This document shows positions 1-64,000 of a DNA stretch of 64,000 nt, in pieces; within the stretch, counting starts at the first letter, position 1, and each line of letters starts with the position of its first letter. The position numbers were made by a program, and so were the translations under genes. Under the pieces are notes generated by a model. It saw only the letters and a list, made by a program, of their open reading frames with translations. It was not told the origin of the DNA and ran no database searches. The DNA comes from a virus: the IMG/VR virus record IMGVR_UViG_3300025652_000041, positions 1 to 64,000 of that record. One strand, 5' to 3'.

Positions 1-2
1 TC

Positions 3-185
3 AGACAATCCGACAACGAAGCAGTGACCAAGTTATTTGATATCGCTGACGACTTCTCTGTAAAAGGACACCGTAACTTTACTTTAAACCATTCGGGTGA
101 ACGTGTTAAGATGTACACGAAAGAGGGCTTCCGGTACAAGATATATAAGATAGACCTGAAGGGTAATGATGAACAGACTGACTGA
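3..185 (+). CDS. C-terminal end of an unknown protein (5' truncated)
   Basis: This reading frame is open from the window edge to TGA at 183-185 and gives about 60 residues. The visible part is hydrophilic and mixed-charge, with a KMYTKEGFRYKIYKID stretch near the end. I do not recognise a family. It overlaps the next gene by about 20 bases, which is typical of phage operons. The real start lies outside the window. Confidence 0.6.
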   Translation, partial: RQSDNEAVTKLFDIADDFSVKGHRNFTLNHSGERVKMYTKEGFRYKIYKIDLKGNDEQTD

Positions 186-354
186 CGCAGAGTACTGGGA
201 ACTGCACGATAAAATTTGTGCATTAGTTTCTAGTGGATACATTGACGAAAGTGAGTTTGATAGTAGATTAAAGTCTGCGGTAGAAAACCGCAAACGTATA
301 AATAGTAGTAACGGAGAAAAGGGTGCTGCAAACACCCCTCCCCCTAAACAATAA
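166..354 (+). CDS. Small hypothetical protein, 62 aa
   Basis: Begins with ATGATG inside the end of the preceding gene; the second ATG (169) is equally possible. The protein is mostly helical and charged, with a short Pro-rich tail (TPPPKQ). No known domain is seen. A perfect T4 late-promoter sequence lies inside its 3' half (297-304), so the DNA may also serve the homing-endonuclease gene that follows. Confidence 0.6.
   Translation: MMNRLTDAEYWELHDKICALVSSGYIDESEFDSRLKSAVENRKRINSSNGEKGAANTPPPKQ
297..304 (+). promoter_or_regulatory. Possible T4-type late promoter TATAAATA
   Basis: Exact match to the late consensus read by gp55, 72 bases upstream of the GIY-YIG gene and inside another coding region. 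T4 homing endonucleases are often driven by late promoters, which supports the reading. An 8-base match can also occur by chance. Confidence 0.4.
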
Positions 355-375
355 TTAGTCAAAGAGGAACTAATC

Positions 376-921
376 ATGTCTACTACTATATATCTCTATC
401 TCAAAACCCATAAAATAAGTGGACTGAAGTATTTCGGTCAAACATCTTCTGACCCCTACAAATATGTTGGCTCTGGTCACATCTGGAAAAAACATCTAAA
501 GAAGTACGGTAAGGAAGATATACATACCGAAATCATTGCAGAGTGTAAATCTCAAGAAGAAGTTCGTGATATAGGTATGTACTATTCGGAACTATGGAAT
601 ATTGTTGAGAGTAAAGAGTTTGCAAATCTTCGAGAAGAAAGTGGTCAAGGTTCTGTTCCTGGCCGTAAACTGTCAAAGGAACATAGAGAAAAGATATCGT
701 CTACATTAAGACGTAATGGTAATTCCGGACATAGTGGATTGAAAGGTAAAGACAATCCAATGTATGGAACGTGTAGAAAAGGTCATACATCAAAGAAAGT
801 CTTATATAAAGAAGTGATATATAATAGTTGTAAGGAATGTGCAGATGCACATGGTGTGACACCCGCGATGGTGTCTTATTGGATTAAGAATGGTACAGCA
901 ACATCAATAAGGAAACGATGA
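376..921 (+). CDS. GIY-YIG homing endonuclease with NUMOD motifs
   Basis: Free-standing homing endonuclease of the I-TevI/Seg type, expected to cut intergenic DNA of related phages and spread by repair. The N-terminus has the GIY-YIG core in diverged form (IYLYLKTH near residue 5, then LKYFGQT near 17). The middle has a NUMOD3-like DNA-binding segment (GRKLSKEHREKIS, then GKDNPMYG). The C-terminus ends in a NUMOD1-like helix-turn-helix (CKECADAHGVTPAMVSYW). At 181 residues it is a complete compact enzyme. It overlaps the next gene by 4 bases. The modular nuclease/linker/DNA-binding order matches T4 Seg proteins, so the family call is secure; the target site is unknown. Confidence 0.88.
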   Translation: MSTTIYLYLKTHKISGLKYFGQTSSDPYKYVGSGHIWKKHLKKYGKEDIHTEIIAECKSQEEVRDIGMYYSELWNIVESKEFANLREESGQGSVPGRKLSKEHREKISSTLRRNGNSGHSGLKGKDNPMYGTCRKGHTSKKVLYKEVIYNSCKECADAHGVTPAMVSYWIKNGTATSIRKR

Positions 922-1307
922 TGATATATGATTTAAAACAAGTGAAACAACTCAAGTTATCCACTGGTGAAGAGATCATGTGTGAGATCCTTGAGGAAGA
1001 TGATTATGATCTTATTATTAGAAATCCTCTTACCATCCAGTTTGCGCAAGCCGAAGATGGCCAGAGAATGTGGTCGTTCCGTTTGTTCATGTGTTATCAG
1101 GATGATCCGGATAGATTCATTCTTTTGAAGTTGGATAAGATTGTCAGTATCGCTAATCCAGTTGACGAAATTTTGAAACAGTATGTTCAAGCAGTTGATT
1201 CTATCATGGATTATGAAGGTACTGAACCAGAGTATGACGATGAGTTTGTTTCGATGGATAGTGACTCACCTAATAACATTTTAAAGTTCCCTACAACCAT
1301 TCACTAA
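918..1307 (+). CDS. Sm-like (LSm) fold phage protein
   Basis: 129 residues. The first 85 form a predicted small beta-barrel: VKQLKLSTGEEIMCEILEE followed by a strand-rich part ending LLKLDKIVSIANP. This opening is typical of a conserved marine T4-like family with an LSm-type fold. The tail is acidic and probably disordered. Role unknown; RNA binding is possible from the fold but is not shown here. It overlaps the endonuclease gene by 4 bases at its start, and a 73-base AT-rich gap follows it. Confidence 0.5.
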   Translation: MMIYDLKQVKQLKLSTGEEIMCEILEEDDYDLIIRNPLTIQFAQAEDGQRMWSFRLFMCYQDDPDRFILLKLDKIVSIANPVDEILKQYVQAVDSIMDYEGTEPEYDDEFVSMDSDSPNNILKFPTTIH

Positions 1308-1380
1308 ACGTTACATTGACTGGGGGGCAGACTACATGCTTATTTTATCATATAAATTTTAATATGGCAAGGATTATTTT

Positions 1381-1827
1381 ATGAAAGTTGGTTTTACCTG
1401 TTCTGCATTTGATCTGTTACATGCAGGTCACGTTCAGATGTTGCGTAATGCAAAAGAACAATGCGATTATCTTATTGTGGGTCTACAGACAGATCCTAGC
1501 ATAGACCGTTCCGATAAGAACTCCCCTATCCAGACCATCGTTGAACGATACAGTCAACTCAATGCCTGTAAGTATGTCGATGAGATTATCCCCTATACCA
1601 CAGAGTCAGACTTGGAAGATATCTTGTCCATGTGTCATATCGATGTTCGTATACTGGGAGAGGAATACAAGGACATGGATTTTACCGGAAAAGATATCGG
1701 TAAAAAACGTGGTATCCAACTTTACTTCAATGAAAGGTCTCACAGATTTTCTTCTAGTGATTTGAGAAAGAGAGTTGAGAAGGCTGGGACTTTAAATACT
1801 TTGAAAACAAACCTAAACAAACCTTGA
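1381..1827 (+). CDS. Small cytidylyltransferase (glycerol-3-phosphate cytidylyltransferase-like)
   Basis: Nucleotidyltransferase of the TagD/RfaE-C type, which transfers CMP or AMP to a phosphorylated substrate. The HxGH signature is at residues 15-18 (HAGH). RILGEEY near 97 and the C-terminal SSSDLRKR (near 124) fill the other conserved positions, the last replacing the usual RTxGISTT. Length 148 aa is close to TagD (about 130). AAGGATT just before the ATG is a fair ribosome-binding site. In phages such enzymes are linked to sugar or lipid head-group activation, and this genome also carries glycosyltransferases and sugar-nucleotide genes. The substrate cannot be told from sequence. Confidence 0.78.
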   Translation: MKVGFTCSAFDLLHAGHVQMLRNAKEQCDYLIVGLQTDPSIDRSDKNSPIQTIVERYSQLNACKYVDEIIPYTTESDLEDILSMCHIDVRILGEEYKDMDFTGKDIGKKRGIQLYFNERSHRFSSSDLRKRVEKAGTLNTLKTNLNKP

Positions 1828-1852
1828 CATTCATACCCAAATTTAGTATAAT
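1824..1852 (+). promoter_or_regulatory. sigma70-type promoter for late sigma gene
   Basis: TTGACA at 1824-1829, 17-base spacer, TATAAT at 1847-1852: a perfect consensus. It overlaps the last codons of the cytidylyltransferase gene and lies just ahead of the gp55 gene. Confidence 0.9.
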
Positions 1853-1878
1853 AGGGTAAATATAAAGTGAGAGTACCA

Positions 1879-2463
1879 ATGAAACCTAAAGATAGACCGC
1901 ATTATGTAAACAATAAAGAGTTCTCCTTAGCGGTAGTAGACTACTGTGAAAGTGTACAGAATGCCACCTTAAACGGTAATGAACGTCCGATGATTAACGA
2001 TTATATCGCATTGTGTTTTCTGAAGATCGCAGAAGGACTTTCACACAAGTCCAACTTTGTTCGTTACACTTACCGTGAAGAGATGGTCATGGATGCAGTA
2101 GAAAACTGTCTCAAGGCTATCGAGAACTATGACATCACTAAAGTTACTCGCACCAACGCACCCAATGCTTTCGCATACTTTACACAGATCTCTTGGTACG
2201 CATTCCTCCGAAGAATCCAGAAAGAAAAGAAACAACAAGACATTAAGATGAAGTATATCGCAGAAGCGGACGTGAGTATGTTTGTTGATGAATCTGCTGA
2301 TGGTGAATCTTATGGACAACATGTCGTGGAAGGATTACGGCATCGAATTGATACTGTTAAAGATGCGGATAAACAGTTCAAAGACTATGTTAAAGAAGAA
2401 AAGAAACAGCGGAAGAGACGTGCAGTTAATGTCGATTCTGATCTTAGTGATTTTCTTACTTGA
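1879..2463 (+). CDS. 55: gp55, late-transcription sigma factor
   Basis: T4 gp55-like sigma subunit that redirects host RNA polymerase to late promoters with TATAAATA as the only recognition element. Matches to T4 gp55 include YVNNKEF near the start, DYIALCFLKIAEGLS, the region-2 stretch YREEMVMDAVENCLKAI, and NAFAYFTQISWYAFLRRIQKE. The C-terminal SDLSDFLT matches the T4 tail SLDFL that contacts the sliding clamp. I chose ATG 1879 over an upstream GTG (1867) because GAGAG precedes it at good spacing. The 194-residue length fits T4 (185). Exact late promoters elsewhere in the window are its expected targets, and the clamp gp45 is encoded a few genes away. Confidence 0.93.
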   Translation: MKPKDRPHYVNNKEFSLAVVDYCESVQNATLNGNERPMINDYIALCFLKIAEGLSHKSNFVRYTYREEMVMDAVENCLKAIENYDITKVTRTNAPNAFAYFTQISWYAFLRRIQKEKKQQDIKMKYIAEADVSMFVDESADGESYGQHVVEGLRHRIDTVKDADKQFKDYVKEEKKQRKRRAVNVDSDLSDFLT

Positions 2464-2488
2464 CAGACTGATCTTTATCATGTATAAT
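2460..2488 (+). promoter_or_regulatory. sigma70-type promoter for gene 47
   Basis: TTGACA 2460-2465, 17-base spacer, TATAAT 2483-2488, overlapping the stop codon region of gene 55 and 30 bases ahead of gene 47. Confidence 0.9.
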
Positions 2489-2518
2489 AGTAACATCTAT
2501 TAATAAAATGAGTACTAT

Positions 2519-3583
2519 ATGAAGCTTGCAATCCTAAACGACACTCATGCAGGGTGTCGTAATTCTTCTGATATCTTTATGGGTTACCAAGAACGTTTCT
2601 ATTCGGAGGTGTTCTTCCCGTATCTGTTGGAGAATAATATCACCCAGATTCTCCATCTCGGAGATTACTACGATAATCGTAAGACTATCAACTTCAAAGC
2701 ACTTGCGCATAACCGTAAGATCTTTCTGGAGAAGTTGAGAGAGTATGGTATCACGATGGATATCATTCCGGGCAACCACGATGTGTACTATAAGAATACC
2801 AATGAGTTGAACGCGTTGAAGGAACTTCAAGGTCACTACATGAATGAGGTTAACCTTATCATGGAACCGACTACTATGGAGTATGGTGGACTGAAGGTTG
2901 CAATGGTTCCTTGGATCAATCCCGAGAATGAGAAATCTACTCTGGAATTCCTGAAGACTACCAAGGCAGAAGTCGTGGGTGCACACCTTGAACTTGCAGG
3001 ATTCGAGATGGCTCGTGGTCAAGTCTGTAAGGATGGTATGGATAAGTCTGCGTTTGATCGGTTCGAAACTGTACTGACCGGACACTTCCATGCCAAATCA
3101 TCACAGGGTAACATTCATTACCTTGGTGCACAGATGGAATTCTTCTGGAATGATTGTGGCGACCCTAAACACTTCCATGTCCTTGATACCAAAACAAGAG
3201 AAGTGGAAGCGATCCGTAACCCAATCACCATCTACGAAAAGATTTACTATGACCACGTAGAGATGGGTGAGTGGAAGTTCAGGGATTTGTCTTACTTAGA
3301 TAATAAGTTTGTTAAGATCATAGTGAACAATAAGGGTGATGCTCTACAGTTCGAACGTTTTGTGGATCGTGTACAACAACAGAAGATTCATGAACTGAAG
3401 ATTGCAGAAGACTTTAAAGATTTCCTTGGTGAGAATGTCGGTGACGAAAACATATCTGTTGACGATACTCATACCTTAGTCAACGATTATATTGACAATG
3501 TTAATACTGATCTGAATAAGGACAGGATCAAAACAGAGATTTCATACCTTATGAAAGAAGCCCAAAGTATGGAAGTAATTTAA
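2519..3583 (+). CDS. 47: gp47, recombination nuclease subunit (SbcD/Mre11-like)
   Basis: Metallophosphoesterase that pairs with gp46 to resect DNA ends for recombination-dependent replication. The calcineurin-type metal motifs are in order: DTH (8-10), GDYYDNRK (from 48), GNHD (85-88), a GAHLE histidine, and GHFHAKS near 187. At 354 residues it matches T4 gp47 (339). The gene has its own consensus promoter, and only one small gene separates it from gene 46. The C-terminal 100 residues are charged and helical, as expected for contact with gp46. Confidence 0.95.
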   Translation: MKLAILNDTHAGCRNSSDIFMGYQERFYSEVFFPYLLENNITQILHLGDYYDNRKTINFKALAHNRKIFLEKLREYGITMDIIPGNHDVYYKNTNELNALKELQGHYMNEVNLIMEPTTMEYGGLKVAMVPWINPENEKSTLEFLKTTKAEVVGAHLELAGFEMARGQVCKDGMDKSAFDRFETVLTGHFHAKSSQGNIHYLGAQMEFFWNDCGDPKHFHVLDTKTREVEAIRNPITIYEKIYYDHVEMGEWKFRDLSYLDNKFVKIIVNNKGDALQFERFVDRVQQQKIHELKIAEDFKDFLGENVGDENISVDDTHTLVNDYIDNVNTDLNKDRIKTEISYLMKEAQSMEVI

Positions 3584-3584
3584 T

Positions 3585-4112
3585 TTGAAGAGTGAATATG
3601 GTGTTCGAGAGATAACCATGAGTCAAGGATCAGATTGCATTAAGAGGTACCACTATCTTGGTACCCCATACATGGATGCACCGACCAATAAGTTTTATGG
3701 TTTGATCTACGGTGAGGATGTCGTGGGGGTGGTTCAGTTCAGTGAAGGGCATTGTGATCCGTCTTTCGTTCCAATCTACTTTGGAGTGGACTCCCCCACG
3801 ACCGGACTCTGGGACATGGCCAGACTGGTCGTATCCGACAAACACCAAAACGAATATAACATTACCTCGTGGTTTCTATCGCGAGCATTGAAGATGTTGA
3901 AACCTAGGTATGTGTTGACAATGGCAGACCGTAGGATGCACAATGGTACTATCTATGCGGCAACTGGGTTCGACTACTATGGACTTCAGAAGGGCAGGGA
4001 CAGAGCCATTCGGGGTTATGAGGACGTGGACTTTCATGTTTTCACTAAGTCATATGATCCTTCTATTAAATGCGTGTGGGATAAAATAAAGTTTGACAAG
4101 ACTGACTATTAA
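3585..4112 (+). CDS. Mom-like / GNAT-type DNA-modification acyltransferase
   Basis: 175 residues with the pattern seen in phage Mu Mom and related GNAT-fold proteins: IKRYHYLG near 19-26, VVGVVQFSEG near 46-55, LWDMARLVVSD near 75-85, NITSWFLSRALKML, then MADRRMHNGTIYAATGF near 113-129. Mom converts adenine in DNA to a carbamoylmethyl form; whether this protein modifies DNA is an inference. The TTG at 3585 is used as start because VREI before the HYLG block fits the family and GGAAG lies upstream; ATG 3618 would cut that part. It sits between genes 47 and 46, where T4 carries unrelated small genes, and the gene 46 promoter lies inside its 3' end. Confidence 0.6.
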   Translation: MKSEYGVREITMSQGSDCIKRYHYLGTPYMDAPTNKFYGLIYGEDVVGVVQFSEGHCDPSFVPIYFGVDSPTTGLWDMARLVVSDKHQNEYNITSWFLSRALKMLKPRYVLTMADRRMHNGTIYAATGFDYYGLQKGRDRAIRGYEDVDFHVFTKSYDPSIKCVWDKIKFDKTDY

Positions 4113-4121
4113 TGGTATAAT
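4093..4121 (+). promoter_or_regulatory. sigma70-type promoter for gene 46
   Basis: TTGACA 4093-4098, 17-base spacer, TATAAT 4116-4121, only 6 bases before the gene 46 ATG. Transcripts would therefore be nearly leaderless, or the true start codon is slightly downstream. Confidence 0.8.
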
Positions 4122-4127
4122 ACCTGT

Positions 4128-5849
4128 ATGATAAAATTTAGTAAACTTCGATATAAAAACTTCCTGTCATCTGGTAATGCCTTTACAGAGATAGACTTTG
4201 CAGCATCCTCTACGACATTGGTCGTGGGTCACAATGGTGCGGGTAAGTCTACTATGTTGGACGCATTATCCTTTGGTTTGTTTGGTAAACCCCACCGTAA
4301 GATCTCTAAGGGACAACTGGTCAATACCATTAATGGTAAAGGAACAGTTGTTGAAGTTGAGTTCTCTATGGGTTCACAGGAATATAAGATTGTTCGTGGG
4401 ATAAAACCTAACATATTCGAAATCTGGGTTGGTGGTAATATGATCAACCAAGACTCTCATGCAAAAGAATATCAGTCTATGCTTGAGAAGAATATACTAA
4501 AACTTACCCACAAATCTTTTCACCAGATTGTTGTTCTCGGATCAAGTTCCTTTGTTCCGTTTATGCAGTTGACCGGTGGTGCGAGACGTGAGGTAATCGA
4601 GGATCTTCTCGACATCAATATCTTCTCTAAGATGAATAGTATTCTGAAAGAAAAGATGTCTGTGTTGAGAGATCAGATAACCACGAATGGTTACAACATA
4701 GAGATGTGTAAGACTAAGATAAACTCACAGAAGAAGTATCTACGTGATTTGTCTGCAATCAACACAGCACATCGTAAAGAGAAAGAGTCAGAGATTGCGG
4801 CTAACCAGACTGAGATCGAGTTTCTTCAGGGATACAATACTGAACACATGGAGATTGTGACGACACAACTAGAAGACGTGTCGAAGAAAATCGAAGGTAT
4901 AAACTCCAATCGTAACAAACTGATCGAGTACCAATCGACCTTCAAATCACAGATTAAGACTGTGGTTAAGGAATCGAAGTTCTTTGACGAGAACGAACAC
5001 TGTCCTACCTGTGACCAAGGTATTGCCGAAGACCTACGTGAGTCTAAGAAGGTATCTGCGAAGTCACGTGCAAAGGAACTGAACTCTGCAATGTCTAAGT
5101 CAACTCAACAGATGGGGACTTACGATGAACAACTTGTAGAACTCCATAGTCGGTTAGAAGAGGCCAAGACTTTACAGAACAATGTGAATAACAATAACCA
5201 GATGATTGCTAGGTTATACAAACAGAATGATAGTATTCGTTCTGATATAGATTCACAATCAGAAACCACCGGCGACCTCAAGAGTGCTAACGAAGAGTTA
5301 GAGACTTTGAACACCGAACTGCACAAAACTCAGGACGAGAAGTATATCCTTGCTGAACAGTACTCGTACAACCAAGTGAATGCTGAGTTGTTACGTGATA
5401 CCGGCATCAAGACCAAGATCATCAAACAGTACATTCCGGTCATCAATCAACTGACCAACCAGTACCTACAGATCTTGGACTTCTTTGTACATTTCGATCT
5501 GGACGAGAGTTTTCAAGAGACTATCCGGTCACGTTTCCGTGATAACTTCTCTTACGATTCTTTCTCGGAAGGTGAGAAACAACGAATCGATTTGTCTCTA
5601 TTGTTTACGTGGAGACAGATTGCTAAGATGAAGAATTCAGTCGCAACCAATCTATTGATTTTGGACGAGACTTTTGATTCATCATTAGACGATGATGGGG
5701 TTGACAATCTTATGAAAATCCTGTATAGTCTAGGGGAAGAGACAAACGTTTTTGTTATCTCTCACAAGTCGGAACTTGAGGATGCTCAATTCCAACGTAA
5801 ACTGGAATTTGTTAAAGAGAAAAACTTTTCTAAATTAAAAGCTGCATAA
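4128..5849 (+). CDS. 46: gp46, recombination nuclease ATPase (SbcC/Rad50-like)
   Basis: SMC-like ATPase that drives the gp47 nuclease. Walker A GHNGAGKST at 34-42, a zinc-hook CPTC near residue 291 between two coiled-coil arms, the ABC signature FSEGEKQR near 479, and Walker B LLILDET near 509. The 573-residue length fits T4 gp46 (560). It has its own promoter immediately upstream and is followed by the clamp operon. No frameshift or missing motif is seen. Confidence 0.95.
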   Translation: MIKFSKLRYKNFLSSGNAFTEIDFAASSTTLVVGHNGAGKSTMLDALSFGLFGKPHRKISKGQLVNTINGKGTVVEVEFSMGSQEYKIVRGIKPNIFEIWVGGNMINQDSHAKEYQSMLEKNILKLTHKSFHQIVVLGSSSFVPFMQLTGGARREVIEDLLDINIFSKMNSILKEKMSVLRDQITTNGYNIEMCKTKINSQKKYLRDLSAINTAHRKEKESEIAANQTEIEFLQGYNTEHMEIVTTQLEDVSKKIEGINSNRNKLIEYQSTFKSQIKTVVKESKFFDENEHCPTCDQGIAEDLRESKKVSAKSRAKELNSAMSKSTQQMGTYDEQLVELHSRLEEAKTLQNNVNNNNQMIARLYKQNDSIRSDIDSQSETTGDLKSANEELETLNTELHKTQDEKYILAEQYSYNQVNAELLRDTGIKTKIIKQYIPVINQLTNQYLQILDFFVHFDLDESFQETIRSRFRDNFSYDSFSEGEKQRIDLSLLFTWRQIAKMKNSVATNLLILDETFDSSLDDDGVDNLMKILYSLGEETNVFVISHKSELEDAQFQRKLEFVKEKNFSKLKAA

Positions 5850-5852
5850 GGG

Positions 5853-5881
5853 TTGACAAACGTTGCCCAATGTTATATAAT
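5853..5881 (+). promoter_or_regulatory. sigma70-type promoter for gene 45 operon
   Basis: TTGACA 5853-5858, 17-base spacer, TATAAT 5876-5881. The leader before gene 45 contains CTGAGAGAAC, similar to leaders of the repeated cassettes in the 32-44 kb region. Confidence 0.9.
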
Positions 5882-5910
5882 GACTGTATATTAACTGAGA
5901 GAACTAAATC

Positions 5911-6588
5911 ATGGAACTATCTGATCGTACCTTATCGGTACTTAAAAACTTCGCAAACATCAATTCTAACATTGTGTTTCGTGAAGGCAATGAACTAAAA
6001 ACTATTTCGGTCGCAAAGAACATTCTTGCAAAAGTTACCCTAGATGACGATATCCCATCCACCTTCGGTATCTACGACCTTAATGAATTCCTTAGTGTGT
6101 TGGGTCTAGTTGAGAAACCCGCACTAAGATTCGAAAAGACTCACGTAGTAGTCTCTGACTCTACCGGTCTTCGTGGTAACCGTTACTTCTATTCTGACAT
6201 TGATATGTTGTCTGCACCTAGTAAAGATGTCATCATGCCAGAACCAGAAGTTAAGTTTACCCTAGATACTGATACATTGAGTCGATTGAAGCGTGCGTCC
6301 TCTGTCCTAGGACACGATACTATCTCTATCACCCCCGAAGGTAAGTCTATCAAACTTACTGTGGTTGATAACGATGACGCAACTTCTAATAGTTTCTTCT
6401 CATATGTTGAAGGAGAGTTCCAAGAAGGAGTTGATTTCAACTTTGTCCTGAATGTGAACAACTTGAAGATTGTTTCCGAAGACTTTGAGGTTGGTATTTC
6501 TAAGAAATTGATCTCTAACTTTAAGTCGAAACAATCGTCCATTGAATATTTTATTGCACTTGAAAAATCATCTACTTACGGAGTATAA
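5911..6588 (+). CDS. 45: gp45, DNA polymerase sliding clamp
   Basis: Processivity clamp for gp43 that also activates late transcription through gp55. The N-terminus (LSDRTLSVLKNFANINSNI) aligns well with T4 gp45, as do IYDLNEFLSVLGLV near 50 and the C-terminal YFIALEKSSTYG. Length 225 aa matches T4 (228). It is read from its own promoter, and the clamp-loader genes 44 and 62 follow within 5 kb. Confidence 0.94.
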   Translation: MELSDRTLSVLKNFANINSNIVFREGNELKTISVAKNILAKVTLDDDIPSTFGIYDLNEFLSVLGLVEKPALRFEKTHVVVSDSTGLRGNRYFYSDIDMLSAPSKDVIMPEPEVKFTLDTDTLSRLKRASSVLGHDTISITPEGKSIKLTVVDNDDATSNSFFSYVEGEFQEGVDFNFVLNVNNLKIVSEDFEVGISKKLISNFKSKQSSIEYFIALEKSSTYGV

Positions 6589-6591
6589 GAA

Positions 6592-6810
6592 ATGAGTAAC
6601 AAAGAAAAGGCACCAACACCACCAGTTAAAGACGAACGTATCGCAGTACTGTTAGACCTCGCTAATCGAGTCTCACGATCTACTGTCGCAGTAATCGATA
6701 CTGTAGTACAACGTGGTGGCTTCAAAGGTGAAGAATTGTCTACGATTGGTCAGTTGCGAGATCAAGCAATTGAATCTATCCAACTAGTTGAACAGTTACA
6801 AGACCAGTAA
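6592..6810 (+). CDS. Small hypothetical protein, 72 aa
   Basis: Starts 3 bases after gene 45 and precedes the tRNA pair. The sequence is amphipathic and helical (RIAVLLDLANRVSRSTVAVIDTVVQRGGF) with an acidic C-terminus (IQLVEQLQDQ). T4 carries rpbA near here, but this protein is shorter and I see no clear similarity. No function assigned. Confidence 0.7.
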   Translation: MSNKEKAPTPPVKDERIAVLLDLANRVSRSTVAVIDTVVQRGGFKGEELSTIGQLRDQAIESIQLVEQLQDQ

Positions 6811-6818
6811 CCAACTAA

Positions 6819-6895
6819 GCGTTTGTCGTCTAATTGGATAAGGCATCCGCCTTCTAAGCGGATTATTGCAGGTTCGAGTCCTGCCAGACGCGCCA
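6819..6895 (+). tRNA. tRNA-Arg (anticodon UCU), CCA encoded
   Basis: Full cloverleaf: acceptor GCGTTTG pairs with CAGACGC (one G-T), anticodon stem ATCCGC/GCGGAT around loop CTTCTAA, T-loop GGTTCGAGTCC. The anticodon is TCT. Discriminator G and a genome-encoded CCA end the gene at 6895. It reads AGA codons, which are used in this phage. Confidence 0.95.
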
Positions 6896-6901
6896 AATAA
6901 T

Positions 6902-6975
6902 GCGGGTGTAGTATAGTGGTATTACAGGAGGTTTCCAACCTTTTGATGGGAGTTCGATTCTCTCCACCCGCTCCA
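6902..6975 (+). tRNA. tRNA-Gly (anticodon UCC), CCA encoded
   Basis: Acceptor GCGGGTG pairs with CACCCGC. The anticodon loop TTTCCAA gives anticodon TCC for GGA codons, with a wobble-rich anticodon stem (GGAGG/CCTTT). T-loop GAGTTCGATTCTC. Encoded CCA at 6973-6975. It lies 6 bases after tRNA-Arg, so both are probably processed from the gene 45 transcript. Confidence 0.93.
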
Positions 6976-6994
6976 TATTATTATAGGAGAATGA

Positions 6995-7525
6995 ATGTTG
7001 TTTAAAACATATATCCCCGATGTTGTACACCATATGCGGGAACGTGATGAATCTATTGGAGGAGACAATCCTTACAAATGGGTTCGTAAGATGACAAGTG
7101 AATTGCTTGGAGGGAAGAAGGTTATCGTCTTTGGATTGCCTGGCGCATTTACTCCTACTTGCACTAATGAACAACTACCCAACTTCGAACGACTCCATGA
7201 CGAGTTTGTTGCAGAAGGTATTGAAGAGATCTGGTGCACTTCGGTGAACGATGCATTCTCGATGAACAAGTGGGCCAAAGACCTTGGTATTATCAAGGTG
7301 AAGATGTTACCTGACGGTAACGGTCAGTTTGCAGATGGTCTGGGTTACTTAGTTGATAAGTCAAACCTAGGATTCGGCAAACGTTCTTGGCGTTACGCAC
7401 TAGTCATTGATAACATGAGTACTGAACGTTGGTTCGATGAAGACGGTATGTCTGACAATTGTCCGGACGACCCATACGAAGTATCTGACCCACAGAATGT
7501 TCTTGATACAATACGAAACAGTTAA
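6995..7525 (+). CDS. Peroxiredoxin (Prx5-type)
   Basis: Thiol peroxidase that reduces peroxides with a catalytic cysteine. The signature PGAFTPTC is at residues 49-56, so the peroxidatic cysteine is Cys56. SVNDAFSMNKWAKD and the conserved arginine segment GFGKRSWRYALVIDN complete the fold. Length 176 aa is close to Prx5 proteins (about 160). No attached glutaredoxin domain is present, so it needs an outside reductant; a glutaredoxin domain is encoded inside NrdA in this genome. It lies directly after the tRNAs and ends at a strong terminator. Protection of infected cells from oxidative stress is an inference. Confidence 0.88.
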   Translation: MLFKTYIPDVVHHMRERDESIGGDNPYKWVRKMTSELLGGKKVIVFGLPGAFTPTCTNEQLPNFERLHDEFVAEGIEEIWCTSVNDAFSMNKWAKDLGIIKVKMLPDGNGQFADGLGYLVDKSNLGFGKRSWRYALVIDNMSTERWFDEDGMSDNCPDDPYEVSDPQNVLDTIRNS

Positions 7526-7528
7526 TAT

Positions 7529-7551
7529 CCCCCCCGAAAGGGGGGTTTTTT
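7529..7551 (+). terminator. Rho-independent terminator
   Basis: GC stem of six C paired with six G around a GAAA tetraloop, followed by a run of T. It closes the gene 45 - tRNA - peroxiredoxin unit. The next promoter starts 2 bases later. Confidence 0.93.
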
Positions 7552-7552
7552 A

Positions 7553-7581
7553 TTGACAATGAAACACAGGTGTGTTATAAT
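7553..7581 (+). promoter_or_regulatory. sigma70-type promoter for gene 44 operon
   Basis: TTGACA 7553-7558, 17-base spacer, TATAAT 7576-7581, directly behind the terminator. Confidence 0.9.
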
Positions 7582-7610
7582 TACCTGTAAATTAAATTAT
7601 GGAGCAATAC

Positions 7611-8549
7611 ATGAAAGATGAATTCTTATGGGTCGAGCGGTTTCGTCCACAGAAAGTATCAGACACTATCCTGTCGTCTGACCTAAAAGTAACATTCCAA
7701 AAGATCGTAGATGGTGGTGAACTACCTAACATGTTGTTCTCTGGTACTGCGGGTACTGGTAAGACGACTATCGCACGTGCCATGTGTGACGAACTTGGTC
7801 TTGACTATATTGTCATCAACGGATCTGAAGAGGGTAACATTGATACTCTTCGTGGTAAGATCAAACAGTTTGCATCCTCGGTATCACTGTCCGGTGGTTA
7901 CAAGGTTGTTATCCTAGATGAGGCTGACTATCTCAATCCTCAATCTACCCAACCTGCTCTCCGTGGGTTTATCGAGGAGTTCTCTAATAACTGTCGGTTC
8001 ATTCTGACATGTAACTTCAAGAACCGTGTAATCGAACCACTACACAGTCGTTGTTCTAATTATGAGTTTAACTTCTCTAAGAAGATTATGCAACAGTTGT
8101 GCGGTCAGTTTATGGTACGTGCACAGGATATTCTGGAAGGTGAGAATGTCAACTATAACAAAGATGTACTTGCGCAGTTGATTATGAAACACGCACCGGA
8201 CTGGAGACGTGTTCTGAATGAACTACAACGACACAGTATCTCTGGTCAGTTGGAAACTACGTCTATTATCACTGACGCAAACTCAAACTACAGTCTTTTA
8301 TTCAAGGCACTGAAGGGTAAAGACTTCAAGAAGATGCGTGGGTGGGTCGTTAACAATATGGATGTGGAACCCGCATCTATCTTCCGTGGTATATACGATG
8401 CAATGTCCGAGTATGTACAACCCCAATCTATTCCGCAACTGGTGTTGATCCTCGCTGATTATCAATACAAGAATTCTTTTGTTGCGGATCACGAACTAAA
8501 TCTGGTCGCATGTATGACCGAAATTATGGCAAATGTAGAGGTGAAATAA
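7611..8549 (+). CDS. 44: gp44, clamp-loader ATPase large subunit
   Basis: AAA+ ATPase that, with gp62, loads the gp45 clamp. It starts MKDEFLWVERFRPQ; the ATG at 7611 is preferred over 7599 because GGAG is 6 bases before it. Walker A GTAGTGKT is at 45-52, Walker B VVILDEADY near 100, and the arginine-finger SRC box near 140 (LHSRCSNYEF). Length 312 aa fits T4 gp44 (319). The next gene overlaps its stop by one base (TAATG). Confidence 0.94.
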   Translation: MKDEFLWVERFRPQKVSDTILSSDLKVTFQKIVDGGELPNMLFSGTAGTGKTTIARAMCDELGLDYIVINGSEEGNIDTLRGKIKQFASSVSLSGGYKVVILDEADYLNPQSTQPALRGFIEEFSNNCRFILTCNFKNRVIEPLHSRCSNYEFNFSKKIMQQLCGQFMVRAQDILEGENVNYNKDVLAQLIMKHAPDWRRVLNELQRHSISGQLETTSIITDANSNYSLLFKALKGKDFKKMRGWVVNNMDVEPASIFRGIYDAMSEYVQPQSIPQLVLILADYQYKNSFVADHELNLVACMTEIMANVEVK

Positions 8550-8977
8550 TGAGTTTTTATCAAAATGATGTAGAAGAGTTTATGAATATTGGTGGTCAAG
8601 AGTATCCTTGTTCTCAGGGTTGTCACCTATATGAAGACCCTAAAGAGAATGACGACCAAGTTCAACTGTATATGGATCTAATTACCGAAGAGTATAATGA
8701 GACCCTTGAAGCATATAGGAACGGTGATATCGTAGAACTCGCAGATGGTCTTGCGGATATGGTATGGGTTATCATGGGTATGGCGTCAAGTCTTGATATC
8801 GATTTCGAAGATGTGTGGGAAGAAGTTAAACGATCCAATATGTCTAAGTTTGTTGATGGTGTTGCGATTCGTAACCCCAAGACAGGTAAGATTATGAAAC
8901 CAGATACTTTCTCCGAACCAGATCTTGCGAGAGTGTTGGGTAGCCAAATCTGTAACGCGAGTGTGTCGGGTGTCTAA
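8549..8977 (+). CDS. MazG-like nucleotide pyrophosphohydrolase
   Basis: All-alpha NTP pyrophosphatase. The metal-binding layout EExxE then ExxD is seen: ITEEYNETLEAY near 48-59 and ELADGLADMVWVIMG near 64-78. 142 residues with the TAATG start at 8549. Marine phages often carry such enzymes, proposed to tune nucleotide pools or ppGpp. Its place between the clamp loader and dCMP deaminase fits nucleotide metabolism. Confidence 0.8.
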   Translation: MSFYQNDVEEFMNIGGQEYPCSQGCHLYEDPKENDDQVQLYMDLITEEYNETLEAYRNGDIVELADGLADMVWVIMGMASSLDIDFEDVWEEVKRSNMSKFVDGVAIRNPKTGKIMKPDTFSEPDLARVLGSQICNASVSGV

Positions 8978-9404
8978 GTGGAGTGATGCGCACATGGTGG
9001 TTGCAGAGACATATGCAAAATTGTCCTCTGCAAACCGACTGAAGGTTGGTTGTGTCATTGTGAAAGAGAACCGCATCATCTCTATCGGATACAATGGTAT
9101 GCCTAGTGGATGGGACAACAACTGCGAACATGAAGTGAAGACTGGCAACACAGGTTACGGTAGGAAACTAGTCACTAAAGACGAAGTTCTACACGCAGAA
9201 ACTAATGCGATTGCGAAGGTTGCACAATCCTCGGAATCGTGTTATAATAGTGATCTATATACTACAACGGCACCGTGTTTAGACTGTGCTAAACTAATAT
9301 ATCAATCAGGTATCAAGAATGTTTATTACCGTACTCCGCACTTGCGCAGTACAGACGGTATAGACTTTCTTGGAAAGTGTGGAATACCCGTATGTCAAAT
9401 GTAA
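8970..9404 (+). CDS. cd: dCMP deaminase
   Basis: Zinc-dependent deaminase that makes dUMP from dCMP and so feeds the ThyX step. Zinc motifs: HAE at 75-77 and PCLDC at 102-106, counted from GTG 8970. That GTG lies 8 bases inside the previous gene and gives the natural MSKWSDAHMVVAETYAKLS start. Length 144 aa is at the short end of the family; T4 Cd has 193. A promoter for the following genes is embedded in its coding sequence. Confidence 0.9.
   Translation: MSKWSDAHMVVAETYAKLSSANRLKVGCVIVKENRIISIGYNGMPSGWDNNCEHEVKTGNTGYGRKLVTKDEVLHAETNAIAKVAQSSESCYNSDLYTTTAPCLDCAKLIYQSGIKNVYYRTPHLRSTDGIDFLGKCGIPVCQM
9220..9248 (+). promoter_or_regulatory. Internal promoter upstream of sulfotransferase/gp62/regA
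   Basis: TTGCAC 9220-9225, 17-base spacer, TATAAT 9243-9248, inside the dCMP deaminase gene and about 145 bases before the sulfotransferase-like gene. Confidence 0.55.
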
Positions 9405-10051
9405 TGCTTAATGATATTTACGAGATGTCTCCGGCAGACAATGTACTGTATTTTCCTAATAACATAGATGTTAGGATATGTCCTAAAAATGGTATGTCTT
9501 CCGTGAAAGAGGCTCTTCGTAGATCTTCGGATTCTAGAAAGGTTCAGGGACTCGTTGATAGAGTTTTATCGGTGAAGAAACATGCAGATCAATTCGATCT
9601 CCCCTTCAGAAAAGGTTCTTATCGCATTGCTATAAGACGTGATCCGATTGATAGATTCAAATCTGCGTGTGAATTCATTCAATCCGCACGTGCTTTCTAC
9701 ATTAAGAATGGAAGAGATTTACCTGATATATCACTAGAGATTGATCGAGTTATTGATGATATGGAACAGGGTTTGGTGAAAAATAGCCACTTCTATACAC
9801 AGTCTTGGTATATGGGTCATCCCGATGATTATGATATGGTTTATCATATTAGCGAGATACCGAAACTTCTTGACTTCCTCCAAGAAGCCTGTACAATAGA
9901 ACGTGACATTAGTGAAGTACATGAAAACCGAACTACAATGAAATTATATAATGATGCGATATCACCCGAACATCTGGTGAAACTTCGCAACTTTTACTTG
10001 AAGGATTACAAAAATGGCTGGTGCAAACAAGAAGACCGTCTCACCGTTTGA
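9392..10051 (+). CDS. Sulfotransferase-like protein
   Basis: About 219 residues. It has the shape of a short carbohydrate sulfotransferase: an N-terminal CPKNGMSSVKEAL segment at the 5'-phosphosulfate loop position (usually PKxGTTS), and RRDPIDRFKSACEF, matching the 3'-phosphate loop RDPxxRFxSA. WYMGHPDDYDMVYHISEI resembles the later part of the family. ATG 9392 is taken as start. It overlaps gene 62 by 38 bases. The product would move sulfate from PAPS to a sugar or protein; the acceptor is unknown. T4 has no such gene between cd and 62, so this is probably an insertion. Confidence 0.65.
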   Translation: MSNVMLNDIYEMSPADNVLYFPNNIDVRICPKNGMSSVKEALRRSSDSRKVQGLVDRVLSVKKHADQFDLPFRKGSYRIAIRRDPIDRFKSACEFIQSARAFYIKNGRDLPDISLEIDRVIDDMEQGLVKNSHFYTQSWYMGHPDDYDMVYHISEIPKLLDFLQEACTIERDISEVHENRTTMKLYNDAISPEHLVKLRNFYLKDYKNGWCKQEDRLTV

Positions 10052-10409
10052 TTTTTTACAAAGCATAAACCACTCGAAGATAGATATATATGAAGGTAAT
10101 GAGAAGGGTTATGTCCCGTTCGTTATTAATCGCAGTCTGTCGTACTTCCCCGACACTGTTGCATTAGCGAATGAGATGAATCGGTATCACCATATCGATA
10201 GTAAGTTACAATATCAGTTTCTTATAAATATAGTTAGAAAAAGAAAACGTTTTTCTAAATGGGTAAAACCTGAGATAGAAAATGATATTGAAATGGTGAA
10301 AGAGTATTATGGATATAGTAATGACAAAGCAAGACAAGTCCTACCACTACTCTCCGCCACACAACTAACTATTATAAAAGATAAGGTGAATAAAGGTGGA
10401 AGAAAATAA
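10014..10409 (+). CDS. 62: gp62, clamp-loader small subunit
   Basis: 131 residues; shorter than T4 gp62 (187) but alike in the core: VPFVINRSLSYFPDTVALAN, then QYQFLINIVRKRKRFSKWVK, and a C-terminal helical part. It follows gene 44 after three metabolic genes and precedes regA, as in T4 order 44-62-regA-43. It starts inside the sulfotransferase gene and ends inside regA, so translation of the three is probably coupled. Confidence 0.85.
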   Translation: MAGANKKTVSPFDFLQSINHSKIDIYEGNEKGYVPFVINRSLSYFPDTVALANEMNRYHHIDSKLQYQFLINIVRKRKRFSKWVKPEIENDIEMVKEYYGYSNDKARQVLPLLSATQLTIIKDKVNKGGRK

Positions 10410-10806
10410 TATTGTAGAATGGAACTCTGGGTTGATGTTGGAAATCATTCTGGCAGAACCAGATGACTTTTTGAAAGTCAAGGAAACTCTCACACGTATT
10501 GGTATCGCCTCCAGACGTGATAATAAACTTTTCCAGTCCTGTCATATCCTTCATAAACAGGGTAGATATTTTATTGTACACTTCAAAGAACTTTTTATGT
10601 TAGACGGTAAGAAGTCTAACCTAGAAACTGGAGATGTACAACGAAGAAATACAATCGCGACTTTACTACAAGACTGGGGTCTGGTAGAGATCCACAATAA
10701 AGAAGTCGCAAAAGACTGTGCGCCTATGCGTACAATTAAAATCATCGGGTTCAAAGATAAAGAACAGTGGGAGCTTTGTCCGAAGTATAATATTGGAAAT
10801 AAGTGA
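10396..10806 (+). CDS. regA: RegA, translational repressor
   Basis: RNA-binding repressor of early phage mRNAs. Near-identical blocks to T4 RegA: DDFLKVKETLTRIGIA, QSCHILHKQGRYFIVHFKE, LLQDWGLVEI, and the end PKYNIGN. GTG 10396 gives a 13-residue extension before the T4-equivalent start MLEI (ATG 10435). GTG has AAGGTG 6 bases upstream and is preferred, but the shorter form cannot be excluded. 136 aa versus 122 in T4. Confidence 0.93.
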   Translation: MEENNIVEWNSGLMLEIILAEPDDFLKVKETLTRIGIASRRDNKLFQSCHILHKQGRYFIVHFKELFMLDGKKSNLETGDVQRRNTIATLLQDWGLVEIHNKEVAKDCAPMRTIKIIGFKDKEQWELCPKYNIGNK

Positions 10807-11336
10807 TGTTTGATATATTTACAGATAAAGATGAATTCATTGCGGATAAGATCCCGTTCTTCGGGAAACTTCCTCTTGAAATAAGTGATGTATATGATTG
10901 GAACAGACATATGCACCTACTCAATACTCATCCGGATGAACAGATAGATTCTAATACGAATAAGTTTCGTATCGGATTAAACTCTTTCCATAGTAGACCG
11001 TCTGCACCCGACTTCGCACGTGAAATCGAACAAGAGATGCAGGACGTTTTTTCTTTACATGGAAACAAGATCACCAATATAGCATTCACCGGTATTGGTA
11101 AAAACTCCGACTCTTATCCTTGGCACGCAGACAAGATGGATGTGTTCTTAGTACAAGTCCTTGCGTCTGTAGAGATGAGAGTAGAGGGTCATAACAACAA
11201 CGAACCATTTTGGTTCAATCCAGGCGACTATGTGTGGTTGCCTCGGGGTACCCACCATCAAGTGATTCCCCACGATAGTCGAGTAAGTTTTTCCTTCGGT
11301 GTTGAAGGAGACCCTGACCCATCCATTTATTTCTAA
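10806..11336 (+). CDS. JmjC/cupin-like 2-oxoglutarate oxygenase
   Basis: Double-stranded beta-helix protein. The likely Fe(II) site is WHADKMDVF (HxD near 105) and the distal histidine in LPRGTHHQV; a GDYVWLP strand and a hydrophobic barrel (VRVSFSFGV-like end) complete the fold. 176 aa. ATG 10806 overlaps the RegA stop (TGATG). Such proteins hydroxylate proteins or small molecules; the substrate is unknown. It ends the regA transcription unit, and a hairpin follows. Confidence 0.6.
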   Translation: MFDIFTDKDEFIADKIPFFGKLPLEISDVYDWNRHMHLLNTHPDEQIDSNTNKFRIGLNSFHSRPSAPDFAREIEQEMQDVFSLHGNKITNIAFTGIGKNSDSYPWHADKMDVFLVQVLASVEMRVEGHNNNEPFWFNPGDYVWLPRGTHHQVIPHDSRVSFSFGVEGDPDPSIYF

Positions 11337-11354
11337 ATGCGGTATGATATTTTT

Positions 11355-11378
11355 GCATAGCCTCTATCAAGAGTATGC
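11355..11378 (+). terminator. Hairpin after the oxygenase gene, possible weak terminator
   Basis: GCATA and CTCT pair with AGAG and TATGC around an ATCA loop, with a two-base bulge. The following bases are AT-rich but lack a long T run. The 107-base gap 11337-11443 otherwise holds only AT-rich sequence and the leader of the small gene. Confidence 0.4.
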
Positions 11379-11443
11379 GTTTATATACATATATACGTAA
11401 TGAAATAATTCATTATATAATTAAACAGAGGTTAGTAAAAGTT

Positions 11444-11551
11444 ATGGAAAGGTCACGATCTGATAAAATATCAGAGAGATTAGGAATGACTATAGTTAGT
11501 TTAGCAAGTGCAATTACGTTCTATATAACATTTAGTGCACTGATGGTATAA
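11444..11551 (+). CDS. Small single-pass membrane protein, 35 aa
   Basis: ATG with CAGAGG upstream. The N-terminus is charged (MERSRSDKISERLG), followed by one hydrophobic helix (MTIVSLASAITFYITF). It stands alone between a hairpin and the glycosyltransferase gene. Function unknown. The remaining gap 11552-11606 shows only a ribosome-binding site for the next gene. Confidence 0.5.
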   Translation: MERSRSDKISERLGMTIVSLASAITFYITFSALMV

Positions 11552-11606
11552 AAAGAAAAACGGGTGAGGTCATGAGACTTTGCCCCAACCTTTAAGGAAA
11601 TTTGTC

Positions 11607-12419
11607 ATGAACCTGATTTATCAATATTGGGACGGTGAAGTAAAAGAATCATGTCGTGCCGGTGTTATGGCCATGCAAGAATACGCAGAACGTATTGGTG
11701 CAGAGTACATCTTCGAAGAGAATCCTCAGTTTCTCAAAAATCATTTTGGTTACAACTTTGGTAACTACTCTCCGCACTACGGTGCATTCAAACCCATCTT
11801 CAATGAAGCATTCGATAGATACGATAAAATACTATTTGCAGATACTGATGTATTTCCGGTAGAAGGTCTAGAGGCAAACATCTTTGACGAATTTACCGGT
11901 GAGATTGGTATCTGTACAGAACCAGAACAGCCACGTATTCGTACTATTACCGGTGGTCGCATCACTCACGAACAAGACGAACGTTTCGCTCTTTTATGTA
12001 AGAATATGTTCGGAACGGACTTACCTAGAAACGAATATGGTATTGATGTTTTCAACACAGGAATGGTCTTGTATTCAAAAGAAGCACGTGTTAAGGCACG
12101 GAAGACTTGGTTAGATCCTTCAATATATATTGAGTTAGTTCGTAACATGGGACTAGACTCGTTCTATACTTGTGATCAACCATACCTACATGCAATGATG
12201 TTTGTACACGACTTTGAAGTACAACGTATGGATAATGGGTGGAACTCTTATATTCATTACAGTAGATATAAGGGTATAGAGGGAAGAGAACTCCATGACT
12301 GGAGAGATGATAACACCAAGTTTGTCCATGTCCAGTTTGCAGGAGCGGACAATCTGGATACCGAAACACATCGGAGAGTTGTAAACCTTCCCCAAGAACA
12401 ATGGAACCTACCTAAGTGA
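11607..12419 (+). CDS. Glycosyltransferase (GT8-like, GT-A fold)
   Basis: 270 residues. The DxD metal motif is in KILFADTDVFPVE near 73, preceded by the typical GAFKPIFNEAFDRYD segment. FNTGMVLYSK near 155 is the usual acceptor-side block. ATG 11607 has AAGGAAA upstream; earlier in-frame starts lack one. It is similar in layout to the enzyme at 28338. Likely transfers sugar to a phage or host glycan. It overlaps the next gene by 4 bases (GTGA). Confidence 0.72.
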   Translation: MNLIYQYWDGEVKESCRAGVMAMQEYAERIGAEYIFEENPQFLKNHFGYNFGNYSPHYGAFKPIFNEAFDRYDKILFADTDVFPVEGLEANIFDEFTGEIGICTEPEQPRIRTITGGRITHEQDERFALLCKNMFGTDLPRNEYGIDVFNTGMVLYSKEARVKARKTWLDPSIYIELVRNMGLDSFYTCDQPYLHAMMFVHDFEVQRMDNGWNSYIHYSRYKGIEGRELHDWRDDNTKFVHVQFAGADNLDTETHRRVVNLPQEQWNLPK

Positions 12420-13219
12420 TCGCATACCAGATAGTAATAAAAGACGATCCTGTATCCGAAGAATACGCACGTATATCACGTGAGTCTTTTCAACCTGCCA
12501 TTGATGCGGGTATAATAGAAGAGATTCGAACCTTTCATGCGATCACTCCAGACTCTGTAGATTTTGAAGAACATTTGTCAAGATATAATTGGCAAACTTC
12601 TTTAATGCAGGCTGATCTATATGGTAGTGCCCCTGATGACCATTCTCCTACCGAGAAGGCAGGAATGTGTTCTCATTGGGAACTTATGCGCATGGCGTCC
12701 GAGTCTGATGAGAGATTCTTAGTATTGGAACATGATACCTTTTTTAAAGAAGAATACTTAGATGTGTTGAAATCTATAATTAAGTTTATTGAAGAAATGG
12801 ATGTCTTGTATGGAAACATTGGTTTGTTTATGGGGTGTTATACCTTGGAGAAGGAAACCGCTGCATGGCAATACGATATGTTGACCCAAGGTAACTTCCC
12901 TATTAACTGTGGCCCATATTGCACACTACAGAGATTATATTCGACATACACTACACGTGTATTAAAACATGAAAATTATAGAGGTCGTGAGACAACTATT
13001 GTGCATCCTTGGCACGGGTGTGACACTCTGCATTTTGGTCGAAACATCCAAAAACCCTTCAACAAAGATGATCCCAATATTACATTCAATCCATGGAGAA
13101 CACCTACTACTCAGGTCATATCTAAGAAACTTTGTGTTACCCAAGATCATCACGGGTACAATCAAAAATACATAGATGCACCTTGGACTCGTCATCACTA
13201 TTTTCATATAATAGATTGA
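12416..13219 (+). CDS. Glycosyltransferase-like protein (GT25-type)
   Basis: 267 residues. Starts GTG in a GTGA overlap with the previous glycosyltransferase. CSHWELMRMASES followed by RFLVLEHDTFF resembles the GT25 block SHxxxW ... LEDD; the last acid is HD here rather than DD. NCGPYCTLQRLYS would contact substrate. The pair probably acts on one glycan. Lack of the strict DD motif makes the family call moderate. Confidence 0.6.
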   Translation: MIAYQIVIKDDPVSEEYARISRESFQPAIDAGIIEEIRTFHAITPDSVDFEEHLSRYNWQTSLMQADLYGSAPDDHSPTEKAGMCSHWELMRMASESDERFLVLEHDTFFKEEYLDVLKSIIKFIEEMDVLYGNIGLFMGCYTLEKETAAWQYDMLTQGNFPINCGPYCTLQRLYSTYTTRVLKHENYRGRETTIVHPWHGCDTLHFGRNIQKPFNKDDPNITFNPWRTPTTQVISKKLCVTQDHHGYNQKYIDAPWTRHHYFHIID

Positions 13220-13244
13220 CAAACTCCTCGTAATAATATATAAT
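13216..13244 (+). promoter_or_regulatory. sigma70-type promoter for the DruA-like gene
   Basis: TTGACA 13216-13221, 17-base spacer, TATAAT 13239-13244. The leader TTGAGATGAGGA is shared with the promoter at 34452. Confidence 0.88.
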
Positions 13245-13267
13245 GGTTACATTGAGATGAGGAATTT

Positions 13268-14404
13268 ATGTTACTAACTAAAGAAGATGCGTTCTACGCA
13301 GCAAATGTGTTTACGGAGTTCTTTTCGAACTTTGACCGTATTGACGACTATATGCGTCAAATCAAGATGGAACGTATGAAGACGTTCCCCACGGGTCTAC
13401 TTGGTATGGGCCCCGAAGATGACCTGTTCGATGATTTCGACATGCACCCCAATGATATGGAGTTTGTCATCGGTGATTGTCCACAGAACCAGTTCATGCA
13501 GTACATGGAGATCGTTACTTCTGCGCCCGTAGAATCTAGTATTCCGGGCAAACAAATGTTGAAGATTGTCAAAGAGAAGAACTCAGGTAAGATCTTTGGT
13601 ATGATTCGATTCGGTTCTCCTACTATCAACTCACGTCCTCGTAATGAGTGGTTGGGTAATCCTCTGGACTCGTACAATCCCGCAGTGATGAAAAGATTCA
13701 ACGAATCTGTGATTATGGGGTTTAACATCATTCCGGTGCAACCCGCAGCTTTCAATACCTTGGGTGGAAAACTGCTCGCAGGTATTTGTTGTTCCCACCA
13801 AATGAGAAAAGAAATTAATAAACGATATGGTTCTAACATTGCGATGTTCGAGACCACATCCTTATATGGGAGTTCAACATCTGCAAGTATGTATGACGGT
13901 ATGCGCCCATTCCTACGTTTTAACGGTTTGACAGACTCAAACTTCGCCCCACTGATCAACGATGATAACTTCCGTAGACTGAACGACTGGTTCAAGAAAC
14001 GGAACGGTGGTGATTACTTGGTACCTGCTGACGCATCTTCTCGTAAGTTGAAGACGCAGACCAAGATGGTATCCATTATCAAAACCTCTCTCAAGCAATA
14101 TGATGTGGATGCCTATGCGAAGTTCTGTCAGACCTTTAAAGATGCTAAGGGTTTGACCGAGAAGAAACGATCCTTCTTCTCTACCTATGGTTATGAGGCA
14201 CAGTCAGTCAAGGACTATCTGAATCTCAAGACCGATGAACTCAAACCCGCAGAGAACTTTGACCGATTCGAGATGGAGAACATCGTATCTTGGTGGCGCA
14301 AGAAGGCATCCAAGAGATTCGAACAGGTCAAGGCAGATGGTCGTCTACGTACCAAACTAGAAACGTGGAATACAAATGCGGATGAAATTGACATTATTCG
14401 TTAA
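13268..14404 (+). CDS. DruA-like (DUF4338-type) protein
   Basis: 378 residues, unknown role. Residues 95-225 follow the pattern of DUF4338, named after DruA of the Druantia defence system: a strand pair (KQMLKIVKEKNSGKIFG), RPRNEWLG near 123-130, LGGKLLAGICCSHQMRKEI near 165-183, then YGSNIAMFETTSLYGSS near 187-203 and MYDGMRPFLRFNGL. The ETxxxYGSS block replaces the ETFVDxxxxGTxY of DruA. The C-terminal 120 residues are helical and basic. It has its own promoter, lies just before gene 43, and its last 26 bases are repeated directly downstream. The link to DruA is my motif reading and needs a profile search. Confidence 0.5.
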   Translation: MLLTKEDAFYAANVFTEFFSNFDRIDDYMRQIKMERMKTFPTGLLGMGPEDDLFDDFDMHPNDMEFVIGDCPQNQFMQYMEIVTSAPVESSIPGKQMLKIVKEKNSGKIFGMIRFGSPTINSRPRNEWLGNPLDSYNPAVMKRFNESVIMGFNIIPVQPAAFNTLGGKLLAGICCSHQMRKEINKRYGSNIAMFETTSLYGSSTSASMYDGMRPFLRFNGLTDSNFAPLINDDNFRRLNDWFKKRNGGDYLVPADASSRKLKTQTKMVSIIKTSLKQYDVDAYAKFCQTFKDAKGLTEKKRSFFSTYGYEAQSVKDYLNLKTDELKPAENFDRFEMENIVSWWRKKASKRFEQVKADGRLRTKLETWNTNADEIDIIR

Positions 14405-14438
14405 ATAAACGTGGATGAAATTGACATTATTCGTTAAA
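14380..14438 (+). repeat. 26-bp direct repeat of the DruA-like gene 3' end
   Basis: The last codons and stop of the gene (14380-14405) recur exactly at 14413-14438, a 33-base period. Flanking bases are also partly alike. The second copy lies in the spacer before the promoter of the DUF262-HNH gene. Confidence 0.95.
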
Positions 14439-14445
14439 AAAAGTG

Positions 14446-14474
14446 TTGCCAAAGGCACTCTCTTTTGGTATTAT
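14446..14474 (+). promoter_or_regulatory. Promoter for the DUF262-HNH gene
   Basis: TTGCCA 14446-14451, 17-base spacer, TATTAT 14469-14474. About 80 bases of leader follow before the gene start. Confidence 0.7.
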
Positions 14475-14555
14475 ATATGTGTAGGTTGATAGAACGACTC
14501 ATGGTGACTCCTTCACTTCCTACACACCCTAACTAATTATATAAAGGTATATATT

Positions 14556-15911
14556 ATGAAAAATGTAACATACAAGTCTGTAGAATCAAAAACTTCAAAC
14601 ATTACTCTTGGTGCATACAAGAAGATGATTGATACGGTCTATGCTGATCTTAATTGTCAGTCGGTGACTCGATGGGAAGTACAGAATAAGCAATCATTCT
14701 TGGTTTCTCTTATTCTGAATACTGCACCATCCAAGTTCATCCTTGCGCATGTGAAGAGTTGTTACAATTCCGCTGAGATTTCAAATGACAAAAAGTCTAT
14801 GGAATATTTCACACAGTTCCTAAGTACATGTGACTACTTGAACCTCGACTCTAACAACCGCACTGTTACGATAGGCGAGTTTGTTGATGATAAGTTTGGT
14901 CTTCCTCTAGGGAACTATGTTATCGGTGATGAGGTTTACACCATAACTAAAGACACCTGCAACTATTCTACACTTCCTACTGGTATGAAGTGTATCCTAG
15001 ATTCGCGTAAATTGACTCTAGAGATTTACTTGAACGTCAATCAAGAAGACATTACTCGTTTGTTCTTAGTTGTTAATAGTGGTGTTGCGTTGAATGCGCC
15101 AGAATTGAGAAACCCGATTATATCTAATGTTGCGGAGGAAATCCGCAGTCTTGCTACAAAACACACTAAGACTTTCGTTAAGAATGTATTTTCACAAAAA
15201 GAAATTAACAGACGTAAAGTTGATGACTACTTATCTGGTCTTTTCATGATTTACATCGATGGACTGCAAAGTAAAATTACCGCCAAGTCTTTAGAAGAAA
15301 TGTATTATAACGAGAATGCTAACAAGTTAGTCAACAAGTTCTCTCGCGAGATGGATCGTTTCTTGAAAATTGTCGGTAAGAACATTTCCATCTTTAAACG
15401 TGAAAACGGATTGTTGGATTTGTTTGTGATCTACCTAGAACAGATCCGAGGTGGAAAGCGTATGATTGAACCAGAAACTTTCATTAAAGATTACATCGAT
15501 GTTCAGATTGATCTGATGAAAGATAAGACCGAATACTCATACAATGAGAACGGTCGTTCTGCAAATTTCTCTGAGTTGTTGCGTTCACGTGAGATTCGTT
15601 TTAACAATCTACGTAATAAGTTAATCTCTGAAAAGTTTGATGCGTCTAAATATTTCGTACAGTTAGATTCTCGTAGAGGTGGAACTGCCGAAGAAAAACT
15701 TATTGCTGCAAAAGATCAGGGATGGATAACTCCCGAAGGTGTAGAAATCCCATTAGAAGATGTCCTATCAACTGACTTCGAAATTGGTCACATCAAACCG
15801 TATGCTGATGGCGGCAAAACTAACCAAGACAACTTTGTGATACAAACCAAAGAAGATAACCGAAAACTGGGTAAGAATCCCGTGGTCATAGGGGATCTTG
15901 TTTCGTCATGA
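14556..15911 (+). CDS. DUF262-HNH endonuclease (GmrSD-like)
   Basis: 451 residues. The N-terminal half is a DUF262 (ParB-like NTPase) domain: RWEVQNKQSFLVSLILN near 39-55 and LFLVVNSGVALNAPELRNPI near 168-187, the family's ElRN box. The C-terminus has an HNH nuclease: FEIGHIKPYADGGKTNQDNF, catalytic His412 with Asn near 424-427. DUF262 with HNH is the layout of GmrS/GmrD type IV enzymes that cut modified DNA, and of some other defence nucleases. The HNH here is short. It has its own promoter and an overlapping terminator. In a phage it could attack competing phages, act as a homing nuclease, or serve superinfection exclusion. Confidence 0.78.
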   Translation: MKNVTYKSVESKTSNITLGAYKKMIDTVYADLNCQSVTRWEVQNKQSFLVSLILNTAPSKFILAHVKSCYNSAEISNDKKSMEYFTQFLSTCDYLNLDSNNRTVTIGEFVDDKFGLPLGNYVIGDEVYTITKDTCNYSTLPTGMKCILDSRKLTLEIYLNVNQEDITRLFLVVNSGVALNAPELRNPIISNVAEEIRSLATKHTKTFVKNVFSQKEINRRKVDDYLSGLFMIYIDGLQSKITAKSLEEMYYNENANKLVNKFSREMDRFLKIVGKNISIFKRENGLLDLFVIYLEQIRGGKRMIEPETFIKDYIDVQIDLMKDKTEYSYNENGRSANFSELLRSREIRFNNLRNKLISEKFDASKYFVQLDSRRGGTAEEKLIAAKDQGWITPEGVEIPLEDVLSTDFEIGHIKPYADGGKTNQDNFVIQTKEDNRKLGKNPVVIGDLVSS

Positions 15912-15919
15912 TAAATGCA

Positions 15920-15947
15920 AAGGGGGTTGACAACAACCCCTTTTTTT
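15920..15947 (+). terminator. Rho-independent terminator fused to the gene 43 promoter
   Basis: GGGGTTG (15923-15929) pairs with CAACCCC (15934-15940) around ACAA, followed by seven T. The -35 element of the next promoter lies inside the hairpin. Confidence 0.9.
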
Positions 15948-15955
15948 GTTATACT
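15927..15955 (+). promoter_or_regulatory. sigma70-type promoter for gene 43
   Basis: TTGACA 15927-15932, 17-base spacer containing the terminator T run, TATACT 15950-15955, 28 bases before the polymerase start. Confidence 0.85.
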
Positions 15956-15983
15956 ATATACATTATTCTAAAGAAGTGAGTCT

Positions 15984-18473
15984 ATGTCCAATTTTTATAC
16001 ATCGGTTGTCCGTTTTGGCAACAAACTCCTGTACCGTGGTTTCGAGAACGGCAAAGAAGTAAAACGCAGAATTCCTTTCAAACCTACTCTGTTTATGTCC
16101 GGTACCGCAGAACAATCTGATGGTTGGACTACACTTGACGGACTACCCGTACAACCAGTAACCTTTGACTCTATGTCCGAGGCGAAGGACTTCGACAAAC
16201 GTTACGAACATGTCTCCAACTTTACTATTGCAGGCAATACTAATTATGTTGCCCAATTCCTTGGAGAAGTCTTCCCCGATAAGATTGACTATGACCGTAG
16301 TCTCATCAAGACTGCGAACATCGATATCGAGGTTTTCTCTCAGGATGGTTTCCCTACTCCTGGCGCGGCCGCATATCCTGTTACCGCAATCACTATGCGT
16401 CAAGACTGTGGTACGTACTGGGTCTGGGGTTGTCAAGACTATACCGTATCTCGTGATGATGTACTCTATATCAAGTGTGACAACGAAATAGATCTACTCC
16501 AAAAGTTTGTACGTCAGTTCGAACAATACGCCCCCAATATTATTACTGGTTGGAACACACGGTTCTTCGATATTCCGTATCTGGTTAACCGTATGACTAA
16601 ACTTCTCGGTGACGATACCATGGCGAAACGTATGTCTCCGTGGGGTCTTATCCGTGAACGTAATACTACCATCAACGGTAAACCCAACCAAGAGTTTGTC
16701 CTTGAGGGTATCGAACAACTTGACTACCTCGAAGTCTTCAAGAAGTTCACCTACAATACTCTGGGTCAACAAGAATCCTATCGACTAGACCATATCGCCC
16801 ACGTAGTACTGGGTGAACGCAAACTATCCTATGAGGAACACGGTTCTCTGTTTGCCCTGTATGAGAATGACTTCCAAAAGTTCATTGACTATAACATCAA
16901 AGACGTTGAGTTGGTACATCTCCTCGATGTTAAACTTGATTTGATTTCATTAATCCTGACCATGGCCTACAAGGCGGGTGTGAACTATAACGATACTCTG
17001 GGTACGACTGCTATCTGGGACACCATCATCTACCGACTTCTGAATAAGAACAAGGTTGCGGTTCCTAAGAAGATTGAGAAACCCAAGACCGCATATCCTG
17101 GCGGTTACGTGAAAGACCCACAGGTTGGTTCGCACGACTGGGTAACCTCATTCGATTTGGCATCTCTGTATCCTAACATCATTGTACAATACAATATGTC
17201 TCCGGAGACGGTAATGGACGGATTCGTTAGCAATGTCTCGGTCGATAAGTTTCTGGACGGTTCGATTGACCTGACTGACCAGAATCTAGATTATGCTCTT
17301 GCACCTACTGGTGTTAGATTCACCCAAGATAGAGAAGGTGTGATTCCCATAATCATTAAACAGTATTACTCGGAACGTAGAGTAATCAAGAAGAAGATGT
17401 TGGAATGTCAACAGGAGATGCAGACTAACCCATCTAAAACTCTAGAGTATACCATAACTTCTCTGAATAATCAACAGATGGCAATTAAGATTCTTATGAA
17501 TTCACTTTATGGTGCCCTTGGGAATCGTTGGTTCAGATATTTCGACCAAAGAGTTGCAGAGTCCATTACTCTTGCTGGTCAACTTGCAATCAAATGGGCG
17601 GAGAGAACAGTAAACAATGAAATGCAAAAACTTCTTAAAACGGATGAAGACTACGTTGTGGCAATTGACACCGATTCTGTTTATCTTCGTATGGGGGATC
17701 TCGTTGATAAGTTTTCTCCTAGTAATCCGGTAAAGTTTCTCGACAAGATCTGTTCGGAACACTTCGAGAAACTCCTTGTAAAGTCTTATGCGGATATGGC
17801 ACTAGCGACCAATGCCTATGAGAATCGCATGGAGATGGAACGGGAGGTAATCGCTGACCGTGGTATCTGGATGGCCAAGAAACGTTACATCCTGAACGTC
17901 CACAATAACGAAGGTGTCCAGTACGCAGAACCCAAACTCAAGATGATGGGTATCGAGGCGATCAAGTCCAGTACTCCGCAGGTTGTCCGTGACAAGTTCA
18001 AGGAGATATTTCGGGTCATCGTAGAAGGTACCGAAGTAGACACACAACGATACATTTCGGACTTTAAGTCCCATTTTAAGACCTTACCGCCCGAAGCGGT
18101 TTCGTTCCCTCGGGGTGTATCGGATGTGACCAAATGGTCTGACCGTAAGACTGTGTACAAGAAAGGCACTCCTATCCATGTTCGTGGTGCGTTGATGTTC
18201 AACAAAGCACTCAAGGAAAGTTCTCTGACCAAACGGTACGAGACTATCAAGAATGGTGAGAAGATTAAGTTTTGTTACCTGAAGATGCCTAATCCAATCG
18301 GTGAGAATGTAATCTCTTATCCACTGAACCTTCCCCGTGAACTTGGACTGGATAAATATATCAATTATGATATGATGTTCAACAAAACATTCCTTGACCC
18401 ACTCACTCCCATTCTGGATGCGGTTGGTTGGGATTCTGAACCTCAGGCGTCACTAGAGGATTTCTTTGGTTGA
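15984..18473 (+). CDS. 43: gp43, family B DNA polymerase
   Basis: Replicative polymerase with proofreading exonuclease. Exo I (NIDIEVF) near 113, Exo II ([13 protein letters not shown]) near 187, Exo III (YNIKDVELV) near 302. Polymerase motif A (DLASLYPNI) near 390, motif B ([12 protein letters not shown]) near 500, motif C (DTDSVY) near 561. The C-terminus SLEDFFG is a clamp-binding peptide like that of T4. At 829 residues it is shorter than T4 gp43 (898), as in other marine T4-like phages. No intron or split is seen. Confidence 0.97.
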
Positions 18474-18498
18474 CAGGTGGTCGATTATTTGATATAAT
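18470..18498 (+). promoter_or_regulatory. sigma70-type promoter for the primase-like gene
   Basis: TTGACA 18470-18475, 17-base spacer, TATAAT 18493-18498. The start codon of the next gene follows after 6 bases, so the transcript has almost no leader. Confidence 0.85.
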
Positions 18499-18504
18499 GT
18501 ATCT

Positions 18505-19449
18505 ATGAATTATGAATTAACTATATTTAAATCTCAGTTCGATAACAAGACTCACCGAACAATGTCTCTGAAGAGTTGGGACAAGTTCGTTGAGTTGTTG
18601 TATGGATTGAGTCAAACTAAAGGTGAAAAGGGTGGTAGAAATTCTAGTCCTCTTATTACTCCTGCTGTGTTTGAAGCCGATAGCACACGTAGTAATAAAT
18701 CTACTTTATATTGGGGTGGTTGGTGTGCTGTTGATGTGGACAACCATAATTTTACTAATGATTTGGATTCTCTAAGGGGTGAATTAATTGATAGGTTTCG
18801 CGATCTGGACTTCATCTGTTATAGTACTGCTAGTTCTAGGGATCAGTATCTTAAATTCAGGATTGTCTTCCGACTATCGGAAACTATTGAACGAGATACG
18901 ATCAAATCCTTCTGGTACGCCCTTAATACTGAAATTGGAGAAATTGGTGACCCGCAAACAAAAGATCTTGCACGGATGTACTATGTTCCTGCAATATATC
19001 CTAGTTCTACTAATTTCTTCTTCTCTCATCTGGGCGGCAATCCAATTAATGTGGGTGAACTGATTGCGAAACATCCTTATGTTCAGAAGACTGGTAACTC
19101 TTTCCTAGATAGACTACCACCAGAGATGCAGAAGGCAGTAGTAGAACATCGTAAGAATAGTCTAAATAATACTAACTTCAATTGGACTTCATATCGCGAT
19201 TGTCCGTTCTGGCCTAAAAGGTTAGGTATAGAATACCAGACCATTTCTGAAACTGGTTGGTATGCTAAAATGTACGCGATAATGATTGCGATTGCCGGAA
19301 GTGCGGTAAGTAGAGGTTACCCCATATCATCAAACCAAATCTCTCGGTTATGTGAAGAGTTTGATAAGGAAACAGGAAACTGGTACGAGAACCGTCCTCT
19401 CAGTGTAGAGGCAGATCGTGCATTAGAATACGTTTATAGGAACGGATAA
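18505..19449 (+). CDS. Primase-polymerase (AEP)-like protein
   Basis: 314 residues resembling the archaeo-eukaryotic primase superfamily found on plasmids and phages. The metal motif VDVDNHN (Asp77, Asp79) is followed by FICYSTASS near 103-111 and FRIVFRLSE near 118-126. GDPQTKDLARMYYVPA fits the usual D...R.YYLP block. The C-terminal third is a separate helical domain (MIAIAGSAVSRGYPISSNQ). T4 instead uses a DnaG-like primase, gp61, which I do not see here. It may prime DNA or assist replication; activity is inferred. Confidence 0.62.
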   Translation: MNYELTIFKSQFDNKTHRTMSLKSWDKFVELLYGLSQTKGEKGGRNSSPLITPAVFEADSTRSNKSTLYWGGWCAVDVDNHNFTNDLDSLRGELIDRFRDLDFICYSTASSRDQYLKFRIVFRLSETIERDTIKSFWYALNTEIGEIGDPQTKDLARMYYVPAIYPSSTNFFFSHLGGNPINVGELIAKHPYVQKTGNSFLDRLPPEMQKAVVEHRKNSLNNTNFNWTSYRDCPFWPKRLGIEYQTISETGWYAKMYAIMIAIAGSAVSRGYPISSNQISRLCEEFDKETGNWYENRPLSVEADRALEYVYRNG

Positions 19450-20387
19450 TGAGAAAATATTTAGTAACAGGTGCGGCAGGATTCATTGGATCGCAATTAT
19501 GTAACAGATTGAAACGAGAAGGTCATTGGGTTATTGGTATGGATAATTACAATGACCATTTGTATAGTCCCACACTGAAACATCATCGTGTCGAACATTT
19601 TGGTATCGATGTCCTGAATGTGGATCTTCGTAATGAAGAAGAGATGGACAATCTCATCGACGGTATTAATCCCACGGATATTATTCACCTTGCAGCACAT
19701 GCCGGTGTGCGTGATTCGTTTGGTAAAGAAAAACAATATCATGCAAACAATATCGATGGTACTCAGAATCTTATTGATGCCTGTAAGAGACATGCACCGG
19801 ACGCACGTATTGTATATGCGTCAACCTCTTGTGTCTTTGCGGGTTCTGAACTACCTTGGACAGAAGGTAAGGAGACTGGTAAACAGTTGAATCCTTATGG
19901 ATGGACTAAATGGGCCAATGAATGTCAGATGCAGGGGTCTGGTCTACATACTGTTGGTCTGAGATTCTTTACTGTATATGGCCCTTGGGGTCGTCCGGAT
20001 ATGGCACTGTTTGACTTCACCAAAAATATACTTGCCGAGAAACCAATAACAGTGTATAATTATGGTGATATGAAACGTGATTTTACATACGTAGAAGATA
20101 TCCTAGATGGTATAGAATGTGTGTTGAATAATGATGTGGACGCAGGTGAGATATTTAATATTGGTCGTGGTGCACCAGTTCAACTTATGGACTTCATTTC
20201 AGAGATCGAAAAGAATACGGGCAAGTCCGCAATCAAGTTGATGGCACCACAACATCCCGCAGACACATTAGAGACTTTTTCTAACACAAGTAAGTTAGAA
20301 ACACTTGGTTATCATCCTACTACTAATATAGAAGATGGTATCCGTAATTTTTATAAATGGTATATGGAGTACAATAGTGGCAGATGA
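19449..20387 (+). CDS. NAD-dependent sugar-nucleotide epimerase
   Basis: Short-chain dehydrogenase of the extended type, most like UDP-glucuronate or UDP-glucose 4-epimerases. The Rossmann motif TGAAGFIGS is at 7-15, the catalytic YGWTK near 150, and the DNYNDHLYSP segment near 34 recalls UDP-glucuronate 4-epimerase. 312 aa is normal length. It overlaps the start of the dehydrogenase gene, and the two steps fit one pathway for nucleotide sugar supply. The preceding gene ends in a one-base overlap. Confidence 0.85.
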   Translation: MRKYLVTGAAGFIGSQLCNRLKREGHWVIGMDNYNDHLYSPTLKHHRVEHFGIDVLNVDLRNEEEMDNLIDGINPTDIIHLAAHAGVRDSFGKEKQYHANNIDGTQNLIDACKRHAPDARIVYASTSCVFAGSELPWTEGKETGKQLNPYGWTKWANECQMQGSGLHTVGLRFFTVYGPWGRPDMALFDFTKNILAEKPITVYNYGDMKRDFTYVEDILDGIECVLNNDVDAGEIFNIGRGAPVQLMDFISEIEKNTGKSAIKLMAPQHPADTLETFSNTSKLETLGYHPTTNIEDGIRNFYKWYMEYNSGR

Positions 20388-21318
20388 TTTTGATGAATAT
20401 GTTCCCGAGAAACCCGAAGGTGAATCTCAACCCGAAGGTGTGAGTAAGAAGAATCCTTTACGTATGGGTATCGTGGGACATGGGTTTGTAGGTAAGGCTG
20501 TAGAATATGCGTTCTATCATCCTATGGTAGAACACTTTATTGTTGATCCGAATAACCAAACTACTATCGATGATCTTGTGAAGTATAAACCACAGATTGC
20601 GTTTATCGCTGCACCTACTCCACAGAACTCAGAGACGGGTTTTGTGGACGCGTCTATTGTAGAAGATGCGGTACTCAAGTTGATGTACCATACTAACGCA
20701 CTTGTTGTTGTCAAATCAACAATCACTCCCGACATTGTGGATAGAATATACAATTCAATCGAACCTCAAGACTTTGATCGATTCGTGTACAATCCCGAAT
20801 TCCTGACAGAAAAGTCTGCATGTGAAGATTTCGTCAATGCGGAACATCATGTGTTTGGTGGTACGGATCCTGCGTGTAATGAACTACAACAGATCTATGA
20901 TATCTTTAGTGGGTGTAAGTCCGACAAATACTATCGTATGTCTGGGTGCGAGGCATCCTTTGTTAAGTATGCGACCAATTCCTATCTTGCAACTAAGTTG
21001 ACATTCTTCAACCAGTTGAAAGAGTTGGTGGATTCATTTGATTGTAGTTATAATATGATTACTCGTGCAATGGGTGCGGATGATCGTATCGGCATCAAAC
21101 ATACCCGTGTGCCTGGCCCTGATAAGAAACGTGGGTTTGGTGGTGCATGTCTACCCAAAGACACTATGGCACTTCTGAAGTTTTCCGAATCTCAGGGAGA
21201 AAAGTTCGATCTGTTAGAAAATGTCTTGACAATCAACAACAAATATCGTATAATATACGAGTTAGATGAACGTGAAAAAGTAAATAATATATCATTTGGA
21301 GATGAGAAAGACGTATGA
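20377..21318 (+). CDS. UDP-glucose/GDP-mannose dehydrogenase, short form
   Basis: Oxidises a nucleotide sugar to its uronic acid with NAD. GHGFVG (34-39) is the NAD site, KSTITP and EFLTEKSACEDF are family blocks, and GGACLPKD near 256-263 holds the catalytic cysteine. GTG 20377 is taken as start, with GGAG 7 bases upstream. At 313 residues it is 80-100 residues shorter than usual (390-450) and seems to lack the C-terminal sugar-nucleotide domain. It may be reduced or act as part of a complex. The uvsX promoter is inside its 3' end. Confidence 0.85.
   Translation: MADDFDEYVPEKPEGESQPEGVSKKNPLRMGIVGHGFVGKAVEYAFYHPMVEHFIVDPNNQTTIDDLVKYKPQIAFIAAPTPQNSETGFVDASIVEDAVLKLMYHTNALVVVKSTITPDIVDRIYNSIEPQDFDRFVYNPEFLTEKSACEDFVNAEHHVFGGTDPACNELQQIYDIFSGCKSDKYYRMSGCEASFVKYATNSYLATKLTFFNQLKELVDSFDCSYNMITRAMGADDRIGIKHTRVPGPDKKRGFGGACLPKDTMALLKFSESQGEKFDLLENVLTINNKYRIIYELDEREKVNNISFGDEKDV
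21226..21254 (+). promoter_or_regulatory. sigma70-type promoter for uvsX operon
   Basis: TTGACA 21226-21231, 17-base spacer, TATAAT 21249-21254, inside the dehydrogenase gene and 60 bases ahead of uvsX. Confidence 0.85.
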
Positions 21319-22382
21319 GTATAATGGATAAATTAAAGAAGAACTCCAAGGTCAAGACTGCCGAAGTCATGTCCAAGAGTAAGTTCTTCACAGAAAAAGA
21401 TATGGTTTCCACCGATGTACCTATGGTCAATGTCGCATTGTCCGGTTCTATTGACGGTGGTGTCACGCCAGGACTGACTGTTCTTGCAGGCCCATCAAAA
21501 CACTTTAAGACATCATTTGCACTGCTTATGGCAGGTGCATACTTACGGGAGAGAAAAGATGCAGTTATTTTATTCTACGATAGTGAGTTCGGTTCACCCC
21601 AATCTTATTTCGAACAGTTTGGAATTGACACTAGTCGTGTTCTTCACACTCCTATCACGAATGTAGAAGAACTAAAGTTTGACCTTATCTCTCAACTAGA
21701 AGAGATTGATCGTGACGATGACGTTATCGTTGTAATCGATTCTATCGGTAACCTTGCATCTAAGAAGGAACTTGATGACGCATTGGCAGAGAAGGGTGTT
21801 GCGGACATGTCACGTGCGAAAGCACTGAAGGGTCTGTTCCGTATGGCAACTCCATACCTTGCAATGAAGAACATCCCTATGTTGGCTATCAACCACACCT
21901 ACAAAGAGATTGGATTGTTTCCGAAGGATGTTGTTGGTGGTGGTACTGGTATCTACTACTCTGCTGATACTATCTGGATCATCGGTCGTAGACAGACTAA
22001 GACGGGTACCGAAGTTACTGGTTATGATTTCGTAGTCAACATCGAGAAGTCTCGTTACCTTAAAGAGAAGTCTAAGATTCCTATCTCAGTATCTTGGGAT
22101 GGTGGTGTCGAGAAGAACTCTGGACTACTTGATGTTGCTCTTGCCGGTGGATATGTTTTCAAACCAAGTAATGGTTGGTACCAACGTGTAGACAAAAGTA
22201 CCGGTGAGTTGGTAGATCCGAAGGTTCGACAGAAAGATACTCTGACCGATGAGTTCTGGGCACCTATTTGGGAATTTACAGACTTTGCAGAATTTATTAG
22301 AAAACAATATCAAATTGGATTGCCAATGCAAGTAGATCCTGATATAATAGTACAAATAGATGGCGAAGATATAAATGATTAA
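21315..22382 (+). CDS. uvsX: UvsX, RecA-like recombinase
   Basis: Strand-exchange protein of T4-type recombination. Walker A GPSKHFKTS near 58-66, a Walker B strand VIVVIDSIGN near 136, and the L1/L2 region INHTYKEIGLFPKDVVGGGT. 355 aa versus 391 in T4. It overlaps the previous gene by 4 bases. It works with gp46/47 and gp41, all present. Confidence 0.95.
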   Translation: MSIMDKLKKNSKVKTAEVMSKSKFFTEKDMVSTDVPMVNVALSGSIDGGVTPGLTVLAGPSKHFKTSFALLMAGAYLRERKDAVILFYDSEFGSPQSYFEQFGIDTSRVLHTPITNVEELKFDLISQLEEIDRDDDVIVVIDSIGNLASKKELDDALAEKGVADMSRAKALKGLFRMATPYLAMKNIPMLAINHTYKEIGLFPKDVVGGGTGIYYSADTIWIIGRRQTKTGTEVTGYDFVVNIEKSRYLKEKSKIPISVSWDGGVEKNSGLLDVALAGGYVFKPSNGWYQRVDKSTGELVDPKVRQKDTLTDEFWAPIWEFTDFAEFIRKQYQIGLPMQVDPDIIVQIDGEDIND

Positions 22383-22746
22383 TCTCGACAAGGTGAGTGA
22401 GGGGGTTGACTATGAGTTGATCCCTGTCGAATATGTAGATAATGAGGCCGCGTGGGATGTTCGCATCCTGCGTGGTGAGTTTACCGAAACCGTATTACGT
22501 TTTGGCACGATCAAGTATGATGGAGAACGCGATTGTCTTACCTTTGACTTTCGTGTAGTAGAATCTCCGGATGATGAGTTGGATTCTTCTAGTGAAGACC
22601 TCCAAGAATTCTCTGGTTCTATTCTAGAAGATATACTTGAACGTGGTATAAATGAAGGTTGGGTGTACGGTACTGAGAAAAAGAATGGAGAAAACGTTGG
22701 AGATCAATCTAGAACAAACGATTCTACGGAATCTATTGACGAATGA
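22375..22746 (+). CDS. Hypothetical protein between uvsX and gene 41, 123 aa
   Basis: Overlaps uvsX by 8 bases and gene 41 by about 60. A beta-rich N-terminal 65 residues (AAWDVRILRGEFTETVLRFG) is followed by an acidic tail. Marine T4-like phages often have a small protein at this place, so it may be conserved, but no function is known. Confidence 0.7.
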   Translation: MINLDKVSEGVDYELIPVEYVDNEAAWDVRILRGEFTETVLRFGTIKYDGERDCLTFDFRVVESPDDELDSSSEDLQEFSGSILEDILERGINEGWVYGTEKKNGENVGDQSRTNDSTESIDE

Positions 22747-24091
22747 TGCATATGCTAGAAAAGTTGCAGCGTTCTTAACACCCGATTATTTTGAAGGGGT
22801 CTATAAAGGTCTCTTCAATGAATTCACTAAGTTTATTGCAAAGTATAATAAACTCCCCACAATGGAAGCATTTAAGATTGAGGTCGATGAAGGTGATCGT
22901 CTCAACGATGAACAATATCGTCATGCAATCGAGATACTTCCAAACATCTTTACTGCTGAGGCAGAGAACCTTGACTGGTTGATTGATCGTACCGAGAAGT
23001 GGTGTCAAGACCGTGCGGTCTACAATTCTATCATGGAGTCTATCTCTATCATTGATGGCAAACACCAGACATTATCTAAGAATGCGATTCCTGATATTCT
23101 ATCTAAGGCACTGGGTGTTACATTTGATACTAACATCGGTCACGACTATCTTGAGAATGTTGATGGTCGATATGATTTCTACCATGAACAGAAAGAACGT
23201 ACTCCGTTTGACTTAGATCTATTCAATAAGATCACCAAGGGTGGTATACCCAATAAGACCCTGAACATTGCCCTTGCGGGTACAGGTGTCGGTAAGTCTC
23301 TGTTTATGTGTCACTGTGCGGGTGCAGCTCTGTCTATGGGTAAGAACGTATTGTACATCACCATGGAGATGGCAGAAGAACGTATCGCAGAACGTATCGA
23401 TGCGAATCTATTGAACGTACCGATTGATCAGTTAGAGAATCTATCTAAAGATATGTTCAGACAGAAAGTGAGTCAGATCTCTGCAAAGACCAACGGTAGG
23501 TTGATCATCAAAGAATATCCTACTGGTCAAGCAAATGCGTCTCACTTCCGTGCACTACTGAACGAACTGAAGTTGAAGAAGAACTTCGTACCGGATATGA
23601 TCTATATCGATTATCTAAATATCTGTTCATCTTCACGGATGAAAGCGATGGGTGGTTCTATCAACTCATATACCTATATAAAGTCTATTGCAGAAGAACT
23701 GCGTGGTCTTGCGGTAGAGTTTGATGTTCCGGTTATGTCTGCGACTCAGACTACTCGTGGTGGTTATGGTAATGATGACGTGGGTCTGGATGACACAGCA
23801 GAATCATTTGGTCTACCTGCTACTGCCGATCTTATGTTTGCATTGATCAGTAATGATGAACTTTCAAACAATGGTCAGATACTAGTTAAACAATTGAAGA
23901 ATCGTTATAACGATGTTGGTGCTGATTCACGATTTGTGGTGGGTATTGATCGTTCTAAGATGCGTCTGTTTGATGTAGACCAAAACGATTCACCTCTTAA
24001 TAAAGAAGAAGACCATGGCCCTGCATTTGATAATTCAAACTCAGGGCAAAGACTGAAGTCAGAAAATAGATTTGGAGATTTTAAACTATGA
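22685..24091 (+). CDS. 41: gp41, replicative DNA helicase
   Basis: DnaB-type hexameric helicase. Walker A GTGVGKS near 196-202, Walker B FVPDMIYIDYLN, and the H3/H4 region PVMSATQTTRGGYG. The start MEKTLEINLEQTILRN at 22685 matches T4 gp41 better than the longer frame. 469 aa versus 475 in T4. It begins inside the preceding small gene, so the two are probably coupled. No gene 59 loader is recognised nearby. Confidence 0.95.
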   Translation: MEKTLEINLEQTILRNLLTNDAYARKVAAFLTPDYFEGVYKGLFNEFTKFIAKYNKLPTMEAFKIEVDEGDRLNDEQYRHAIEILPNIFTAEAENLDWLIDRTEKWCQDRAVYNSIMESISIIDGKHQTLSKNAIPDILSKALGVTFDTNIGHDYLENVDGRYDFYHEQKERTPFDLDLFNKITKGGIPNKTLNIALAGTGVGKSLFMCHCAGAALSMGKNVLYITMEMAEERIAERIDANLLNVPIDQLENLSKDMFRQKVSQISAKTNGRLIIKEYPTGQANASHFRALLNELKLKKNFVPDMIYIDYLNICSSSRMKAMGGSINSYTYIKSIAEELRGLAVEFDVPVMSATQTTRGGYGNDDVGLDDTAESFGLPATADLMFALISNDELSNNGQILVKQLKNRYNDVGADSRFVVGIDRSKMRLFDVDQNDSPLNKEEDHGPAFDNSNSGQRLKSENRFGDFKL

Positions 24092-24252
24092 GTCCAGAAT
24101 ATCAAACATTAATAACTCTTGCCTTGATGATTGGTGCCTACTATTTGGGTAATCATCTTGGTAAGTTAAGGGGAGTTGAACTTGCCATTATTTGGTTTGA
24201 ACAACAAGGTATAACATTAACAATAGATGAGGAAGAAGAAGAAGATGAGTGA
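24088..24252 (+). CDS. Small membrane-associated protein, 54 aa
   Basis: ATGA overlap with gene 41. A hydrophobic N-terminal helix (LITLALMIGAYYLGNHLG) is followed by an amphipathic part and a highly acidic end (DEEEEEDE). It overlaps thyX by 8 bases. Similar small proteins occur beside gene 41 in marine T4-like phages. Function unknown. Confidence 0.65.
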   Translation: MSPEYQTLITLALMIGAYYLGNHLGKLRGVELAIIWFEQQGITLTIDEEEEEDE

Positions 24253-24946
24253 AGTGAATTTGGTTGCAATTAGTAAACCTAATGTTGGAGTGACTGACTG
24301 TTGGGATGCAAATGAGTTGATTGCATATACCGCACGGGTGAGTAATCCTGCTAACCAAAGTAACCGTGACACCGCACCAAAGTTGTTGAGGTATCTAATC
24401 AAACATCAACATTGGTCGCCATTTGAGATGGTGCATATGACTCTTGAAATCAAAACGACACGTGATATCTCTCGACAGATTATTCGTCACCGTTCGTTTT
24501 CATATCAAGAATTCTCCCAACGTTATGCAGAGAGTGAGAACTTCTCTACTCGTATGGCGAGAATGCAAGATCCTAAGAACCGTCAAGCATCTGTTGATAT
24601 TGCAGAGGAATATGGTGTTGGTAGTGAGGGTGTTAAATCGAGTCAGAATGGTTTGGTTGAAAATTGGAATATGAAACAAAGGAAGGTTATCTCAGCTGCG
24701 AAGGAAGCATATAACTGGGCACTAGATAATGGTATCGCAAAGGAACAGGCACGTGTGGTGTTACCCGAAGGTAATACGTGTACTACACTGTACATGGCAG
24801 GATCTTTGCGTTCTTGGATTCACTTCTGTCAGTTGCGTATGGGTATCGAAACTCAGAAGGAACATCGTATTGTTGCGGAACAGTGTTGGGAACATATCAA
24901 AACACATTTCCCTGATATAGCAGAGGCGGTAATGGAAAATGAGTAA
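24245..24946 (+). CDS. thyX: ThyX, flavin-dependent thymidylate synthase
   Basis: Makes dTMP from dUMP with FAD and methylene-THF. The ThyX signature is RHRSFSYQEFSQR near 84-96. 233 aa, complete. ATG 24245 is chosen; it lies 8 bases within the small acidic gene. T4 has the unrelated Td enzyme, so this is a non-homologous replacement common in marine phages. It receives dUMP made with the dCMP deaminase encoded at 8970. Confidence 0.95.
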   Translation: MSEVNLVAISKPNVGVTDCWDANELIAYTARVSNPANQSNRDTAPKLLRYLIKHQHWSPFEMVHMTLEIKTTRDISRQIIRHRSFSYQEFSQRYAESENFSTRMARMQDPKNRQASVDIAEEYGVGSEGVKSSQNGLVENWNMKQRKVISAAKEAYNWALDNGIAKEQARVVLPEGNTCTTLYMAGSLRSWIHFCQLRMGIETQKEHRIVAEQCWEHIKTHFPDIAEAVMENE

Positions 24947-25127
24947 ATATAGTTGTCCAGTAGTATTGGATGAAGAAGGACATCAATGCATTGAGTTTAG
25001 TGATGAATTAATGAAAGAACTTGACTTGAAGGTAGGGGATGTGATACAATGGGATCTAACAGAAGAAAGTGGTTCTTGGATTTTAAATAAAGTAAAAAAG
25101 GTAGGAGAAGAAAATGAAGAAGGGTGA
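24939..25127 (+). CDS. AbrB/MazE-like small DNA-binding protein, 62 aa
   Basis: The pattern VVLDEEGHQCIEFSDELMKELDLKVGDVIQW is the swapped-hairpin AbrB layout (strand, then LxxxLGLKxGD). Probably a dimer that binds DNA; target unknown. It overlaps thyX by 8 bases and the next gene by 14. Confidence 0.6.
   Translation: MSKYSCPVVLDEEGHQCIEFSDELMKELDLKVGDVIQWDLTEESGSWILNKVKKVGEENEEG
25021..25050 (+). promoter_or_regulatory. Possible internal promoter
   Basis: TTGACT 25021-25026, 18-base spacer, TACAAT 25045-25050. It would serve the genes from 25114 on. Weaker than the other promoters and inside a coding region. Confidence 0.35.
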
Positions 25128-25383
25128 TATCGTTACAGTGATGACGGGTGTAGGTGAATATATTGCACGATTGGATCGAATTGATGCAGGTGCGGTACAT
25201 GTACAAGACCCACGTCTTATTGTACGTGGTGAAGATGGTACGATTGGTTTCGGTCGTGGTGTATGTATGTCTGCTGTTGAAAATCCAAAGACTTTGACGT
25301 TTAGTGATGTTATTTTCACTGTACCGACAAATGAGTCTTTTGAGAAAGCATGGATCGAAGCTACTAGTGGCATTATAATTTAA
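25114..25383 (+). CDS. Small beta-barrel (Sm-like) phage protein, 89 aa
   Basis: KKGDIVTVMTGVGEYIARL followed by VHVQDPRLIVRGEDG and FGRGVCMSAVENP. The alternating strands suggest an LSm-like barrel; it is like a conserved family in marine T4-like phages. GGAGAAG precedes the ATG. Function unknown. Confidence 0.5.
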   Translation: MKKGDIVTVMTGVGEYIARLDRIDAGAVHVQDPRLIVRGEDGTIGFGRGVCMSAVENPKTLTFSDVIFTVPTNESFEKAWIEATSGIII

Positions 25384-26051
25384 TGTCTGAAGTAACTATT
25401 CGGAACAAAGAACTCCTAGAGACCCTTGACAGTTTTGTCGAGGATTTCTTTAGTCGTGACTATTCTAGTACTGACTACCAAGTGTATAGTGCAGAAGAAG
25501 ATAAGACTAATGGGGAGTACTTTTGTTCCGAAGAGTACTTGACAGAGTGTCTGTCACGTGATACACTAGTAGGTGTACCAGACAGACATTTTGCACAACC
25601 TATCTCTAAGATGGTTCGTGCTCAACCCAAAGTCTGGTCGGATTATATGAAACGTGTCAAGTATGATTTTGCAGCCGATATCGGTGCACATACTTCTGCA
25701 CTATTATCATATTATCCGCCTGGCGGGTTTGTTGGATGGCACACTAACTATGACGCATCTGCGTATCAAGTATTATTCACTTGGTCTAAGAGTGGCAATG
25801 GATACTTCAAGTATCGTGATAATGATACGGGTGAGATAGTTACCTTACAGGACGTGCCGGGATGGCAATGTAGACACTACTACTTTGCTCCCGAAGATGA
25901 ACCTAAAGATCTCTGTTGGCATTCTGCGTATGCAGGAGAAGACAGAATTACACTCGCATATAAGTTTTGCGGGTATGGAAAAAATGATCCTCGTGACCAA
26001 CAGGCACGAGACTTACGTGATTTATTAATTGAGGATATTGAAACAGAATGA
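25383..26051 (+). CDS. 2OG-Fe(II) oxygenase-like protein
   Basis: 222 residues. The jelly-roll region has GWHTNYDASAY (His near 118), FKYRDNDTGE, and the distal WHSAYAGEDRITLAYKF with metal His and 2-oxoglutarate Arg. The usual HxD is HTN here, so one metal ligand is altered; this variant recurs in marine phage relatives by my recollection. It may hydroxylate a protein or nucleotide. One-base overlap at its start (TAATG) and 4 bases at its end with dsbA. Confidence 0.7.
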   Translation: MSEVTIRNKELLETLDSFVEDFFSRDYSSTDYQVYSAEEDKTNGEYFCSEEYLTECLSRDTLVGVPDRHFAQPISKMVRAQPKVWSDYMKRVKYDFAADIGAHTSALLSYYPPGGFVGWHTNYDASAYQVLFTWSKSGNGYFKYRDNDTGEIVTLQDVPGWQCRHYYFAPEDEPKDLCWHSAYAGEDRITLAYKFCGYGKNDPRDQQARDLRDLLIEDIETE

Positions 26052-26293
26052 TTACATTGACCCCCGAAGATAAAAAGAAAGTTGCAGGTGCGATTAAAGA
26101 ACTATCTGATAGTATGACTCGCATTGATGCAGAGAAAGACTTGATTAAAGATATCGTTCAAGTTACCTTTGAGAATCATGGTGTGGATAAGAAACACATC
26201 CGCAAACTTGCAACCATCTATCATAAAGCAAACATGGCCGAAGTTCGTACCGAGTACGAAGACCTTGAAGCATTATATGAGGAGTTGTTCTAA
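26048..26293 (+). CDS. dsbA: DsbA, dsDNA-binding protein
   Basis: 81 residues aligned with T4 DsbA: DLIKDIVQV, HGVDKKHIRKLATIYHKAN, and DLEALYEELF. T4 DsbA binds double-stranded DNA near late promoters and enhances late transcription. It fits the presence of gp55 and the late promoters in this window. Confidence 0.85.
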   Translation: MITLTPEDKKKVAGAIKELSDSMTRIDAEKDLIKDIVQVTFENHGVDKKHIRKLATIYHKANMAEVRTEYEDLEALYEELF

Positions 26294-26817
26294 TGGCGGG
26301 TTCTGAATATTATGGAGACATTACCGTAGGTGGTCGCAGTCTGAATGATGCGACTCCTTCCGAGTGGGATCAGGCATACGAGAACACTAAATTGTCTGTA
26401 GAGGATATCACCTATGTTGGTGATAAAATCAGTCCCGATCCCGACAATGTTCCTCCTTTGTTCACTGGCACGCGTTGGAATGATCCTATGTTCAAATGTT
26501 GGAATGAGTATACGGATGATATTGATTACAAGTTCCGTGAAAGAGAACTGATCGAAGAGTTTAGGAAATATATAGATACTACTTACAGTGGTCACTATGG
26601 TCAAGGGGGTCTTCAATCATCTGAAGTCATCGTTGATCGTGGTCATGGTATGGGATTCTTTGCTGGTAATATTGACAAGTATAATGGTCGATATGGCAAC
26701 AAGGGAGAGAACCCTGCTGACTGGCGTAAAGACATTATGAAAACAATTCATTATGGTTTTCTGAAGTTGTTTGAACACGATAGGATTCATGGGAATAATG
26801 GGAATACTACTGACTAA
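26293..26817 (+). CDS. DUF3310-like protein
   Basis: 174 residues. The C-terminal half has the DUF3310 pattern: HYGQGG near 101, then FFAGNIDKYNGRYGNKGENP and DWRKDIMKTIHYGFLKLFEH. This family is common in phages and is sometimes called a nucleotide-kinase-like protein without proof. The N-terminal half is acidic and unrecognised. The end overlaps the SGNH gene by 20 bases. Confidence 0.65.
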   Translation: MAGSEYYGDITVGGRSLNDATPSEWDQAYENTKLSVEDITYVGDKISPDPDNVPPLFTGTRWNDPMFKCWNEYTDDIDYKFRERELIEEFRKYIDTTYSGHYGQGGLQSSEVIVDRGHGMGFFAGNIDKYNGRYGNKGENPADWRKDIMKTIHYGFLKLFEHDRIHGNNGNTTD

Positions 26818-27589
26818 TGGTGACTCGTTCACCTATGGCGATGAACTAGAGGGAAGTCGATCTCCGAATGGGATCGACACCCACCATCGTCACACATACA
26901 CACACAAATTATCAGAGAGATTGCATCTCCCTTATGTGAACCTTGCAGAGAACGGTTCTTCAAACGCGAAGATTTACCGTAGAACACTCGACTTTCTAAT
27001 GCGTCCATCTGACCATGTTGATATGGTTGTTATAATGTGGAGTAATTGGGGAAGGTTTGAGCTGTGTGAGTCTGAACATTTTCTTGCGGATAAAGATATA
27101 CATATCCCTCAAGAATGTAACATGAACCAGATAATACCTTCACACAAGAGTACATCCTTTGAATTACAATGGGGTGATAGTACTAATAAAAATAGAAAGG
27201 AAATTCTCAAAGCATATACTGAAGATGTTCTTACCATGCAGACTCAAATATTGTATGGGTTGAAATGTATGCAACAGATGCAGTTTATTTGTGAGATGAT
27301 GATGATCCCTATCATACAGGGCGTAATCCACGGTGACATGTATAAAAATATATTAGCCACTCTCAAAATGGATGGTTTCGAAGATTATAAGAAAGAAGTT
27401 ACAAAAATCCTTAAAGACTTGCGTCCTGAATGTAAAATGGGTTTGGGTAATTATACAGACCTTTATACCTTGGCTGAGAAAAGTTACACGTTAAAACCCA
27501 TGGGTCATGCTGATGAAGATACCCATACGGAATACGCTAAACTTATTGCTCATATAATTACTGCGGCAGAAATGTTACCATGTTACTAA
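26798..27589 (+). CDS. SGNH/GDSL-like protein 1
   Basis: About 263 residues. Block I GDSFTYGDEL near residue 8, block II LAENGSSNAKIYRRT near 50, block III MWSNWGRFE near 80, and a C-terminal GHADEDTHTEYA that fits block V (DxxH). These are features of SGNH hydrolases, which act on esters including acetyl groups on glycans. ATG 26798 aligns with the start of the paralogue at 27580. Substrate unknown; could trim host or virion glycans. Confidence 0.68.
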   Translation: MGILLTNGDSFTYGDELEGSRSPNGIDTHHRHTYTHKLSERLHLPYVNLAENGSSNAKIYRRTLDFLMRPSDHVDMVVIMWSNWGRFELCESEHFLADKDIHIPQECNMNQIIPSHKSTSFELQWGDSTNKNRKEILKAYTEDVLTMQTQILYGLKCMQQMQFICEMMMIPIIQGVIHGDMYKNILATLKMDGFEDYKKEVTKILKDLRPECKMGLGNYTDLYTLAEKSYTLKPMGHADEDTHTEYAKLIAHIITAAEMLPCY

Positions 27590-28341
27590 CTAATGGTTGC
27601 AGTTTCGTATGGGGTGATGAGTTGCAGGGATATGATAAGAGTCCGCCAGAACATTACCATTTAACATTCACCCATCACTTATCTAACAAATTAAAAACAG
27701 AATATGTGAATCTCGCTACTTGTGGTGCGTGTAATGATAAAATATTTCGAGACACTGTAGACTATCTTTTAGATCCGACCAAAGAAAATCCTACTCATAT
27801 GGTAATTCTTTGGTCTGCGTGGCAGAGAGACGAGGCTGCAGAAAATAGAGTATCTGGATGGGAAAGAGAGGTTGGTATCCAACGGTTCCAGTGTATGTCT
27901 CAATTCTCTCCTGCTAGAATGCACCATATTAAACCTGAACTAGAAGAAGTATTATCCCCCGCATTAGAAAAGATGGATGTTCTTCGTACCAAAATAACAC
28001 ATCATCTAAGTTTCATGAAAAGTATGGAATTGATATGTGATAGTCTGGGTATCAAATTAATACAGGGTTCTTTCCACAAAAGGTGTTGGTCGAATATTTT
28101 ATTGTCAACACATCCAAGATTCAAAAAAACCGATTCTCCTTGGACTGAATGGATAGAGTATACCCACAAATCACTTAGTAGTTTGAAAGATACCAGTAGA
28201 CTTGGACTTGGTAGGTATATCGACTTTTATACTTTTGCCGAGAATGACTTCAAAATACTAGAGTACGGTCATCCCAACGAACCCGCTCATGAAGCGTGGT
28301 CACAATACCTATATGATATATTTGTAAAAGAGTTCTCATGA
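27580..28341 (+). CDS. SGNH/GDSL-like protein 2
   Basis: 253 residues, clearly paralogous to the preceding protein: LLTNGCSFVWGDELQG (Ser in GCSF), LATCGACNDKIFRDT, LWSAWQRDEAA, and GHPNEPAHEAWSQYL at the end. The GDS of the first copy is GCS here. Ten-base overlap with its neighbour suggests tandem duplication followed by divergence. Overlaps the next glycosyltransferase by 4 bases, so a joint role on a glycan is likely. Confidence 0.65.
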   Translation: MLLTNGCSFVWGDELQGYDKSPPEHYHLTFTHHLSNKLKTEYVNLATCGACNDKIFRDTVDYLLDPTKENPTHMVILWSAWQRDEAAENRVSGWEREVGIQRFQCMSQFSPARMHHIKPELEEVLSPALEKMDVLRTKITHHLSFMKSMELICDSLGIKLIQGSFHKRCWSNILLSTHPRFKKTDSPWTEWIEYTHKSLSSLKDTSRLGLGRYIDFYTFAENDFKILEYGHPNEPAHEAWSQYLYDIFVKEFS

Positions 28342-29018
28342 AAAATATTATACTACAACACTGGTCGGGTGAGTTGAATTCACTGACTCTACTATCATCT
28401 ATGAGTATCTCTAAGTATGCTGAGATGGTAAACGCGGACTATGAACTTGTAAGAGGTGACCAATTCACTTCTATGGATGTGAGACCCGAACTACAGAAAC
28501 TTGTTATGTTGGACAAACGATGGGATGACTATGACAATGTTGTTATGGTTGATGCCGATATGTTTGTTCGTAAGGGTTGTAATGAAAACATATTTGAGTG
28601 TGAAGGCATAGGTAGACATACTCAAATCCAAACCAATCTGCGTTCGGGTATTGCAAGAACACTCGGTTTCGTATGGGGTAATGAAGGTGCACCTTACTGG
28701 GGTGGATCTATATACAAACTGACCAAGGAACAACGTAAGAAGTTCCGTAGTGTATTGACTGACGATATCGTGTTACGGTATAAACAGAACTGGGTTGATG
28801 AAGGTGTCATGCACACTCTCGCACTTAAACTGGGAATGTCCCATACACAGAAGGGTAACTATCTGGACGGTCAGATGTGGAATTATTCTTCGTTTGAACC
28901 TGATGTGGAACGTGCAAACTTTATACATATAAGAACAAAGATAAAACCTAGTGGCCCCAAAGACACTAAGATGAATAACTACCAAAGACTGGTAGACAGA
29001 GGGTTGATAGCAACCTAA
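28338..29018 (+). CDS. Glycosyltransferase (GT-A fold, DxD)
   Basis: 226 residues. The opening IILQHWSGELNSLTLLS resembles IYQYWDGEVKESCRAG of the enzyme at 11607. VVMVDADMFV near 72 is the DxD site. WGGSIYKLTKEQRK and VDEGVMHTLALKLGM follow. Likely a small sugar transferase. It is the last gene before a hairpin and the late operon. Confidence 0.68.
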   Translation: MKNIILQHWSGELNSLTLLSSMSISKYAEMVNADYELVRGDQFTSMDVRPELQKLVMLDKRWDDYDNVVMVDADMFVRKGCNENIFECEGIGRHTQIQTNLRSGIARTLGFVWGNEGAPYWGGSIYKLTKEQRKKFRSVLTDDIVLRYKQNWVDEGVMHTLALKLGMSHTQKGNYLDGQMWNYSSFEPDVERANFIHIRTKIKPSGPKDTKMNNYQRLVDRGLIAT

Positions 29019-29021
29019 AGA

Positions 29022-29040
29022 ATCCCACCTACCTTGGGAT
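29022..29040 (+). terminator. Hairpin after the glycosyltransferase gene
   Basis: ATCCCA pairs with TGGGAT around CCTACCT, starting 3 bases after the stop. No T run follows, so termination is uncertain. Confidence 0.4.
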
Positions 29041-29089
29041 CGTGACCTGAACATGTCCCTAAACTGTTCTCTTTCAAAGATATTAATTG

Positions 29090-29097
29090 TATAAATA
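29090..29097 (+). promoter_or_regulatory. T4-type late promoter TATAAATA
   Basis: Exact late consensus, 34 bases ahead of the first gene of the secreted-protein operon and in a non-coding gap. The best placed late promoter of the window. Confidence 0.85.
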
Positions 29098-29131
29098 GAA
29101 TCGTACATAATAACTATTTTTGGATTTATTC

Positions 29132-29707
29132 ATGAAACTACTTTATACCCTACTTATTGGTGTGATTTTAACTTCTTCGGCATATGCTCAAGAAAGTGTT
29201 ATCGAAGACATTATAAAGACAGACTCTACAACTAATAGTACTGTTACCACAAAATCTGATTCGACAACTACTTTGAAGTCGCCTCCCCCTTCTGCTATTT
29301 CCCCCACGATTAATACGTCAAACTCTGACCTATGTACATTCGGTGTTGCGGGTGCAGTACAAACACAAATTCTTGGTATCTCTGCGGGTACACAGTTCAC
29401 TGATTATAATTGTGAGAAACTAAAGAATGCTAAGACTTTATACGATATGGGTATGAAAGTTGCAGCAGTATCAGTGATGTGTCAAGATAGACGCATATTT
29501 GATGCAATGATGAACGCAGGAACACCATGTCCGTATGACGGTATGATCGGCGAAGAAGCTAAACTTGCATGGGAAGCAGAACTTGCCGCAGGTGGTTCAC
29601 CCGAAGTGAAAAGTGATAAAGATAAAGAAAAGGAGATGACCACAAATGAGAAGACTCTTGCCGCTAGTGGTGGTATTGGCGCTCTGCTCCTCTTACTCTT
29701 ACTCTGA
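29132..29707 (+). CDS. Secreted protein with C-terminal membrane segment
   Basis: 191 residues. Sec signal peptide MKLLYTLLIGVILTSSAYA, then a Ser/Thr-rich linker (about 25-70). The core has four cysteines (SDLCTFGV, YNCEKLK, VMCQDRR, TPCPYDG) and ends in a poly-Leu helix (GGIGALLLLLLL). It resembles a conserved family in marine T4-like phages. The envelope location follows from the signal; the function is unknown. First gene after the late promoter; its end overlaps the next gene by 62 bases. Confidence 0.75.
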   Translation: MKLLYTLLIGVILTSSAYAQESVIEDIIKTDSTTNSTVTTKSDSTTTLKSPPPSAISPTINTSNSDLCTFGVAGAVQTQILGISAGTQFTDYNCEKLKNAKTLYDMGMKVAAVSVMCQDRRIFDAMMNAGTPCPYDGMIGEEAKLAWEAELAAGGSPEVKSDKDKEKEMTTNEKTLAASGGIGALLLLLLL

Positions 29708-30506
29708 GGTCATATCCGGTACAACTAGGAACGCAACCGACTTTGGTTATAATTGGGTGATGCGAAATATCTTGCCACAACAGGCAGGACTTGAAGTATC
29801 CAGTGTGTTGTACAGATATACTGCTATAAAGAATACCGAAGATGATATGGTCGTCTATGTCCAGAACGAAGATGCTGGCGGTGACGGTTACATCTTTCGA
29901 GAAGTGGATGATTGGTCTGGACGAAGATCGAACACTATTAATAAGATAGTTCCGGTAGACAATATACTGATAGACCGTTGGGGAGATGGTTCTATCGAAT
30001 GGACTGGAGAAGGTACTGTAGAAGACGCACGGGTGGTTTACAACTATAGGTACGACCCATGTTTCGATCCACAGACTAGTCCTGACTGTCCTGGCTATGT
30101 TGTACCAATACCCGATATTCCTGAACCGGACTTGACTGCAATATACGAACAAGAACAAAGATTTATCAAGGAGGAAGCTGAGAAAAAGGCAGAACTTGAT
30201 GAAGAGGAACAAAAGGAAAAGGATAGAAGGAGGGTTTCGATACAAAAGAATAGGGAACGTTTAGAAATCGCAATGGGTGCAGTTAACTCAGTGTTAATGA
30301 GTGCTGATGCACAACTAAAGCATGATCAGTTACTTGCGCTTGGTTTAATACCACCAGCATATATGAGAGATATATCTGGGGGAACATATGACGAAACAAT
30401 TACATTAAAAGATGGTAAGTTACCAACTAATCCTAAAGGAAAAAGAGTTGGACTTGCTCAACAATTATTACATACAAAAATGATAAATAGTCAGTATAAC
30501 AACTAA
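29646..30506 (+). CDS. Secreted protein with long charged helix, 286 aa
   Basis: A signal peptide (MRRLLPLVVVLALCSSYSYS) is followed by GYNWVMRNILPQQAGLEVSS, a beta-rich part with a Cys pair (DPCFDPQTSPDCPGY), a Lys/Glu-rich coiled coil (about 170-205), and a C-terminal helical domain. The signal is encoded within the tail of the preceding gene in another frame. It looks like a periplasmic or virion surface protein; no function assigned. Confidence 0.7.
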   Translation: MRRLLPLVVVLALCSSYSYSEVISGTTRNATDFGYNWVMRNILPQQAGLEVSSVLYRYTAIKNTEDDMVVYVQNEDAGGDGYIFREVDDWSGRRSNTINKIVPVDNILIDRWGDGSIEWTGEGTVEDARVVYNYRYDPCFDPQTSPDCPGYVVPIPDIPEPDLTAIYEQEQRFIKEEAEKKAELDEEEQKEKDRRRVSIQKNRERLEIAMGAVNSVLMSADAQLKHDQLLALGLIPPAYMRDISGGTYDETITLKDGKLPTNPKGKRVGLAQQLLHTKMINSQYNN

Positions 30507-30522
30507 TCTATAGGGGATAGTT

Positions 30523-31023
30523 ATGTTTAAACAAATTTTATTTGCCACGGTCGCATTAACTTCGACTGGCGTTATGGCATTTACAGAAGTGCCAATTACT
30601 GGTAACGTGGAGTCTAAGTGTGTTATCACTACCGACACGCCCGGAGTCTTTGGTAACCCTGTTAGCAATATTCTTAGTACTAAGTCGATAGATGGTGGGG
30701 TAGAACCTATCGTTCGATTCGATATCATTGAAGCTGGATCTTACAAGGCGGTTCTTTCGTATCCTATCGAGTTTACCACTTCACCGTATTTGAACGATGT
30801 TGTGAATTGGACAGGATTGGTTGATATTGCTGAAGTATCAGATACGTTGATGAATGACTTCGACAACACCAAAGTACTGTACAACAATGTTACAGAATAT
30901 GATTTGACTGTTGCTGGTAGTATATGGTTCAGATCAGAATCTCAAGCAGACTATGGTTATGGGAAATCATTTCCTGGCGGTGTCTACCGTGCCGCAGTCA
31001 GTGCTGAGTGTATAGCGCAATAA
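30523..31023 (+). CDS. Secreted beta-sandwich protein, fimbrial-subunit-like
   Basis: 166 residues. Clear signal peptide ending VMA, then an Ig-like strand pattern with two cysteines (ESKCVITTD near 33 and AAVSAECIAQ at the end), and FPGGVYRAAVSAEC like the C-terminal strand of pilus subunits (GxYxxxVxxxC). Such subunits need a periplasmic chaperone, and the next gene looks like one. An upstream ATAGGGG gives a ribosome-binding site. Confidence 0.5.
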   Translation: MFKQILFATVALTSTGVMAFTEVPITGNVESKCVITTDTPGVFGNPVSNILSTKSIDGGVEPIVRFDIIEAGSYKAVLSYPIEFTTSPYLNDVVNWTGLVDIAEVSDTLMNDFDNTKVLYNNVTEYDLTVAGSIWFRSESQADYGYGKSFPGGVYRAAVSAECIAQ

Positions 31024-31027
31024 TATC

Positions 31028-31402
31028 ATGCGTTATATTATGATGTTATTAGTCCTTATCGGTGGGTATGCGAATGCCCACCAATGGACACCCACGTACC
31101 CAAAACTGAAGTTATCTCATGTCTCTGGTATTATGAAAGTTGATATGGAACTCTTCAACAGCAGGCAGGATGTTGGTTGGTATGAAATATCCGTGTTCGA
31201 TAAAGATTGGAATCCTGTAAAGTTTGCGGTAGGTGGTGAACGAATACTAAATGTTCCCTATCTAAAGAAACAAAAAGTGGAAGTGTATGTTAGATTTGGT
31301 GATACTAAACTCGTCAAATACATATGCAGTAAATCTAAGATAATAGCGGAAGATGAAAGAGTAACGGTGGTGTCATCGAGGATATGTTCGAAACTTAAAT
31401 AG
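31028..31402 (+). CDS. Secreted protein resembling a pilus-chaperone domain
   Basis: 124 residues with signal peptide MRYIMMLLVLIGGYANA. The pattern VGWYEISVFDKDWNPVKF and KVEVYVRF recalls the N-terminal Ig domain of chaperone-usher chaperones, but it lacks the second domain. Starts 4 bases after the fimbrial-like gene. The call is structural intuition; identity would be low. Confidence 0.4.
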   Translation: MRYIMMLLVLIGGYANAHQWTPTYPKLKLSHVSGIMKVDMELFNSRQDVGWYEISVFDKDWNPVKFAVGGERILNVPYLKKQKVEVYVRFGDTKLVKYICSKSKIIAEDERVTVVSSRICSKLK

Positions 31403-31848
31403 TGAGTGATGTAGTGAGATATTTTATAGTGATTTTAACAATATTATGTGTGGGACAGGTTCATGGAGATTCTAGTGCTTTGAATCTATCATTACCACAA
31501 TCCCCATCTAATTATGCTTCAGATCAAATTAGGGCTGGTGATATAGATTGTCGGAATGCAATTGGTTCTGCTACTAACGTAGAGTTCGGTGTTGTCGGTA
31601 TAATCAATCAAGATGATCCATTCAATACGATGGGCATTGACAGTAACCTATACAATAATGGTAGTGGTAAAATGAAAGATGTTGGTGTATATGCCAAGAT
31701 CACCATACCTATAGGTGCACCAAAAGAAAGAATCAACTGTAATACATTATACCAATTAGAACTTACTAAGAAAAGATTAGAAGTCCAGAAGTTACAAGCA
31801 GAGTTGGCGAATCTAAGAAAACTGAAATTCGAGGGTGATGAGAAATAA
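31402..31848 (+). CDS. Secreted protein with C-terminal coiled coil, 148 aa
   Basis: GTG start overlapping the previous stop. Hydrophobic leader (YFIVILTILCVGQVHG), then IDCRNAIGSATNVEFGVVG and GVYAKITIPIG, and a C-terminal helix LYQLELTKKRLEVQKLQAELANL. The mature domain resembles a family in marine T4-like phages. Possibly pairs with the coiled-coil membrane protein encoded next. Confidence 0.62.
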   Translation: MSDVVRYFIVILTILCVGQVHGDSSALNLSLPQSPSNYASDQIRAGDIDCRNAIGSATNVEFGVVGIINQDDPFNTMGIDSNLYNNGSGKMKDVGVYAKITIPIGAPKERINCNTLYQLELTKKRLEVQKLQAELANLRKLKFEGDEK

Positions 31849-32360
31849 TGTCAGAAGAAGAAGACAAAACAGAAATCGAATTTGGAGGAATGACCTTCAA
31901 AGGTGGTAGGATGTTCGCATTGATCACCGCTCTCTCTACACTTGGTGGTGCAGCCTGGGGTGGTTTTGAATTCTACAATGACTATCGTAATATGAAAGAG
32001 ATTGTGGAGAACATTGACGTAGACGCTATCTCAGCACGTAACGATATTATCGAGACCAAACTAGACGAAGCAATAGAATATACCCGTGACATTAAGTCTG
32101 GTCTACGTGACGACATCATCTCTATCGAGAAACAAGCAGACCGTGTAGAGGACAATCTAAGAATTACCGAAACTGAAGTACGTGACATGATCGATAAAGC
32201 AAATGATCGATTCGAAGACAAACGCAACCAACTACAAGAAAACTACGATACCCAACTCAACCGTCTACGTGACAAGAACGACCGAGAGTTAAAAGAACTC
32301 GAAGAACGTCTCACAGACCTAGTTCAAAAGGCATTGGATAACCCCCTGTCCGATAACTAA
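31848..32360 (+). CDS. Membrane-anchored coiled-coil protein, 170 aa
   Basis: An N-terminal acidic stretch, one hydrophobic segment (MFALITALSTLGGAAWGGF near 24-42), then a continuous charged coiled coil to the end. Arrangement resembles inner-membrane spanin-like or scaffolding proteins. Overlaps the previous gene by one base. Last gene of the late operon; a long imperfect hairpin follows. Confidence 0.65.
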   Translation: MSEEEDKTEIEFGGMTFKGGRMFALITALSTLGGAAWGGFEFYNDYRNMKEIVENIDVDAISARNDIIETKLDEAIEYTRDIKSGLRDDIISIEKQADRVEDNLRITETEVRDMIDKANDRFEDKRNQLQENYDTQLNRLRDKNDRELKELEERLTDLVQKALDNPLSDN

Positions 32361-32399
32361 GTACACACCAATTCGCATATAAAGAGAATTTGTGTATAC
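32361..32399 (+). terminator. Imperfect 14-bp hairpin at end of late operon
   Basis: Arms 32361-32374 and 32386-32399 pair at 12 of 14 positions around an 11-base loop, immediately after the stop codon. No T run follows; it could act as a processing or stabilising stem, or as a terminator. Confidence 0.5.
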
Positions 32400-32410
32400 T
32401 TAATCCCCCC

Positions 32411-32439
32411 TTGACATCCTCCCCTTACTGTGGTATACT
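32411..32439 (+). promoter_or_regulatory. sigma70-type promoter opening the early region
   Basis: TTGACA 32411-32416, 17-base spacer, TATACT 32434-32439. No proper gene starts before the next promoter at 32535; the 90 bases between them may give a short RNA. A near-perfect inverted repeat (32415-32424 with 32455-32464) spans the -10 box. Confidence 0.8.
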
Positions 32440-32534
32440 AAGCCTTATCCAGTCGGGGAGGGTGATTATACCTTTCCGTTATATCAAACCCCATAAAAGT
32501 GTTAAAAAAGTCTAAAAGAATCAGCTGATAAGTG

Positions 32535-32594
32535 TTGACTTCTTGTTATGATTATGAGATAATGGTTACCTAATTGAGTTGAGAGGTGTTTGTT
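32535..32594 (+). promoter_or_regulatory. Promoter-leader cassette copy A
   Basis: TTGACT 32535-32540, 17-base spacer TCTTGTTATGATTATGA, GATAAT 32558-32563, then leader ATTGAGTTGAGAG and a start codon 32 bases after the -10. Shared nearly word for word with copies at 32805, 35489 and 43906. Confidence 0.88.
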
Positions 32595-32765
32595 ATGACT
32601 TTATCTTTTGAATGTGTTACCCAAAACTTTCCATCAACAATTGGTATGGCGGTAGGTTCTACCGTTATCGTGCGGGACGTTCCCGCTTCATCTAACCCTA
32701 ACGGGGTTGCCACTATTGAGGTCAAACGCCTCACTAATGAGTACTGCGATGTACAGGAGTTATAA
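32595..32765 (+). CDS. Hypothetical protein, 56 aa
   Basis: First gene behind cassette A, with GAGAGG as ribosome-binding site. Beta-rich (IGMAVGSTVIVRDVP, VATIEVKRL). No family recognised. Confidence 0.6.
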   Translation: MTLSFECVTQNFPSTIGMAVGSTVIVRDVPASSNPNGVATIEVKRLTNEYCDVQEL

Positions 32766-32804
32766 AGACTTCGGTTCTTATACCAAAATGTTCTAAAGAA
32801 GGTG

Positions 32805-32861
32805 TTGACTTCTTGTTATGATTATGAGATAATACCTTTGTTGATTGAGTTGAGAGATATT
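32805..32861 (+). promoter_or_regulatory. Promoter-leader cassette copy B
   Basis: TTGACT 32805-32810, identical 17-base spacer to copy A, GATAAT 32828-32833, leader with TTGATTGAGTTGAGAG before the next start. Confidence 0.88.
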
Positions 32862-32999
32862 ATGAATAGAGAAGAACAGATTACTTACCACTGGAATGAC
32901 TTGATGGTTCATTGTGAAACTAAAGAACGTTTCAATGAAGAAGAGTTCGAAAGAATCTACAATGAGATTATTGCAAAAATTAATGAGATGGAGAATTAA
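32862..32999 (+). CDS. Hypothetical protein, 45 aa
   Basis: ATG 32862 follows GAGTTGAGAG of cassette B; upstream in-frame codons are promoter sequence. Charged and helical (ERFNEEEFERIYNEIIAKI). No family known. Confidence 0.6.
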   Translation: MNREEQITYHWNDLMVHCETKERFNEEEFERIYNEIIAKINEMEN

Positions 33000-33000
33000 A

Positions 33001-33303
33001 ATGACCGCATTCGTTAAAGAAAACTTCAGCTGGGACGGTATGTACCTTATGTATCAAGGTGAGTTCGAAGGTTCACGCACTATGGAACAGATAGCACCGA
33101 ACTGTCACCCATCTTGGTATGGTAAACCAGAACGTAGGTTCATTGCGCGATTCAAGTATGGTTCGAAACCATTTAAGTCTTGGATTAACTTCCTATGTAA
33201 GAAAGTCTCGATCGAAGAGTATATCGAGATGAGTCAAAAAACTAGTCCGATGGAGACGATGGAATACTTCGGTTTCAAACCACGTAAGAAGAGGACTGTA
33301 TAA
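33001..33303 (+). CDS. Hypothetical protein, 100 aa
   Basis: Starts right after the previous stop. Aromatic-rich: FSWDGMYLMYQGEFEG, PSWYGKPERRFIARFKYG, and a basic end (KPRKKRTV). Overlaps the next gene by one base. No function assigned; the basic tail may bind nucleic acid. Confidence 0.65.
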   Translation: MTAFVKENFSWDGMYLMYQGEFEGSRTMEQIAPNCHPSWYGKPERRFIARFKYGSKPFKSWINFLCKKVSIEEYIEMSQKTSPMETMEYFGFKPRKKRTV

Positions 33304-33518
33304 TGTACGGTAAAGTTGGCGAGACTATTCAATGGGAAACTCATAATGCCATAATTACAGGTGAGATAGTGTTTGTTCATGAGAATCTAGTCGATAACGA
33401 TATTGATTACTATAGTATTGCGACTGGCCCTGAACCTATGGACAGACACTTTCTTGATAGTAAAATGATGAAAACCCTTAATGTTAAAAATTTATCTAAC
33501 GGAGAACAATATGTCTAA
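33303..33518 (+). CDS. Hypothetical beta-rich protein, 71 aa
   Basis: TAATG start. Strand-rich (KVGETIQWETHNAIITGEIVF). The end overlaps the next gene, whose ribosome-binding site is in its tail. Unknown. Confidence 0.6.
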   Translation: MYGKVGETIQWETHNAIITGEIVFVHENLVDNDIDYYSIATGPEPMDRHFLDSKMMKTLNVKNLSNGEQYV

Positions 33519-33735
33519 AATAATGATTGAAATGGAAGAGGAACAGGTTGACGCGATAATGATCGGTGAATTGAAATGGCACCTCGAAACCTTCGGGAAA
33601 GATCTGGAACGCAGAGAAAAGGGTGAGGGTTTGTCTATATTTGATAATGACCCTAAGGCTGATGTTGTTTACCTGAATGAATATATCGAGGCCTTCGGTT
33701 TAGTGTTGGATTACTATGGTGGTAATCTAAAATGA
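33511..33735 (+). CDS. Hypothetical protein of a duplicated early family, 74 aa
   Basis: ATG 33511 with GGAGAA upstream. Pattern IMIGELKWHLETFGKDLE then LNEYIEAFGLVLDYYGG. The protein at 38385 has the same layout ending FRLVLDWYGG, so the two are likely paralogues. Function unknown. Confidence 0.65.
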   Translation: MSKIMIEMEEEQVDAIMIGELKWHLETFGKDLERREKGEGLSIFDNDPKADVVYLNEYIEAFGLVLDYYGGNLK

Positions 33736-33887
33736 GTAAGTCACTCGTATTGGGGATAATTGAGGAAGAGTTAACTCGACTTCATAAGGAAGCAAAAGAA
33801 AGTACAGAAACTTCTATTCTCATAATGACTGCCCACTCTATTGGACTGATGCAGAGAGTGAAACAACGTATCGAAGAGGAAGTATAG
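33732..33887 (+). CDS. Small helical protein, 51 aa
   Basis: ATGA overlap with the preceding gene. Fully helical and charged (LGIIEEELTRLHKEAKE, RVKQRIEEEV). No known family. Confidence 0.55.
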   Translation: MSKSLVLGIIEEELTRLHKEAKESTETSILIMTAHSIGLMQRVKQRIEEEV

Positions 33888-33888
33888 A

Positions 33889-33945
33889 ATGACACATGGT
33901 GAATGGCATTTGTTGCAAGTGTTGATTAATTGGAGGAGTGAGTGA
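33889..33945 (+). pseudogene. 18-aa peptide, remnant paralogue of the protein at 39917
   Basis: The peptide GEWHLLQVLINWRSE matches GEFELLQVLMNYKASE at the end of the 72-aa protein encoded at 39917-40135. Only the C-terminal part is present, in frame with an ATG. It looks like a leftover of a recombination or duplication event, though a tiny translated leader is possible. Confidence 0.5.
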
Positions 33946-34394
33946 TGAAAATCCACATTGATCGATTCACCAGCAACAACCCAGAACTCACATTTGATGA
34001 TGTGGTACAGAACATTCGTATGGGTGTTACTGATAAAGGAACCGTGAATGTTCATTTCGAGACCCGTGACAAATACATAGAGGTGGAAGCCAACGGTACA
34101 GTTGGTGGCCCAGACTATAAGGGCCAGACGATTCATCTTTCTCCTCATCTATGGATTATTGGGGATGGTGGCCTAGGACGACAGTTGGACGGGACGGATG
34201 ATGAGTTTTACGATCATCCAAACTTTTGGAGCGCAACACTAATAGTTGACACGGAGGACAATAAATATTATACCAGTAGTGTGATTGCATTGAAGCACGA
34301 ATATTTTGTGAGTTATGTCCTCGACAGTGAAGTGATGAACCATGATTGCCTTGGTGAAGTTGAAATTATTGAATGGGTGGAGGAGAGTGAGTGA
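33945..34394 (+). CDS. Hypothetical protein, 149 aa
   Basis: TGATG start, preferred over GTG 33942. Beta-rich with a Gly-rich middle (LWIIGDGGLGRQLDG) and acidic end (EIIEWVEESE). No family recognised. A terminator follows within 10 bases. Confidence 0.6.
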   Translation: MKIHIDRFTSNNPELTFDDVVQNIRMGVTDKGTVNVHFETRDKYIEVEANGTVGGPDYKGQTIHLSPHLWIIGDGGLGRQLDGTDDEFYDHPNFWSATLIVDTEDNKYYTSSVIALKHEYFVSYVLDSEVMNHDCLGEVEIIEWVEESE

Positions 34395-34400
34395 TGAGAA

Positions 34401-34426
34401 AAAGAGGTTATAAAGACCTCTTTTTT
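34401..34426 (+). terminator. Rho-independent terminator
   Basis: AAAGAGGT pairs with ACCTCTTT around TATAAAG, followed by T residues. Confidence 0.85.
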
Positions 34427-34451
34427 ATAACAAAATAATCTAAGAAAACAG

Positions 34452-34480
34452 TTTACTTTTGCTCAATTCTATTATATAAT
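34452..34480 (+). promoter_or_regulatory. Promoter for the 34.5 kb unit
   Basis: TTTACT 34452-34457, 17-base spacer, TATAAT 34475-34480. The leader ATTGAGATGAGGAG resembles that of the promoter at 13216. Confidence 0.75.
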
Positions 34481-34512
34481 TATTACATAAATTGAGATGA
34501 GGAGTAGAGATT

Positions 34513-34869
34513 ATGACTGAATCAAAATATGAAACCAAAACCACCGTGTTTGATCGTGAACATGCCGAGTATACCATGGTGAGTTTTGTTGATAAAGAAA
34601 CTGGTGAGATCAGTCATTACGAACTCAACATCAAAGAAAAAGGCTCAACGGGTTTACTAAGCACTACTTGGAGGATGGTGGTTGACCATGGCAGTGACAT
34701 TGTGGATATTATTCTCAACACTGAGAAGAAACTACAACTGATCAAACTGTTAGATGAGTTCACTCAAGAAATGGAAGGGCACAGTTACTACAGTAGCAAT
34801 CCTGGCATCAGCACCGACGATTATGAAGATGTTGCTGATCGCATTCTGGAAAAATTCTTTTTGAAGTAG
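34513..34869 (+). CDS. Hypothetical protein, 118 aa
   Basis: Beta-strands in the first half (AEYTMVSFVDKETGEISHYEL), helical second half (LIKLLDEFTQEMEGH). Follows a clear promoter and GAGGAG ribosome-binding site. No function known. Confidence 0.65.
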   Translation: MTESKYETKTTVFDREHAEYTMVSFVDKETGEISHYELNIKEKGSTGLLSTTWRMVVDHGSDIVDIILNTEKKLQLIKLLDEFTQEMEGHSYYSSNPGISTDDYEDVADRILEKFFLK

Positions 34870-34881
34870 GAGTAGAGAAAA

Positions 34882-35031
34882 ATGAGAGAGTTAATTATTA
34901 GCAATATTGTCAATTCTTCCAAATGGATATTATGTATTAATAACGGCCTGGAAGATGAGCTGCCTAGATTAGAGATTCAGTCAGATCAAATGTTGCTTGA
35001 ACTTTACAATTTTTATGTTGTTGGATTATGA
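34882..35031 (+). CDS. Hypothetical protein, 49 aa
   Basis: GGAGTAGAG upstream of ATG. Mixed small protein (WILCINNGLEDELPRLEI). Unknown. Confidence 0.5.
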   Translation: MRELIISNIVNSSKWILCINNGLEDELPRLEIQSDQMLLELYNFYVVGL

Positions 35032-35052
35032 AAAACGCAAGGACAGTGAGTG

Positions 35053-35232
35053 ATGAATCATCTTGAATACAAACGAACTTTGACTGCTGAACAAGCGATT
35101 GACGAAGAGTTAGTCAATTGCCACCTTGGCACACTAGAGTCGTTTGAATCACCTTGGGAAGCATTACACGCTCTTATGGTATGGCACCATAACGTTGGCG
35201 AATATTTTGCAGAGAAGGAGAACGATCAATGA
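35053..35232 (+). CDS. Hypothetical protein, 59 aa
   Basis: ATG 35053 in a GTGATG context. Helical and acidic with an aromatic centre (PWEALHALMVWHHNVGEYF). Overlaps the next gene by 4 bases. Unknown. Confidence 0.55.
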   Translation: MNHLEYKRTLTAEQAIDEELVNCHLGTLESFESPWEALHALMVWHHNVGEYFAEKENDQ

Positions 35233-35465
35233 GTGAACGACTATTAACCTCTCTCTGGAGAGAAGAACTGACTGACTGGGGTGACCATAAGACTCCGAAC
35301 CATACCTACATTACCCGAGGTTCTCAGTTGATAGGGTATGTCAAACGTGGTACGACCGAGGTAATCGAGTTCAGTACACCCCTGAAGACTTGGGCAGTGA
35401 CTCGCAGGAAGTTCCGCAAGTTATCCAAAAAAGAGATAAGAACCTACCTTGATATAACAAAATGA
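35229..35465 (+). CDS. Hypothetical basic protein, 78 aa
   Basis: ATGA overlap. C-terminus is strongly basic (TRRKFRKLSKKEIRTYL), which suggests nucleic-acid or acidic-partner binding. No family recognised. Cassette C begins 24 bases after its stop. Confidence 0.6.
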   Translation: MSERLLTSLWREELTDWGDHKTPNHTYITRGSQLIGYVKRGTTEVIEFSTPLKTWAVTRRKFRKLSKKEIRTYLDITK

Positions 35466-35488
35466 TCTAAAAATAAGTGAAATAAGTC

Positions 35489-35547
35489 TTGCATACTTGT
35501 TATGATTATGAGATAATAGTACCCTATTGAGTTGAGAGGTGTTTGTT
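35489..35547 (+). promoter_or_regulatory. Promoter-leader cassette copy C
   Basis: TTGCAT 35489-35494, 17-base spacer ending GTTATGATTATGA, GATAAT 35512-35517, leader ATTGAGTTGAGAGGTGTTTG identical to copy A. Confidence 0.85.
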
Positions 35548-35787
35548 ATGTTTCCAGTTAAGTTGAATGATTTTCGTGATTATGTCCATATGTTCTACGG
35601 TAAGGACGGCATCTACGACCTTGGTTGTAGTATCCCTGATATCCAGTCTGCGATTATGGAATATATGACTACTCTAGCAATGCACGCCCACCAAGAGAAT
35701 TATATAACTTGGGGTGACGGTGACAGTCTTGACCGTGAACGTGTTCGTGCGATTTTAGAGTCTAATGGTTTCGAGGAGATTAAATAA
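35548..35787 (+). CDS. Hypothetical protein, 79 aa
   Basis: First gene behind cassette C. LNDFRDYVHMFYGKDGIY then LERERVRAIL-like end (SLDRERVRAILESNGFEEI). Unknown. Confidence 0.6.
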   Translation: MFPVKLNDFRDYVHMFYGKDGIYDLGCSIPDIQSAIMEYMTTLAMHAHQENYITWGDGDSLDRERVRAILESNGFEEIK

Positions 35788-36200
35788 TGTATGTTTTTAT
35801 CGAAGGTCGTCATAAGAATAAAGCGGTTGTTGAAAAATATGTCGATAACCTATGTCGTGCATTGCAGATCAATCGTCTTCAACGCTTATTGACCATTCGA
35901 TTCAAAGGAACACTAGACGGTGGTGCACAAGGTCTGTGTCACGGTGAACATGACTATGCTGAAGTTGAGATCGGTACCAACGGTCAGACCTTCATGCGTC
36001 AGATGCAGGCACTTGCTCACGAGATGGTTCATGCGAAACAATTCTTGCGTGGAGAATTATCCTCGACCGGTGTTTGGAAGTGGAAAGGTCGTAAGGCAGA
36101 GAATTACGAATACCTTAACCAACCTTGGGAAAAGGAAGCCTACAAGTGGGAACGTGATCTGTTCTTGGACTTCTTCCCATTCGATATGGAAGTGAAATGA
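35787..36200 (+). CDS. Zinc metallopeptidase-like protein (HExxH)
   Basis: 137 residues. ALAHEMVHAKQFLRGEL near 73-87 holds the HExxH zinc site; the third ligand may be the Glu in PWEKEAYKWERDLF, as in SprT/IrrE-like zincins. Overlaps the previous gene by one base and the next by 4. It could cleave a host protein early in infection; substrate unknown. Confidence 0.72.
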   Translation: MYVFIEGRHKNKAVVEKYVDNLCRALQINRLQRLLTIRFKGTLDGGAQGLCHGEHDYAEVEIGTNGQTFMRQMQALAHEMVHAKQFLRGELSSTGVWKWKGRKAENYEYLNQPWEKEAYKWERDLFLDFFPFDMEVK

Positions 36201-36394
36201 TACGTTTTGTTTTTCTTTCAATCAGTTTCTTGATACTAGTTCACACAGTAAGTTTACGGCTTGAATTTGGTGATGCGGGATTTTGGTCTTTGGCGACTAT
36301 TCCCGCATTGGGATATATTCTCCTATTTTTATCTGACATATGGAAATATATACATAGTTATGAAACAACAAAAAGGAGACGTGACACAAAATGA
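36197..36394 (+). CDS. Small membrane protein, 65 aa
   Basis: Two hydrophobic helices (FVFLSISFLILVHTVSL and FWSLATIPALGYILLFL) and a basic C-terminus (TTKRRRDTK). Lies between the peptidase and a lipoprotein gene with 4-base overlaps. Function unknown. Confidence 0.6.
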   Translation: MIRFVFLSISFLILVHTVSLRLEFGDAGFWSLATIPALGYILLFLSDIWKYIHSYETTKRRRDTK

Positions 36395-36756
36395 AAGCAC
36401 TACTATTGATCGGTGCCCTTGCGGTAACCGGATGTTCAACCATATCTAACACTAGTTTTTATGATGATAATGAAAGTAAGGCAGTAGTTGATGTCTGGGT
36501 ATCAGTTCAGAATTTAGATTGTTCATCTGAACTAGCGCCACTACAGGTCGATGACATTGTACAATCCAAACAATGGTTAAAGACTTATTCAACTGGGAAG
36601 GGATCTAAAGATGTCCTTGAGATGGTCAGTATCTTCGAGAAGAGTCTCGATGGACTATCTGGAAGAGTATTTGGAGAGACCTACTGCAACTTAAAAAGGA
36701 AGACATTAATAAACCAGTCCGAGAAAATGACTAAAGCAATGATGAGGAGATTTTAA
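36391..36756 (+). CDS. Predicted lipoprotein, 121 aa
   Basis: Lipobox AVTGC at residues 11-15 after a short hydrophobic leader, so Cys15 should be lipid-modified. The mature part is helical with further cysteines (LDCSSEL, ETYCNLK). Might act in the envelope, for example in superinfection exclusion; no evidence beyond location. Confidence 0.65.
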   Translation: MKALLLIGALAVTGCSTISNTSFYDDNESKAVVDVWVSVQNLDCSSELAPLQVDDIVQSKQWLKTYSTGKGSKDVLEMVSIFEKSLDGLSGRVFGETYCNLKRKTLINQSEKMTKAMMRRF

Positions 36757-36935
36757 TGGAAAGTTATAATCAAAGAATTAAAGACATCCAATTGTTAGAC
36801 GAACTGTCTACCGATGAGAAACGTGAACTATTAGAAGATCTCAGATTAGAGATTGAGATGGATGATGCTGTAAGTGATATGGAAACCAAAGCTACCCTAT
36901 TGAAGACAGTTAATCTGTTGATGAAAGTTATTTAA
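36756..36935 (+). CDS. Hypothetical helical protein, 59 aa
   Basis: AGGAG ribosome-binding site, TAATG start. Charged helical protein (DELSTDEKRELLEDLRLEI). No family known. Ends just before cassette D. Confidence 0.6.
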   Translation: MESYNQRIKDIQLLDELSTDEKRELLEDLRLEIEMDDAVSDMETKATLLKTVNLLMKVI

Positions 36936-36954
36936 CTTTTTTTGAAAAAAAGTA

Positions 36955-36983
36955 TTGCCAACTTGTTCTGAATATGAGATAAT
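36955..36983 (+). promoter_or_regulatory. Promoter-leader cassette copy D (variant)
   Basis: TTGCCA 36955-36960, 17-base spacer ACTTGTTCTGAATATGA, GATAAT 36978-36983; leader contains GAATTGAGTT. More diverged than copies A-C. Confidence 0.8.
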
Positions 36984-37028
36984 GTCCTTGTTGAATTGAG
37001 TTAACATTTTAAATAGAGAGTATATATT

Positions 37029-37994
37029 ATGAGTATGAATGACATTTTACAAATCGAGACTACTGCTTCTGTTGGTTCTTCGCCATGGGGTATCGGTGAG
37101 ATTGTTTCTGGTGACCTGACTCCACGTCAAATGATGGAGAAGGCAGGTTGTAACTGGTCGGTAGAAAAGGTTCCTACCTATGCCGACTATAAAGGTGACA
37201 AGATCCCTACTGGTATGGAAGCTCTTGTTCGTTCTTCGGACAATAAAGTTCTCACCCAAGTTGGTGGTAACTGGGAACCTTGTCAGAACGAGACTGCGTT
37301 TGAGTTCTTCAACGAATACTGCCTCGAAGGTGGTATGCAGATGGACACTGCCGGTTCTCTGAAAGGCGGCAAGATGGTCTGGGCACTTGCCAAGGTCAAT
37401 GAGTCCTTCGATGTGTTGAAGGGTGATCGAGTTGATTCCTATCTTCTTTTCTCCAACCCACACGAGTACGGTAAGTCAATCGACATCCGTTTCACTCCGA
37501 TCCGTGTATCGTGCATGAACACTCTTGCGTATGCTCTGAAGGGTCGTGCGATCAATGGTGCGAAGATGAATCACCGCCGTGCGTTTGATGCGAATCACGT
37601 TAAGACTACTCTTGGTCTTGCTCATGAGAAGTTCGAACAGTACAAAGAACTGTCTCAATTCCTTGCGGGTAAGCAGTTCAAGATGGAGAACTTGATTCAG
37701 TACTACAATGAAGTATTCCCTCGTACTTACCAAGGTAAGAACCCACCACAGGTCAAAACGTATGCTGACTTAACCACTAATGGTCAGAAGGCATTCGATG
37801 TGTTGGAGACTCAGCCCGGTGCAGAGTTTGGTGTGGGTTCTTGGTGGCAAGCACTGAACAGTGTAACCTACTTGACTGACCACCAGATGGGTCGTGAAGC
37901 AGATTCACGTATGACATCTGCATGGTTCGGTTCTAACCAAAACCGTAAACAACTTGCGGTATCAAAAGCAATTGAATTTGCGGAGGCTCTATAA
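37029..37994 (+). CDS. DUF932 phage/plasmid-like protein
   Basis: 321 residues of the DUF932 family: an N-terminal WGIGEIVSGDLTPRQMMEKAG, then TGMEALVRSSDNKVLTQVG, and IRFTPIRVSCMNTLAYAL in the middle, with GSWWQALNSVTYLTDH near the end. The family is frequent on phages and plasmids; some members affect recombination or restriction, but the function is unproven. It is the largest gene of this early sub-block and has a dedicated promoter, so strong early expression is likely. Confidence 0.82.
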   Translation: MSMNDILQIETTASVGSSPWGIGEIVSGDLTPRQMMEKAGCNWSVEKVPTYADYKGDKIPTGMEALVRSSDNKVLTQVGGNWEPCQNETAFEFFNEYCLEGGMQMDTAGSLKGGKMVWALAKVNESFDVLKGDRVDSYLLFSNPHEYGKSIDIRFTPIRVSCMNTLAYALKGRAINGAKMNHRRAFDANHVKTTLGLAHEKFEQYKELSQFLAGKQFKMENLIQYYNEVFPRTYQGKNPPQVKTYADLTTNGQKAFDVLETQPGAEFGVGSWWQALNSVTYLTDHQMGREADSRMTSAWFGSNQNRKQLAVSKAIEFAEAL

Positions 37995-38395
37995 TGTGTG
38001 GAAGTTACTCGGGAGAACATGAAATGAAACTTATTCGTAATGCGCTACAAACGCCTGATGGCACAATCATCGAGTCAATGCATCGTCATGACTACGTGAC
38101 TTATACAGATGCCAATGGTAAAGAATACATGGTCGATGGTGGTCTTGCTTATGTAAGACGGTCTATTCACGATGATCAGATTGACCTGAGTGAGTATGAT
38201 GATGCGCCTCATGAACGACAACGTGAGGTACTTACGTGGGGAACATACGGTATCAATGGCGACCAACCATTGCAGTATAAGACTATCGCAGAAATGGAAA
38301 CAGGACACCTCGAAGCAGTTATTGAGATGGGTGGGGTATGTCCTATCAGACGTGCTTGTATGCAAAAAGAATTGGAGTTACGAAATGAAAATTGA
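37994..38395 (+). CDS. Conserved hypothetical protein, 133 aa
   Basis: GGAGG lies 8 bases before the TAATG start at 37994; ATG 38024 is an alternative. MKLIRNALQTPDGTIIES and TDANGKEYMVDGGLAYVRR are blocks I associate with a T4-like phage family of unknown role. The Cys-rich end (GGVCPIRRACMQKEL) is notable. Overlaps the next gene by 11 bases. Confidence 0.65.
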   Translation: MCGSYSGEHEMKLIRNALQTPDGTIIESMHRHDYVTYTDANGKEYMVDGGLAYVRRSIHDDQIDLSEYDDAPHERQREVLTWGTYGINGDQPLQYKTIAEMETGHLEAVIEMGGVCPIRRACMQKELELRNEN

Positions 38396-38537
38396 AGTAG
38401 AGTTAGACCACGAAAAAACTGATGAGATTGTTATTGCGGATTTGCAACAACATATTGACAACTTAGAAGAAGACGGTGCGGACAATGAAGAATATCTTTC
38501 GGCGTTTCGTTTAGTGTTGGATTGGTACGGAGGATAA
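38385..38537 (+). CDS. Hypothetical protein paralogous to 33511 product, 50 aa
   Basis: Shares the ending FRLVLDWYGG and the acidic helical middle (LQQHIDNLEEDGAD) with the protein at 33511. Small version of the same family. Confidence 0.65.
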   Translation: MKIEVELDHEKTDEIVIADLQQHIDNLEEDGADNEEYLSAFRLVLDWYGG

Positions 38538-38540
38538 GTG

Positions 38541-38810
38541 ATGAAACGTAAAGATCCTATATTTGATTTGGAACAACAGATAATGGAAGCTTGGGGTGTT
38601 GTTGACGATGTTGATATGATCACCACACATTTCGTAGATAGTCCGGATTGGGCTGGGCATCACTTCAGTCCCGAAGCGACTGATGCGATGATGAATAAAT
38701 ATTTCGCAGTCAAAGAACTGTATGCGTTAAAGTTTGAAAGATTGTTTCATACGTTTGAGGCAGTGTGTAAAGAATATCATAAACGTGGAAAGATCGATGC
38801 CGACTTATAG
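38541..38810 (+). CDS. Conserved T4-like hypothetical protein, 89 aa
   Basis: KDPIFDLEQQIMEAWGVVDD near the start and ALKFERLFHTFEAVCKEY near the end are typical of a widespread phage family without known function. ATG 38541 follows a GTGATG overlap. Its end overlaps the zinc-ribbon gene by 14 bases. Confidence 0.7.
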   Translation: MKRKDPIFDLEQQIMEAWGVVDDVDMITTHFVDSPDWAGHHFSPEATDAMMNKYFAVKELYALKFERLFHTFEAVCKEYHKRGKIDADL

Positions 38811-38991
38811 TTACAAGTGTTCGAAGTGTGATGTCGTCACAGATGTCCGTATGAGTATGAGTGAAACTGAACGAGAGATGGAACTTCCGTGCACGGCCTG
38901 TGACGAAGATACTCAACAAATTAAAGTGATTACTCAGAGTGGTGGATTCCAACTCAAGGGTAATGGATGGTTTAATAAAGGTGGATATTAA
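38797..38991 (+). CDS. FmdB-like zinc-ribbon protein, 64 aa
   Basis: PTYSYKCSKCDVVTD and LPCTACDED form a four-cysteine zinc ribbon of the FmdB type. GWFNKGGY ends the protein. Start at 38797 lies inside the preceding gene. Possibly a small transcription or RNA-binding factor. Confidence 0.75.
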   Translation: MPTYSYKCSKCDVVTDVRMSMSETEREMELPCTACDEDTQQIKVITQSGGFQLKGNGWFNKGGY

Positions 38992-38993
38992 TT

Positions 38994-39272
38994 ATGACAA
39001 TGCCAAATGAAAGACGTAATGCTGTTAACCGTACTCGTATATTCTTACTTGACTTAATGGATCCTAAGAAGACACCACGTGTACCAAAATCCATAAGAAA
39101 AGAAGCGGCAAGTTGTTTGAGACATTATCCAGGCGAATACTATATGCTATTAGCTTCGGAACAGGCACCAAGAGTATTTGGTGAATGGAATAGTGGATGG
39201 CCAGACCTAGACCTAGAGAGTGACCCCGTTATGGCGGTAATAGACAAAGTTTTTGAAGAACACGGTAAGTAA
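38994..39272 (+). CDS. BPSL0761-like protein, 92 aa
   Basis: TMPNERRNAVNRTRIFLLDL near the start and VPKSIRKEAASCLRHYP are the blocks of a small phage/bacterial family named BPSL0761. No function is known. Complete and in operon spacing. Confidence 0.6.
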   Translation: MTMPNERRNAVNRTRIFLLDLMDPKKTPRVPKSIRKEAASCLRHYPGEYYMLLASEQAPRVFGEWNSGWPDLDLESDPVMAVIDKVFEEHGK

Positions 39273-39276
39273 AACG

Positions 39277-39597
39277 ATGAGTGATTATATACCACACAAT
39301 TGGGTTGTTTTAAAAATAACTTATAGTGAAGAAACATTATATAAGGTACTCGGTGGATGGTCAGGTGGGTATCTTGATGGTGACGCTTGGCGTATGAACA
39401 GTGGTATCAACTTAGCATTTGAACACAAAGAATATATAGACTTCTATGGTCATTCGGGTAGTTGTTATCACTGTCATAGAGGAAGTTACCGCTTGACAAT
39501 GGCCACCTCTGGAGTGTATAATCAAATTAAAGAACACTTTGGTGATAGAGTAGAGTTGATGCCTGAAGACACAAATTGGATGGAGATTGAGTGGTGA
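39277..39597 (+). CDS. Conserved phage hypothetical protein, 106 aa
   Basis: ATG 39277. NWVVLKITYSEETLYKVLGG, WSGGYLDGDAWRMNSG and a CYHCHRGSYRLT motif suggest a small metal-binding or beta-rich protein. The family is seen in large phages; role unknown. Overlaps the next start (GTGA). Confidence 0.65.
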   Translation: MSDYIPHNWVVLKITYSEETLYKVLGGWSGGYLDGDAWRMNSGINLAFEHKEYIDFYGHSGSCYHCHRGSYRLTMATSGVYNQIKEHFGDRVELMPEDTNWMEIEW

Positions 39598-39920
39598 AGA
39601 TTTTTACAGTGATTGCGAATCGTTGGGGTGATGCTGAAAAACATACCTATTTTGTTGGCGTGTATGATGATGTTGTTCGTGCGTATCGTGCGGCAATCGC
39701 TGAAGAGTACTGGCGTGGTGGTAAGTATGAATGTGTCGTACACGAAAGCGAACTCAATGCCAAGAACTTCAGTGACATTCACGGCGAAAGTATAGAAGAA
39801 TGGTGTGAGAAACGGTATTTCCCCGAAGGTCATTATGAGTTAGACATTATGACTCGTGTCAATCAACATTATGATTTGTATAACATTACAGCGGATGAGA
39901 ATCCATTGGTGAAGAAATGA
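39594..39920 (+). CDS. Hypothetical protein, 108 aa
   Basis: GTG 39594 in a GTGA overlap; GTG 39591 is an alternative. KIFTVIANRWGDAEKHTYFVG at the start. Mixed alpha/beta, aromatic. Unknown. Confidence 0.6.
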   Translation: MKIFTVIANRWGDAEKHTYFVGVYDDVVRAYRAAIAEEYWRGGKYECVVHESELNAKNFSDIHGESIEEWCEKRYFPEGHYELDIMTRVNQHYDLYNITADENPLVKK

Positions 39921-40135
39921 GTATTCAAGTAAATAAAAGACGAGTAGTATCTAGTGAACTGAAACCGTATTGCCATCACAGTGGTGTTAACGATTACATG
40001 GAAGTCACTCAGTGGACAAATGAAGAAGGGTTTGTCATTGTCATTGAGCGCGATCAAAGACCTGAAACGTTCAGTCTTACATATGGTGAGTTTGAGTTGT
40101 TACAAGTGTTGATGAATTACAAGGCGAGTGAGTAA
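39917..40135 (+). CDS. Hypothetical protein, 72 aa
   Basis: ATGA overlap. Beta-rich with a C-terminal helix GEFELLQVLMNYKASE that recurs as a remnant at 33889. Family unknown. Confidence 0.6.
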   Translation: MSIQVNKRRVVSSELKPYCHHSGVNDYMEVTQWTNEEGFVIVIERDQRPETFSLTYGEFELLQVLMNYKASE

Positions 40136-40464
40136 TGAATTTAACAGATAAAGAAATACTAGACTTTGTAAGAGAGAATCTAACACTAGGTAAAGATGAG
40201 AACGGTCACTACATACTAAAAAAAGTCAGCTGCAATGTTGTAGGAGATGTTTTTGGCGATGTTTTTGGCGATGTCTACGGCGATGTCTACGGCAATGTTG
40301 TAGGCGATGTTGAAGGTGATGTTGAAGGTGATGTTGAAGGTGATGTTGTAGGCACTGTTGAAGGCACTGTTAAAGGCACTGTTTTAGGCAATGTTAAAGG
40401 CACTGTTTTGGGCAATGTTAAAGGCAAGGTTAAAGGCAAGGTTTATGGTGGGGGACGTAAATAA
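40135..40464 (+). CDS. GxVx tetrapeptide-repeat protein, 109 aa
   Basis: The N-terminal 30 residues are ordinary (LTDKEILDFVRENLTLGKD). The rest consists of 17 consecutive GxVx units (GDVF, GDVY, GNVV, GDVE, GTVE, GTVL, GKVK), ending GGGRK. Such short regular Gly-Val repeats would suit a beta-solenoid like those of fibre tips or bactofilins. The repeats shift from acidic (GDV) to basic (GKV) along the chain. One-base overlap with both neighbours. Function unknown. Confidence 0.75.
   Translation: MNLTDKEILDFVRENLTLGKDENGHYILKKVSCNVVGDVFGDVFGDVYGDVYGNVVGDVEGDVEGDVEGDVVGTVEGTVKGTVLGNVKGTVLGNVKGKVKGKVYGGGRK
40243..40446 (+). repeat. 17 tandem 12-bp repeats coding GxVx
   Basis: Unit GGC-NNN-GTT-NNN repeated 17 times in frame. 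Recent copies (GGTGATGTTGAA, GGCAATGTTAAA) are identical, a sign of ongoing expansion by slippage. Confidence 0.93.
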
Positions 40465-40631
40465 TGTTTAAATCTTTACATGTTGAATCATTTGGTGTAC
40501 CGGAACATGATAAGTTCATTGATGAATTCAAAAAGGAACTACATCTTCGGATCAATGACGATATCGAACAATCACTTCATGACGAGTTGGTCAAACTTGG
40601 CTGGACTCCTCCTAAGAAAGAGAATGAGTAG
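40464..40631 (+). CDS. Hypothetical protein, 55 aa
   Basis: TAATG start. Helical and charged (IDEFKKELHLRINDDIEQSL), with KLGWTPPKK at the end. Unknown. Confidence 0.6.
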   Translation: MFKSLHVESFGVPEHDKFIDEFKKELHLRINDDIEQSLHDELVKLGWTPPKKENE

Positions 40632-40855
40632 TGAGATATAGGATAGTTGAGAAAAAGAATTGTTATAACGAATCCATCTTCTATGTTCAAGAGAAGGGTT
40701 TGTTGTGGGGGTGGAACTATGTTATGGATCTCCATGACATGATACTCACTTTTCGAACCAAAGAGTTTGCTTTGAAATCTATCAAAGAATGGTATGGTTA
40801 CAAATACAATAAGATCGTCAACATCACAGAGGTGTCGAATGAAAGACCGGATTAA
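40631..40855 (+). CDS. Hypothetical protein, 74 aa
   Basis: GTG start overlapping the previous TAG. YRIVEKKNCYNESIFYVQEK and aromatic WGWNYVMDL; the end overlaps the first copy of the duplicated gene. Similar short 'RxVExKxxY' phage proteins exist; no function. Confidence 0.6.
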   Translation: MRYRIVEKKNCYNESIFYVQEKGLLWGWNYVMDLHDMILTFRTKEFALKSIKEWYGYKYNKIVNITEVSNERPD

Positions 40856-41024
40856 AGAACTTGCTGTAGAGTCAAGAGATAGTTCGGGATATGAAAACTG
40901 GGAAAGGTTCGCCGAGTTGATTATTCAGGAATGTGTAGAGGTGGCATCAAGAGCAGATGATGCTAAATATGAGTATGCCGCATGGTATTTGATTGAAAAA
41001 CATTTCGAAATTAGGAGTGAATAA
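40839..41024 (+). CDS. Duplicated small protein, copy 1 (61 aa)
   Basis: KDRIKELAVESRDSSGYENW, then FAELIIQECVEVASRADD and WYLIEKHFE. Tandem paralogue of the next gene with matching nucleotide blocks. The family occurs in large phages; function unknown. Confidence 0.7.
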   Translation: MKDRIKELAVESRDSSGYENWERFAELIIQECVEVASRADDAKYEYAAWYLIEKHFEIRSE

Positions 41025-41026
41025 CT

Positions 41027-41218
41027 ATGAAAGACCGGATTAAAGAACTTGCTATAGAGTCAAGAGGTAGTTCGGGATACGGCAAACCTTTCCCATGGCG
41101 AAGCTTCGCTGAGTTGATTATTCAAGAATGTGCAGAGGTGGCATCAGGAGCAGATGATGTTAACGAGGATTATTCCGGATGGTATTTGATTGAGAAACAT
41201 TTCGAAGTGGAAGAGTAA
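41027..41218 (+). CDS. Duplicated small protein, copy 2 (63 aa)
   Basis: KDRIKELAIESRGSSGYGKP, then FAELIIQECAEVASGADD and WYLIEKHFE: nearly the same as copy 1, 2 bases downstream. The first 27 coding bases differ at one place only, so the duplication is young. Confidence 0.7.
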   Translation: MKDRIKELAIESRGSSGYGKPFPWRSFAELIIQECAEVASGADDVNEDYSGWYLIEKHFEVEE

Positions 41219-41593
41219 ATGATAACGTATAGCACAAACTGGATGGGCCCTGTATCTACTCGTTGGTACGAAGAACGAGATATACCTTTCGAGTTGAGAA
41301 TGACTTCTGGCAAATTCATCCAGCCACCGCGTGAATACAAACACTATCTTGAATCTTATTCGTGCGGTCGTATCGACATTCGTGGTTTAGACGAAGAAGA
41401 AAACTACAATGGGTGGGGCGAGTATAGTGTTGCTCCTATGCGTACCGAAGACTGGAATGCGTTCAGTGATTGGTTGGATGAGTTGGAAACTTACGAGATG
41501 ACTACATACGAAGAACTGATCGATCAATTCGAGCATTACAACGGGAAATCGATAAGATGGGCAACTGGATTATTAAAAGGCGAAGATGAGTAA
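41219..41593 (+). CDS. Conserved phage hypothetical protein, 124 aa
   Basis: Starts directly after the preceding stop. SCGRIDIRGLDEEENYNGWG and PMRTEDWNAFSDWLDELET are blocks seen in several large-phage proteins of unknown role. Its 3' end overlaps the first ATP-grasp gene by 8 bases. Confidence 0.62.
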   Translation: MITYSTNWMGPVSTRWYEERDIPFELRMTSGKFIQPPREYKHYLESYSCGRIDIRGLDEEENYNGWGEYSVAPMRTEDWNAFSDWLDELETYEMTTYEELIDQFEHYNGKSIRWATGLLKGEDE

Positions 41594-42728
41594 GATACTA
41601 TGTATAGACTTTGGTCTGTGTAACTTCCATAATGTAATATCTTTAGTTGAAGATGGTCATGAGGTTGTTATTGTCTCGGGGTTCTTTGATCTACCTGTAG
41701 AATATTACAGGAGTTTGGGGGTGGAAGTTCTATCCATCAATAAAGATAGCGTTCTTGATAAATGGGTGGAGTCGAATAAACCTGATATTGTAATATCAAC
41801 TAATCCGAGTCTTTCTTGCGAAAGATTCTCTGAGAATGCAGAATTTCTTGGTTTGACTAAAAGAGTCAATAAATTAGAAATTTATAAAATGAAGACTCGA
41901 AATAATGTCAGGGGTCTTGGTATAAAGGTACCTAAGATATTAACTGGAAAGGATATAATAGCACCTTGTGTCGTCAAACCTAACATTTGTGGAATTGTGA
42001 ATGACACTGCCAGAATATGTCTTACTCAGAAACAACTGGATCGAATTGGATATGAAGATTGTTATGTCGAAGAATACATTGAAGGTGCTGTAGAGACCAA
42101 TGTTGCATATATGATTGCAAAGGGTAAATGGTCTATCTTACATACCCAAGAGATACTCGGAGAAGATGTCGCCAAGGTAGCAGGAAACTTTACTCATTGG
42201 ACACGAACTTCAAGTTTCAAACATCTCTCTCCAGAGAACAATGAGATAGTCTTAAAGTGGGCAAAAAGATATCTCGACTGGGCTTCAAAGGAATGTACGG
42301 AATCTTCGTATGTGGGTCAACTTACCGGACTGTTAAAGGATGGTGTTTGGTACTTCTGTGAGAATAATGTGCGACCAGAACAAACTAATAGTCTACCGAT
42401 TTTCATATCGGGAAATGACTTCCTCGAAGCGATGCGAGGCAAACCGGAAATATTAGGAGACGCCTTTCCTAATGACGCACAGAAGATGATTGTTATGCCT
42501 GTAGAGGAGTATTCTCCATATCCATTCCATCTACATGAAAAACATAATGTATCAATTCCTTGTGGTCTTGATCTGGTCGATGGTGTATATCGAATATCTG
42601 ATACTTTCAAGCATAGGTCACGTGATAGAAGAATTGGTATAGTTATATGCGACCGTATTATACCTCAAGAGTTTGTGGATGATATTGTTTCGGATGGCAA
42701 TTTCACAATCACTACTCGACTGGTCTAA
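41586..42728 (+). CDS. PurD-like ATP-grasp ligase, copy 1
   Basis: 380 residues. The layout resembles GAR synthetase (PurD): a Rossmann-like N-terminus (ILCIDFGLCNFHNVISLVED), APCVVKP near 127 (ATP-grasp lysine), a YVEEYIEGAVETNVAYM segment (hinge Glu residues), and GQLTGLLKDGVWYFCENNVR near 243-262 with the ENNxR metal site. PurD joins glycine to phosphoribosylamine; the substrate here is unknown and may be an amino acid with another amine. It is followed at once by a paralogue. Confidence 0.72.
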   Translation: MSKILCIDFGLCNFHNVISLVEDGHEVVIVSGFFDLPVEYYRSLGVEVLSINKDSVLDKWVESNKPDIVISTNPSLSCERFSENAEFLGLTKRVNKLEIYKMKTRNNVRGLGIKVPKILTGKDIIAPCVVKPNICGIVNDTARICLTQKQLDRIGYEDCYVEEYIEGAVETNVAYMIAKGKWSILHTQEILGEDVAKVAGNFTHWTRTSSFKHLSPENNEIVLKWAKRYLDWASKECTESSYVGQLTGLLKDGVWYFCENNVRPEQTNSLPIFISGNDFLEAMRGKPEILGDAFPNDAQKMIVMPVEEYSPYPFHLHEKHNVSIPCGLDLVDGVYRISDTFKHRSRDRRIGIVICDRIIPQEFVDDIVSDGNFTITTRLV

Positions 42729-43867
42729 TGAAGATACTGTGTATCGACTATGGGTTGTGTAACTTTCACAATCTCATTTCTCTTGTCGAAGATGGTCATA
42801 AAGTTTATGTCCTAACATCCGAAAAATACGAACTGTGCCCCACGACTTTATATAAAGAGTTGGGTATTCATATATTGGACATTGACCGGAAAAGTGTTTT
42901 AGATAATTTCATAGAATCCGAGTCTATAGATTTGATGATATCGACAGATCCTACTATCGACATGATCAATTCATATCAACACAAATTAAAGTATATCGGA
43001 CTGACTCCACGATCCTCTAGGTTAGAAACCCATAAATGGATGACCAGATGTGAAGTTAAGAAGTTAGGAATAAAAGTCCCTGAGATACTTCCTCGACCTA
43101 TTGCTCCCTGTGTCATAAAACCAATAGTCACCAAAAAGGGATTTGACCGAGTCAACATATGTCTGACCGAAGAAGATTTTGGAATCTTCGATGATAATAC
43201 ATTCTATGTTGAAGAGTATCTTACTGATACTATAGAGACTAATGTCGATTATATAATGTCTCACGGTAAATGGTCTATACTACATACCCAACAAAAGATC
43301 GGAGAAGACCTCGGAAAGATGTCGAATCGATTAATACACTGGACTTGTACTTCCAGTTTCGGGAAACTATCCAAAGATGATAATGATCTGGTATTGGATA
43401 ACGCAAAGAAGTATCTGGACTGGGCATCCATACAATGTAATAGATCCTCGTACATTGGACAACTGACCGGTTTCATTAAAGATGGGGAGTGGTACTTCTG
43501 TGAGAATAATGTCAGACCTTCACAGACCAATAGTGTACCCTATTTCGTATCGGGAGATGAATGGTTGATGGCCATGTATGGTCACCCTGAGATAATAGGT
43601 GAATCCTTTCCGGTAGATGTTAATAAGATGATCGTGATGCCAATGGAACCAGACTCACCATACCCGTTCGATCTACACCTAAAACATAATGTTGCGATAC
43701 CCTGCGGACTCGATATAATCGATGATGAGTATCGTGTATCTTTGATGATGAGAGGAAAATCTACTGACAATAGGATTGGGTTGTTGATATGTGATGATAA
43801 TATCCCCCAAGGATTTGTCGATGATTTCCGCACCGATGGTAATTTTTCCATTACTACATTCATATAA
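42728..43867 (+). CDS. PurD-like ATP-grasp ligase, copy 2
   Basis: 379 residues, colinear with copy 1: ILCIDYGLCNFHNLISLVED, APCVIKP, FYVEEYLTDTIETNVDYI, GQLTGFIKDGEWYFCENNVR, and an end NIPQGFVDDFRTDGNFSITTF versus IIPQEFVDDIVSDGNFTITTR. I estimate about half of positions identical by eye. Both keep the catalytic residues, so both are probably active, perhaps with different substrates or as a heterodimer. One-base overlap (TAATG) with copy 1. Confidence 0.72.
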   Translation: MKILCIDYGLCNFHNLISLVEDGHKVYVLTSEKYELCPTTLYKELGIHILDIDRKSVLDNFIESESIDLMISTDPTIDMINSYQHKLKYIGLTPRSSRLETHKWMTRCEVKKLGIKVPEILPRPIAPCVIKPIVTKKGFDRVNICLTEEDFGIFDDNTFYVEEYLTDTIETNVDYIMSHGKWSILHTQQKIGEDLGKMSNRLIHWTCTSSFGKLSKDDNDLVLDNAKKYLDWASIQCNRSSYIGQLTGFIKDGEWYFCENNVRPSQTNSVPYFVSGDEWLMAMYGHPEIIGESFPVDVNKMIVMPMEPDSPYPFDLHLKHNVAIPCGLDIIDDEYRVSLMMRGKSTDNRIGLLICDDNIPQGFVDDFRTDGNFSITTFI

Positions 43868-43905
43868 TGAATGGTGACTATTCGTGAAATGGATGACGAT
43901 AGTTG

Positions 43906-43966
43906 TTGACTTCTTGTTTTGGTTATGAGATAATGGCTGTACAAATTGAGTTGAGAGGGTTTTATT
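43906..43966 (+). promoter_or_regulatory. Promoter-leader cassette copy E
   Basis: TTGACT 43906-43911, 17-base spacer TCTTGTTTTGGTTATGA, GATAAT 43929-43934, leader ATTGAGTTGAGAGGG before the start. Fifth member of the family, 11 kb from copy A. Confidence 0.86.
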
Positions 43967-44089
43967 ATGCAGATTACATACAAAGGTTATTGCGCTCTGG
44001 GTGGCGCATCTAATCCAAGACTTTACTCACGAGCTGTGTATTTGGGTAAACACTATATGCACACCGCTTATTATATGATGGGACGTTAA
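43967..44089 (+). CDS. Small Tyr-rich protein, 40 aa
   Basis: GAGAGGG ribosome-binding site. Gly- and Tyr-rich (ITYKGYCALGG, GKHYMHTAYYMMG). No family recognised. Confidence 0.55.
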   Translation: MQITYKGYCALGGASNPRLYSRAVYLGKHYMHTAYYMMGR

Positions 44090-44092
44090 ACC

Positions 44093-44713
44093 ATGAGAAT
44101 TGCTGACTCTACTCTTTATGAGATGTATCTTGAAAAACATAAGAGAGCACAGAACAAAGGTGCACGTGTTCCTTACCACACGTTCTCTTACAAAACTAGA
44201 GATTCTGAACGTCAAAAGACTTACAATGCAGAACACTTGTTTCAAAGACAAATCGAGAATCCCACGTTCGAGACTCTAGAAGAAGTTCAGGAATTCTCAC
44301 GTAAAATCTACAAGTCTAAGACTTGGATCACGTTATGGAACAAGTCAGTTGAAGAAGACGTGGGTCGTATCTTCAATTCACAACCAGAAGTAGTACAGAT
44401 GAACTCCCGTACTAAGAAATTATCGGGTTTCACTGATGGTTCTAGTGTAACCCTATGTCCTATCACGGGTTTCAACAAGTACGTTCTACTGCACGAACTT
44501 GCTCACACTCTGGGTCATATGCACCACGGCCGTTCGTTCCGTCAATGTCTCCTGAGTCTGGTCGGTACCTTTATGGGTGCTGATGAGAAGAAGATTCTGA
44601 AGAACGAATTTAAAAGAAAAGGTCTTGCATTTGGAGACGCTAAAAAACCAATGACTTTCGAGAATTGGGTATCACGTAAACAACGTATGGAAAATATGAG
44701 GAAAAAACTATAA
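44093..44713 (+). CDS. Zinc metallopeptidase-like protein (HExxH...HG)
   Basis: 206 residues. The zinc site is YVLLHELAHTLGHMHHGRSF near 129-148: HExxH and a downstream histidine in HHG, as in SprT-like or TIGR04338-type proteins. A charged N-terminal half precedes it. Second such protein in the early region. One-base overlap with the next gene. Confidence 0.75.
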   Translation: MRIADSTLYEMYLEKHKRAQNKGARVPYHTFSYKTRDSERQKTYNAEHLFQRQIENPTFETLEEVQEFSRKIYKSKTWITLWNKSVEEDVGRIFNSQPEVVQMNSRTKKLSGFTDGSSVTLCPITGFNKYVLLHELAHTLGHMHHGRSFRQCLLSLVGTFMGADEKKILKNEFKRKGLAFGDAKKPMTFENWVSRKQRMENMRKKL

Positions 44714-44901
44714 TGTCAATTGATTATATAAAAAACGGTATACCGTTTATTGTTGTAATATTAATAAGTTTCTTAATAGGTTCGATGTTTGGTTCTACTT
44801 CCGTACAGAGTTCTTGGCGACTCGATGCAGCTGCAACCGAATGTGCACAGTTTAATCCGTCCAATGGACACTTTGAATGGTTGACAAATGAAGAAAAATA
44901 A
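44713..44901 (+). CDS. Single-pass membrane protein, 62 aa
   Basis: TAATG start. One N-terminal helix (IPFIVVILISFLIGSMFG), then a soluble part (AAATECAQFNPSNGHFEW). Overlaps the next gene by 14 bases. Unknown. Confidence 0.62.
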   Translation: MSIDYIKNGIPFIVVILISFLIGSMFGSTSVQSSWRLDAAATECAQFNPSNGHFEWLTNEEK

Positions 44902-44909
44902 TGTAAAAT
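44881..44909 (+). promoter_or_regulatory. Possible internal promoter
   Basis: TTGACA 44881-44886, 17-base spacer, TAAAAT 44904-44909, within overlapping small genes. It would feed the nuclease gene at 45148. Confidence 0.45.
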
Positions 44910-45148
44910 GGTATAACCAAAACAGTATAGACTGGTACGTAAAATGGTGTGCTACCATAATCATTCTAGTCTCTGTTGTTTTTCGTAATGCTGGCTTTGA
45001 ATACCGCATGTTTGATTTGTCTTTCGGTGTAATGGGCACGATACTATGGTTATGGGTAAGTGTGTTATGGAAAGATAGAGCACTCATAATATTGAACGCG
45101 GTTATGTTTATGTTACTTGCATCCGCACTACTAAAGGAAATTAATTAA
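44888..45148 (+). CDS. Membrane protein, 86 aa
   Basis: Probably three hydrophobic helices (WCATIIILVSVVF, FGVMGTILWLWVSVLW, ALIILNAVMFMLLASALL). Overlaps its neighbours by 14 bases and 1 base. Could be a holin- or imm-like protein; only membrane location is supported. Confidence 0.58.
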   Translation: MKKNNVKWYNQNSIDWYVKWCATIIILVSVVFRNAGFEYRMFDLSFGVMGTILWLWVSVLWKDRALIILNAVMFMLLASALLKEIN

Positions 45149-45864
45149 TGTTTGAACATGTACCGGTCGAATTGACTGAAATGAATGCCGTGACCACTGA
45201 TACTGGTCGCAAATACAAAACCCCCGAAGGTGTCAACCTTCCCTCTATCACTACAGTCCTTTCGATTCTGTCACGTGACAGTATTGCCAAGTGGCGTAAA
45301 CGTGTAGGTGAGGCAGAGGCGAATCGTGTCTCTTATCGTGCGTCTACTCGTGGTACCTCGGTTCACGAAATCTGTGAGAAGTATGTCAACAATGACCCTG
45401 ATTGGGACAAGTACATGGCAATCGACCCCGACAATGGGGAAACGAAGTTGACCAAGCGTACTCCTGACCTCATCCAATCGTTTCTTGATTTGAAACCAAT
45501 ACTGGACGAACGTCTGACTAAGGTCTTCGCACAAGAAGCCCCACTCTACTCCAACCATCTTGGTGTTGCGGGTCGTGTGGATTGCGTGGGTATCTTTGAT
45601 GGTAAACCGTCAATCATCGATTACAAAACTTCGATGAAACCCAAACGTCTCGATTGGATTAAGAACTACTTCATGCAAGAGGCTGCATATGCCATCATGT
45701 GGGAAGAACGTACTGGTCAACCTATCACTCAGTTGGTTACTATAATCTCAGTAGACCAACATGAACCTCAAGTGTTTATTGAACATCGTGACAACTGGGT
45801 TCGTCCATTAATCGACACTATTGCACAATATAATGAGGAAAATTCTACTTCCCTTTTTGTATAA
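45148..45864 (+). CDS. PD-(D/E)XK nuclease (RecB-family exonuclease-like)
   Basis: 238 residues. GTSVHEICEKYV near 70 is the first helix box, LGVAGRVDCVGIFDGKPSIIDYKTS near 128-155 is the catalytic D...DxK, and MQEAAYAIMWEE the QxxxY box. Typical of single-domain RecB-like nucleases in T4-like phages. A late promoter overlaps its stop codon, so it is the last gene of the early block. Confidence 0.85.
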   Translation: MFEHVPVELTEMNAVTTDTGRKYKTPEGVNLPSITTVLSILSRDSIAKWRKRVGEAEANRVSYRASTRGTSVHEICEKYVNNDPDWDKYMAIDPDNGETKLTKRTPDLIQSFLDLKPILDERLTKVFAQEAPLYSNHLGVAGRVDCVGIFDGKPSIIDYKTSMKPKRLDWIKNYFMQEAAYAIMWEERTGQPITQLVTIISVDQHEPQVFIEHRDNWVRPLIDTIAQYNEENSTSLFV

Positions 45865-45867
45865 ATA
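45860..45867 (+). promoter_or_regulatory. T4-type late promoter TATAAATA
   Basis: Exact match, starting inside the last codon of the nuclease gene and 40 bases before the first head-associated gene. Confidence 0.82.
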
Positions 45868-45907
45868 GTGTTATAATTTGTTTGTATTCACTTTTTAGGA
45901 AATAGGT

Positions 45908-47206
45908 ATGATAGGGTTCGGAACCTTTTTATCTGAGGCATCATTAACTTTCGGAGAAATTACTCGTGAGGATAGACCTGACCGAATAGATATTTTTCTG
46001 CGCAAGTACAAAGGTAATGAACCATTCGAATTGGTTGGTGGTGACCAAGTAGTCTTTAAGTACAATGCAGAGATTGAGAAAGCTGTTAAATCAGGAAACT
46101 CTAAACTCGCACAGTCAATTGGACTCGAAACCCTAGATGGAACTAAACTCGCATTCGGTAAGTTATCTAAGACTGCCGAGTTCGGGGGTGGTCGTGGTTC
46201 GGGTGGTGGTGCAGCCAACACTCGTGCAACTGAATCTGCACAATGTGTTTATCTACAAGCAATCTGGGATAACCGGACAACTAAGTTCAGTGCGGACGAT
46301 ATACGTAACGCATATCCCAAAACGCACACAGATGCGTCTCTAGATGAAGTACTTCTGGGTGATGAAGGATGGATCTCCTCTTCTATCGATATCGCAAGAC
46401 TTCTTCACAAAGCTCTAGGTAAAAAACAATACAGTTTCCATCGAGGATCTGGTTGGGTTGAGATAGTAGAGAAGAAGTTCAAAGAACTGAATCGCGTCCA
46501 GAAAGCATTCGGTAATATCAACAAATGGTCTCCTGCGGACATCTACATGGTCGCAAAGGGTGCAGAGAACAAGTATGATATAGAAGGTGCAGAGTCACTA
46601 GAATACCTGAACAACGAGTTGATGAAGGCATACACTGCACGTGATATCATCGGTGTGTCTTTGAAGAAATTGACCGGTAAAGGTAGACTTGCCCAAGTTA
46701 ACTATAAGAAACCATTCAAAGGTGCAAAGTTCACCAAGTCATCTTATGGTAAGAGGGATTTCTTCAAGTCCAAAGATGGTTACTTGTTCGGTGACGGTGG
46801 TATTGAGATGCAGTTCCGAACCTTCCCTACCTTTCAGTGTGAGATTATCGGTAAGGCTGCTAAACACGGTAAGGTGTCTCATGGTGGTATTGATGCGGCT
46901 CTCTATGCCACAAATCGGGATAAGACCGATAATCGTAAAGAACTTGAATCATTTATAAAGAAAGATCGGGATTCATTCCTAGATAAGTTCTATGGGTTCT
47001 ATGATGGTGCAGTAAATAGTCCGGTAGACAAAGAAACCTTTAAAAAGAATCTGGAAGGTGTGACAACCGAATGGTTAGTCTCCAAGTACTATGTAACTTC
47101 TATTTTCGTAATGATAAAAGGTAGAGAACAACAATTCATGGATTATTTATTCCGTATAGCAAAATCACAAAGTCCGCTATCTGCGGTACACCTAAAGGTA
47201 CAATAA
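45908..47206 (+). CDS. Predicted head-packaged protein with capsid-targeting peptide, 432 aa
   Basis: AGGAAAT before ATG. Begins MIGFGTFLSEASLTFG, a T4-like capsid-targeting peptide with a prohead-protease site after FLSE. The body has YLQAIWDNRTTKFSADDI, KFKELNRVQKAFGNINKWSP and ADIYMVAKGAE. I recall relatives in marine T4-like phages, with no function known. A Gly-rich loop (GGGRGSGGG) lies near 97. Late expression and the leader peptide suggest it travels inside the head. Confidence 0.6.
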   Translation: MIGFGTFLSEASLTFGEITREDRPDRIDIFLRKYKGNEPFELVGGDQVVFKYNAEIEKAVKSGNSKLAQSIGLETLDGTKLAFGKLSKTAEFGGGRGSGGGAANTRATESAQCVYLQAIWDNRTTKFSADDIRNAYPKTHTDASLDEVLLGDEGWISSSIDIARLLHKALGKKQYSFHRGSGWVEIVEKKFKELNRVQKAFGNINKWSPADIYMVAKGAENKYDIEGAESLEYLNNELMKAYTARDIIGVSLKKLTGKGRLAQVNYKKPFKGAKFTKSSYGKRDFFKSKDGYLFGDGGIEMQFRTFPTFQCEIIGKAAKHGKVSHGGIDAALYATNRDKTDNRKELESFIKKDRDSFLDKFYGFYDGAVNSPVDKETFKKNLEGVTTEWLVSKYYVTSIFVMIKGREQQFMDYLFRIAKSQSPLSAVHLKVQ

Positions 47207-47207
47207 A

Positions 47208-47927
47208 ATGGCAATATCACGATATATGGAGGGAGACAACAGCATCAATATTGCTCGTGGTCTTGTTCTCGATACAACATACGAACATAAATTTGGTGCG
47301 GTACTTTCAATGTCAGTCTCTGAGACCGGAACTGTTTGGGATGTCGATGATACCCTATACCCTTGGTCTGCATGGGATACTGCCGGAGTTTTGACTATCC
47401 CCGCAGTGAATGCTTCGGACAATGGTGGAACGGTAACTGTGACTGGTTTAGATGCGAACTACGATGTGATAAGTGAAGATTTCGTAGTATCCAGTTCGGG
47501 AACAACCACCGGCACCAAAACATTCAAACGTGCGTATCGTGCATTCTTTACTGATGGTACATCTAACATTGGTAATATAACTATTCAACGTGGTGGTACG
47601 ACTATCGCATTGATCAGAGCAGGTCAGGCACAAACACTCATGGCGGTATTTACTGTCCCTGAAGGACACACTGCATATATGTCTAAAGTCAGTATGAGTA
47701 TCGAGGCCGGTGGTGATGCGAGTGGTAACGTGTATTCTAGAATTCCTAGCCAAACATCATTTCGTATTAAACATACCTTCGAGATCGGAGATGGTGGTCA
47801 TTACCTATATGACTTCACGGTTCCATTGAAATTCGATGCAAGGACAGATATTGATTTTAGATGTAGTATGCGAACTAACAATTCACGTGCCTCTGCTGCA
47901 TTTGATATGATTCTTATCAAGGAATAG
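47208..47927 (+). CDS. Beta-rich virion structural protein, 239 aa
   Basis: Starts 1 base after the previous stop. Ser/Thr/Gly-rich strands throughout (GGTVTVTGLDANYDVISEDF, TTTGTKTFKRAYRAFF, HYLYDFTVPLKFDART). Ends MILIKE. No leader peptide. The composition fits a capsid decoration or fibre protein of marine phages; the exact role is unknown. Confidence 0.55.
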   Translation: MAISRYMEGDNSINIARGLVLDTTYEHKFGAVLSMSVSETGTVWDVDDTLYPWSAWDTAGVLTIPAVNASDNGGTVTVTGLDANYDVISEDFVVSSSGTTTGTKTFKRAYRAFFTDGTSNIGNITIQRGGTTIALIRAGQAQTLMAVFTVPEGHTAYMSKVSMSIEAGGDASGNVYSRIPSQTSFRIKHTFEIGDGGHYLYDFTVPLKFDARTDIDFRCSMRTNNSRASAAFDMILIKE

Positions 47928-47929
47928 TA

Positions 47930-49147
47930 ATGAAATTTGTAGATTTTATAACCGAATCCAAGAACACCCATATGACGCATATCGAAGATAAAGTCATCTA
48001 TGGTGGTGTTAATGGTACACGTCAAGCAATATTTGCATTACGTGAATTGCGTGATATGCTTGCGGGTAAAGGTACTGCGGGACTGTCCACTAAGTGGGAT
48101 GGTGCACCTGCTATCTTCTGCGGTCAAGATCCTACGGATGGTAAGTTCTTTGTGGCGAAGAAAGGTATCTTCAATAAGAACCCCAAGGTATACAAAACCG
48201 ATGCAGATGTTGAAGCAGATACTTCTGGTGACCTCGCAGAGAAACTCAAAGATGCATTGAAGTATCTACCTGAACTTGGTATCAAAGGAGTCATCCAAGG
48301 GGACTTCCTATTTGGTCGAGGTGATCTGGGTAAGAAGAAAATTGATGGTGTGCAGTATACTACATTCCATCCCAATACTATCGTATATGCAATACCATTT
48401 GAACAGTCGAAGGAAGTACGCGATGCAAAAATCGGTATAGTGTGGCACACTACATATAAGGGTAAAACATTTGAATCGATGACAGCATCCTTCGGTGTAG
48501 ATGTTTCTAAACTAAAAAAATCTAAAAACGTATGGTCACAAGATGCAATGTTGCGATCTGTAGATGCGACAATGACCCAACAAGAAACGGAGCAAGTAAA
48601 TGAATATCTTTCAAAAGCTGGTAAACTTTTTAACCAGATCAGTGGAACAACCCTCAGAACCCTTGAAGGAAACCCCGTCCTCGCCGGAACAATCGAAACC
48701 TTCAACAACACCTACGTCCGAAAAGGTCAAACGCCCGGCGACTCGAAAAAGCACGCCCAAGCCCTCATCAAGTACATCCAAGACAAGTACCAAAAAGAAA
48801 TCGACAAACGCAAAACCGAGAAAGGCAAGAGCGCCCAAGTCGAAAAGCGAGACGAAATCTTAAAGTTTTTCTCTCCGAAGAATCTAGAATCTCTAGAAAA
48901 GATGTTCGATTTGCAGAAAATGATTGTACTTGCGAAACTAAAACTTATAAATAAACTTAATAGTTTAAAGAAAATTGACACATTCGTTCAAACCAAAACG
49001 GGTTACAAAGTGACTGGTGAAGAAGGTTATGTAGCAATTGACAAACTTGGTGGTGACGCAGTGAAACTTGTTGATCGTATGGAATTTTCATACAACAACT
49101 TTTCACCCGATATATTAAAGGGCTGGGACAAACCTAGTCGTAATTAA
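47930..49147 (+). CDS. Ligase-like nucleotidyltransferase with capsid-targeting peptide
   Basis: 405 residues. N-terminus MKFVDFITESKN resembles T4 targeting peptides with a cut after FITE. STKWDGAPAIFCG near 52-64 contains the KxDG motif of ATP-dependent ligases and mRNA capping enzymes; IQGDFLFG and YAIPFEQ are plausible motif III/IV partners. The remainder differs from T4 ligases; I think it belongs to a marine phage family (DUF6267 by memory). A packaged ligase could seal injected DNA. A second gene overlaps residues about 225-310 in another frame, with atypical codons there. Confidence 0.68.
   Translation: MKFVDFITESKNTHMTHIEDKVIYGGVNGTRQAIFALRELRDMLAGKGTAGLSTKWDGAPAIFCGQDPTDGKFFVAKKGIFNKNPKVYKTDADVEADTSGDLAEKLKDALKYLPELGIKGVIQGDFLFGRGDLGKKKIDGVQYTTFHPNTIVYAIPFEQSKEVRDAKIGIVWHTTYKGKTFESMTASFGVDVSKLKKSKNVWSQDAMLRSVDATMTQQETEQVNEYLSKAGKLFNQISGTTLRTLEGNPVLAGTIETFNNTYVRKGQTPGDSKKHAQALIKYIQDKYQKEIDKRKTEKGKSAQVEKRDEILKFFSPKNLESLEKMFDLQKMIVLAKLKLINKLNSLKKIDTFVQTKTGYKVTGEEGYVAIDKLGGDAVKLVDRMEFSYNNFSPDILKGWDKPSRN
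48600..48863 (+). CDS. Overlapping gene inside the ligase-like gene: basic S/T/P/K-rich protein, 87 aa
   Basis: An open frame of 87 codons, +1 relative to the host gene. ATG 48600 has GGAG 7 bases upstream, an ideal ribosome-binding site in the middle of another gene. The product begins MNIFQKLVNFLTRSVEQ, then becomes a disordered basic tail rich in Ser, Thr, Pro and Lys (STSKTSTKKKSTNAKPRK), like histone-type DNA-binding tails. In the host frame this stretch uses GCC, CTC, GTC, CGC and AAG, rare elsewhere in the gene, as expected if two frames are constrained. Not named before to my knowledge. Confidence 0.62.
   Translation: MNIFQKLVNFLTRSVEQPSEPLKETPSSPEQSKPSTTPTSEKVKRPATRKSTPKPSSSTSKTSTKKKSTNAKPRKARAPKSKSETKS
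48946..48953 (+). promoter_or_regulatory. Possible late promoter TATAAATA inside the ligase-like gene
   Basis: Exact 8-base match 226 bases upstream of the next gene. Coding context makes chance possible. Confidence 0.4.
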
Positions 49148-49171
49148 TGGGATAAACCAGAGGAAAACAAA

Positions 49172-49639
49172 GTGGCAAAGAAACCGCTTAGATTCAAAGA
49201 TTTTACATCTGTAGATTACACTCAGTCGGGTGATGATCAACTTGCGCACAATGCTAAGAAACGCAAGAAAGATATACCTACCGGAAATACCGGAGAAGAA
49301 GTAGAGAACGAAGCACTAGACATGACCCAACGTCTTGCACGTGGTCGCATGTTTAAAAAGAACAAGGCCAAGATTGCAATGGGTCGCAAACGTGCTCAAC
49401 GTAAGATTGCCTCTATGGACACTCTGAAGAAACGTGCACGAAAGGCTGCACGTAATATCCTACTCAAGAAACTTACCAAAGATACACCCAAAGGTGAACT
49501 CTCATTGTCACGTAGACAGGACATAGAGAAGAGACTCGAAAAGAAGAAACCAGTTATCGATAAGTTATCTCGTAAACTACTACCCCAAGTACGTAAAAAA
49601 GAAATGGAACGTAAGAAAGGTGGTAAAAGTGCCGATTAA
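49172..49639 (+). CDS. Basic head-associated protein, 155 aa
   Basis: GTG start with AGAGGAAA upstream. KPLRFKDFTSVDY is a short targeting-like start. Extremely basic: KNKAKIAMGRKRAQRKIASM and KKRARKAARNILLKKLTK, then RRQDIEKRLEKKKPVIDKL. A conserved family in marine T4-like phages as I recall. It probably binds DNA in the head. Overlaps the next gene by 11 bases. Confidence 0.62.
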   Translation: MAKKPLRFKDFTSVDYTQSGDDQLAHNAKKRKKDIPTGNTGEEVENEALDMTQRLARGRMFKKNKAKIAMGRKRAQRKIASMDTLKKRARKAARNILLKKLTKDTPKGELSLSRRQDIEKRLEKKKPVIDKLSRKLLPQVRKKEMERKKGGKSAD

Positions 49640-51386
49640 GAATTTCACCCAATACCTGATCGAAGAAGATCGTGAAGTTTATTTTACCTTTGGTAGAATG
49701 AATCCTCCTACTATTGGTCACGGTAAAGTGATGGATGTACTTGCCAAGAAGTCTGGTAAATCAGACTATAAAGTATATGTCTCACAATCACAGAATCCCA
49801 AGAAAGATCCCCTATCCTACACAGATAAAGTGAAACATGTACGTAAGATGTTTCCTAAACATGCACGTCAAGTAATGTTAGATAAGGATGTCAAGTCCGT
49901 ATTTGATATTGCAGTAAAACTATACGATCAAGGTTATACTAAGATCAACATGGTTGTTGGTGCAGACCGTATACGTGAGTTCGATGTATTGTTGAATAAG
50001 TACAACGGTACAAAGGCACGTCATGGTTTCTACAATTTCAAGAAAATCAACATTGTCTCTGCGGGTGAACGTGATCCTGATGCGACTGGTGTTGAAGGTA
50101 TGTCTGCGTCTAAACAACGTGAGAATGCAGCAAAGAATGACTTCGTTACATTTGCACAAGGTGTACCGAAAGGAATGTCCGATAAAGATACACGGAAGTT
50201 GTTCAATGATGTTCGGAAGGGAATGGGTCTCAAGGAAGAGTTTGAATTCAAGAATCACATTGAACTGGAAACTGTTTCTGAAACAAGAGAACAGTATGTT
50301 CAAGGTGAATTGTTTAAAGTAGGTGACACTGTTGTTATCAAAGAAAGCGATGAAATAGGAACTGTATCTGTATTGGGTGCTAACTATGTTATCGTGGAAA
50401 CAGATAACGGTAAGTTGCGCAAATGGTTAGATGCTGTAGAACTACTAGAGAAACAAGACTCAGATATCAAAGATCGTAAAGGTACACAACCTGCACGTTA
50501 TCACTCGGGACTGAAGAAGTCCACCAAAGTTGCACGTGATGCACACTTCAAGAAACACGGTAAGAAAGCAGACGATGATGACTCTGCATACAAACCCGCT
50601 CCAGGCGATGCAACAGCAAAGACCAAACCTTCTAAGTACACCAAACAGTTCAAAGACATGTATGAAGAAGTATCTCAGAAAGAACTCAATGACCTTGAAA
50701 AGTTTGCTGACCGACTACTGAACAAGTTTGATGTGGATATCGAATTTACTCGTCACTTCAAAGACCGTATGAATGACAAACGAAACAAACCTGCTATTAG
50801 TGTTGACGAGTTAGAACGTCTGTTCAAGAAGATGGCTGATAACAAGGGTAAGAAGATTAAGAAACACGGTAACAGTGAAGCGATCCTCAAGGATATGCAG
50901 TCTGACCTGAACCTACCTGTAGTTATCAACTGGAAGAACGGCGAGTTCGAAGTTGTTAACAAAACAATTATGCGTAAGAAAGCATTCAAGTCACCTGATC
51001 CCGAACTGAAGTATGAGTCTGTCGAAGAAGACATGGCTCCTCGTTGGATGAAGGATATGATCGGGTCTAAACTCAGTCCTAAAAAATACCAACATGCACT
51101 GGATGTTCTTAGTAAGATCATTGACCGTAAGAAGAAAGAAACCGGCGGTAACCTTAGACACGGTGTTGTTTATTATGCTGGCCAGGTTGCAAAACAGTAT
51201 GACGGTGTTGACGCTAGGAATCTCGCTAAAGCATATGAGAAGAGTGTTAAAGAAGCGACTGATCCTGTAGATGCTGCCTCTCAGAAGATTGAACGTGAGA
51301 AAGAGACTGATAAGAAGAAACACGACCGTATTCTAGACCGTGCAAGACTCGCTCGCGCAAGACAAAAGAATAGGCAAACTAAATGA
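49629..51386 (+). CDS. Multidomain head protein with cytidylyltransferase domain
   Basis: About 585 residues from GTG 49629 (GTG 49620 also possible). Leader PIKNFTQYLIEEDR with a likely cut after LIE. Residues 15-170: nucleotidyltransferase (FGRMNPPTIGHGK with the HxGH-like TIGH, MVVGADRIREF, GVEGMSASKQREN as the ISSTxxR-like box). Then linker segments (SETREQ, ARYHSGLKKSTK, SKYTKQFKDMYEEVSQ), a middle domain (FTRHFKDRMNDKRN) and a basic tail (RILDRARLARARQKNRQTK). Several Glu-rich junctions (LKEE, YEEV, VEED, VKEA) may be prohead-protease sites, so it may be a polyprotein. Substrate unknown. Confidence 0.65.
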   Translation: MPIKNFTQYLIEEDREVYFTFGRMNPPTIGHGKVMDVLAKKSGKSDYKVYVSQSQNPKKDPLSYTDKVKHVRKMFPKHARQVMLDKDVKSVFDIAVKLYDQGYTKINMVVGADRIREFDVLLNKYNGTKARHGFYNFKKINIVSAGERDPDATGVEGMSASKQRENAAKNDFVTFAQGVPKGMSDKDTRKLFNDVRKGMGLKEEFEFKNHIELETVSETREQYVQGELFKVGDTVVIKESDEIGTVSVLGANYVIVETDNGKLRKWLDAVELLEKQDSDIKDRKGTQPARYHSGLKKSTKVARDAHFKKHGKKADDDDSAYKPAPGDATAKTKPSKYTKQFKDMYEEVSQKELNDLEKFADRLLNKFDVDIEFTRHFKDRMNDKRNKPAISVDELERLFKKMADNKGKKIKKHGNSEAILKDMQSDLNLPVVINWKNGEFEVVNKTIMRKKAFKSPDPELKYESVEEDMAPRWMKDMIGSKLSPKKYQHALDVLSKIIDRKKKETGGNLRHGVVYYAGQVAKQYDGVDARNLAKAYEKSVKEATDPVDAASQKIEREKETDKKKHDRILDRARLARARQKNRQTK

Positions 51387-51655
51387 TTAATTTTAAAAAA
51401 TACCTTGCCGAAGGGCGGTATTCAGTGTATGATACACTTGACGTTAAAGAAGGATCGGATGGCATTGCAGCTAAGTCAAAGAAGTCTGGTATCTCGGTAG
51501 ATACACTGAAGAAAGTATATAACCGTGGTGTTGCTGCATGGAAGACGGGTCACCGTCCTGGCACTACCCCGCAACAATGGGGACACGCAAGAGTCAATGC
51601 GTTCATCGTCAAAAAGAAGAAAGGCAATTTAAACCACGATAAGGATCTTGCATAA
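51383..51655 (+). CDS. DUF5824-like head protein with targeting peptide, 90 aa
   Basis: Begins INFKKYLAEGRYSV, cut expected after YLAE. The core KSGISVDTLKKVYNRGVAAW, then KTGHRPGTTPQQWGHARVN, is a widespread phage family (DUF5824 by memory). A small packaged protein of unknown role. Overlaps the preceding gene by 4 bases. Confidence 0.7.
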   Translation: MINFKKYLAEGRYSVYDTLDVKEGSDGIAAKSKKSGISVDTLKKVYNRGVAAWKTGHRPGTTPQQWGHARVNAFIVKKKKGNLNHDKDLA

Positions 51656-51656
51656 T

Positions 51657-51974
51657 ATGAAAACATTTCAACAAATCAGAGAGAAACGCGAAGTAGTCAC
51701 TTTAGGTGGAACATCTAAAACAAGTGGTGAATACTATATGGGTGATGAGGGTATCAAGAAATTGGTTGACCTATCTAAAAAGAATCCCAATATCGAGTAC
51801 ACTGTTAAGTCAGATAACTACGGTGACTTCAAAGCACACTGGTTGAAGAACGGTAAGTTCGCAAAACAAACTGTTGCCAATATTAACTTCGATATGGATA
51901 AACATAAAGTACGTGGTGTACCGAAAGGTAAGACTGTCAAGGACACTATATTTGTGGTGAGGTACACTAAGTGA
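51657..51974 (+). CDS. Head-associated protein, 105 aa
   Basis: Begins MKTFQQIREKREVV, a weaker form of the targeting peptide without a clear LxE site. Basic beta-rich body (NGKFAKQTVANINFD, KDTIFVVRYTK). Four-base overlap with the next gene (GTGA). Unknown. Confidence 0.55.
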   Translation: MKTFQQIREKREVVTLGGTSKTSGEYYMGDEGIKKLVDLSKKNPNIEYTVKSDNYGDFKAHWLKNGKFAKQTVANINFDMDKHKVRGVPKGKTVKDTIFVVRYTK

Positions 51975-52873
51975 AGTCGTTTAAAGAATTGAGAGAGAAG
52001 ACTCTCACTGCCGCAGAGAAAAAGAAACGGGAAGAGATTGCAAAGGCAATTGAGAAAGATGAACCTGATATGCCAATGGACAAGAAGATGGCAATCGCAA
52101 CTGCGCAAGCAAAGAAAGTTGCGGAAGGTGCTGAGAAGTACACCGTCAAGAAAGGTAACATGACCCGTAAGGTCGATGGTGCGACTGCCGACAAGATGAA
52201 ACGACAAGGTTGGAAGTTGATTGCGACCGAAGGACTTGAAGAAGGGAAGATGAAAGACTTCCACGATATGGTAAAGAAAGGTATGACTGCTGCACAGATT
52301 GCTAAGAAGATTGGCATGAAAGAGAAAGATGTTGCCGACTTCATGAAAGGTATGAAAGAGTCGGTTGAACTTGAAGAGAAGATGAAAGATAAACCATACG
52401 AAAAACAAATCGGTATGGGTGATTCTCGTAGCGAAAAAGAAATTCGTGATCAGATTAGTGGTTTGAGCGATGGCACATTAAAGAAATGGGCAAGTAAACC
52501 AGCAGGACGTTTTGGTTCTAAGATTGCTAAATTACAAGATAAAGTGGTCGCTGCCGAGATGAAAAAGCGTGGTCTTAAAGAATCTGTCGAAGAAGCACGT
52601 AAAGACTCGTCTGCCGATTTATACTTCAACACATACTCTGCCGCAGTACAACACGCAAAAGCACAAGCAGAGAAGAAAGGTTTTGAGGTAGTAGAAGACG
52701 ATTGGTTCAACCAAGTAACTACGGGTAAAGGTAAACCTGGCCGTGGTAAGACTACACGTCATACACTGAAGTTGACTAAGAATGACAAACCAGTACGTAA
52801 AAGTCTTTCCATTCAGGTATACAACCGTGACACTGATAAGAACCCATACGAACTTAACTTTTACGTGAGTTGA
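51971..52873 (+). CDS. Head-associated polyprotein-like protein, 300 aa
   Basis: GTG start, leader MKSFKELREKTLTAAEKKKR. Three repeated Glu-rich junctions (EGLEEGKM near 91, ESVELEEKMK near 131, LKESVEEARK near 198) separate small modules, as in proteins cut by prohead protease. Modules: a KYTVKKGNMTRKVDG strand part, a helix-turn-helix-like KKGMTAAQIAKKIGMKEKDV, and a C-terminal YSAAVQHAKAQAEKKGFEVV domain with a basic loop (KGKPGRGKTTRHTLKL). Unknown function. Confidence 0.6.
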   Translation: MKSFKELREKTLTAAEKKKREEIAKAIEKDEPDMPMDKKMAIATAQAKKVAEGAEKYTVKKGNMTRKVDGATADKMKRQGWKLIATEGLEEGKMKDFHDMVKKGMTAAQIAKKIGMKEKDVADFMKGMKESVELEEKMKDKPYEKQIGMGDSRSEKEIRDQISGLSDGTLKKWASKPAGRFGSKIAKLQDKVVAAEMKKRGLKESVEEARKDSSADLYFNTYSAAVQHAKAQAEKKGFEVVEDDWFNQVTTGKGKPGRGKTTRHTLKLTKNDKPVRKSLSIQVYNRDTDKNPYELNFYVS

Positions 52874-52874
52874 T

Positions 52875-53225
52875 ATGAAGAAGTTTAATCATTACAACGA
52901 AATAGATGAACACTGCGAATGCACTGACCTGTTCGAAGACTTGGTAATAACCGAGTCCGAGTACCAAGGTAAGACGGTCAAACTTAATGACCCCATTCGT
53001 ACATCCGAGAACCCTAACAAGAAGTTCAAAGTATATGTAAAGAACGAGTCTGGTAAGGTTGTTGTGGTGAGGTTCGGTGATCCCAATATGTCAATTAAAA
53101 GGGACGATCCAAAACGAAGAAAGAGTTTTAGAGCACGACACAATTGTGCAAACCCTGGCCCAAAATGGAAAGCAAGATATTGGTCTTGTTATCAGTGGCG
53201 CGGGGGATCTAAAGTTGACAATTAG
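52875..53225 (+). CDS. Conserved head-associated protein, 116 aa
   Basis: Begins MKKFNHYNEIDEHCEC. The C-terminal half, DPNMSIKRDDPKRRKSFRAR with HNCANPGPKWKARYWSC, is highly characteristic of a conserved T4-like marine phage family, with two or three cysteines. Function unknown; gene order among head-protein genes suggests a capsid role. Confidence 0.65.
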   Translation: MKKFNHYNEIDEHCECTDLFEDLVITESEYQGKTVKLNDPIRTSENPNKKFKVYVKNESGKVVVVRFGDPNMSIKRDDPKRRKSFRARHNCANPGPKWKARYWSCYQWRGGSKVDN

Positions 53226-53233
53226 TATAAATA
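53226..53233 (+). promoter_or_regulatory. T4-type late promoter TATAAATA
   Basis: Exact match directly after the stop of the preceding gene (TAG ends 53225) and 14 bases before the next ATG. Confidence 0.75.
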
Positions 53234-53247
53234 CACCAATAGATCAA

Positions 53248-53544
53248 ATGGAATCCATGATGCCCAATAACGACACATCTAATCACCGATTAGATAGAAT
53301 TGAACTTAAAATCGATAAACTTGCCGAAGCTATGATTAGTCTCGCACGTACCGAGGAAAAGATCCTTTCTATGGAAAGAGAAAATCAAAATCACTTTGAA
53401 CGTATGAATCGATTTTCTCAGAAATTGGATTCTATTGAAACTAAAGTAAACGAAAATGCTCACACCGTGAGTATCATCAACAGACTATCATTTGTCGGTG
53501 TCGCTGCAATAATTGGCGCCATCGTTAAAATGATGTGGTTCTAA
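53248..53544 (+). CDS. XhlA-like coiled-coil protein with C-terminal membrane helix, 98 aa
   Basis: A long coiled coil (RLDRIELKIDKLAEAMISLA, FSQKLDSIETKVNENAHTV) and a final hydrophobic helix (LSFVGVAAIIGAIVKMMWF). This is the shape of XhlA-like proteins associated with phage lysis. Start is 53248; ATG 53257 or 53260 are alternatives. Next to a late promoter, which fits a lysis role, but that is inference. Confidence 0.6.
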   Translation: MESMMPNNDTSNHRLDRIELKIDKLAEAMISLARTEEKILSMERENQNHFERMNRFSQKLDSIETKVNENAHTVSIINRLSFVGVAAIIGAIVKMMWF

Positions 53545-53558
53545 AACGGAGACTAAAA

Positions 53559-54284
53559 ATGTCAAATGAACTAAAGGGTACAATGGAGGCATATTTGTCA
53601 ATGGTCTCCGAAGCAAAAAAGAAACTTGATCCAGTAAGCGATGCAGAGAACGATAAGAAGTTCAAAGATCGTAAGGACAAGGACATCGATAACGATGGAG
53701 ATGTTGATTCTTCGGACGAGTTCCTGCACAAGAAACGTGCCGCAACTGATGACGCGATTGACGGTGGTAAGAAACCTGCCAAGGGCGTGAAGGAAGAGAA
53801 GGACGAAGAGGAAGAACCTAAGAAGAAAATGCCACCCAAGAAAGATGGTGATGCAGACGAAGGTGAGACCGAAGCAGAAAAAGAAGACGATGATGCCGAA
53901 GAAGTAGAATCGGACGGTGAAGGTGACGCAAAGACACCAATTAAGAAGAAGAAGGCGACTGATACCAACCCTAAGACTTCTGATGCTACCGCAGAGATCT
54001 CTAAGATCGAATCTGTCAACCGAGTAAACACCCGTGAAGCATTCATCGAAATGTGGTCTAAGGTTGAAGAAGCTGTCAATCAGAAGAAAGGTGCAACTCC
54101 ACCCGAAGAGATTGATTCAAAAGAATCACCCAAGGGTAAAGAGTTCAAGGCAAAACACAAAGTGGATAAGATTTCCCACGATGAGTTGGAAAAGATCGAA
54201 GAACCTAAAGAACGTACTGTGAAGAAAGAAATGAAAGAGTACGAAGTCATCCGTCAAATCCTTTCTGGTAAAGCACCGGAATAA
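53559..54284 (+). CDS. Acidic/Lys-rich head-associated protein with EF-hand-like motif, 241 aa
   Basis: KGTMEAYLSMVSEAKKKLDP at the start contains a possible cut after MVSE. Residues near 42-57 read DKDIDNDGDVDSSDEF, a canonical calcium-binding EF-hand/dockerin loop. The middle is a highly charged linker (EEKDEEEEPKKKMPPKK). The C-terminus is ordered helices (EAFIEMWSKVEEAVNQKKG, EYEVIRQILSGKAPE). Possibly a packaged scaffold or polyanion-like head protein. Confidence 0.6.
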   Translation: MSNELKGTMEAYLSMVSEAKKKLDPVSDAENDKKFKDRKDKDIDNDGDVDSSDEFLHKKRAATDDAIDGGKKPAKGVKEEKDEEEEPKKKMPPKKDGDADEGETEAEKEDDDAEEVESDGEGDAKTPIKKKKATDTNPKTSDATAEISKIESVNRVNTREAFIEMWSKVEEAVNQKKGATPPEEIDSKESPKGKEFKAKHKVDKISHDELEKIEEPKERTVKKEMKEYEVIRQILSGKAPE

Positions 54285-54296
54285 CGGAGAGTAATT

Positions 54297-54605
54297 ATGC
54301 AATGTCCTAAATGGTGTAAGAATGCAGTCCCAACCTTTCGTGGTTGGGCTGACCCCAAGACAGGTGAGTTGTTTGTATCAAAACGTTTCACCCAAGATCA
54401 GATTGACGAATACAATAGTGTTTCGTTGGTAACCGAAGAAGTTGTTGTTGAAGAACCACAATTACTTCAGGAAGCGCCCGCGAACAACAAGTCTCTCGAA
54501 GACATGACTAAGACTGAACTGCAAGCAATCGCAGAACAATCCGGTGTCGAAGTAAGTAAACGAGCTACTAAGAAGACCTTACTAGAACGATTGATGCTTA
54601 AATAA
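54297..54605 (+). CDS. SAP/HeH-like domain protein, 102 aa
   Basis: N-terminal part with WCKNAVPTFRGWADPKTGEL. The C-terminus SLEDMTKTELQAIAEQSGVE, then KRATKKTLLERL, is a helix-extended-helix (SAP-like) DNA-binding motif. Overall acidic linker between. Probably the last gene of the head-associated block. Confidence 0.62.
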   Translation: MQCPKWCKNAVPTFRGWADPKTGELFVSKRFTQDQIDEYNSVSLVTEEVVVEEPQLLQEAPANNKSLEDMTKTELQAIAEQSGVEVSKRATKKTLLERLMLK

Positions 54606-54620
54606 TATATAAGGTATATC

Positions 54621-55556
54621 ATGAAATTCTATTTGCTAACCTCTAATTCTTTAGAGAGTCTCATACGCAATAGTGAAATTATACATTCTGAAGATCTGGT
54701 AGTTGTCATCAATACTCGCGATGACAACTACCGTGACTACGCAGAAGAATATTGTATAGAAAACGATCTCGAATATTATATAACCCCTTCTGATGGCACT
54801 CCTGCCACCGGCAAGAATTCTGTGATCAAGTTATTTCTGGAAAGTGACAATGATTATATGGTTCAGATAGACGGTGATGATTTTATTACTCCTCTTGGAT
54901 ATAGATTGTATAAGTCAGTATCACAACACCCAACTCCTCCCGATATGATAGTTCACTATCGACAACCAAGAATAACTACTGGATTAGATCCGGACTACAT
55001 TCTAAAATTGTGTGAAGATTTAACTAAGTTAACCGAAGAAGATATTAAACTGACCGAGTTGACATATCCCTGTGACAAATCGAATCCTCAATATGCAACC
55101 CAAGTTTATGAAACTCTCCTATGGCATTTTATGACAAGGGGACATATGGATGCGCCGACATCACACAAATGGTCTGTTGATAGAGTTGAGTTCAACCATC
55201 TCATGAACAAATTTTCTGAGGTTAAAGAATATATGACTAGAATGGTTTTCTATTCTAGAAATATCGCTAAAGAAATTCATTTCGATAAAGAACTGATAAT
55301 TGGAGAAGACACTCTACAGTTTTTGAAGGTGAAGAAAATGGCTCTTGACGGAAAATATAATGTGGTTCGTAGAAAAGAAAATCGTTACCCCACATATGTG
55401 ACAACTGAAAATGACCAATCGGTAACAAAGATCAGAAAAAATAGTTGGGAATGGATGAGACCACTTATCGATAAGATAAATATTCTCAAAGAAAGAAATG
55501 AATTACCCCAACCTCATATGTCTTTACCAGAGTTTATAGATGATACTTACGCATAA
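54621..55556 (+). CDS. Glycosyltransferase (GT2-like)
   Basis: 311 residues. GT-A pattern: VVVINTRDDNYRDYAEEY near 27-44, GKNSVIKLFLESDNDYMVQI near 64, and the metal site DGDDFITPLGY near 84-94. Middle contains a helical acceptor part (ETLLWHFMTRGH). Comparable proteins are common in marine phages. Overlaps the next gene by 17 bases. Confidence 0.7.
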   Translation: MKFYLLTSNSLESLIRNSEIIHSEDLVVVINTRDDNYRDYAEEYCIENDLEYYITPSDGTPATGKNSVIKLFLESDNDYMVQIDGDDFITPLGYRLYKSVSQHPTPPDMIVHYRQPRITTGLDPDYILKLCEDLTKLTEEDIKLTELTYPCDKSNPQYATQVYETLLWHFMTRGHMDAPTSHKWSVDRVEFNHLMNKFSEVKEYMTRMVFYSRNIAKEIHFDKELIIGEDTLQFLKVKKMALDGKYNVVRRKENRYPTYVTTENDQSVTKIRKNSWEWMRPLIDKINILKERNELPQPHMSLPEFIDDTYA

Positions 55557-55899
55557 AACATTTACAATATACGCAGCGAAGAACTATTACAATCCCACTT
55601 GTATCGATAGTGAAGAGTTCTTTAATGACATTAAAAGATTCAAGTATATAAAACGACTGTTGAATAAGTACACACTTTCTGGTGAGTTGTCGGAGAGACT
55701 GGTACTGAATCATTTGATAGTTATATTTAACTGTTGGGGATTCGAATCTGGTATTGAGATGCTTGCACTCAAGATTGATCCTCCACACTGGAATGCACTT
55801 AAACCATTCCTAATATTCTTGAAAGCAATAGACATCAACCAAGACCTGACAGGTATCAGTCTTGATCCGGTGATTGTTGAAAAACTGAGAATGATATGA
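55540..55899 (+). CDS. Conserved T4-like hypothetical protein, 119 aa
   Basis: IYAAKNYYNPTCIDSEEF, then NDIKRFKYIKRLLNKY, RLVLNHLIVIFNCWGFESG and LKPFLIFLKAI are blocks of a family I associate with marine T4-like phages. Helical; unknown function. Overlaps the next gene by 4 bases. Confidence 0.68.
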   Translation: MILTHKTFTIYAAKNYYNPTCIDSEEFFNDIKRFKYIKRLLNKYTLSGELSERLVLNHLIVIFNCWGFESGIEMLALKIDPPHWNALKPFLIFLKAIDINQDLTGISLDPVIVEKLRMI

Positions 55900-56342
55900 T
55901 ATCCCCCACAGAATCTCGATGCGGAGATTGTACCGTTTGTTGTGAGATCATGGGATATACCGGTGAGTGGAGTTTTGCAGATAAGTACAAAGAAGCTAAT
56001 AAGTATGGTGTAGTGTATGGTGAGTGGAGTTCATGCAATAAACTCTGTGAAACTGGATGTTCGATCCAAGAAGACAAACCACGTATTTGTGATGAGTTCT
56101 TCTGCCACTTCATAAAACATGATCTGGAGGATGAATATAGACCCGATAAATTCGGGTTTGTCGCACGTACCAAAAAAGGTGTCGTTGATATATTATCTAC
56201 GGATAAAACATTACCACCAGAAATACAATACGATAACAACAAAAAAATGTTAGATAACCTAATAGATGACGTGTCTTTATTTGAAGGAACACTCTACGAG
56301 GTACATCTATTTACATCACAGGGGTCGATGAAACTAAGATGA
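55896..56342 (+). CDS. YkgJ-like cysteine-cluster protein
   Basis: 148 residues with CGDCTVCCEI near 9-18 and CETGCSIQEDKPRICDEFFC near 50-69: the eight-cysteine pattern of the YkgJ family, thought to bind an iron-sulfur or zinc cluster. It directly precedes the Asn-synthetase-like gene with a 4-base overlap, suggesting a shared job. Confidence 0.78.
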   Translation: MISPTESRCGDCTVCCEIMGYTGEWSFADKYKEANKYGVVYGEWSSCNKLCETGCSIQEDKPRICDEFFCHFIKHDLEDEYRPDKFGFVARTKKGVVDILSTDKTLPPEIQYDNNKKMLDNLIDDVSLFEGTLYEVHLFTSQGSMKLR

Positions 56343-57733
56343 AATTTTTTATATGTGAAGATAATAACAAATTTTTTCAACCACCATTTTCCGTAAAGAG
56401 TTATGGCAAGTGGCATTTCTTCCATGACGATAAAGTGAAACTCTATGAGGGTAATGGTTATATTGTTCTCTATTGTGGGTACTTGATAGAAGGTGATATC
56501 GAAGGAGCTTGTGAACGATGGAGTTTCGATGATGAGAATGGTAATTTCTTTGCAATCAAATTAACCGAGTCGGAATTTGATATATCTGTCGATTACTTCC
56601 AGAATCATAAAATATTCACTGCATCAAAGTATGGTCAAGAGATTAGTAACTATCTTCCTTATATGACAATCAAAGAAGGTGATGTCTGTAGAAGTGGTCT
56701 AGAATATGACCAACATGCTCGAGAGTTTTCCGAAAAACAGAATACGACATTCTACGATCATATCAATTCCTACATTCCTCCTTATGATTATGTGGGTGAC
56801 TGTAGACGTGCATTAGAAGAAGAACAATGGACTGACCCCGAAGCACTTGCTGAATATATCCATGAATGTATGGAACAACACTCGAATCTAATTAAGTCTC
56901 GTTATGAAAACCGGTTCATCTCTTTAAGTGAGGGAATGGATTCTGCACTCCAATCCCAATATTTTCGTGATGATCCACAGTACATGTATAGTATAGATTT
57001 GTGTTATGCGGGAGAGGATGGTAAAAAATATAAGGATATAACCGCTAAGAACTTTTCTGATGTCACTAATGAAGTGATGACAGTGGATGGTTTTGGTTGG
57101 GCGACCCGAAAATTTCTGAAAGACAGTTCTACCAGATGGGCCACCATTCTACCAACAATGAAACAGATTTTTGAATCTGGAGATCCTGATATTGTACTGT
57201 ATGGTGTAAACGGTGACGAGATGTTTCTCCGTGATTTGATACCACATATGCACCTGTTGATGGTAAGTATGAAAGGAGAGGACAATCTTAAAGAATCCCT
57301 CCAAAAGAATCTGGATAAAAAGAAAGATCATTATGGTGCCAGTTATACTCTAGGAGATCATAAAACTCCCCAAACATACATCGATGCATGGATGGAAAAA
57401 TGGATTACCGAAGATATAGATTGGGATGCGGCCGAATATAACATGTTGAAACTCTTAACTCCTAAGTTATACACTCGTGCAATAAGTGCCAATAATGATG
57501 TGATTGCCGCATCACTATATAATGATAGAAGAATATACCACGAAGTTTTCAAGACATCGATGTCATTTCTTTTGGGGAATTCTATGGATTCACCTATCCA
57601 AAGAAAGATATTAGAGAAGTTCAACTACACATTTATCACACCCCATAAAGATGTCTTGTATTGTGATTATCAAGGTATTTTCAACAATATAAAAATGGCG
57701 ACACGTAGAAGAGATTTTGAACAGTTGATCTAG
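56339..57733 (+). CDS. Asparagine-synthetase-like amidotransferase
   Basis: 464 residues. The C-terminal PP-loop domain has ISLSEGMDSAL near 195-205 (the SGGxDS ATP site with Glu in place of Gly) and VLYGVNGDEMF near 286-296 (the GGDE box). The N-terminal part has the fold order of a class II glutamine amidotransferase, but the Cys2 nucleophile is missing (starts MKFF), so ammonia would come from elsewhere or the enzyme is a beta-lactam-synthetase-like adenylate former. Adjacent YkgJ protein may cooperate. Probably modifies a small molecule, peptide or sugar. Confidence 0.68.
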   Translation: MKFFICEDNNKFFQPPFSVKSYGKWHFFHDDKVKLYEGNGYIVLYCGYLIEGDIEGACERWSFDDENGNFFAIKLTESEFDISVDYFQNHKIFTASKYGQEISNYLPYMTIKEGDVCRSGLEYDQHAREFSEKQNTTFYDHINSYIPPYDYVGDCRRALEEEQWTDPEALAEYIHECMEQHSNLIKSRYENRFISLSEGMDSALQSQYFRDDPQYMYSIDLCYAGEDGKKYKDITAKNFSDVTNEVMTVDGFGWATRKFLKDSSTRWATILPTMKQIFESGDPDIVLYGVNGDEMFLRDLIPHMHLLMVSMKGEDNLKESLQKNLDKKKDHYGASYTLGDHKTPQTYIDAWMEKWITEDIDWDAAEYNMLKLLTPKLYTRAISANNDVIAASLYNDRRIYHEVFKTSMSFLLGNSMDSPIQRKILEKFNYTFITPHKDVLYCDYQGIFNNIKMATRRRDFEQLI

Positions 57734-57748
57734 TTAAATAATTTTAGG

Positions 57749-57756
57749 TATAAATA
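57749..57756 (+). promoter_or_regulatory. T4-type late promoter TATAAATA
   Basis: Exact match in a 28-base gap, 5 bases before the next ATG. If the start codon is right, the leader is extremely short. Confidence 0.75.
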
Positions 57757-57761
57757 GAAAC

Positions 57762-58355
57762 ATGGGAATATTAAAATCAGCAGCAGACCTCGTATACACG
57801 ATACGTTTCTTGAAACTGTTAGTCACACCGTTTGACAAAACAGATGCATTCAAGGCAGGTATCATAGACGAAGATGGTCAAAAGAACAAAGACTTCAACC
57901 TGAACTCTATGGATGATCGGGAAGCTTACCGTTCGTATTACACTCCGTTCCACAGACTTGTTTTCAATTTAAAACGTCTGATGGCAAAGGTGCCTGGCGG
58001 ACAGTCGGTTGTTGCACGTTATGGTGCGGCACTCGCACTCATCAAAGAACATGGTGAACTCTCTGACAAGAACTTAAACAAGATTCATACTGAGACTGGT
58101 ATTGATGTTCTGGACTGTCTCGCCGAAGAAACTAAGTGGTTTATGTTAGAAGGCAATGAACTATCGCCTGGCATATACAAAATGAAGAATGAATCAATCA
58201 CCACTAAGTGTGAAGAAATTGTGAAGAAAGGTGATCAAATTAGAATCTCAAAGACTCATCCAATCGATGAAGTACTCGGTCTACAGATTTACGAAGCAAC
58301 ACATTTGAAGTCCAACCAGAATCTATATATTACTACTGCTGAGATAACCAAATGA
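57762..58355 (+). CDS. Conserved late hypothetical protein, 197 aa
   Basis: SAADLVYTIRFLKLLVTPFD, then FHRLVFNLKRLMAKVPGG and YGAALALIKEHGELSD are blocks I recall from marine T4-like phages. Follows an exact late promoter. Probably virion-related; function unknown. Overlaps the methyltransferase gene by 4 bases. Confidence 0.65.
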   Translation: MGILKSAADLVYTIRFLKLLVTPFDKTDAFKAGIIDEDGQKNKDFNLNSMDDREAYRSYYTPFHRLVFNLKRLMAKVPGGQSVVARYGAALALIKEHGELSDKNLNKIHTETGIDVLDCLAEETKWFMLEGNELSPGIYKMKNESITTKCEEIVKKGDQIRISKTHPIDEVLGLQIYEATHLKSNQNLYITTAEITK

Positions 58356-58981
58356 CTTTACAAGATAAGTTCGATGAACACTTCCCCAACTTGAAGGTGA
58401 GGGAAGGTCATATGTTATTGACGGATATTACCGTAGAAGCGTTCACCTCTATCTTTGATACTATTGCACCCAAAAAAATACTAGAGATAGGATTTAATGC
58501 GGGACATTCCGCATTTTGTTTTCTGGAAGTACTCCCCGAAACAGTAGTACATTCTCTTGACTTGGGTAGACACAACTATACTCGACCATGCGCTCAGAAA
58601 TTAAAATCCATATTCGGAGAAAGGTTTAAGTTTGGTATAAAAGATTCACACCATCTAATTCCGGATAATATCATAGGTGAAAATTATGATATGGTATATA
58701 TTGATGGGGATCATAGTATAGAAGGTATAATGAACGACTATGGCTTATGCAATAAGTCCGAGATTGAGTGGATCTTAATAGATGATGTTAACCTCTTTCG
58801 ACACATTGAAGCATTAGTAGATCATGTCCATACAAGTTCCCATCATCCGTATCGGATAGCGGCAACATTACAATTTGATAATAACCAACTGATCAAGAAT
58901 CCCCAAGCGAAAATAAATGATAGGATGACAACAGCTATGTTACTACAAAGAACAGGAACTACCGATGAAAACGTTCAATAA
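58352..58981 (+). CDS. Class I SAM methyltransferase
   Basis: 209 residues, Methyltransf_24-like. ILEIGFNAGHSAF near 45-57 is the SAM site (motif I), TVVHSLDLGRHNY the acidic loop, and YDMVYIDGDHSIEGIMNDY near 113 the later motif (DGDH). Such enzymes methylate sugars or small molecules. The end overlaps the next gene by 17 bases. Confidence 0.78.
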   Translation: MTLQDKFDEHFPNLKVREGHMLLTDITVEAFTSIFDTIAPKKILEIGFNAGHSAFCFLEVLPETVVHSLDLGRHNYTRPCAQKLKSIFGERFKFGIKDSHHLIPDNIIGENYDMVYIDGDHSIEGIMNDYGLCNKSEIEWILIDDVNLFRHIEALVDHVHTSSHHPYRIAATLQFDNNQLIKNPQAKINDRMTTAMLLQRTGTTDENVQ

Positions 58982-59135
58982 ATTTAGCGAAGACACAACC
59001 ACATCTTCTGTAGTTGGTACCGGAGACGATTCCGATACTGTCATCGTCCGTAAGAAGTACGACAAGAAACGTAAACGTAAAGATCAAATTGCTATCCTCA
59101 AGCGATTGATGGGAAAGATCAACAAAACTTCTTGA
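58965..59135 (+). CDS. Small basic head-associated protein with targeting-like start, 56 aa
   Basis: Begins MKTFNKFSEDTTTSS, close to the T4 targeting peptide, then a basic tail (VRKKYDKKRKRKDQIAIL). The cut would fall after FSE. Strong basic charge fits DNA binding in the head. Its stop codon overlaps the next promoter. Confidence 0.6.
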   Translation: MKTFNKFSEDTTTSSVVGTGDDSDTVIVRKKYDKKRKRKDQIAILKRLMGKINKTS

Positions 59136-59160
59136 CACCCCACCCCCACTCTGTTATAAT
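59132..59160 (+). promoter_or_regulatory. sigma70-type promoter for the nrd operon
   Basis: TTGACA 59132-59137, C-rich 17-base spacer, TATAAT 59155-59160, 27 bases ahead of the first gene. Confidence 0.9.
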
Positions 59161-59186
59161 TACCCCTATACATTAAGGAATATATC

Positions 59187-59552
59187 ATGAAAACGTTTGA
59201 ACGTAAAGGGGTCAGTGTCTCTGTCTTTCAGGGAGACGAAGATCTGTCTGACCTACATATCCTACAAGACAATTTGGGACTGGCTGGTCTCGAAAAAAAT
59301 AAGATAATCTACGTATCTTTAGAAGGTACCGATGATAAATACCTTCACCCCGACAGATTTATAGTCAAAAATTACACCGCGTCTTTAATAAACCACTTCA
59401 TGTGGGAGGGTTTACTGACGCAGAAAGAACAGGATGAACGATTATATCAGATGATAGATACCTTTATAGATACAGGTAAACAATATATCATTGAGGATTA
59501 CGAGTTTGTTGAAGATGAACCATTTTACGATTACAGCGGCGGCAGAGAATAA
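59187..59552 (+). CDS. Hypothetical protein upstream of nrdA, 121 aa
   Basis: Starts 26 bases after the -10 box, with AAGGAA upstream. Mixed alpha/beta, acidic end (EDYEFVEDEPFYDYSGG). No family recognised. Adjacent to nrdA without a gap; function unknown. Confidence 0.65.
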   Translation: MKTFERKGVSVSVFQGDEDLSDLHILQDNLGLAGLEKNKIIYVSLEGTDDKYLHPDRFIVKNYTASLINHFMWEGLLTQKEQDERLYQMIDTFIDTGKQYIIEDYEFVEDEPFYDYSGGRE

Positions 59553-61535
59553 ATGAGAATAGATAAGAAGAAAGACGCTTTATTAGAAGATTATGCGATT
59601 GGTATGTTGAAGGACTTTTACTTACAAGATGGTGAGAAGAGTCCACAAGAAGGTTTTTTACGTGCAGCGAAGGCTTGGTCAATCTACAAAGAAGAAATGG
59701 ACGAAGACCTTGCAGAAAGACTTTATGGTTATGTTAGTAACAAGTGGTTTATGTATGCGTCTCCCGTTTTATCTAACGCACCTGTTGTTGGTAAGAAATC
59801 AAAGGCAATGCCTATCTCTTGTTTCCTTACCTATGTACCTGATACCCTAGAAGGATTGATCGAACACACCGCAGAACTGCGTTGGTTGTCGGTCATGGGG
59901 GGTGGTGTAGGGGGTCATTGGTCGGATGTCCGTACCGTGTCTGACGTTGCGCCTGGCCCTATGCCATTCATACATACCGTAGATGCTGACATGATTGCGT
60001 ACCGTCAAGGTAAAACACGCAAAGGATCTTATGCTGCATATATGGATGTTTCGCACCCTGATATCATCGAGTTCCTGAACATGCGTATCCCTACGGGTGA
60101 TGTACAGCGTAAAGCATTGAACCTTCATAATGCAATTAATATCACCGATGAGTTCATGGAAGCAGTTAAGTCGAACAGTCAGTTCGATCTACGTGATCCA
60201 AAAGATAATGGGGTTAAAGAATCGATCAATGCACGTAAGTTATGGGAACGTATCTTAGAGACTCGATTCCGTACAGGTGAACCGTACTTGAACTTTATCG
60301 ATACTGCAAACCGTGATCTACCGCAACCACTGAAAGACTTGGGTCTCAAGATCAATGGTTCGAACTTATGTAATGAGATCCACCTTCCTACAAACGCAGA
60401 TCGTACTGCGGTATGTTGTTTGTCGTCTTTGAATCTTGAATACTTTGATGACTGGAAAGATACTAACATTGTGGGTGATATCGTGCGAATGCTCGATAAC
60501 GTCCTAGAATACTTTGTAGAGAATGCACCAGACTCGATCAGTCGTGCGAGATACAGTGCACAACGTGAACGATCTATTGGTTTGGGTGCGATGGGTTTCC
60601 ATTCACTTCTCCAGAAACATGGAGTTGCATGGGAGTCTGATAAAGCACGTGAAATGAATGATGTTGTATTCTCACACATTAATATACAGGCAGTCGCAGA
60701 AACACAGAAACTGGCCCTAGAACGTGGCGAGTATCCTGATGGGTTTGGTTCGGGTAGACGTAACAGTCACTTGATTGCGATTGCACCTAATGCATCATCT
60801 GGTGTTATTTTGAGTACAAGTCCTTCTATCGAACCATTGAAGGCATGTGCATATACACATCGTACTCGTGCGGGTAGTTTCTTGGTTAAGAACAAATACC
60901 TTGATCGACTACTTACCGAGAAGGGTCAGAACAACGAATCGAACTGGACTTCTATTATCACTAATAAAGGTTCGGTACAACATCTTCCGTTTTTGACCGA
61001 AGGTGAGAAGTCTATATTTAAGACCGCACAAGAGTTAGATCAGAACTGGGTAGTACAACACGCAGCTGATAGACAGAAGTATATCTGTCAGGGTCAGTCG
61101 GTGAACGTATTCTTCCCTGCTGGTGCACCTAAATCATACGTGAATAAGGTACATCTCAAGGCGTGGAAGGAAGGTCTTAAAGGTCTATACTATCTACGCA
61201 CCGAGGCAAAGTCTCGTGCAGAGAATGTATCGGAGAAGGTAGAACGTGTTGCATTACAAGAAGATAGTCGCAGTATAGTATACGGTATTCCCAACTGTCC
61301 GTTCTGTGAACTTGCAAAGGAAGAATTGACCTTACGCGGTATTAATTATGACTATATCGATTTGAAAGAAATTGGTAAGTCTGCGGCTGAAGTGACTGGT
61401 CGTAGTGTTAAGACTGTTCCACAGATCTATATCCAAGGCAACTATGTCGGTGGTTACGAAGAACTGATGTTGTTCTTGGGTAATGCGGACTCACCAGCAC
61501 AAGAAGATAATGAGTGTAGAGCTTGCGAAGGTTAG
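59553..61535 (+). CDS. nrdA: NrdA, class I ribonucleotide reductase large subunit with glutaredoxin insert
   Basis: 660 residues. Catalytic blocks: PISCFLTY (first redox Cys), NGSNLCNEI (Asn-Cys-Glu radical site), AVCCLSSLNL (second redox Cys), and GLYYLRT (radical-transfer tyrosines). The N-terminal ATP-cone is absent. Unusually, a complete glutaredoxin domain (VYGIPNCPFCELAKEEL, then TVPQIYIQGNYVGGYEEL) is inserted just before the C-terminal redox tail ECRACEG, so the enzyme may recharge its own active site. T4 keeps NrdC apart. It makes deoxynucleotides for phage replication with NrdB. Confidence 0.95.
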   Translation: MRIDKKKDALLEDYAIGMLKDFYLQDGEKSPQEGFLRAAKAWSIYKEEMDEDLAERLYGYVSNKWFMYASPVLSNAPVVGKKSKAMPISCFLTYVPDTLEGLIEHTAELRWLSVMGGGVGGHWSDVRTVSDVAPGPMPFIHTVDADMIAYRQGKTRKGSYAAYMDVSHPDIIEFLNMRIPTGDVQRKALNLHNAINITDEFMEAVKSNSQFDLRDPKDNGVKESINARKLWERILETRFRTGEPYLNFIDTANRDLPQPLKDLGLKINGSNLCNEIHLPTNADRTAVCCLSSLNLEYFDDWKDTNIVGDIVRMLDNVLEYFVENAPDSISRARYSAQRERSIGLGAMGFHSLLQKHGVAWESDKAREMNDVVFSHINIQAVAETQKLALERGEYPDGFGSGRRNSHLIAIAPNASSGVILSTSPSIEPLKACAYTHRTRAGSFLVKNKYLDRLLTEKGQNNESNWTSIITNKGSVQHLPFLTEGEKSIFKTAQELDQNWVVQHAADRQKYICQGQSVNVFFPAGAPKSYVNKVHLKAWKEGLKGLYYLRTEAKSRAENVSEKVERVALQEDSRSIVYGIPNCPFCELAKEELTLRGINYDYIDLKEIGKSAAEVTGRSVKTVPQIYIQGNYVGGYEELMLFLGNADSPAQEDNECRACEG

Positions 61536-62311
61536 TAGTATTTGGAGATAGTTTTGTAGAAGGTTACAATGCCATGCCTGAAGTGAAAGTGACACGTTTC
61601 AATATGTGTCACTTTTTAGAAAGGGAACTTGGTGTAGAAGTTGTCAACTGCGGAAGGAGAGGGGCTGGCAACGCATCTATCGCAAACAAAATATTCAGAT
61701 ATATACAGTCCAACGATATGACCAACACATCGATCTTGGTGGTTTGGTCTGGGGTAGATAGGTCTATGGAATTGAATCATGAGTATATAACTACTGATGA
61801 CAAGTTCATGGACTTTGATTATCTCGACTATATAGTTGGTGGAACAAGACAGTTCGAGAAAGAAAGACTTGAACTTGAAGAGTATCGAAATATGTCTACA
61901 CTACGATTGCAGTCAGAAATCTCATACCATTCGGTAAGAATGATTTGCCAAGACTATGATGTACCTGTTATAATGACCAATAGTTTCGATAATACTCTGA
62001 TCGAAAGGAAACGAATGTATCAGAAAAGAGTCCGAGACATTAATTTTATTCACGGTAAAATAAAAGACTGTTGGATAGAACCAGAACACTCCTCTAATAC
62101 TTTACTTGATATAATTATAGGTGAGTGGTTAGAAGAAATAGATGACAAACCAATGTGGATACCCCAAAGGGTAGAAAGAGCAAAACATATAATTAGGTCA
62201 GACCCTAGTAAATATCCTAATATTACACTTTGTATTCACCCGTCTGATTCGGGTAATGAACTTATAGCAAAAACATTAACACCATATATACTACCAATAT
62301 TACAGGAATAA
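61523..62311 (+). CDS. SGNH/GDSL-like protein 3
   Basis: 262 residues. RLVVFGDSFVEGYN (block I), CGRRGAGNASIANKIFRYI (block II), VVWSGVDRSMELN (block III), and CIHPSDSGNELIAK near the end (block V, DxxH-like in another order). The only upstream start is TTG 61523, 13 bases inside nrdA. It sits between nrdA and nrdB, which is unusual. Same family as 26798 and 27580, likely for a glycan ester. Confidence 0.62.
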   Translation: MRRLVVFGDSFVEGYNAMPEVKVTRFNMCHFLERELGVEVVNCGRRGAGNASIANKIFRYIQSNDMTNTSILVVWSGVDRSMELNHEYITTDDKFMDFDYLDYIVGGTRQFEKERLELEEYRNMSTLRLQSEISYHSVRMICQDYDVPVIMTNSFDNTLIERKRMYQKRVRDINFIHGKIKDCWIEPEHSSNTLLDIIIGEWLEEIDDKPMWIPQRVERAKHIIRSDPSKYPNITLCIHPSDSGNELIAKTLTPYILPILQE

Positions 62312-62313
62312 AA

Positions 62314-63309
62314 ATGGCACTACTAGATTTTTCGAAGACGTACAAACCCTTCCAATACCCATGGGCTGTAGAACTGACAAAGAAACACGAAGAGATTCAC
62401 TGGGTTGAGGACGAGGCAGAACTGTCCGAAGATATTCAAGACTGGAGAACCAAACTCACCGAACAAGAGAAAGAGTTCATCACTCAGGTACTACGATTGT
62501 TCACTCAGTCGGATGTGCAGGTAGGCGAGAACTATCACGAACTGTTGATCCCTAAGTTTAAGAACAATGAGATCCGTAACATGTTGTCATCCTTTGCAAA
62601 CCGCGAAGGTGTACACCAACGTGCGTATGCATTGTTGAATGATACTCTGGGTCTGCCAGACGAAGAACACTCTGCCTTTATGGAATACAAAGAGATGGCA
62701 GACAAGATTGACTTCATGAAAGAGGGTAACATCAACTCTCACACAGGTCTTGCACTTGTACTTGCACAGTCTGTATTCAATGAAGGTATGAGTCTGTTTG
62801 CATCATTCGTAATGTTGTTGAACTTCCAACGTTTCGGTAAGATGAAAGGTATGGGTACAATCGTTGAGTGGTCTATTCGTGATGAGACTATGCACGTACA
62901 AGGTAATGCGAAGTTGTTCCGTGAGTTCTGTGAAGAACATCCACGTGTAGTAAACGATGAACTGAAGTCTAAAGTATACGAGATGGCAAAGAATGCTGTT
63001 AAGTTGGAAGATAGATTCATCAAACTTGCATATAAGTCCGGTACCATCGAAGGATTGACTGAAGCAGATGTTAAAGCATATATCCGTCATATCGCAGACA
63101 GACGTTTGTTGCAACTTGGTATGAAGCCTAACTTCAAGGTCAAGGATAATCCACTCCCTTGGTTAGACTGGGTACTGAACGGTGCATCACATGACAACTT
63201 CTTTGAGAAACGTGTTACCGAATACTCTGTAAATGGTATGGATGGTGATTGGGATTGGGAAGAAGAACCACAGGTCTGTGGTCTAGACGGCGAGGGGTGC
63301 GCTGCATGA
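62314..63309 (+). CDS. nrdB: NrdB, class I ribonucleotide reductase small subunit
   Basis: 331 residues. Metal ligands: Asp67 (FTQSDVQVGENY), Glu98 and His101 (NREGVHQRAY), then FNEGMSLF and DETMHVQGN. Tyr105 lies 4 residues after His101 as in E. coli NrdB, so a tyrosyl radical is expected. The C-terminus has a Cys-containing end (EEEPQVCGLDGEGCAA), not usual for NrdB. Forms the active enzyme with NrdA two genes upstream. Confidence 0.95.
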   Translation: MALLDFSKTYKPFQYPWAVELTKKHEEIHWVEDEAELSEDIQDWRTKLTEQEKEFITQVLRLFTQSDVQVGENYHELLIPKFKNNEIRNMLSSFANREGVHQRAYALLNDTLGLPDEEHSAFMEYKEMADKIDFMKEGNINSHTGLALVLAQSVFNEGMSLFASFVMLLNFQRFGKMKGMGTIVEWSIRDETMHVQGNAKLFREFCEEHPRVVNDELKSKVYEMAKNAVKLEDRFIKLAYKSGTIEGLTEADVKAYIRHIADRRLLQLGMKPNFKVKDNPLPWLDWVLNGASHDNFFEKRVTEYSVNGMDGDWDWEEEPQVCGLDGEGCAA

Positions 63310-63452
63310 AATTAAGATATGAAAACATCTGTCCTATATGTGACATAGAAAGTACTATCATAGTACACTACGTTGACGATAGACCACAACACTGTCCTAT
63401 GTGTGGTGAAGATGCGGAATTAGAACAGATTGAAGGAGTTGAAGAAGATTGA
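63306..63452 (+). CDS. Zinc-ribbon protein, 48 aa
   Basis: ATGA overlap with nrdB. ICPICDIES and HCPMCGEDA form a four-cysteine zinc ribbon. Possibly an accessory protein; unknown. Overlaps panD by 4 bases. Confidence 0.68.
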   Translation: MKLRYENICPICDIESTIIVHYVDDRPQHCPMCGEDAELEQIEGVEED

Positions 63453-63790
63453 TTTCTACCTTCCTAAAATCCAAATTGCATATGGGAACCGTCACTGACT
63501 GTGAGTTATGGTATGACGGTTCTGTTGCTATTGATGAAGATTTGGTTGTTGCCGCAGGGATGCGGGAGTATGAACAAATTGATATCTATAACGCAACTAA
63601 CGGAAAACGTTGGACTACTTACATAATACTTGCACCCAAGGGTTCGGGCACTATTTCCGTGAATGGGCCCGGTGCGCGTAATGCAATGGTGGGTGATCGT
63701 GTAGTTCTTTGTACATATGTATCTGTTGATGCGCACATGTTTACCCCCAATCAGATATATCTGAATACAGACAATACCATCATAAGTTAA
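63449..63790 (+). CDS. panD: PanD, aspartate 1-decarboxylase
   Basis: Pyruvoyl enzyme converting aspartate to beta-alanine for pantothenate and CoA. 113 residues with every key position of E. coli PanD at the same number: Lys9, the Gly24-Ser25 self-cleavage site (WYDGSVAID), Arg54, Thr57 and Tyr58 (NGKRWTTYII), and Asn72 (SVNGPG). TTG start in a TTGA overlap with the zinc ribbon. E. coli PanD is activated by PanZ; no partner is seen here. An unusual metabolic gene for a phage; role in infection unknown. Confidence 0.92.
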   Translation: MISTFLKSKLHMGTVTDCELWYDGSVAIDEDLVVAAGMREYEQIDIYNATNGKRWTTYIILAPKGSGTISVNGPGARNAMVGDRVVLCTYVSVDAHMFTPNQIYLNTDNTIIS

Positions 63791-63791
63791 G

Positions 63792-63840
63792 TGTCTTATA
63801 TATAAGTCATTAGACCCCTTAATGGCAGTTATATAAGACA
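63792..63840 (+). promoter_or_regulatory. 11-bp perfect inverted repeat before a GIY-YIG gene
   Basis: TGTCTTATATA (63792-63802) and TATATAAGACA (63830-63840) form a stem with a 27-base loop. The right arm ends at the base before the ATG of the next gene, so the structure could control its translation. Confidence 0.7.
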
Positions 63841-64000
63841 ATGTGGTACATCAAGAATACAGAATACAATCCTACCGAAGACGAACTCAGCGAATACGTT
63901 GGGTTCGTTTATCTTATTACAGAACGTGATACCGGAAAGAAATATGTCGGTAAGAAGTTCTTCTGGTCTACTCGCAGACTACCACCATTAAAAGGTCAGA
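63841..64000 (+). CDS. GIY-YIG-like endonuclease, 5' part
   Basis: Starts MWYIKNTEYNPTEDEL, then YVGFVYLITERDTGKKYVGK, where VYLIT and KYVGKK take the GIY and YIG positions, followed by KFFWSTRRLPPLKG. It runs off the window at 64000. A T4-like homing or Seg-type nuclease, or a phage putative endonuclease of this shape. No ribosome-binding site is visible before the ATG because the stem arm occupies that place. Confidence 0.65.
   Translation, partial: MWYIKNTEYNPTEDELSEYVGFVYLITERDTGKKYVGKKFFWSTRRLPPLKGQ

What the first reader, a model, noticed from the sequence alone, without database searches (positions are those of the whole stretch)
13216..15955. DruA-like and DUF262-HNH genes next to gene 43, a possible phage-encoded interference module
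Between the glycosyltransferases and the DNA polymerase lie a DUF4338 (DruA)-like protein and a DUF262-HNH nuclease of GmrSD type, each with its own promoter. These families are known from bacterial defence. Placed in the replication core they might exclude competing phages, in particular ones with modified DNA, or act as homing elements.
Basis: partly seen in the sequence, partly recalled or inferred. Interest (0 to 1): 0.8.

Follow-up and report, generated by a model that had tools for sequence, protein, structure and literature searches.

The report
Phage DNA-modifier gene with swappable nuclease
Beside its DNA polymerase gene, this marine T4-like phage carries a two-gene cassette: a gene that in related phages takes the place of the usual DNA-methylating enzyme, followed by a nuclease gene that sister phages swap for other nucleases, so it looks like a viral mark-and-cut kit aimed at host or rival DNA.

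Summary
Gene A (13268-14404) is a DruA/DUF4338 protein above Pfam's cut-off. Gene B (14556-15911) is a ParB/Srx-like protein with a C-terminal HNH, but no DUF262 profile match and DSNNR instead of DGQQR, so 'GmrSD type' is only a resemblance. Each has a promoter-like site.

A and B form a real unit. Every B locus with upstream sequence (12/12) has A directly upstream, and the pair recurs in reverse orientation next to gp23 in another phage. A is widespread and often lacks B; the gene after A is a swap slot (B, ParB-like, PD-(D/E)XK-like, GmrSD_N, HNH, EcoRI family).

Two results bear on function. First, in cyanophages A sits in the gp44-gp62 slot that most relatives fill with a D12 (Dam-type) adenine methyltransferase; only 1 of 15 A+ isolate genomes has D12, against about 90% of relatives. 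With its GNAT fold and a Mom structural match, A is probably a DNA-modifying acyltransferase. Second, phages carrying the A-linked EcoRI-like nuclease contain no RAATTY sites (0 against about 170-270 expected), so that nuclease is active and self-protection is by site avoidance, not by A.

Best reading: modification gene plus exchangeable interference nuclease. B's target and dependence on A are untested.

The parts
13216..13244 (+). sigma-70-like promoter of gene A (TTGACA-17-TATAAT)
   Evidence: 12 of 12 consensus positions; pattern match only
13268..14404 (+). gene A: DruA/DUF4338-family protein, 378 aa, predicted GNAT fold; probable DNA-modifying acyltransferase
   Evidence: PF14236 E=1.6e-8; phrog_19197 E=1.5e-149; model pLDDT 89.6; fold matches GNATs and Mom; occupies the Dam slot in cyanophages
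14374..14439 (+). 33-nt tandem direct repeat duplicating the 3' end of gene A; present in L016, absent in L025 and L017
14446..14474 (+). promoter-like site of gene B overlapping an inverted repeat (TTGCCAAAG...TTTTGGTATTAT); same form at A-partner junctions of L008, L010, L018, L022
14481..14525 (+). leader of gene B with conserved GAACGACTCATGGTGACTCCTTC inside a GTAGG...CCTAC hairpin; found in IMG/VR only in B-carrying contigs
14556..15911 (+). gene B: ParB/Srx (DUF262-like) N-terminal region (DSNNR, residues 98-102) plus C-terminal HNH (H412, N426, N435), 451 aa; putative DNA nuclease
15919..15944 (+). terminator-like hairpin after gene B, overlapping the gp43 promoter
15927..15955 (+). 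promoter-like site of gp43
15984..18473 (+). gp43 DNA polymerase, the fixed right flank of the partner slot

Best explanation
Gene A is most likely a GNAT-fold DNA-modifying enzyme (works like Mom; modified base not shown, adenine most likely) that does for this phage lineage what a Dam-type D12 adenine methyltransferase does in most related cyanophages. Gene B is a ParB/Srx-type DUF262-like nuclease with an HNH domain that sits in a swap slot directly downstream of A and cuts host or competing phage DNA. SHOWN by sequence analysis: A-B linkage; joint movement of the pair; partner swapping between fixed flanks; near-exclusion of A and D12 and their shared genomic slot; RAATTY absence in phages with the A-linked EcoRI-like nuclease. 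INFERRED: A modifies DNA; B is an active nuclease; B's targets are host or rival DNA; the phage is spared either by A's mark or by lacking B's site.
For: A is a GNAT: DUF4338 is called GNAT in PMC10853773; nearly all top PDB fold matches are acyltransferases, though weak; viral fold matches include Mom of Salmonella phage FSL SP-031, E=3.7e-3, prob 1.0. A replaces Dam: gp44-x-[D12]-gp62-regA in Bellamy and P-HM1 against gp44-x-[A]-gp62-regA in S-SM2, S-SSM7, S-CAM9, S-PRM1, S-T4, S-SRM01; D12 in 413 cyanophage records against 461 with gp43 but in 1 of 15 A+ isolate genomes (Fisher p about 1e-7 to 5e-12 without phylogenetic correction) and 0 of 14 A+ IMG/VR records. The closest isolate by gp43, C48C1, has an empty GTb-gp43 junction and a D12 gene right after gp43. 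Partners are DNA nucleases: EcoRI family PF02963 E=2.4e-18, GmrSD_N PF03235 E=5e-7; seeded on the partner, A is directly upstream in 14/14 EcoRI-like, 12/12 B and 17/17 close ParB1 loci. EcoRI-like carriers have zero RAATTY while 0 of 175 control loci lack it.
Against: No profile-profile similarity between A and the Mom family, and GNAT fold matches are weak. EcoRI-like carriers avoid RAATTY completely, so A does not protect that site: A is not the cognate modification for every partner. One phage (S-SCSM2R) has both A and D12. Distant ParB1 homologues mostly occur without A. Most phages compared are related, so counts are not independent. B's structure model is poor (pLDDT 60), and no short palindrome is uniquely avoided in the B+ genomes.
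Confidence: 0.55

Rival explanations
1. B is a selfish, homing-like HNH gene (or a succession of such genes) colonising the junction after A; A is an unrelated conserved replication-cluster gene.
For: B is 99.9% identical at DNA level between phages whose A is 93% and gp43 96.5% identical; sharp swap boundaries at the A and gp43 ends; a small HNH-HTH protein occupies the slot in L097; other homing-type genes are in the window (GIY-YIG/NUMOD3 at 376-921).
Against: The pair A+B moved together to an opposite-strand site beside gp23; EcoRI-family and ParB-only partners are not homing enzymes; B-like genes in S-SSM7 and Sf-FS3 are unlinked yet both phages carry A.
Confidence: 0.2
2. B is a type IV-like, modification-dependent nuclease (GmrSD/BrxU-like) that attacks modified DNA of competing phages, with no dependence on A.
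For: DUF262-like N-terminal region; best fold match is BrxU; a true GmrSD_N partner occurs in L068; no short site is uniquely avoided in B+ genomes, as expected if plain DNA is not cut.
Against: DGQQR is DSNNR and the HNH motif is GH rather than (E/D)H; no PF03235 match; B never occurs without A where this can be seen.
Confidence: 0.2
3. A acetylates a protein (host or phage) and the link to nucleases reflects a shared insertion hot spot only.
For: GNATs usually acetylate proteins or small molecules; A gives no profile match to Mom; in many cyanophages A has no nuclease neighbour.
Against: Exact positional and phyletic replacement of a DNA adenine methyltransferase and partner-seeded linkage of 14/14 and 12/12.
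Confidence: 0.15

Closest known systems
Mom DNA-modification protein of phage Mu (PF25680)
   Same: Predicted GNAT-type fold; structural match of A's model to a phage Mom; phage-encoded and presumed to act on phage DNA
   Different: No profile-profile similarity; 378 aa against about 200; A carries a long C-terminal helical part; the window has a separate true Mom-family gene at 3585-4112
DruA of Druantia type I (PF14236/DUF4338)
   Same: Same Pfam family, above the cut-off
   Different: Only profile positions 67-180 of 297 align; none of the adjacent genes is a DruE-type helicase; replication-gene context instead of a defence island
Dam-type D12 adenine methyltransferases of cyanophages (PF02086)
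   Same: Same genomic slot (gp44-gp62 or beside gp43) and near-exclusive distribution with A
   Different: Unrelated fold and sequence; the chemistry of A is unknown
GmrSD / BrxU / SspE (DUF262 + HNH)
   Same: ParB/Srx-like N-terminal region followed by an HNH; BrxU is the best weak fold match
   Different: DSNNR instead of DGQQR, no PF03235 match, HNH resembles PF01844/PF13395 rather than DUF1524; linked to a DruA-like gene in a phage
EcoRI-family restriction endonucleases (PF02963)
   Same: A real family member occupies the same slot after A in other phages; inferred site RAATTY
   Different: No adenine methyltransferase found in those contigs; the genome lacks the sites instead; this is not the window's own partner

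Membership tests
DruA (PF14236) protein family | Profile match above the curated cut-off | tested here: met
   34.5 bits against 27, E=1.6e-8; 67 of 67 relatives match
Druantia defence system | DruE-type helicase and other Dru genes alongside DruA | tested here: not met
   Neighbours are glycosyltransferases, gene B and gp43; ORFs of the 64-kb window were read by eye, only selected ones profiled
Mom family (PF25680) | Profile or profile-profile match of A | tested here: not met
   No PF25680 match; hhalign probability 0.8%
GNAT fold | Predicted fold matches GNAT acyltransferases | tested here: inconclusive
   Most top PDB and several viral matches are GNATs, but the best PDB E is only 0.015
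GNAT fold | Acyl-CoA-dependent transfer to DNA | not testable with these tools
   needs biochemistry
GmrSD / type IV (DUF262) | DGQQR motif, nearly 100% conserved in GmrS (PMC4619093) | tested here: not met
   DSNNR in all B homologues aligned over that region
GmrSD / type IV (DUF262) | PF03235 profile match | tested here: not met
   none up to E=1 for B
HNH endonuclease | H-N-N motif and profile match | tested here: inconclusive
   Motif conserved; profile sub-threshold in B (0.013), above cut-off in homologue L141 (1.9e-6)
Restriction-modification system (A modifies, partner restricts the same site) | Modification protects the partner's site | tested here: not met
   For the EcoRI-like partner the carrier genomes lack RAATTY altogether; for B not testable here

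The most novel reading that the evidence does not exclude
DruA-like GNATs are a phage DNA base-modification family that displaced Dam in many marine T4-like phages, and the site after A is a dedicated 'interference slot' in which phages exchange nucleases (DUF262-HNH, ParB plus PD-(D/E)XK, HNH, EcoRI-like) that attack host or rival DNA, the phage being spared by its A-mark or by purging its own sites. That would also suggest DruA's undefined role in Druantia is DNA acyl-modification.
Probability: 0.4. Interest if true: 0.85.

Novelty: new variant of a known kind. Interest (0 to 1): 0.68.

Why it matters
It proposes a function (DNA modification replacing Dam) for a DruA/DUF4338 family that is common in marine T4-like phages but annotated as unknown, and it does so by positional and phyletic replacement that can be tested on existing isolates (S-SSM7, HTVC008M, S-SM2). 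It also shows a phage-borne nuclease slot in which one occupant has cleared every RAATTY site from the carrier genomes, a readable in-genome record of the specificity of a phage-encoded restriction enzyme without a partner methyltransferase.

Tried and rejected
A as the cognate modification for the EcoRI-like partner: rejected, because carrier genomes have zero RAATTY. ParB1 as an exclusive partner of A: rejected for the wider family, since homologues at or below 47% identity mostly lack A. PD-(D/E)XK partner = TGATCA-specific: suggested by G015/G016 (0/64) but L093 and L115, which carry a homologue, contain TGATCA. Avoided short or gapped palindromes unique to B+ genomes: none found. Sequence homologues of A or B in the PDB: none meaningful. 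Bacterial relatives of B in genome contigs: none by this method. Direct A-Mom profile similarity: none. Literature on DUF4338 gave 3 papers, one naming it a GNAT.

Full report
WHAT IS THERE. The window is part of a 91.9-kb IMG/VR virus record from a T4-like marine phage; the closest isolate by gp43 is Kyanoviridae phage C48C1, 70% identical. Gene A (13268-14404, 378 aa) matches Pfam DruA/DUF4338 above its cut-off and PHROG 19197 of unknown function. Gene B (14556-15911, 451 aa) has no DUF262 profile match and only a sub-threshold HNH. Its alignment shows an invariant LDSNNRT where GmrS proteins carry DGQQR, and an H-N-N motif at H412, N426, N435; GmrSD features are from PMC4619093. B's model is poor overall (pLDDT 60), but residues 10-165 are better; its best fold match is BrxU (E 0.24), with PadC and SspE lower down. 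So B is DUF262-like plus HNH by resemblance, not a member of GmrSD by test. All three genes in the block have promoter-like sites.

LINKAGE AND SWAPPING. In IMG/VR every B locus with upstream sequence has A directly upstream (12/12). In L010-L014 the A+B pair (78% identical) is an isolated opposite-strand cassette between a tail-tube-like gene and gp23, so the pair moves as a unit. A is far more common: at least 590 stretches in one scan and 31 INPHARED records, usually beside gp43, gp44 or gp62 and often without any nuclease. The gene after A varies: B; ParB-like proteins; ParB plus a 182-aa PD-(D/E)XK-like protein; HNH-HTH plus an EcoRI-family protein (PF02963 E=2.4e-18); a GmrSD_N protein (E=5e-7). 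The ParB-like and PD-(D/E)XK-like labels are by motif reading; those proteins have no Pfam match above cut-off. Between sister phages the flanks stay constant while the middle changes: window against L017 has A 99.0%, B 67.9%, gp43 98.8% identical in DNA; L018 keeps A (95.4%) and gp43 (97.1%) but has unrelated partner genes; L025 has B at 99.9% with A at 93.3%. A 23-nt leader motif upstream of B, inside a predicted hairpin, occurs in IMG/VR only in B-carrying contigs. To avoid seeding on A, I searched with the partners. The EcoRI-like protein is linked to A in 14/14 contigs with upstream sequence and close ParB1 proteins in 17/17, but distant ParB1 homologues mostly are not. In INPHARED, B-like genes occur in four records (S-SSM7 twice, its near-identical S-SSM6a, and Sf-FS3), all A+, although in S-SSM7 and Sf-FS3 B lies about 100 kb from A.

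A REPLACES DAM. In S-SM2, S-SSM7, S-CAM9, S-PRM1, S-T4, S-SRM01 and Sf-CH5, A lies between gp44 and gp62. In Bellamy and P-HM1 the same place holds a D12 adenine methyltransferase. C48C1 lacks A and B, its GTb-gp43 junction is empty, and it carries a D12 gene immediately after gp43. A D12 query finds 413 cyanophage records where 461 have gp43, yet only 1 of 15 A+ isolate genomes has PF02086 and none of 14 A+ IMG/VR records does. Fisher tests give p of 8e-8 (shrunken background) to 5e-12, without correction for shared ancestry. Five of six A- comparison genomes have D12, but three of those six were picked through D12 or nuclease searches. A's model is good (pLDDT 89.6). PDB matches are mostly GNAT acyltransferases though weak, and viral matches include Mom of Salmonella phage FSL SP-031 (E 3.7e-3, prob 1.0). 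DUF4338 is described as a GNAT in PMC10853773, and one record annotates the homologue 'methylcarbamoylase mom'. Profile-profile comparison with the Mom family finds nothing. The chemistry is therefore inferred.

A LINKED NUCLEASE IS ACTIVE. The eight records with the EcoRI-like gene contain no GAATTC. Extending to all NAATTN words, GAATTC, AAATTT and GAATTT/AAATTC are all zero (274 expected by a first-order model, about 170 after scaling to what other phages show), while GAATTA, GAATTG, AAATTA, CAATTG and TAATTA are near the usual level. All 16 loci with the gene lack RAATTY; none of 175 control loci of 6 kb or more does. The inferred site is RAATTY, consistent with the EcoRI family. S-CREM2, which has an EcoRI-like gene with a D12 methyltransferase and no A, keeps GAATTC at 8 of 18 expected. 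So the nuclease acts on the carrier's own DNA lineage, the carrier protects itself by having no sites, and A does not protect RAATTY. Host restriction as an alternative cause of the avoidance cannot be excluded, but it would have to coincide with this gene in every carrier. No comparable avoided word singles out the B+ genomes, which fits modification-dependent action, A-based protection, or a long site.

JUDGEMENT. Best reading: A is a DNA-modifying GNAT that displaced Dam, and B is one of several exchangeable nucleases carried next to it, used against host or competing phage DNA. A-B dependence is supported only by linkage. Rivals are homing-like spread of B, a type IV B independent of A, and A as a protein acetyltransferase.

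Noticed in passing
window 3585-4112 (+): A true Mom-family gene (PF25680 E=2.3e-13), separate from gene A, between gp47 and gp46; INPHARED homologues are 15 mycobacteriophages and one Roseobacter phage, none in T4-like isolates.
   Followed up: partly
L097, L232-L244 and the records behind them: EcoRI-family gene linked to A; complete absence of RAATTY in the carrier contigs.
   Followed up: yes
L182, L191, L264-L270, L285-L294: GATC strongly depleted (0 to 0.3 of expected) in several ParB1-linked A+ phages, but not in B+ or EcoRI-like+ phages nor in ParB1+ record G009.
   Followed up: partly
L258-L263 (record of L010): CGCG 0 of 145 expected and AGATCT 0 of 43 in the phage with the 78% identical A+B pair; cause unknown.
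   Followed up: no
window 14374-14439: 33-nt tandem duplication of the 3' end of gene A at the slot boundary, absent in sister phages L025 and L017; possible recombination scar.
   Followed up: partly
window 14446-14474; junctions in L008, L010, L018, L022: The promoter at A-partner junctions overlaps a CCAAA...TTTGG inverted repeat even when the partner differs; possible shared operator.
   Followed up: partly
L139 and Pelagibacter phage HTVC008M (KC465899): Pelagiphages carry a second, more DruA-like protein (E about 1e-19 to 1e-24); HTVC008M has two DruA-family genes.
   Followed up: no
L134:8118-9353: Partner in the gp23 cassette looks like a GIY-YIG N-terminal part joined to a ParB-like part (by eye; no Pfam match).
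   Followed up: no
window 376-921: GIY-YIG/NUMOD3 homing-type endonuclease gene (sub-threshold Pfam matches).
   Followed up: no
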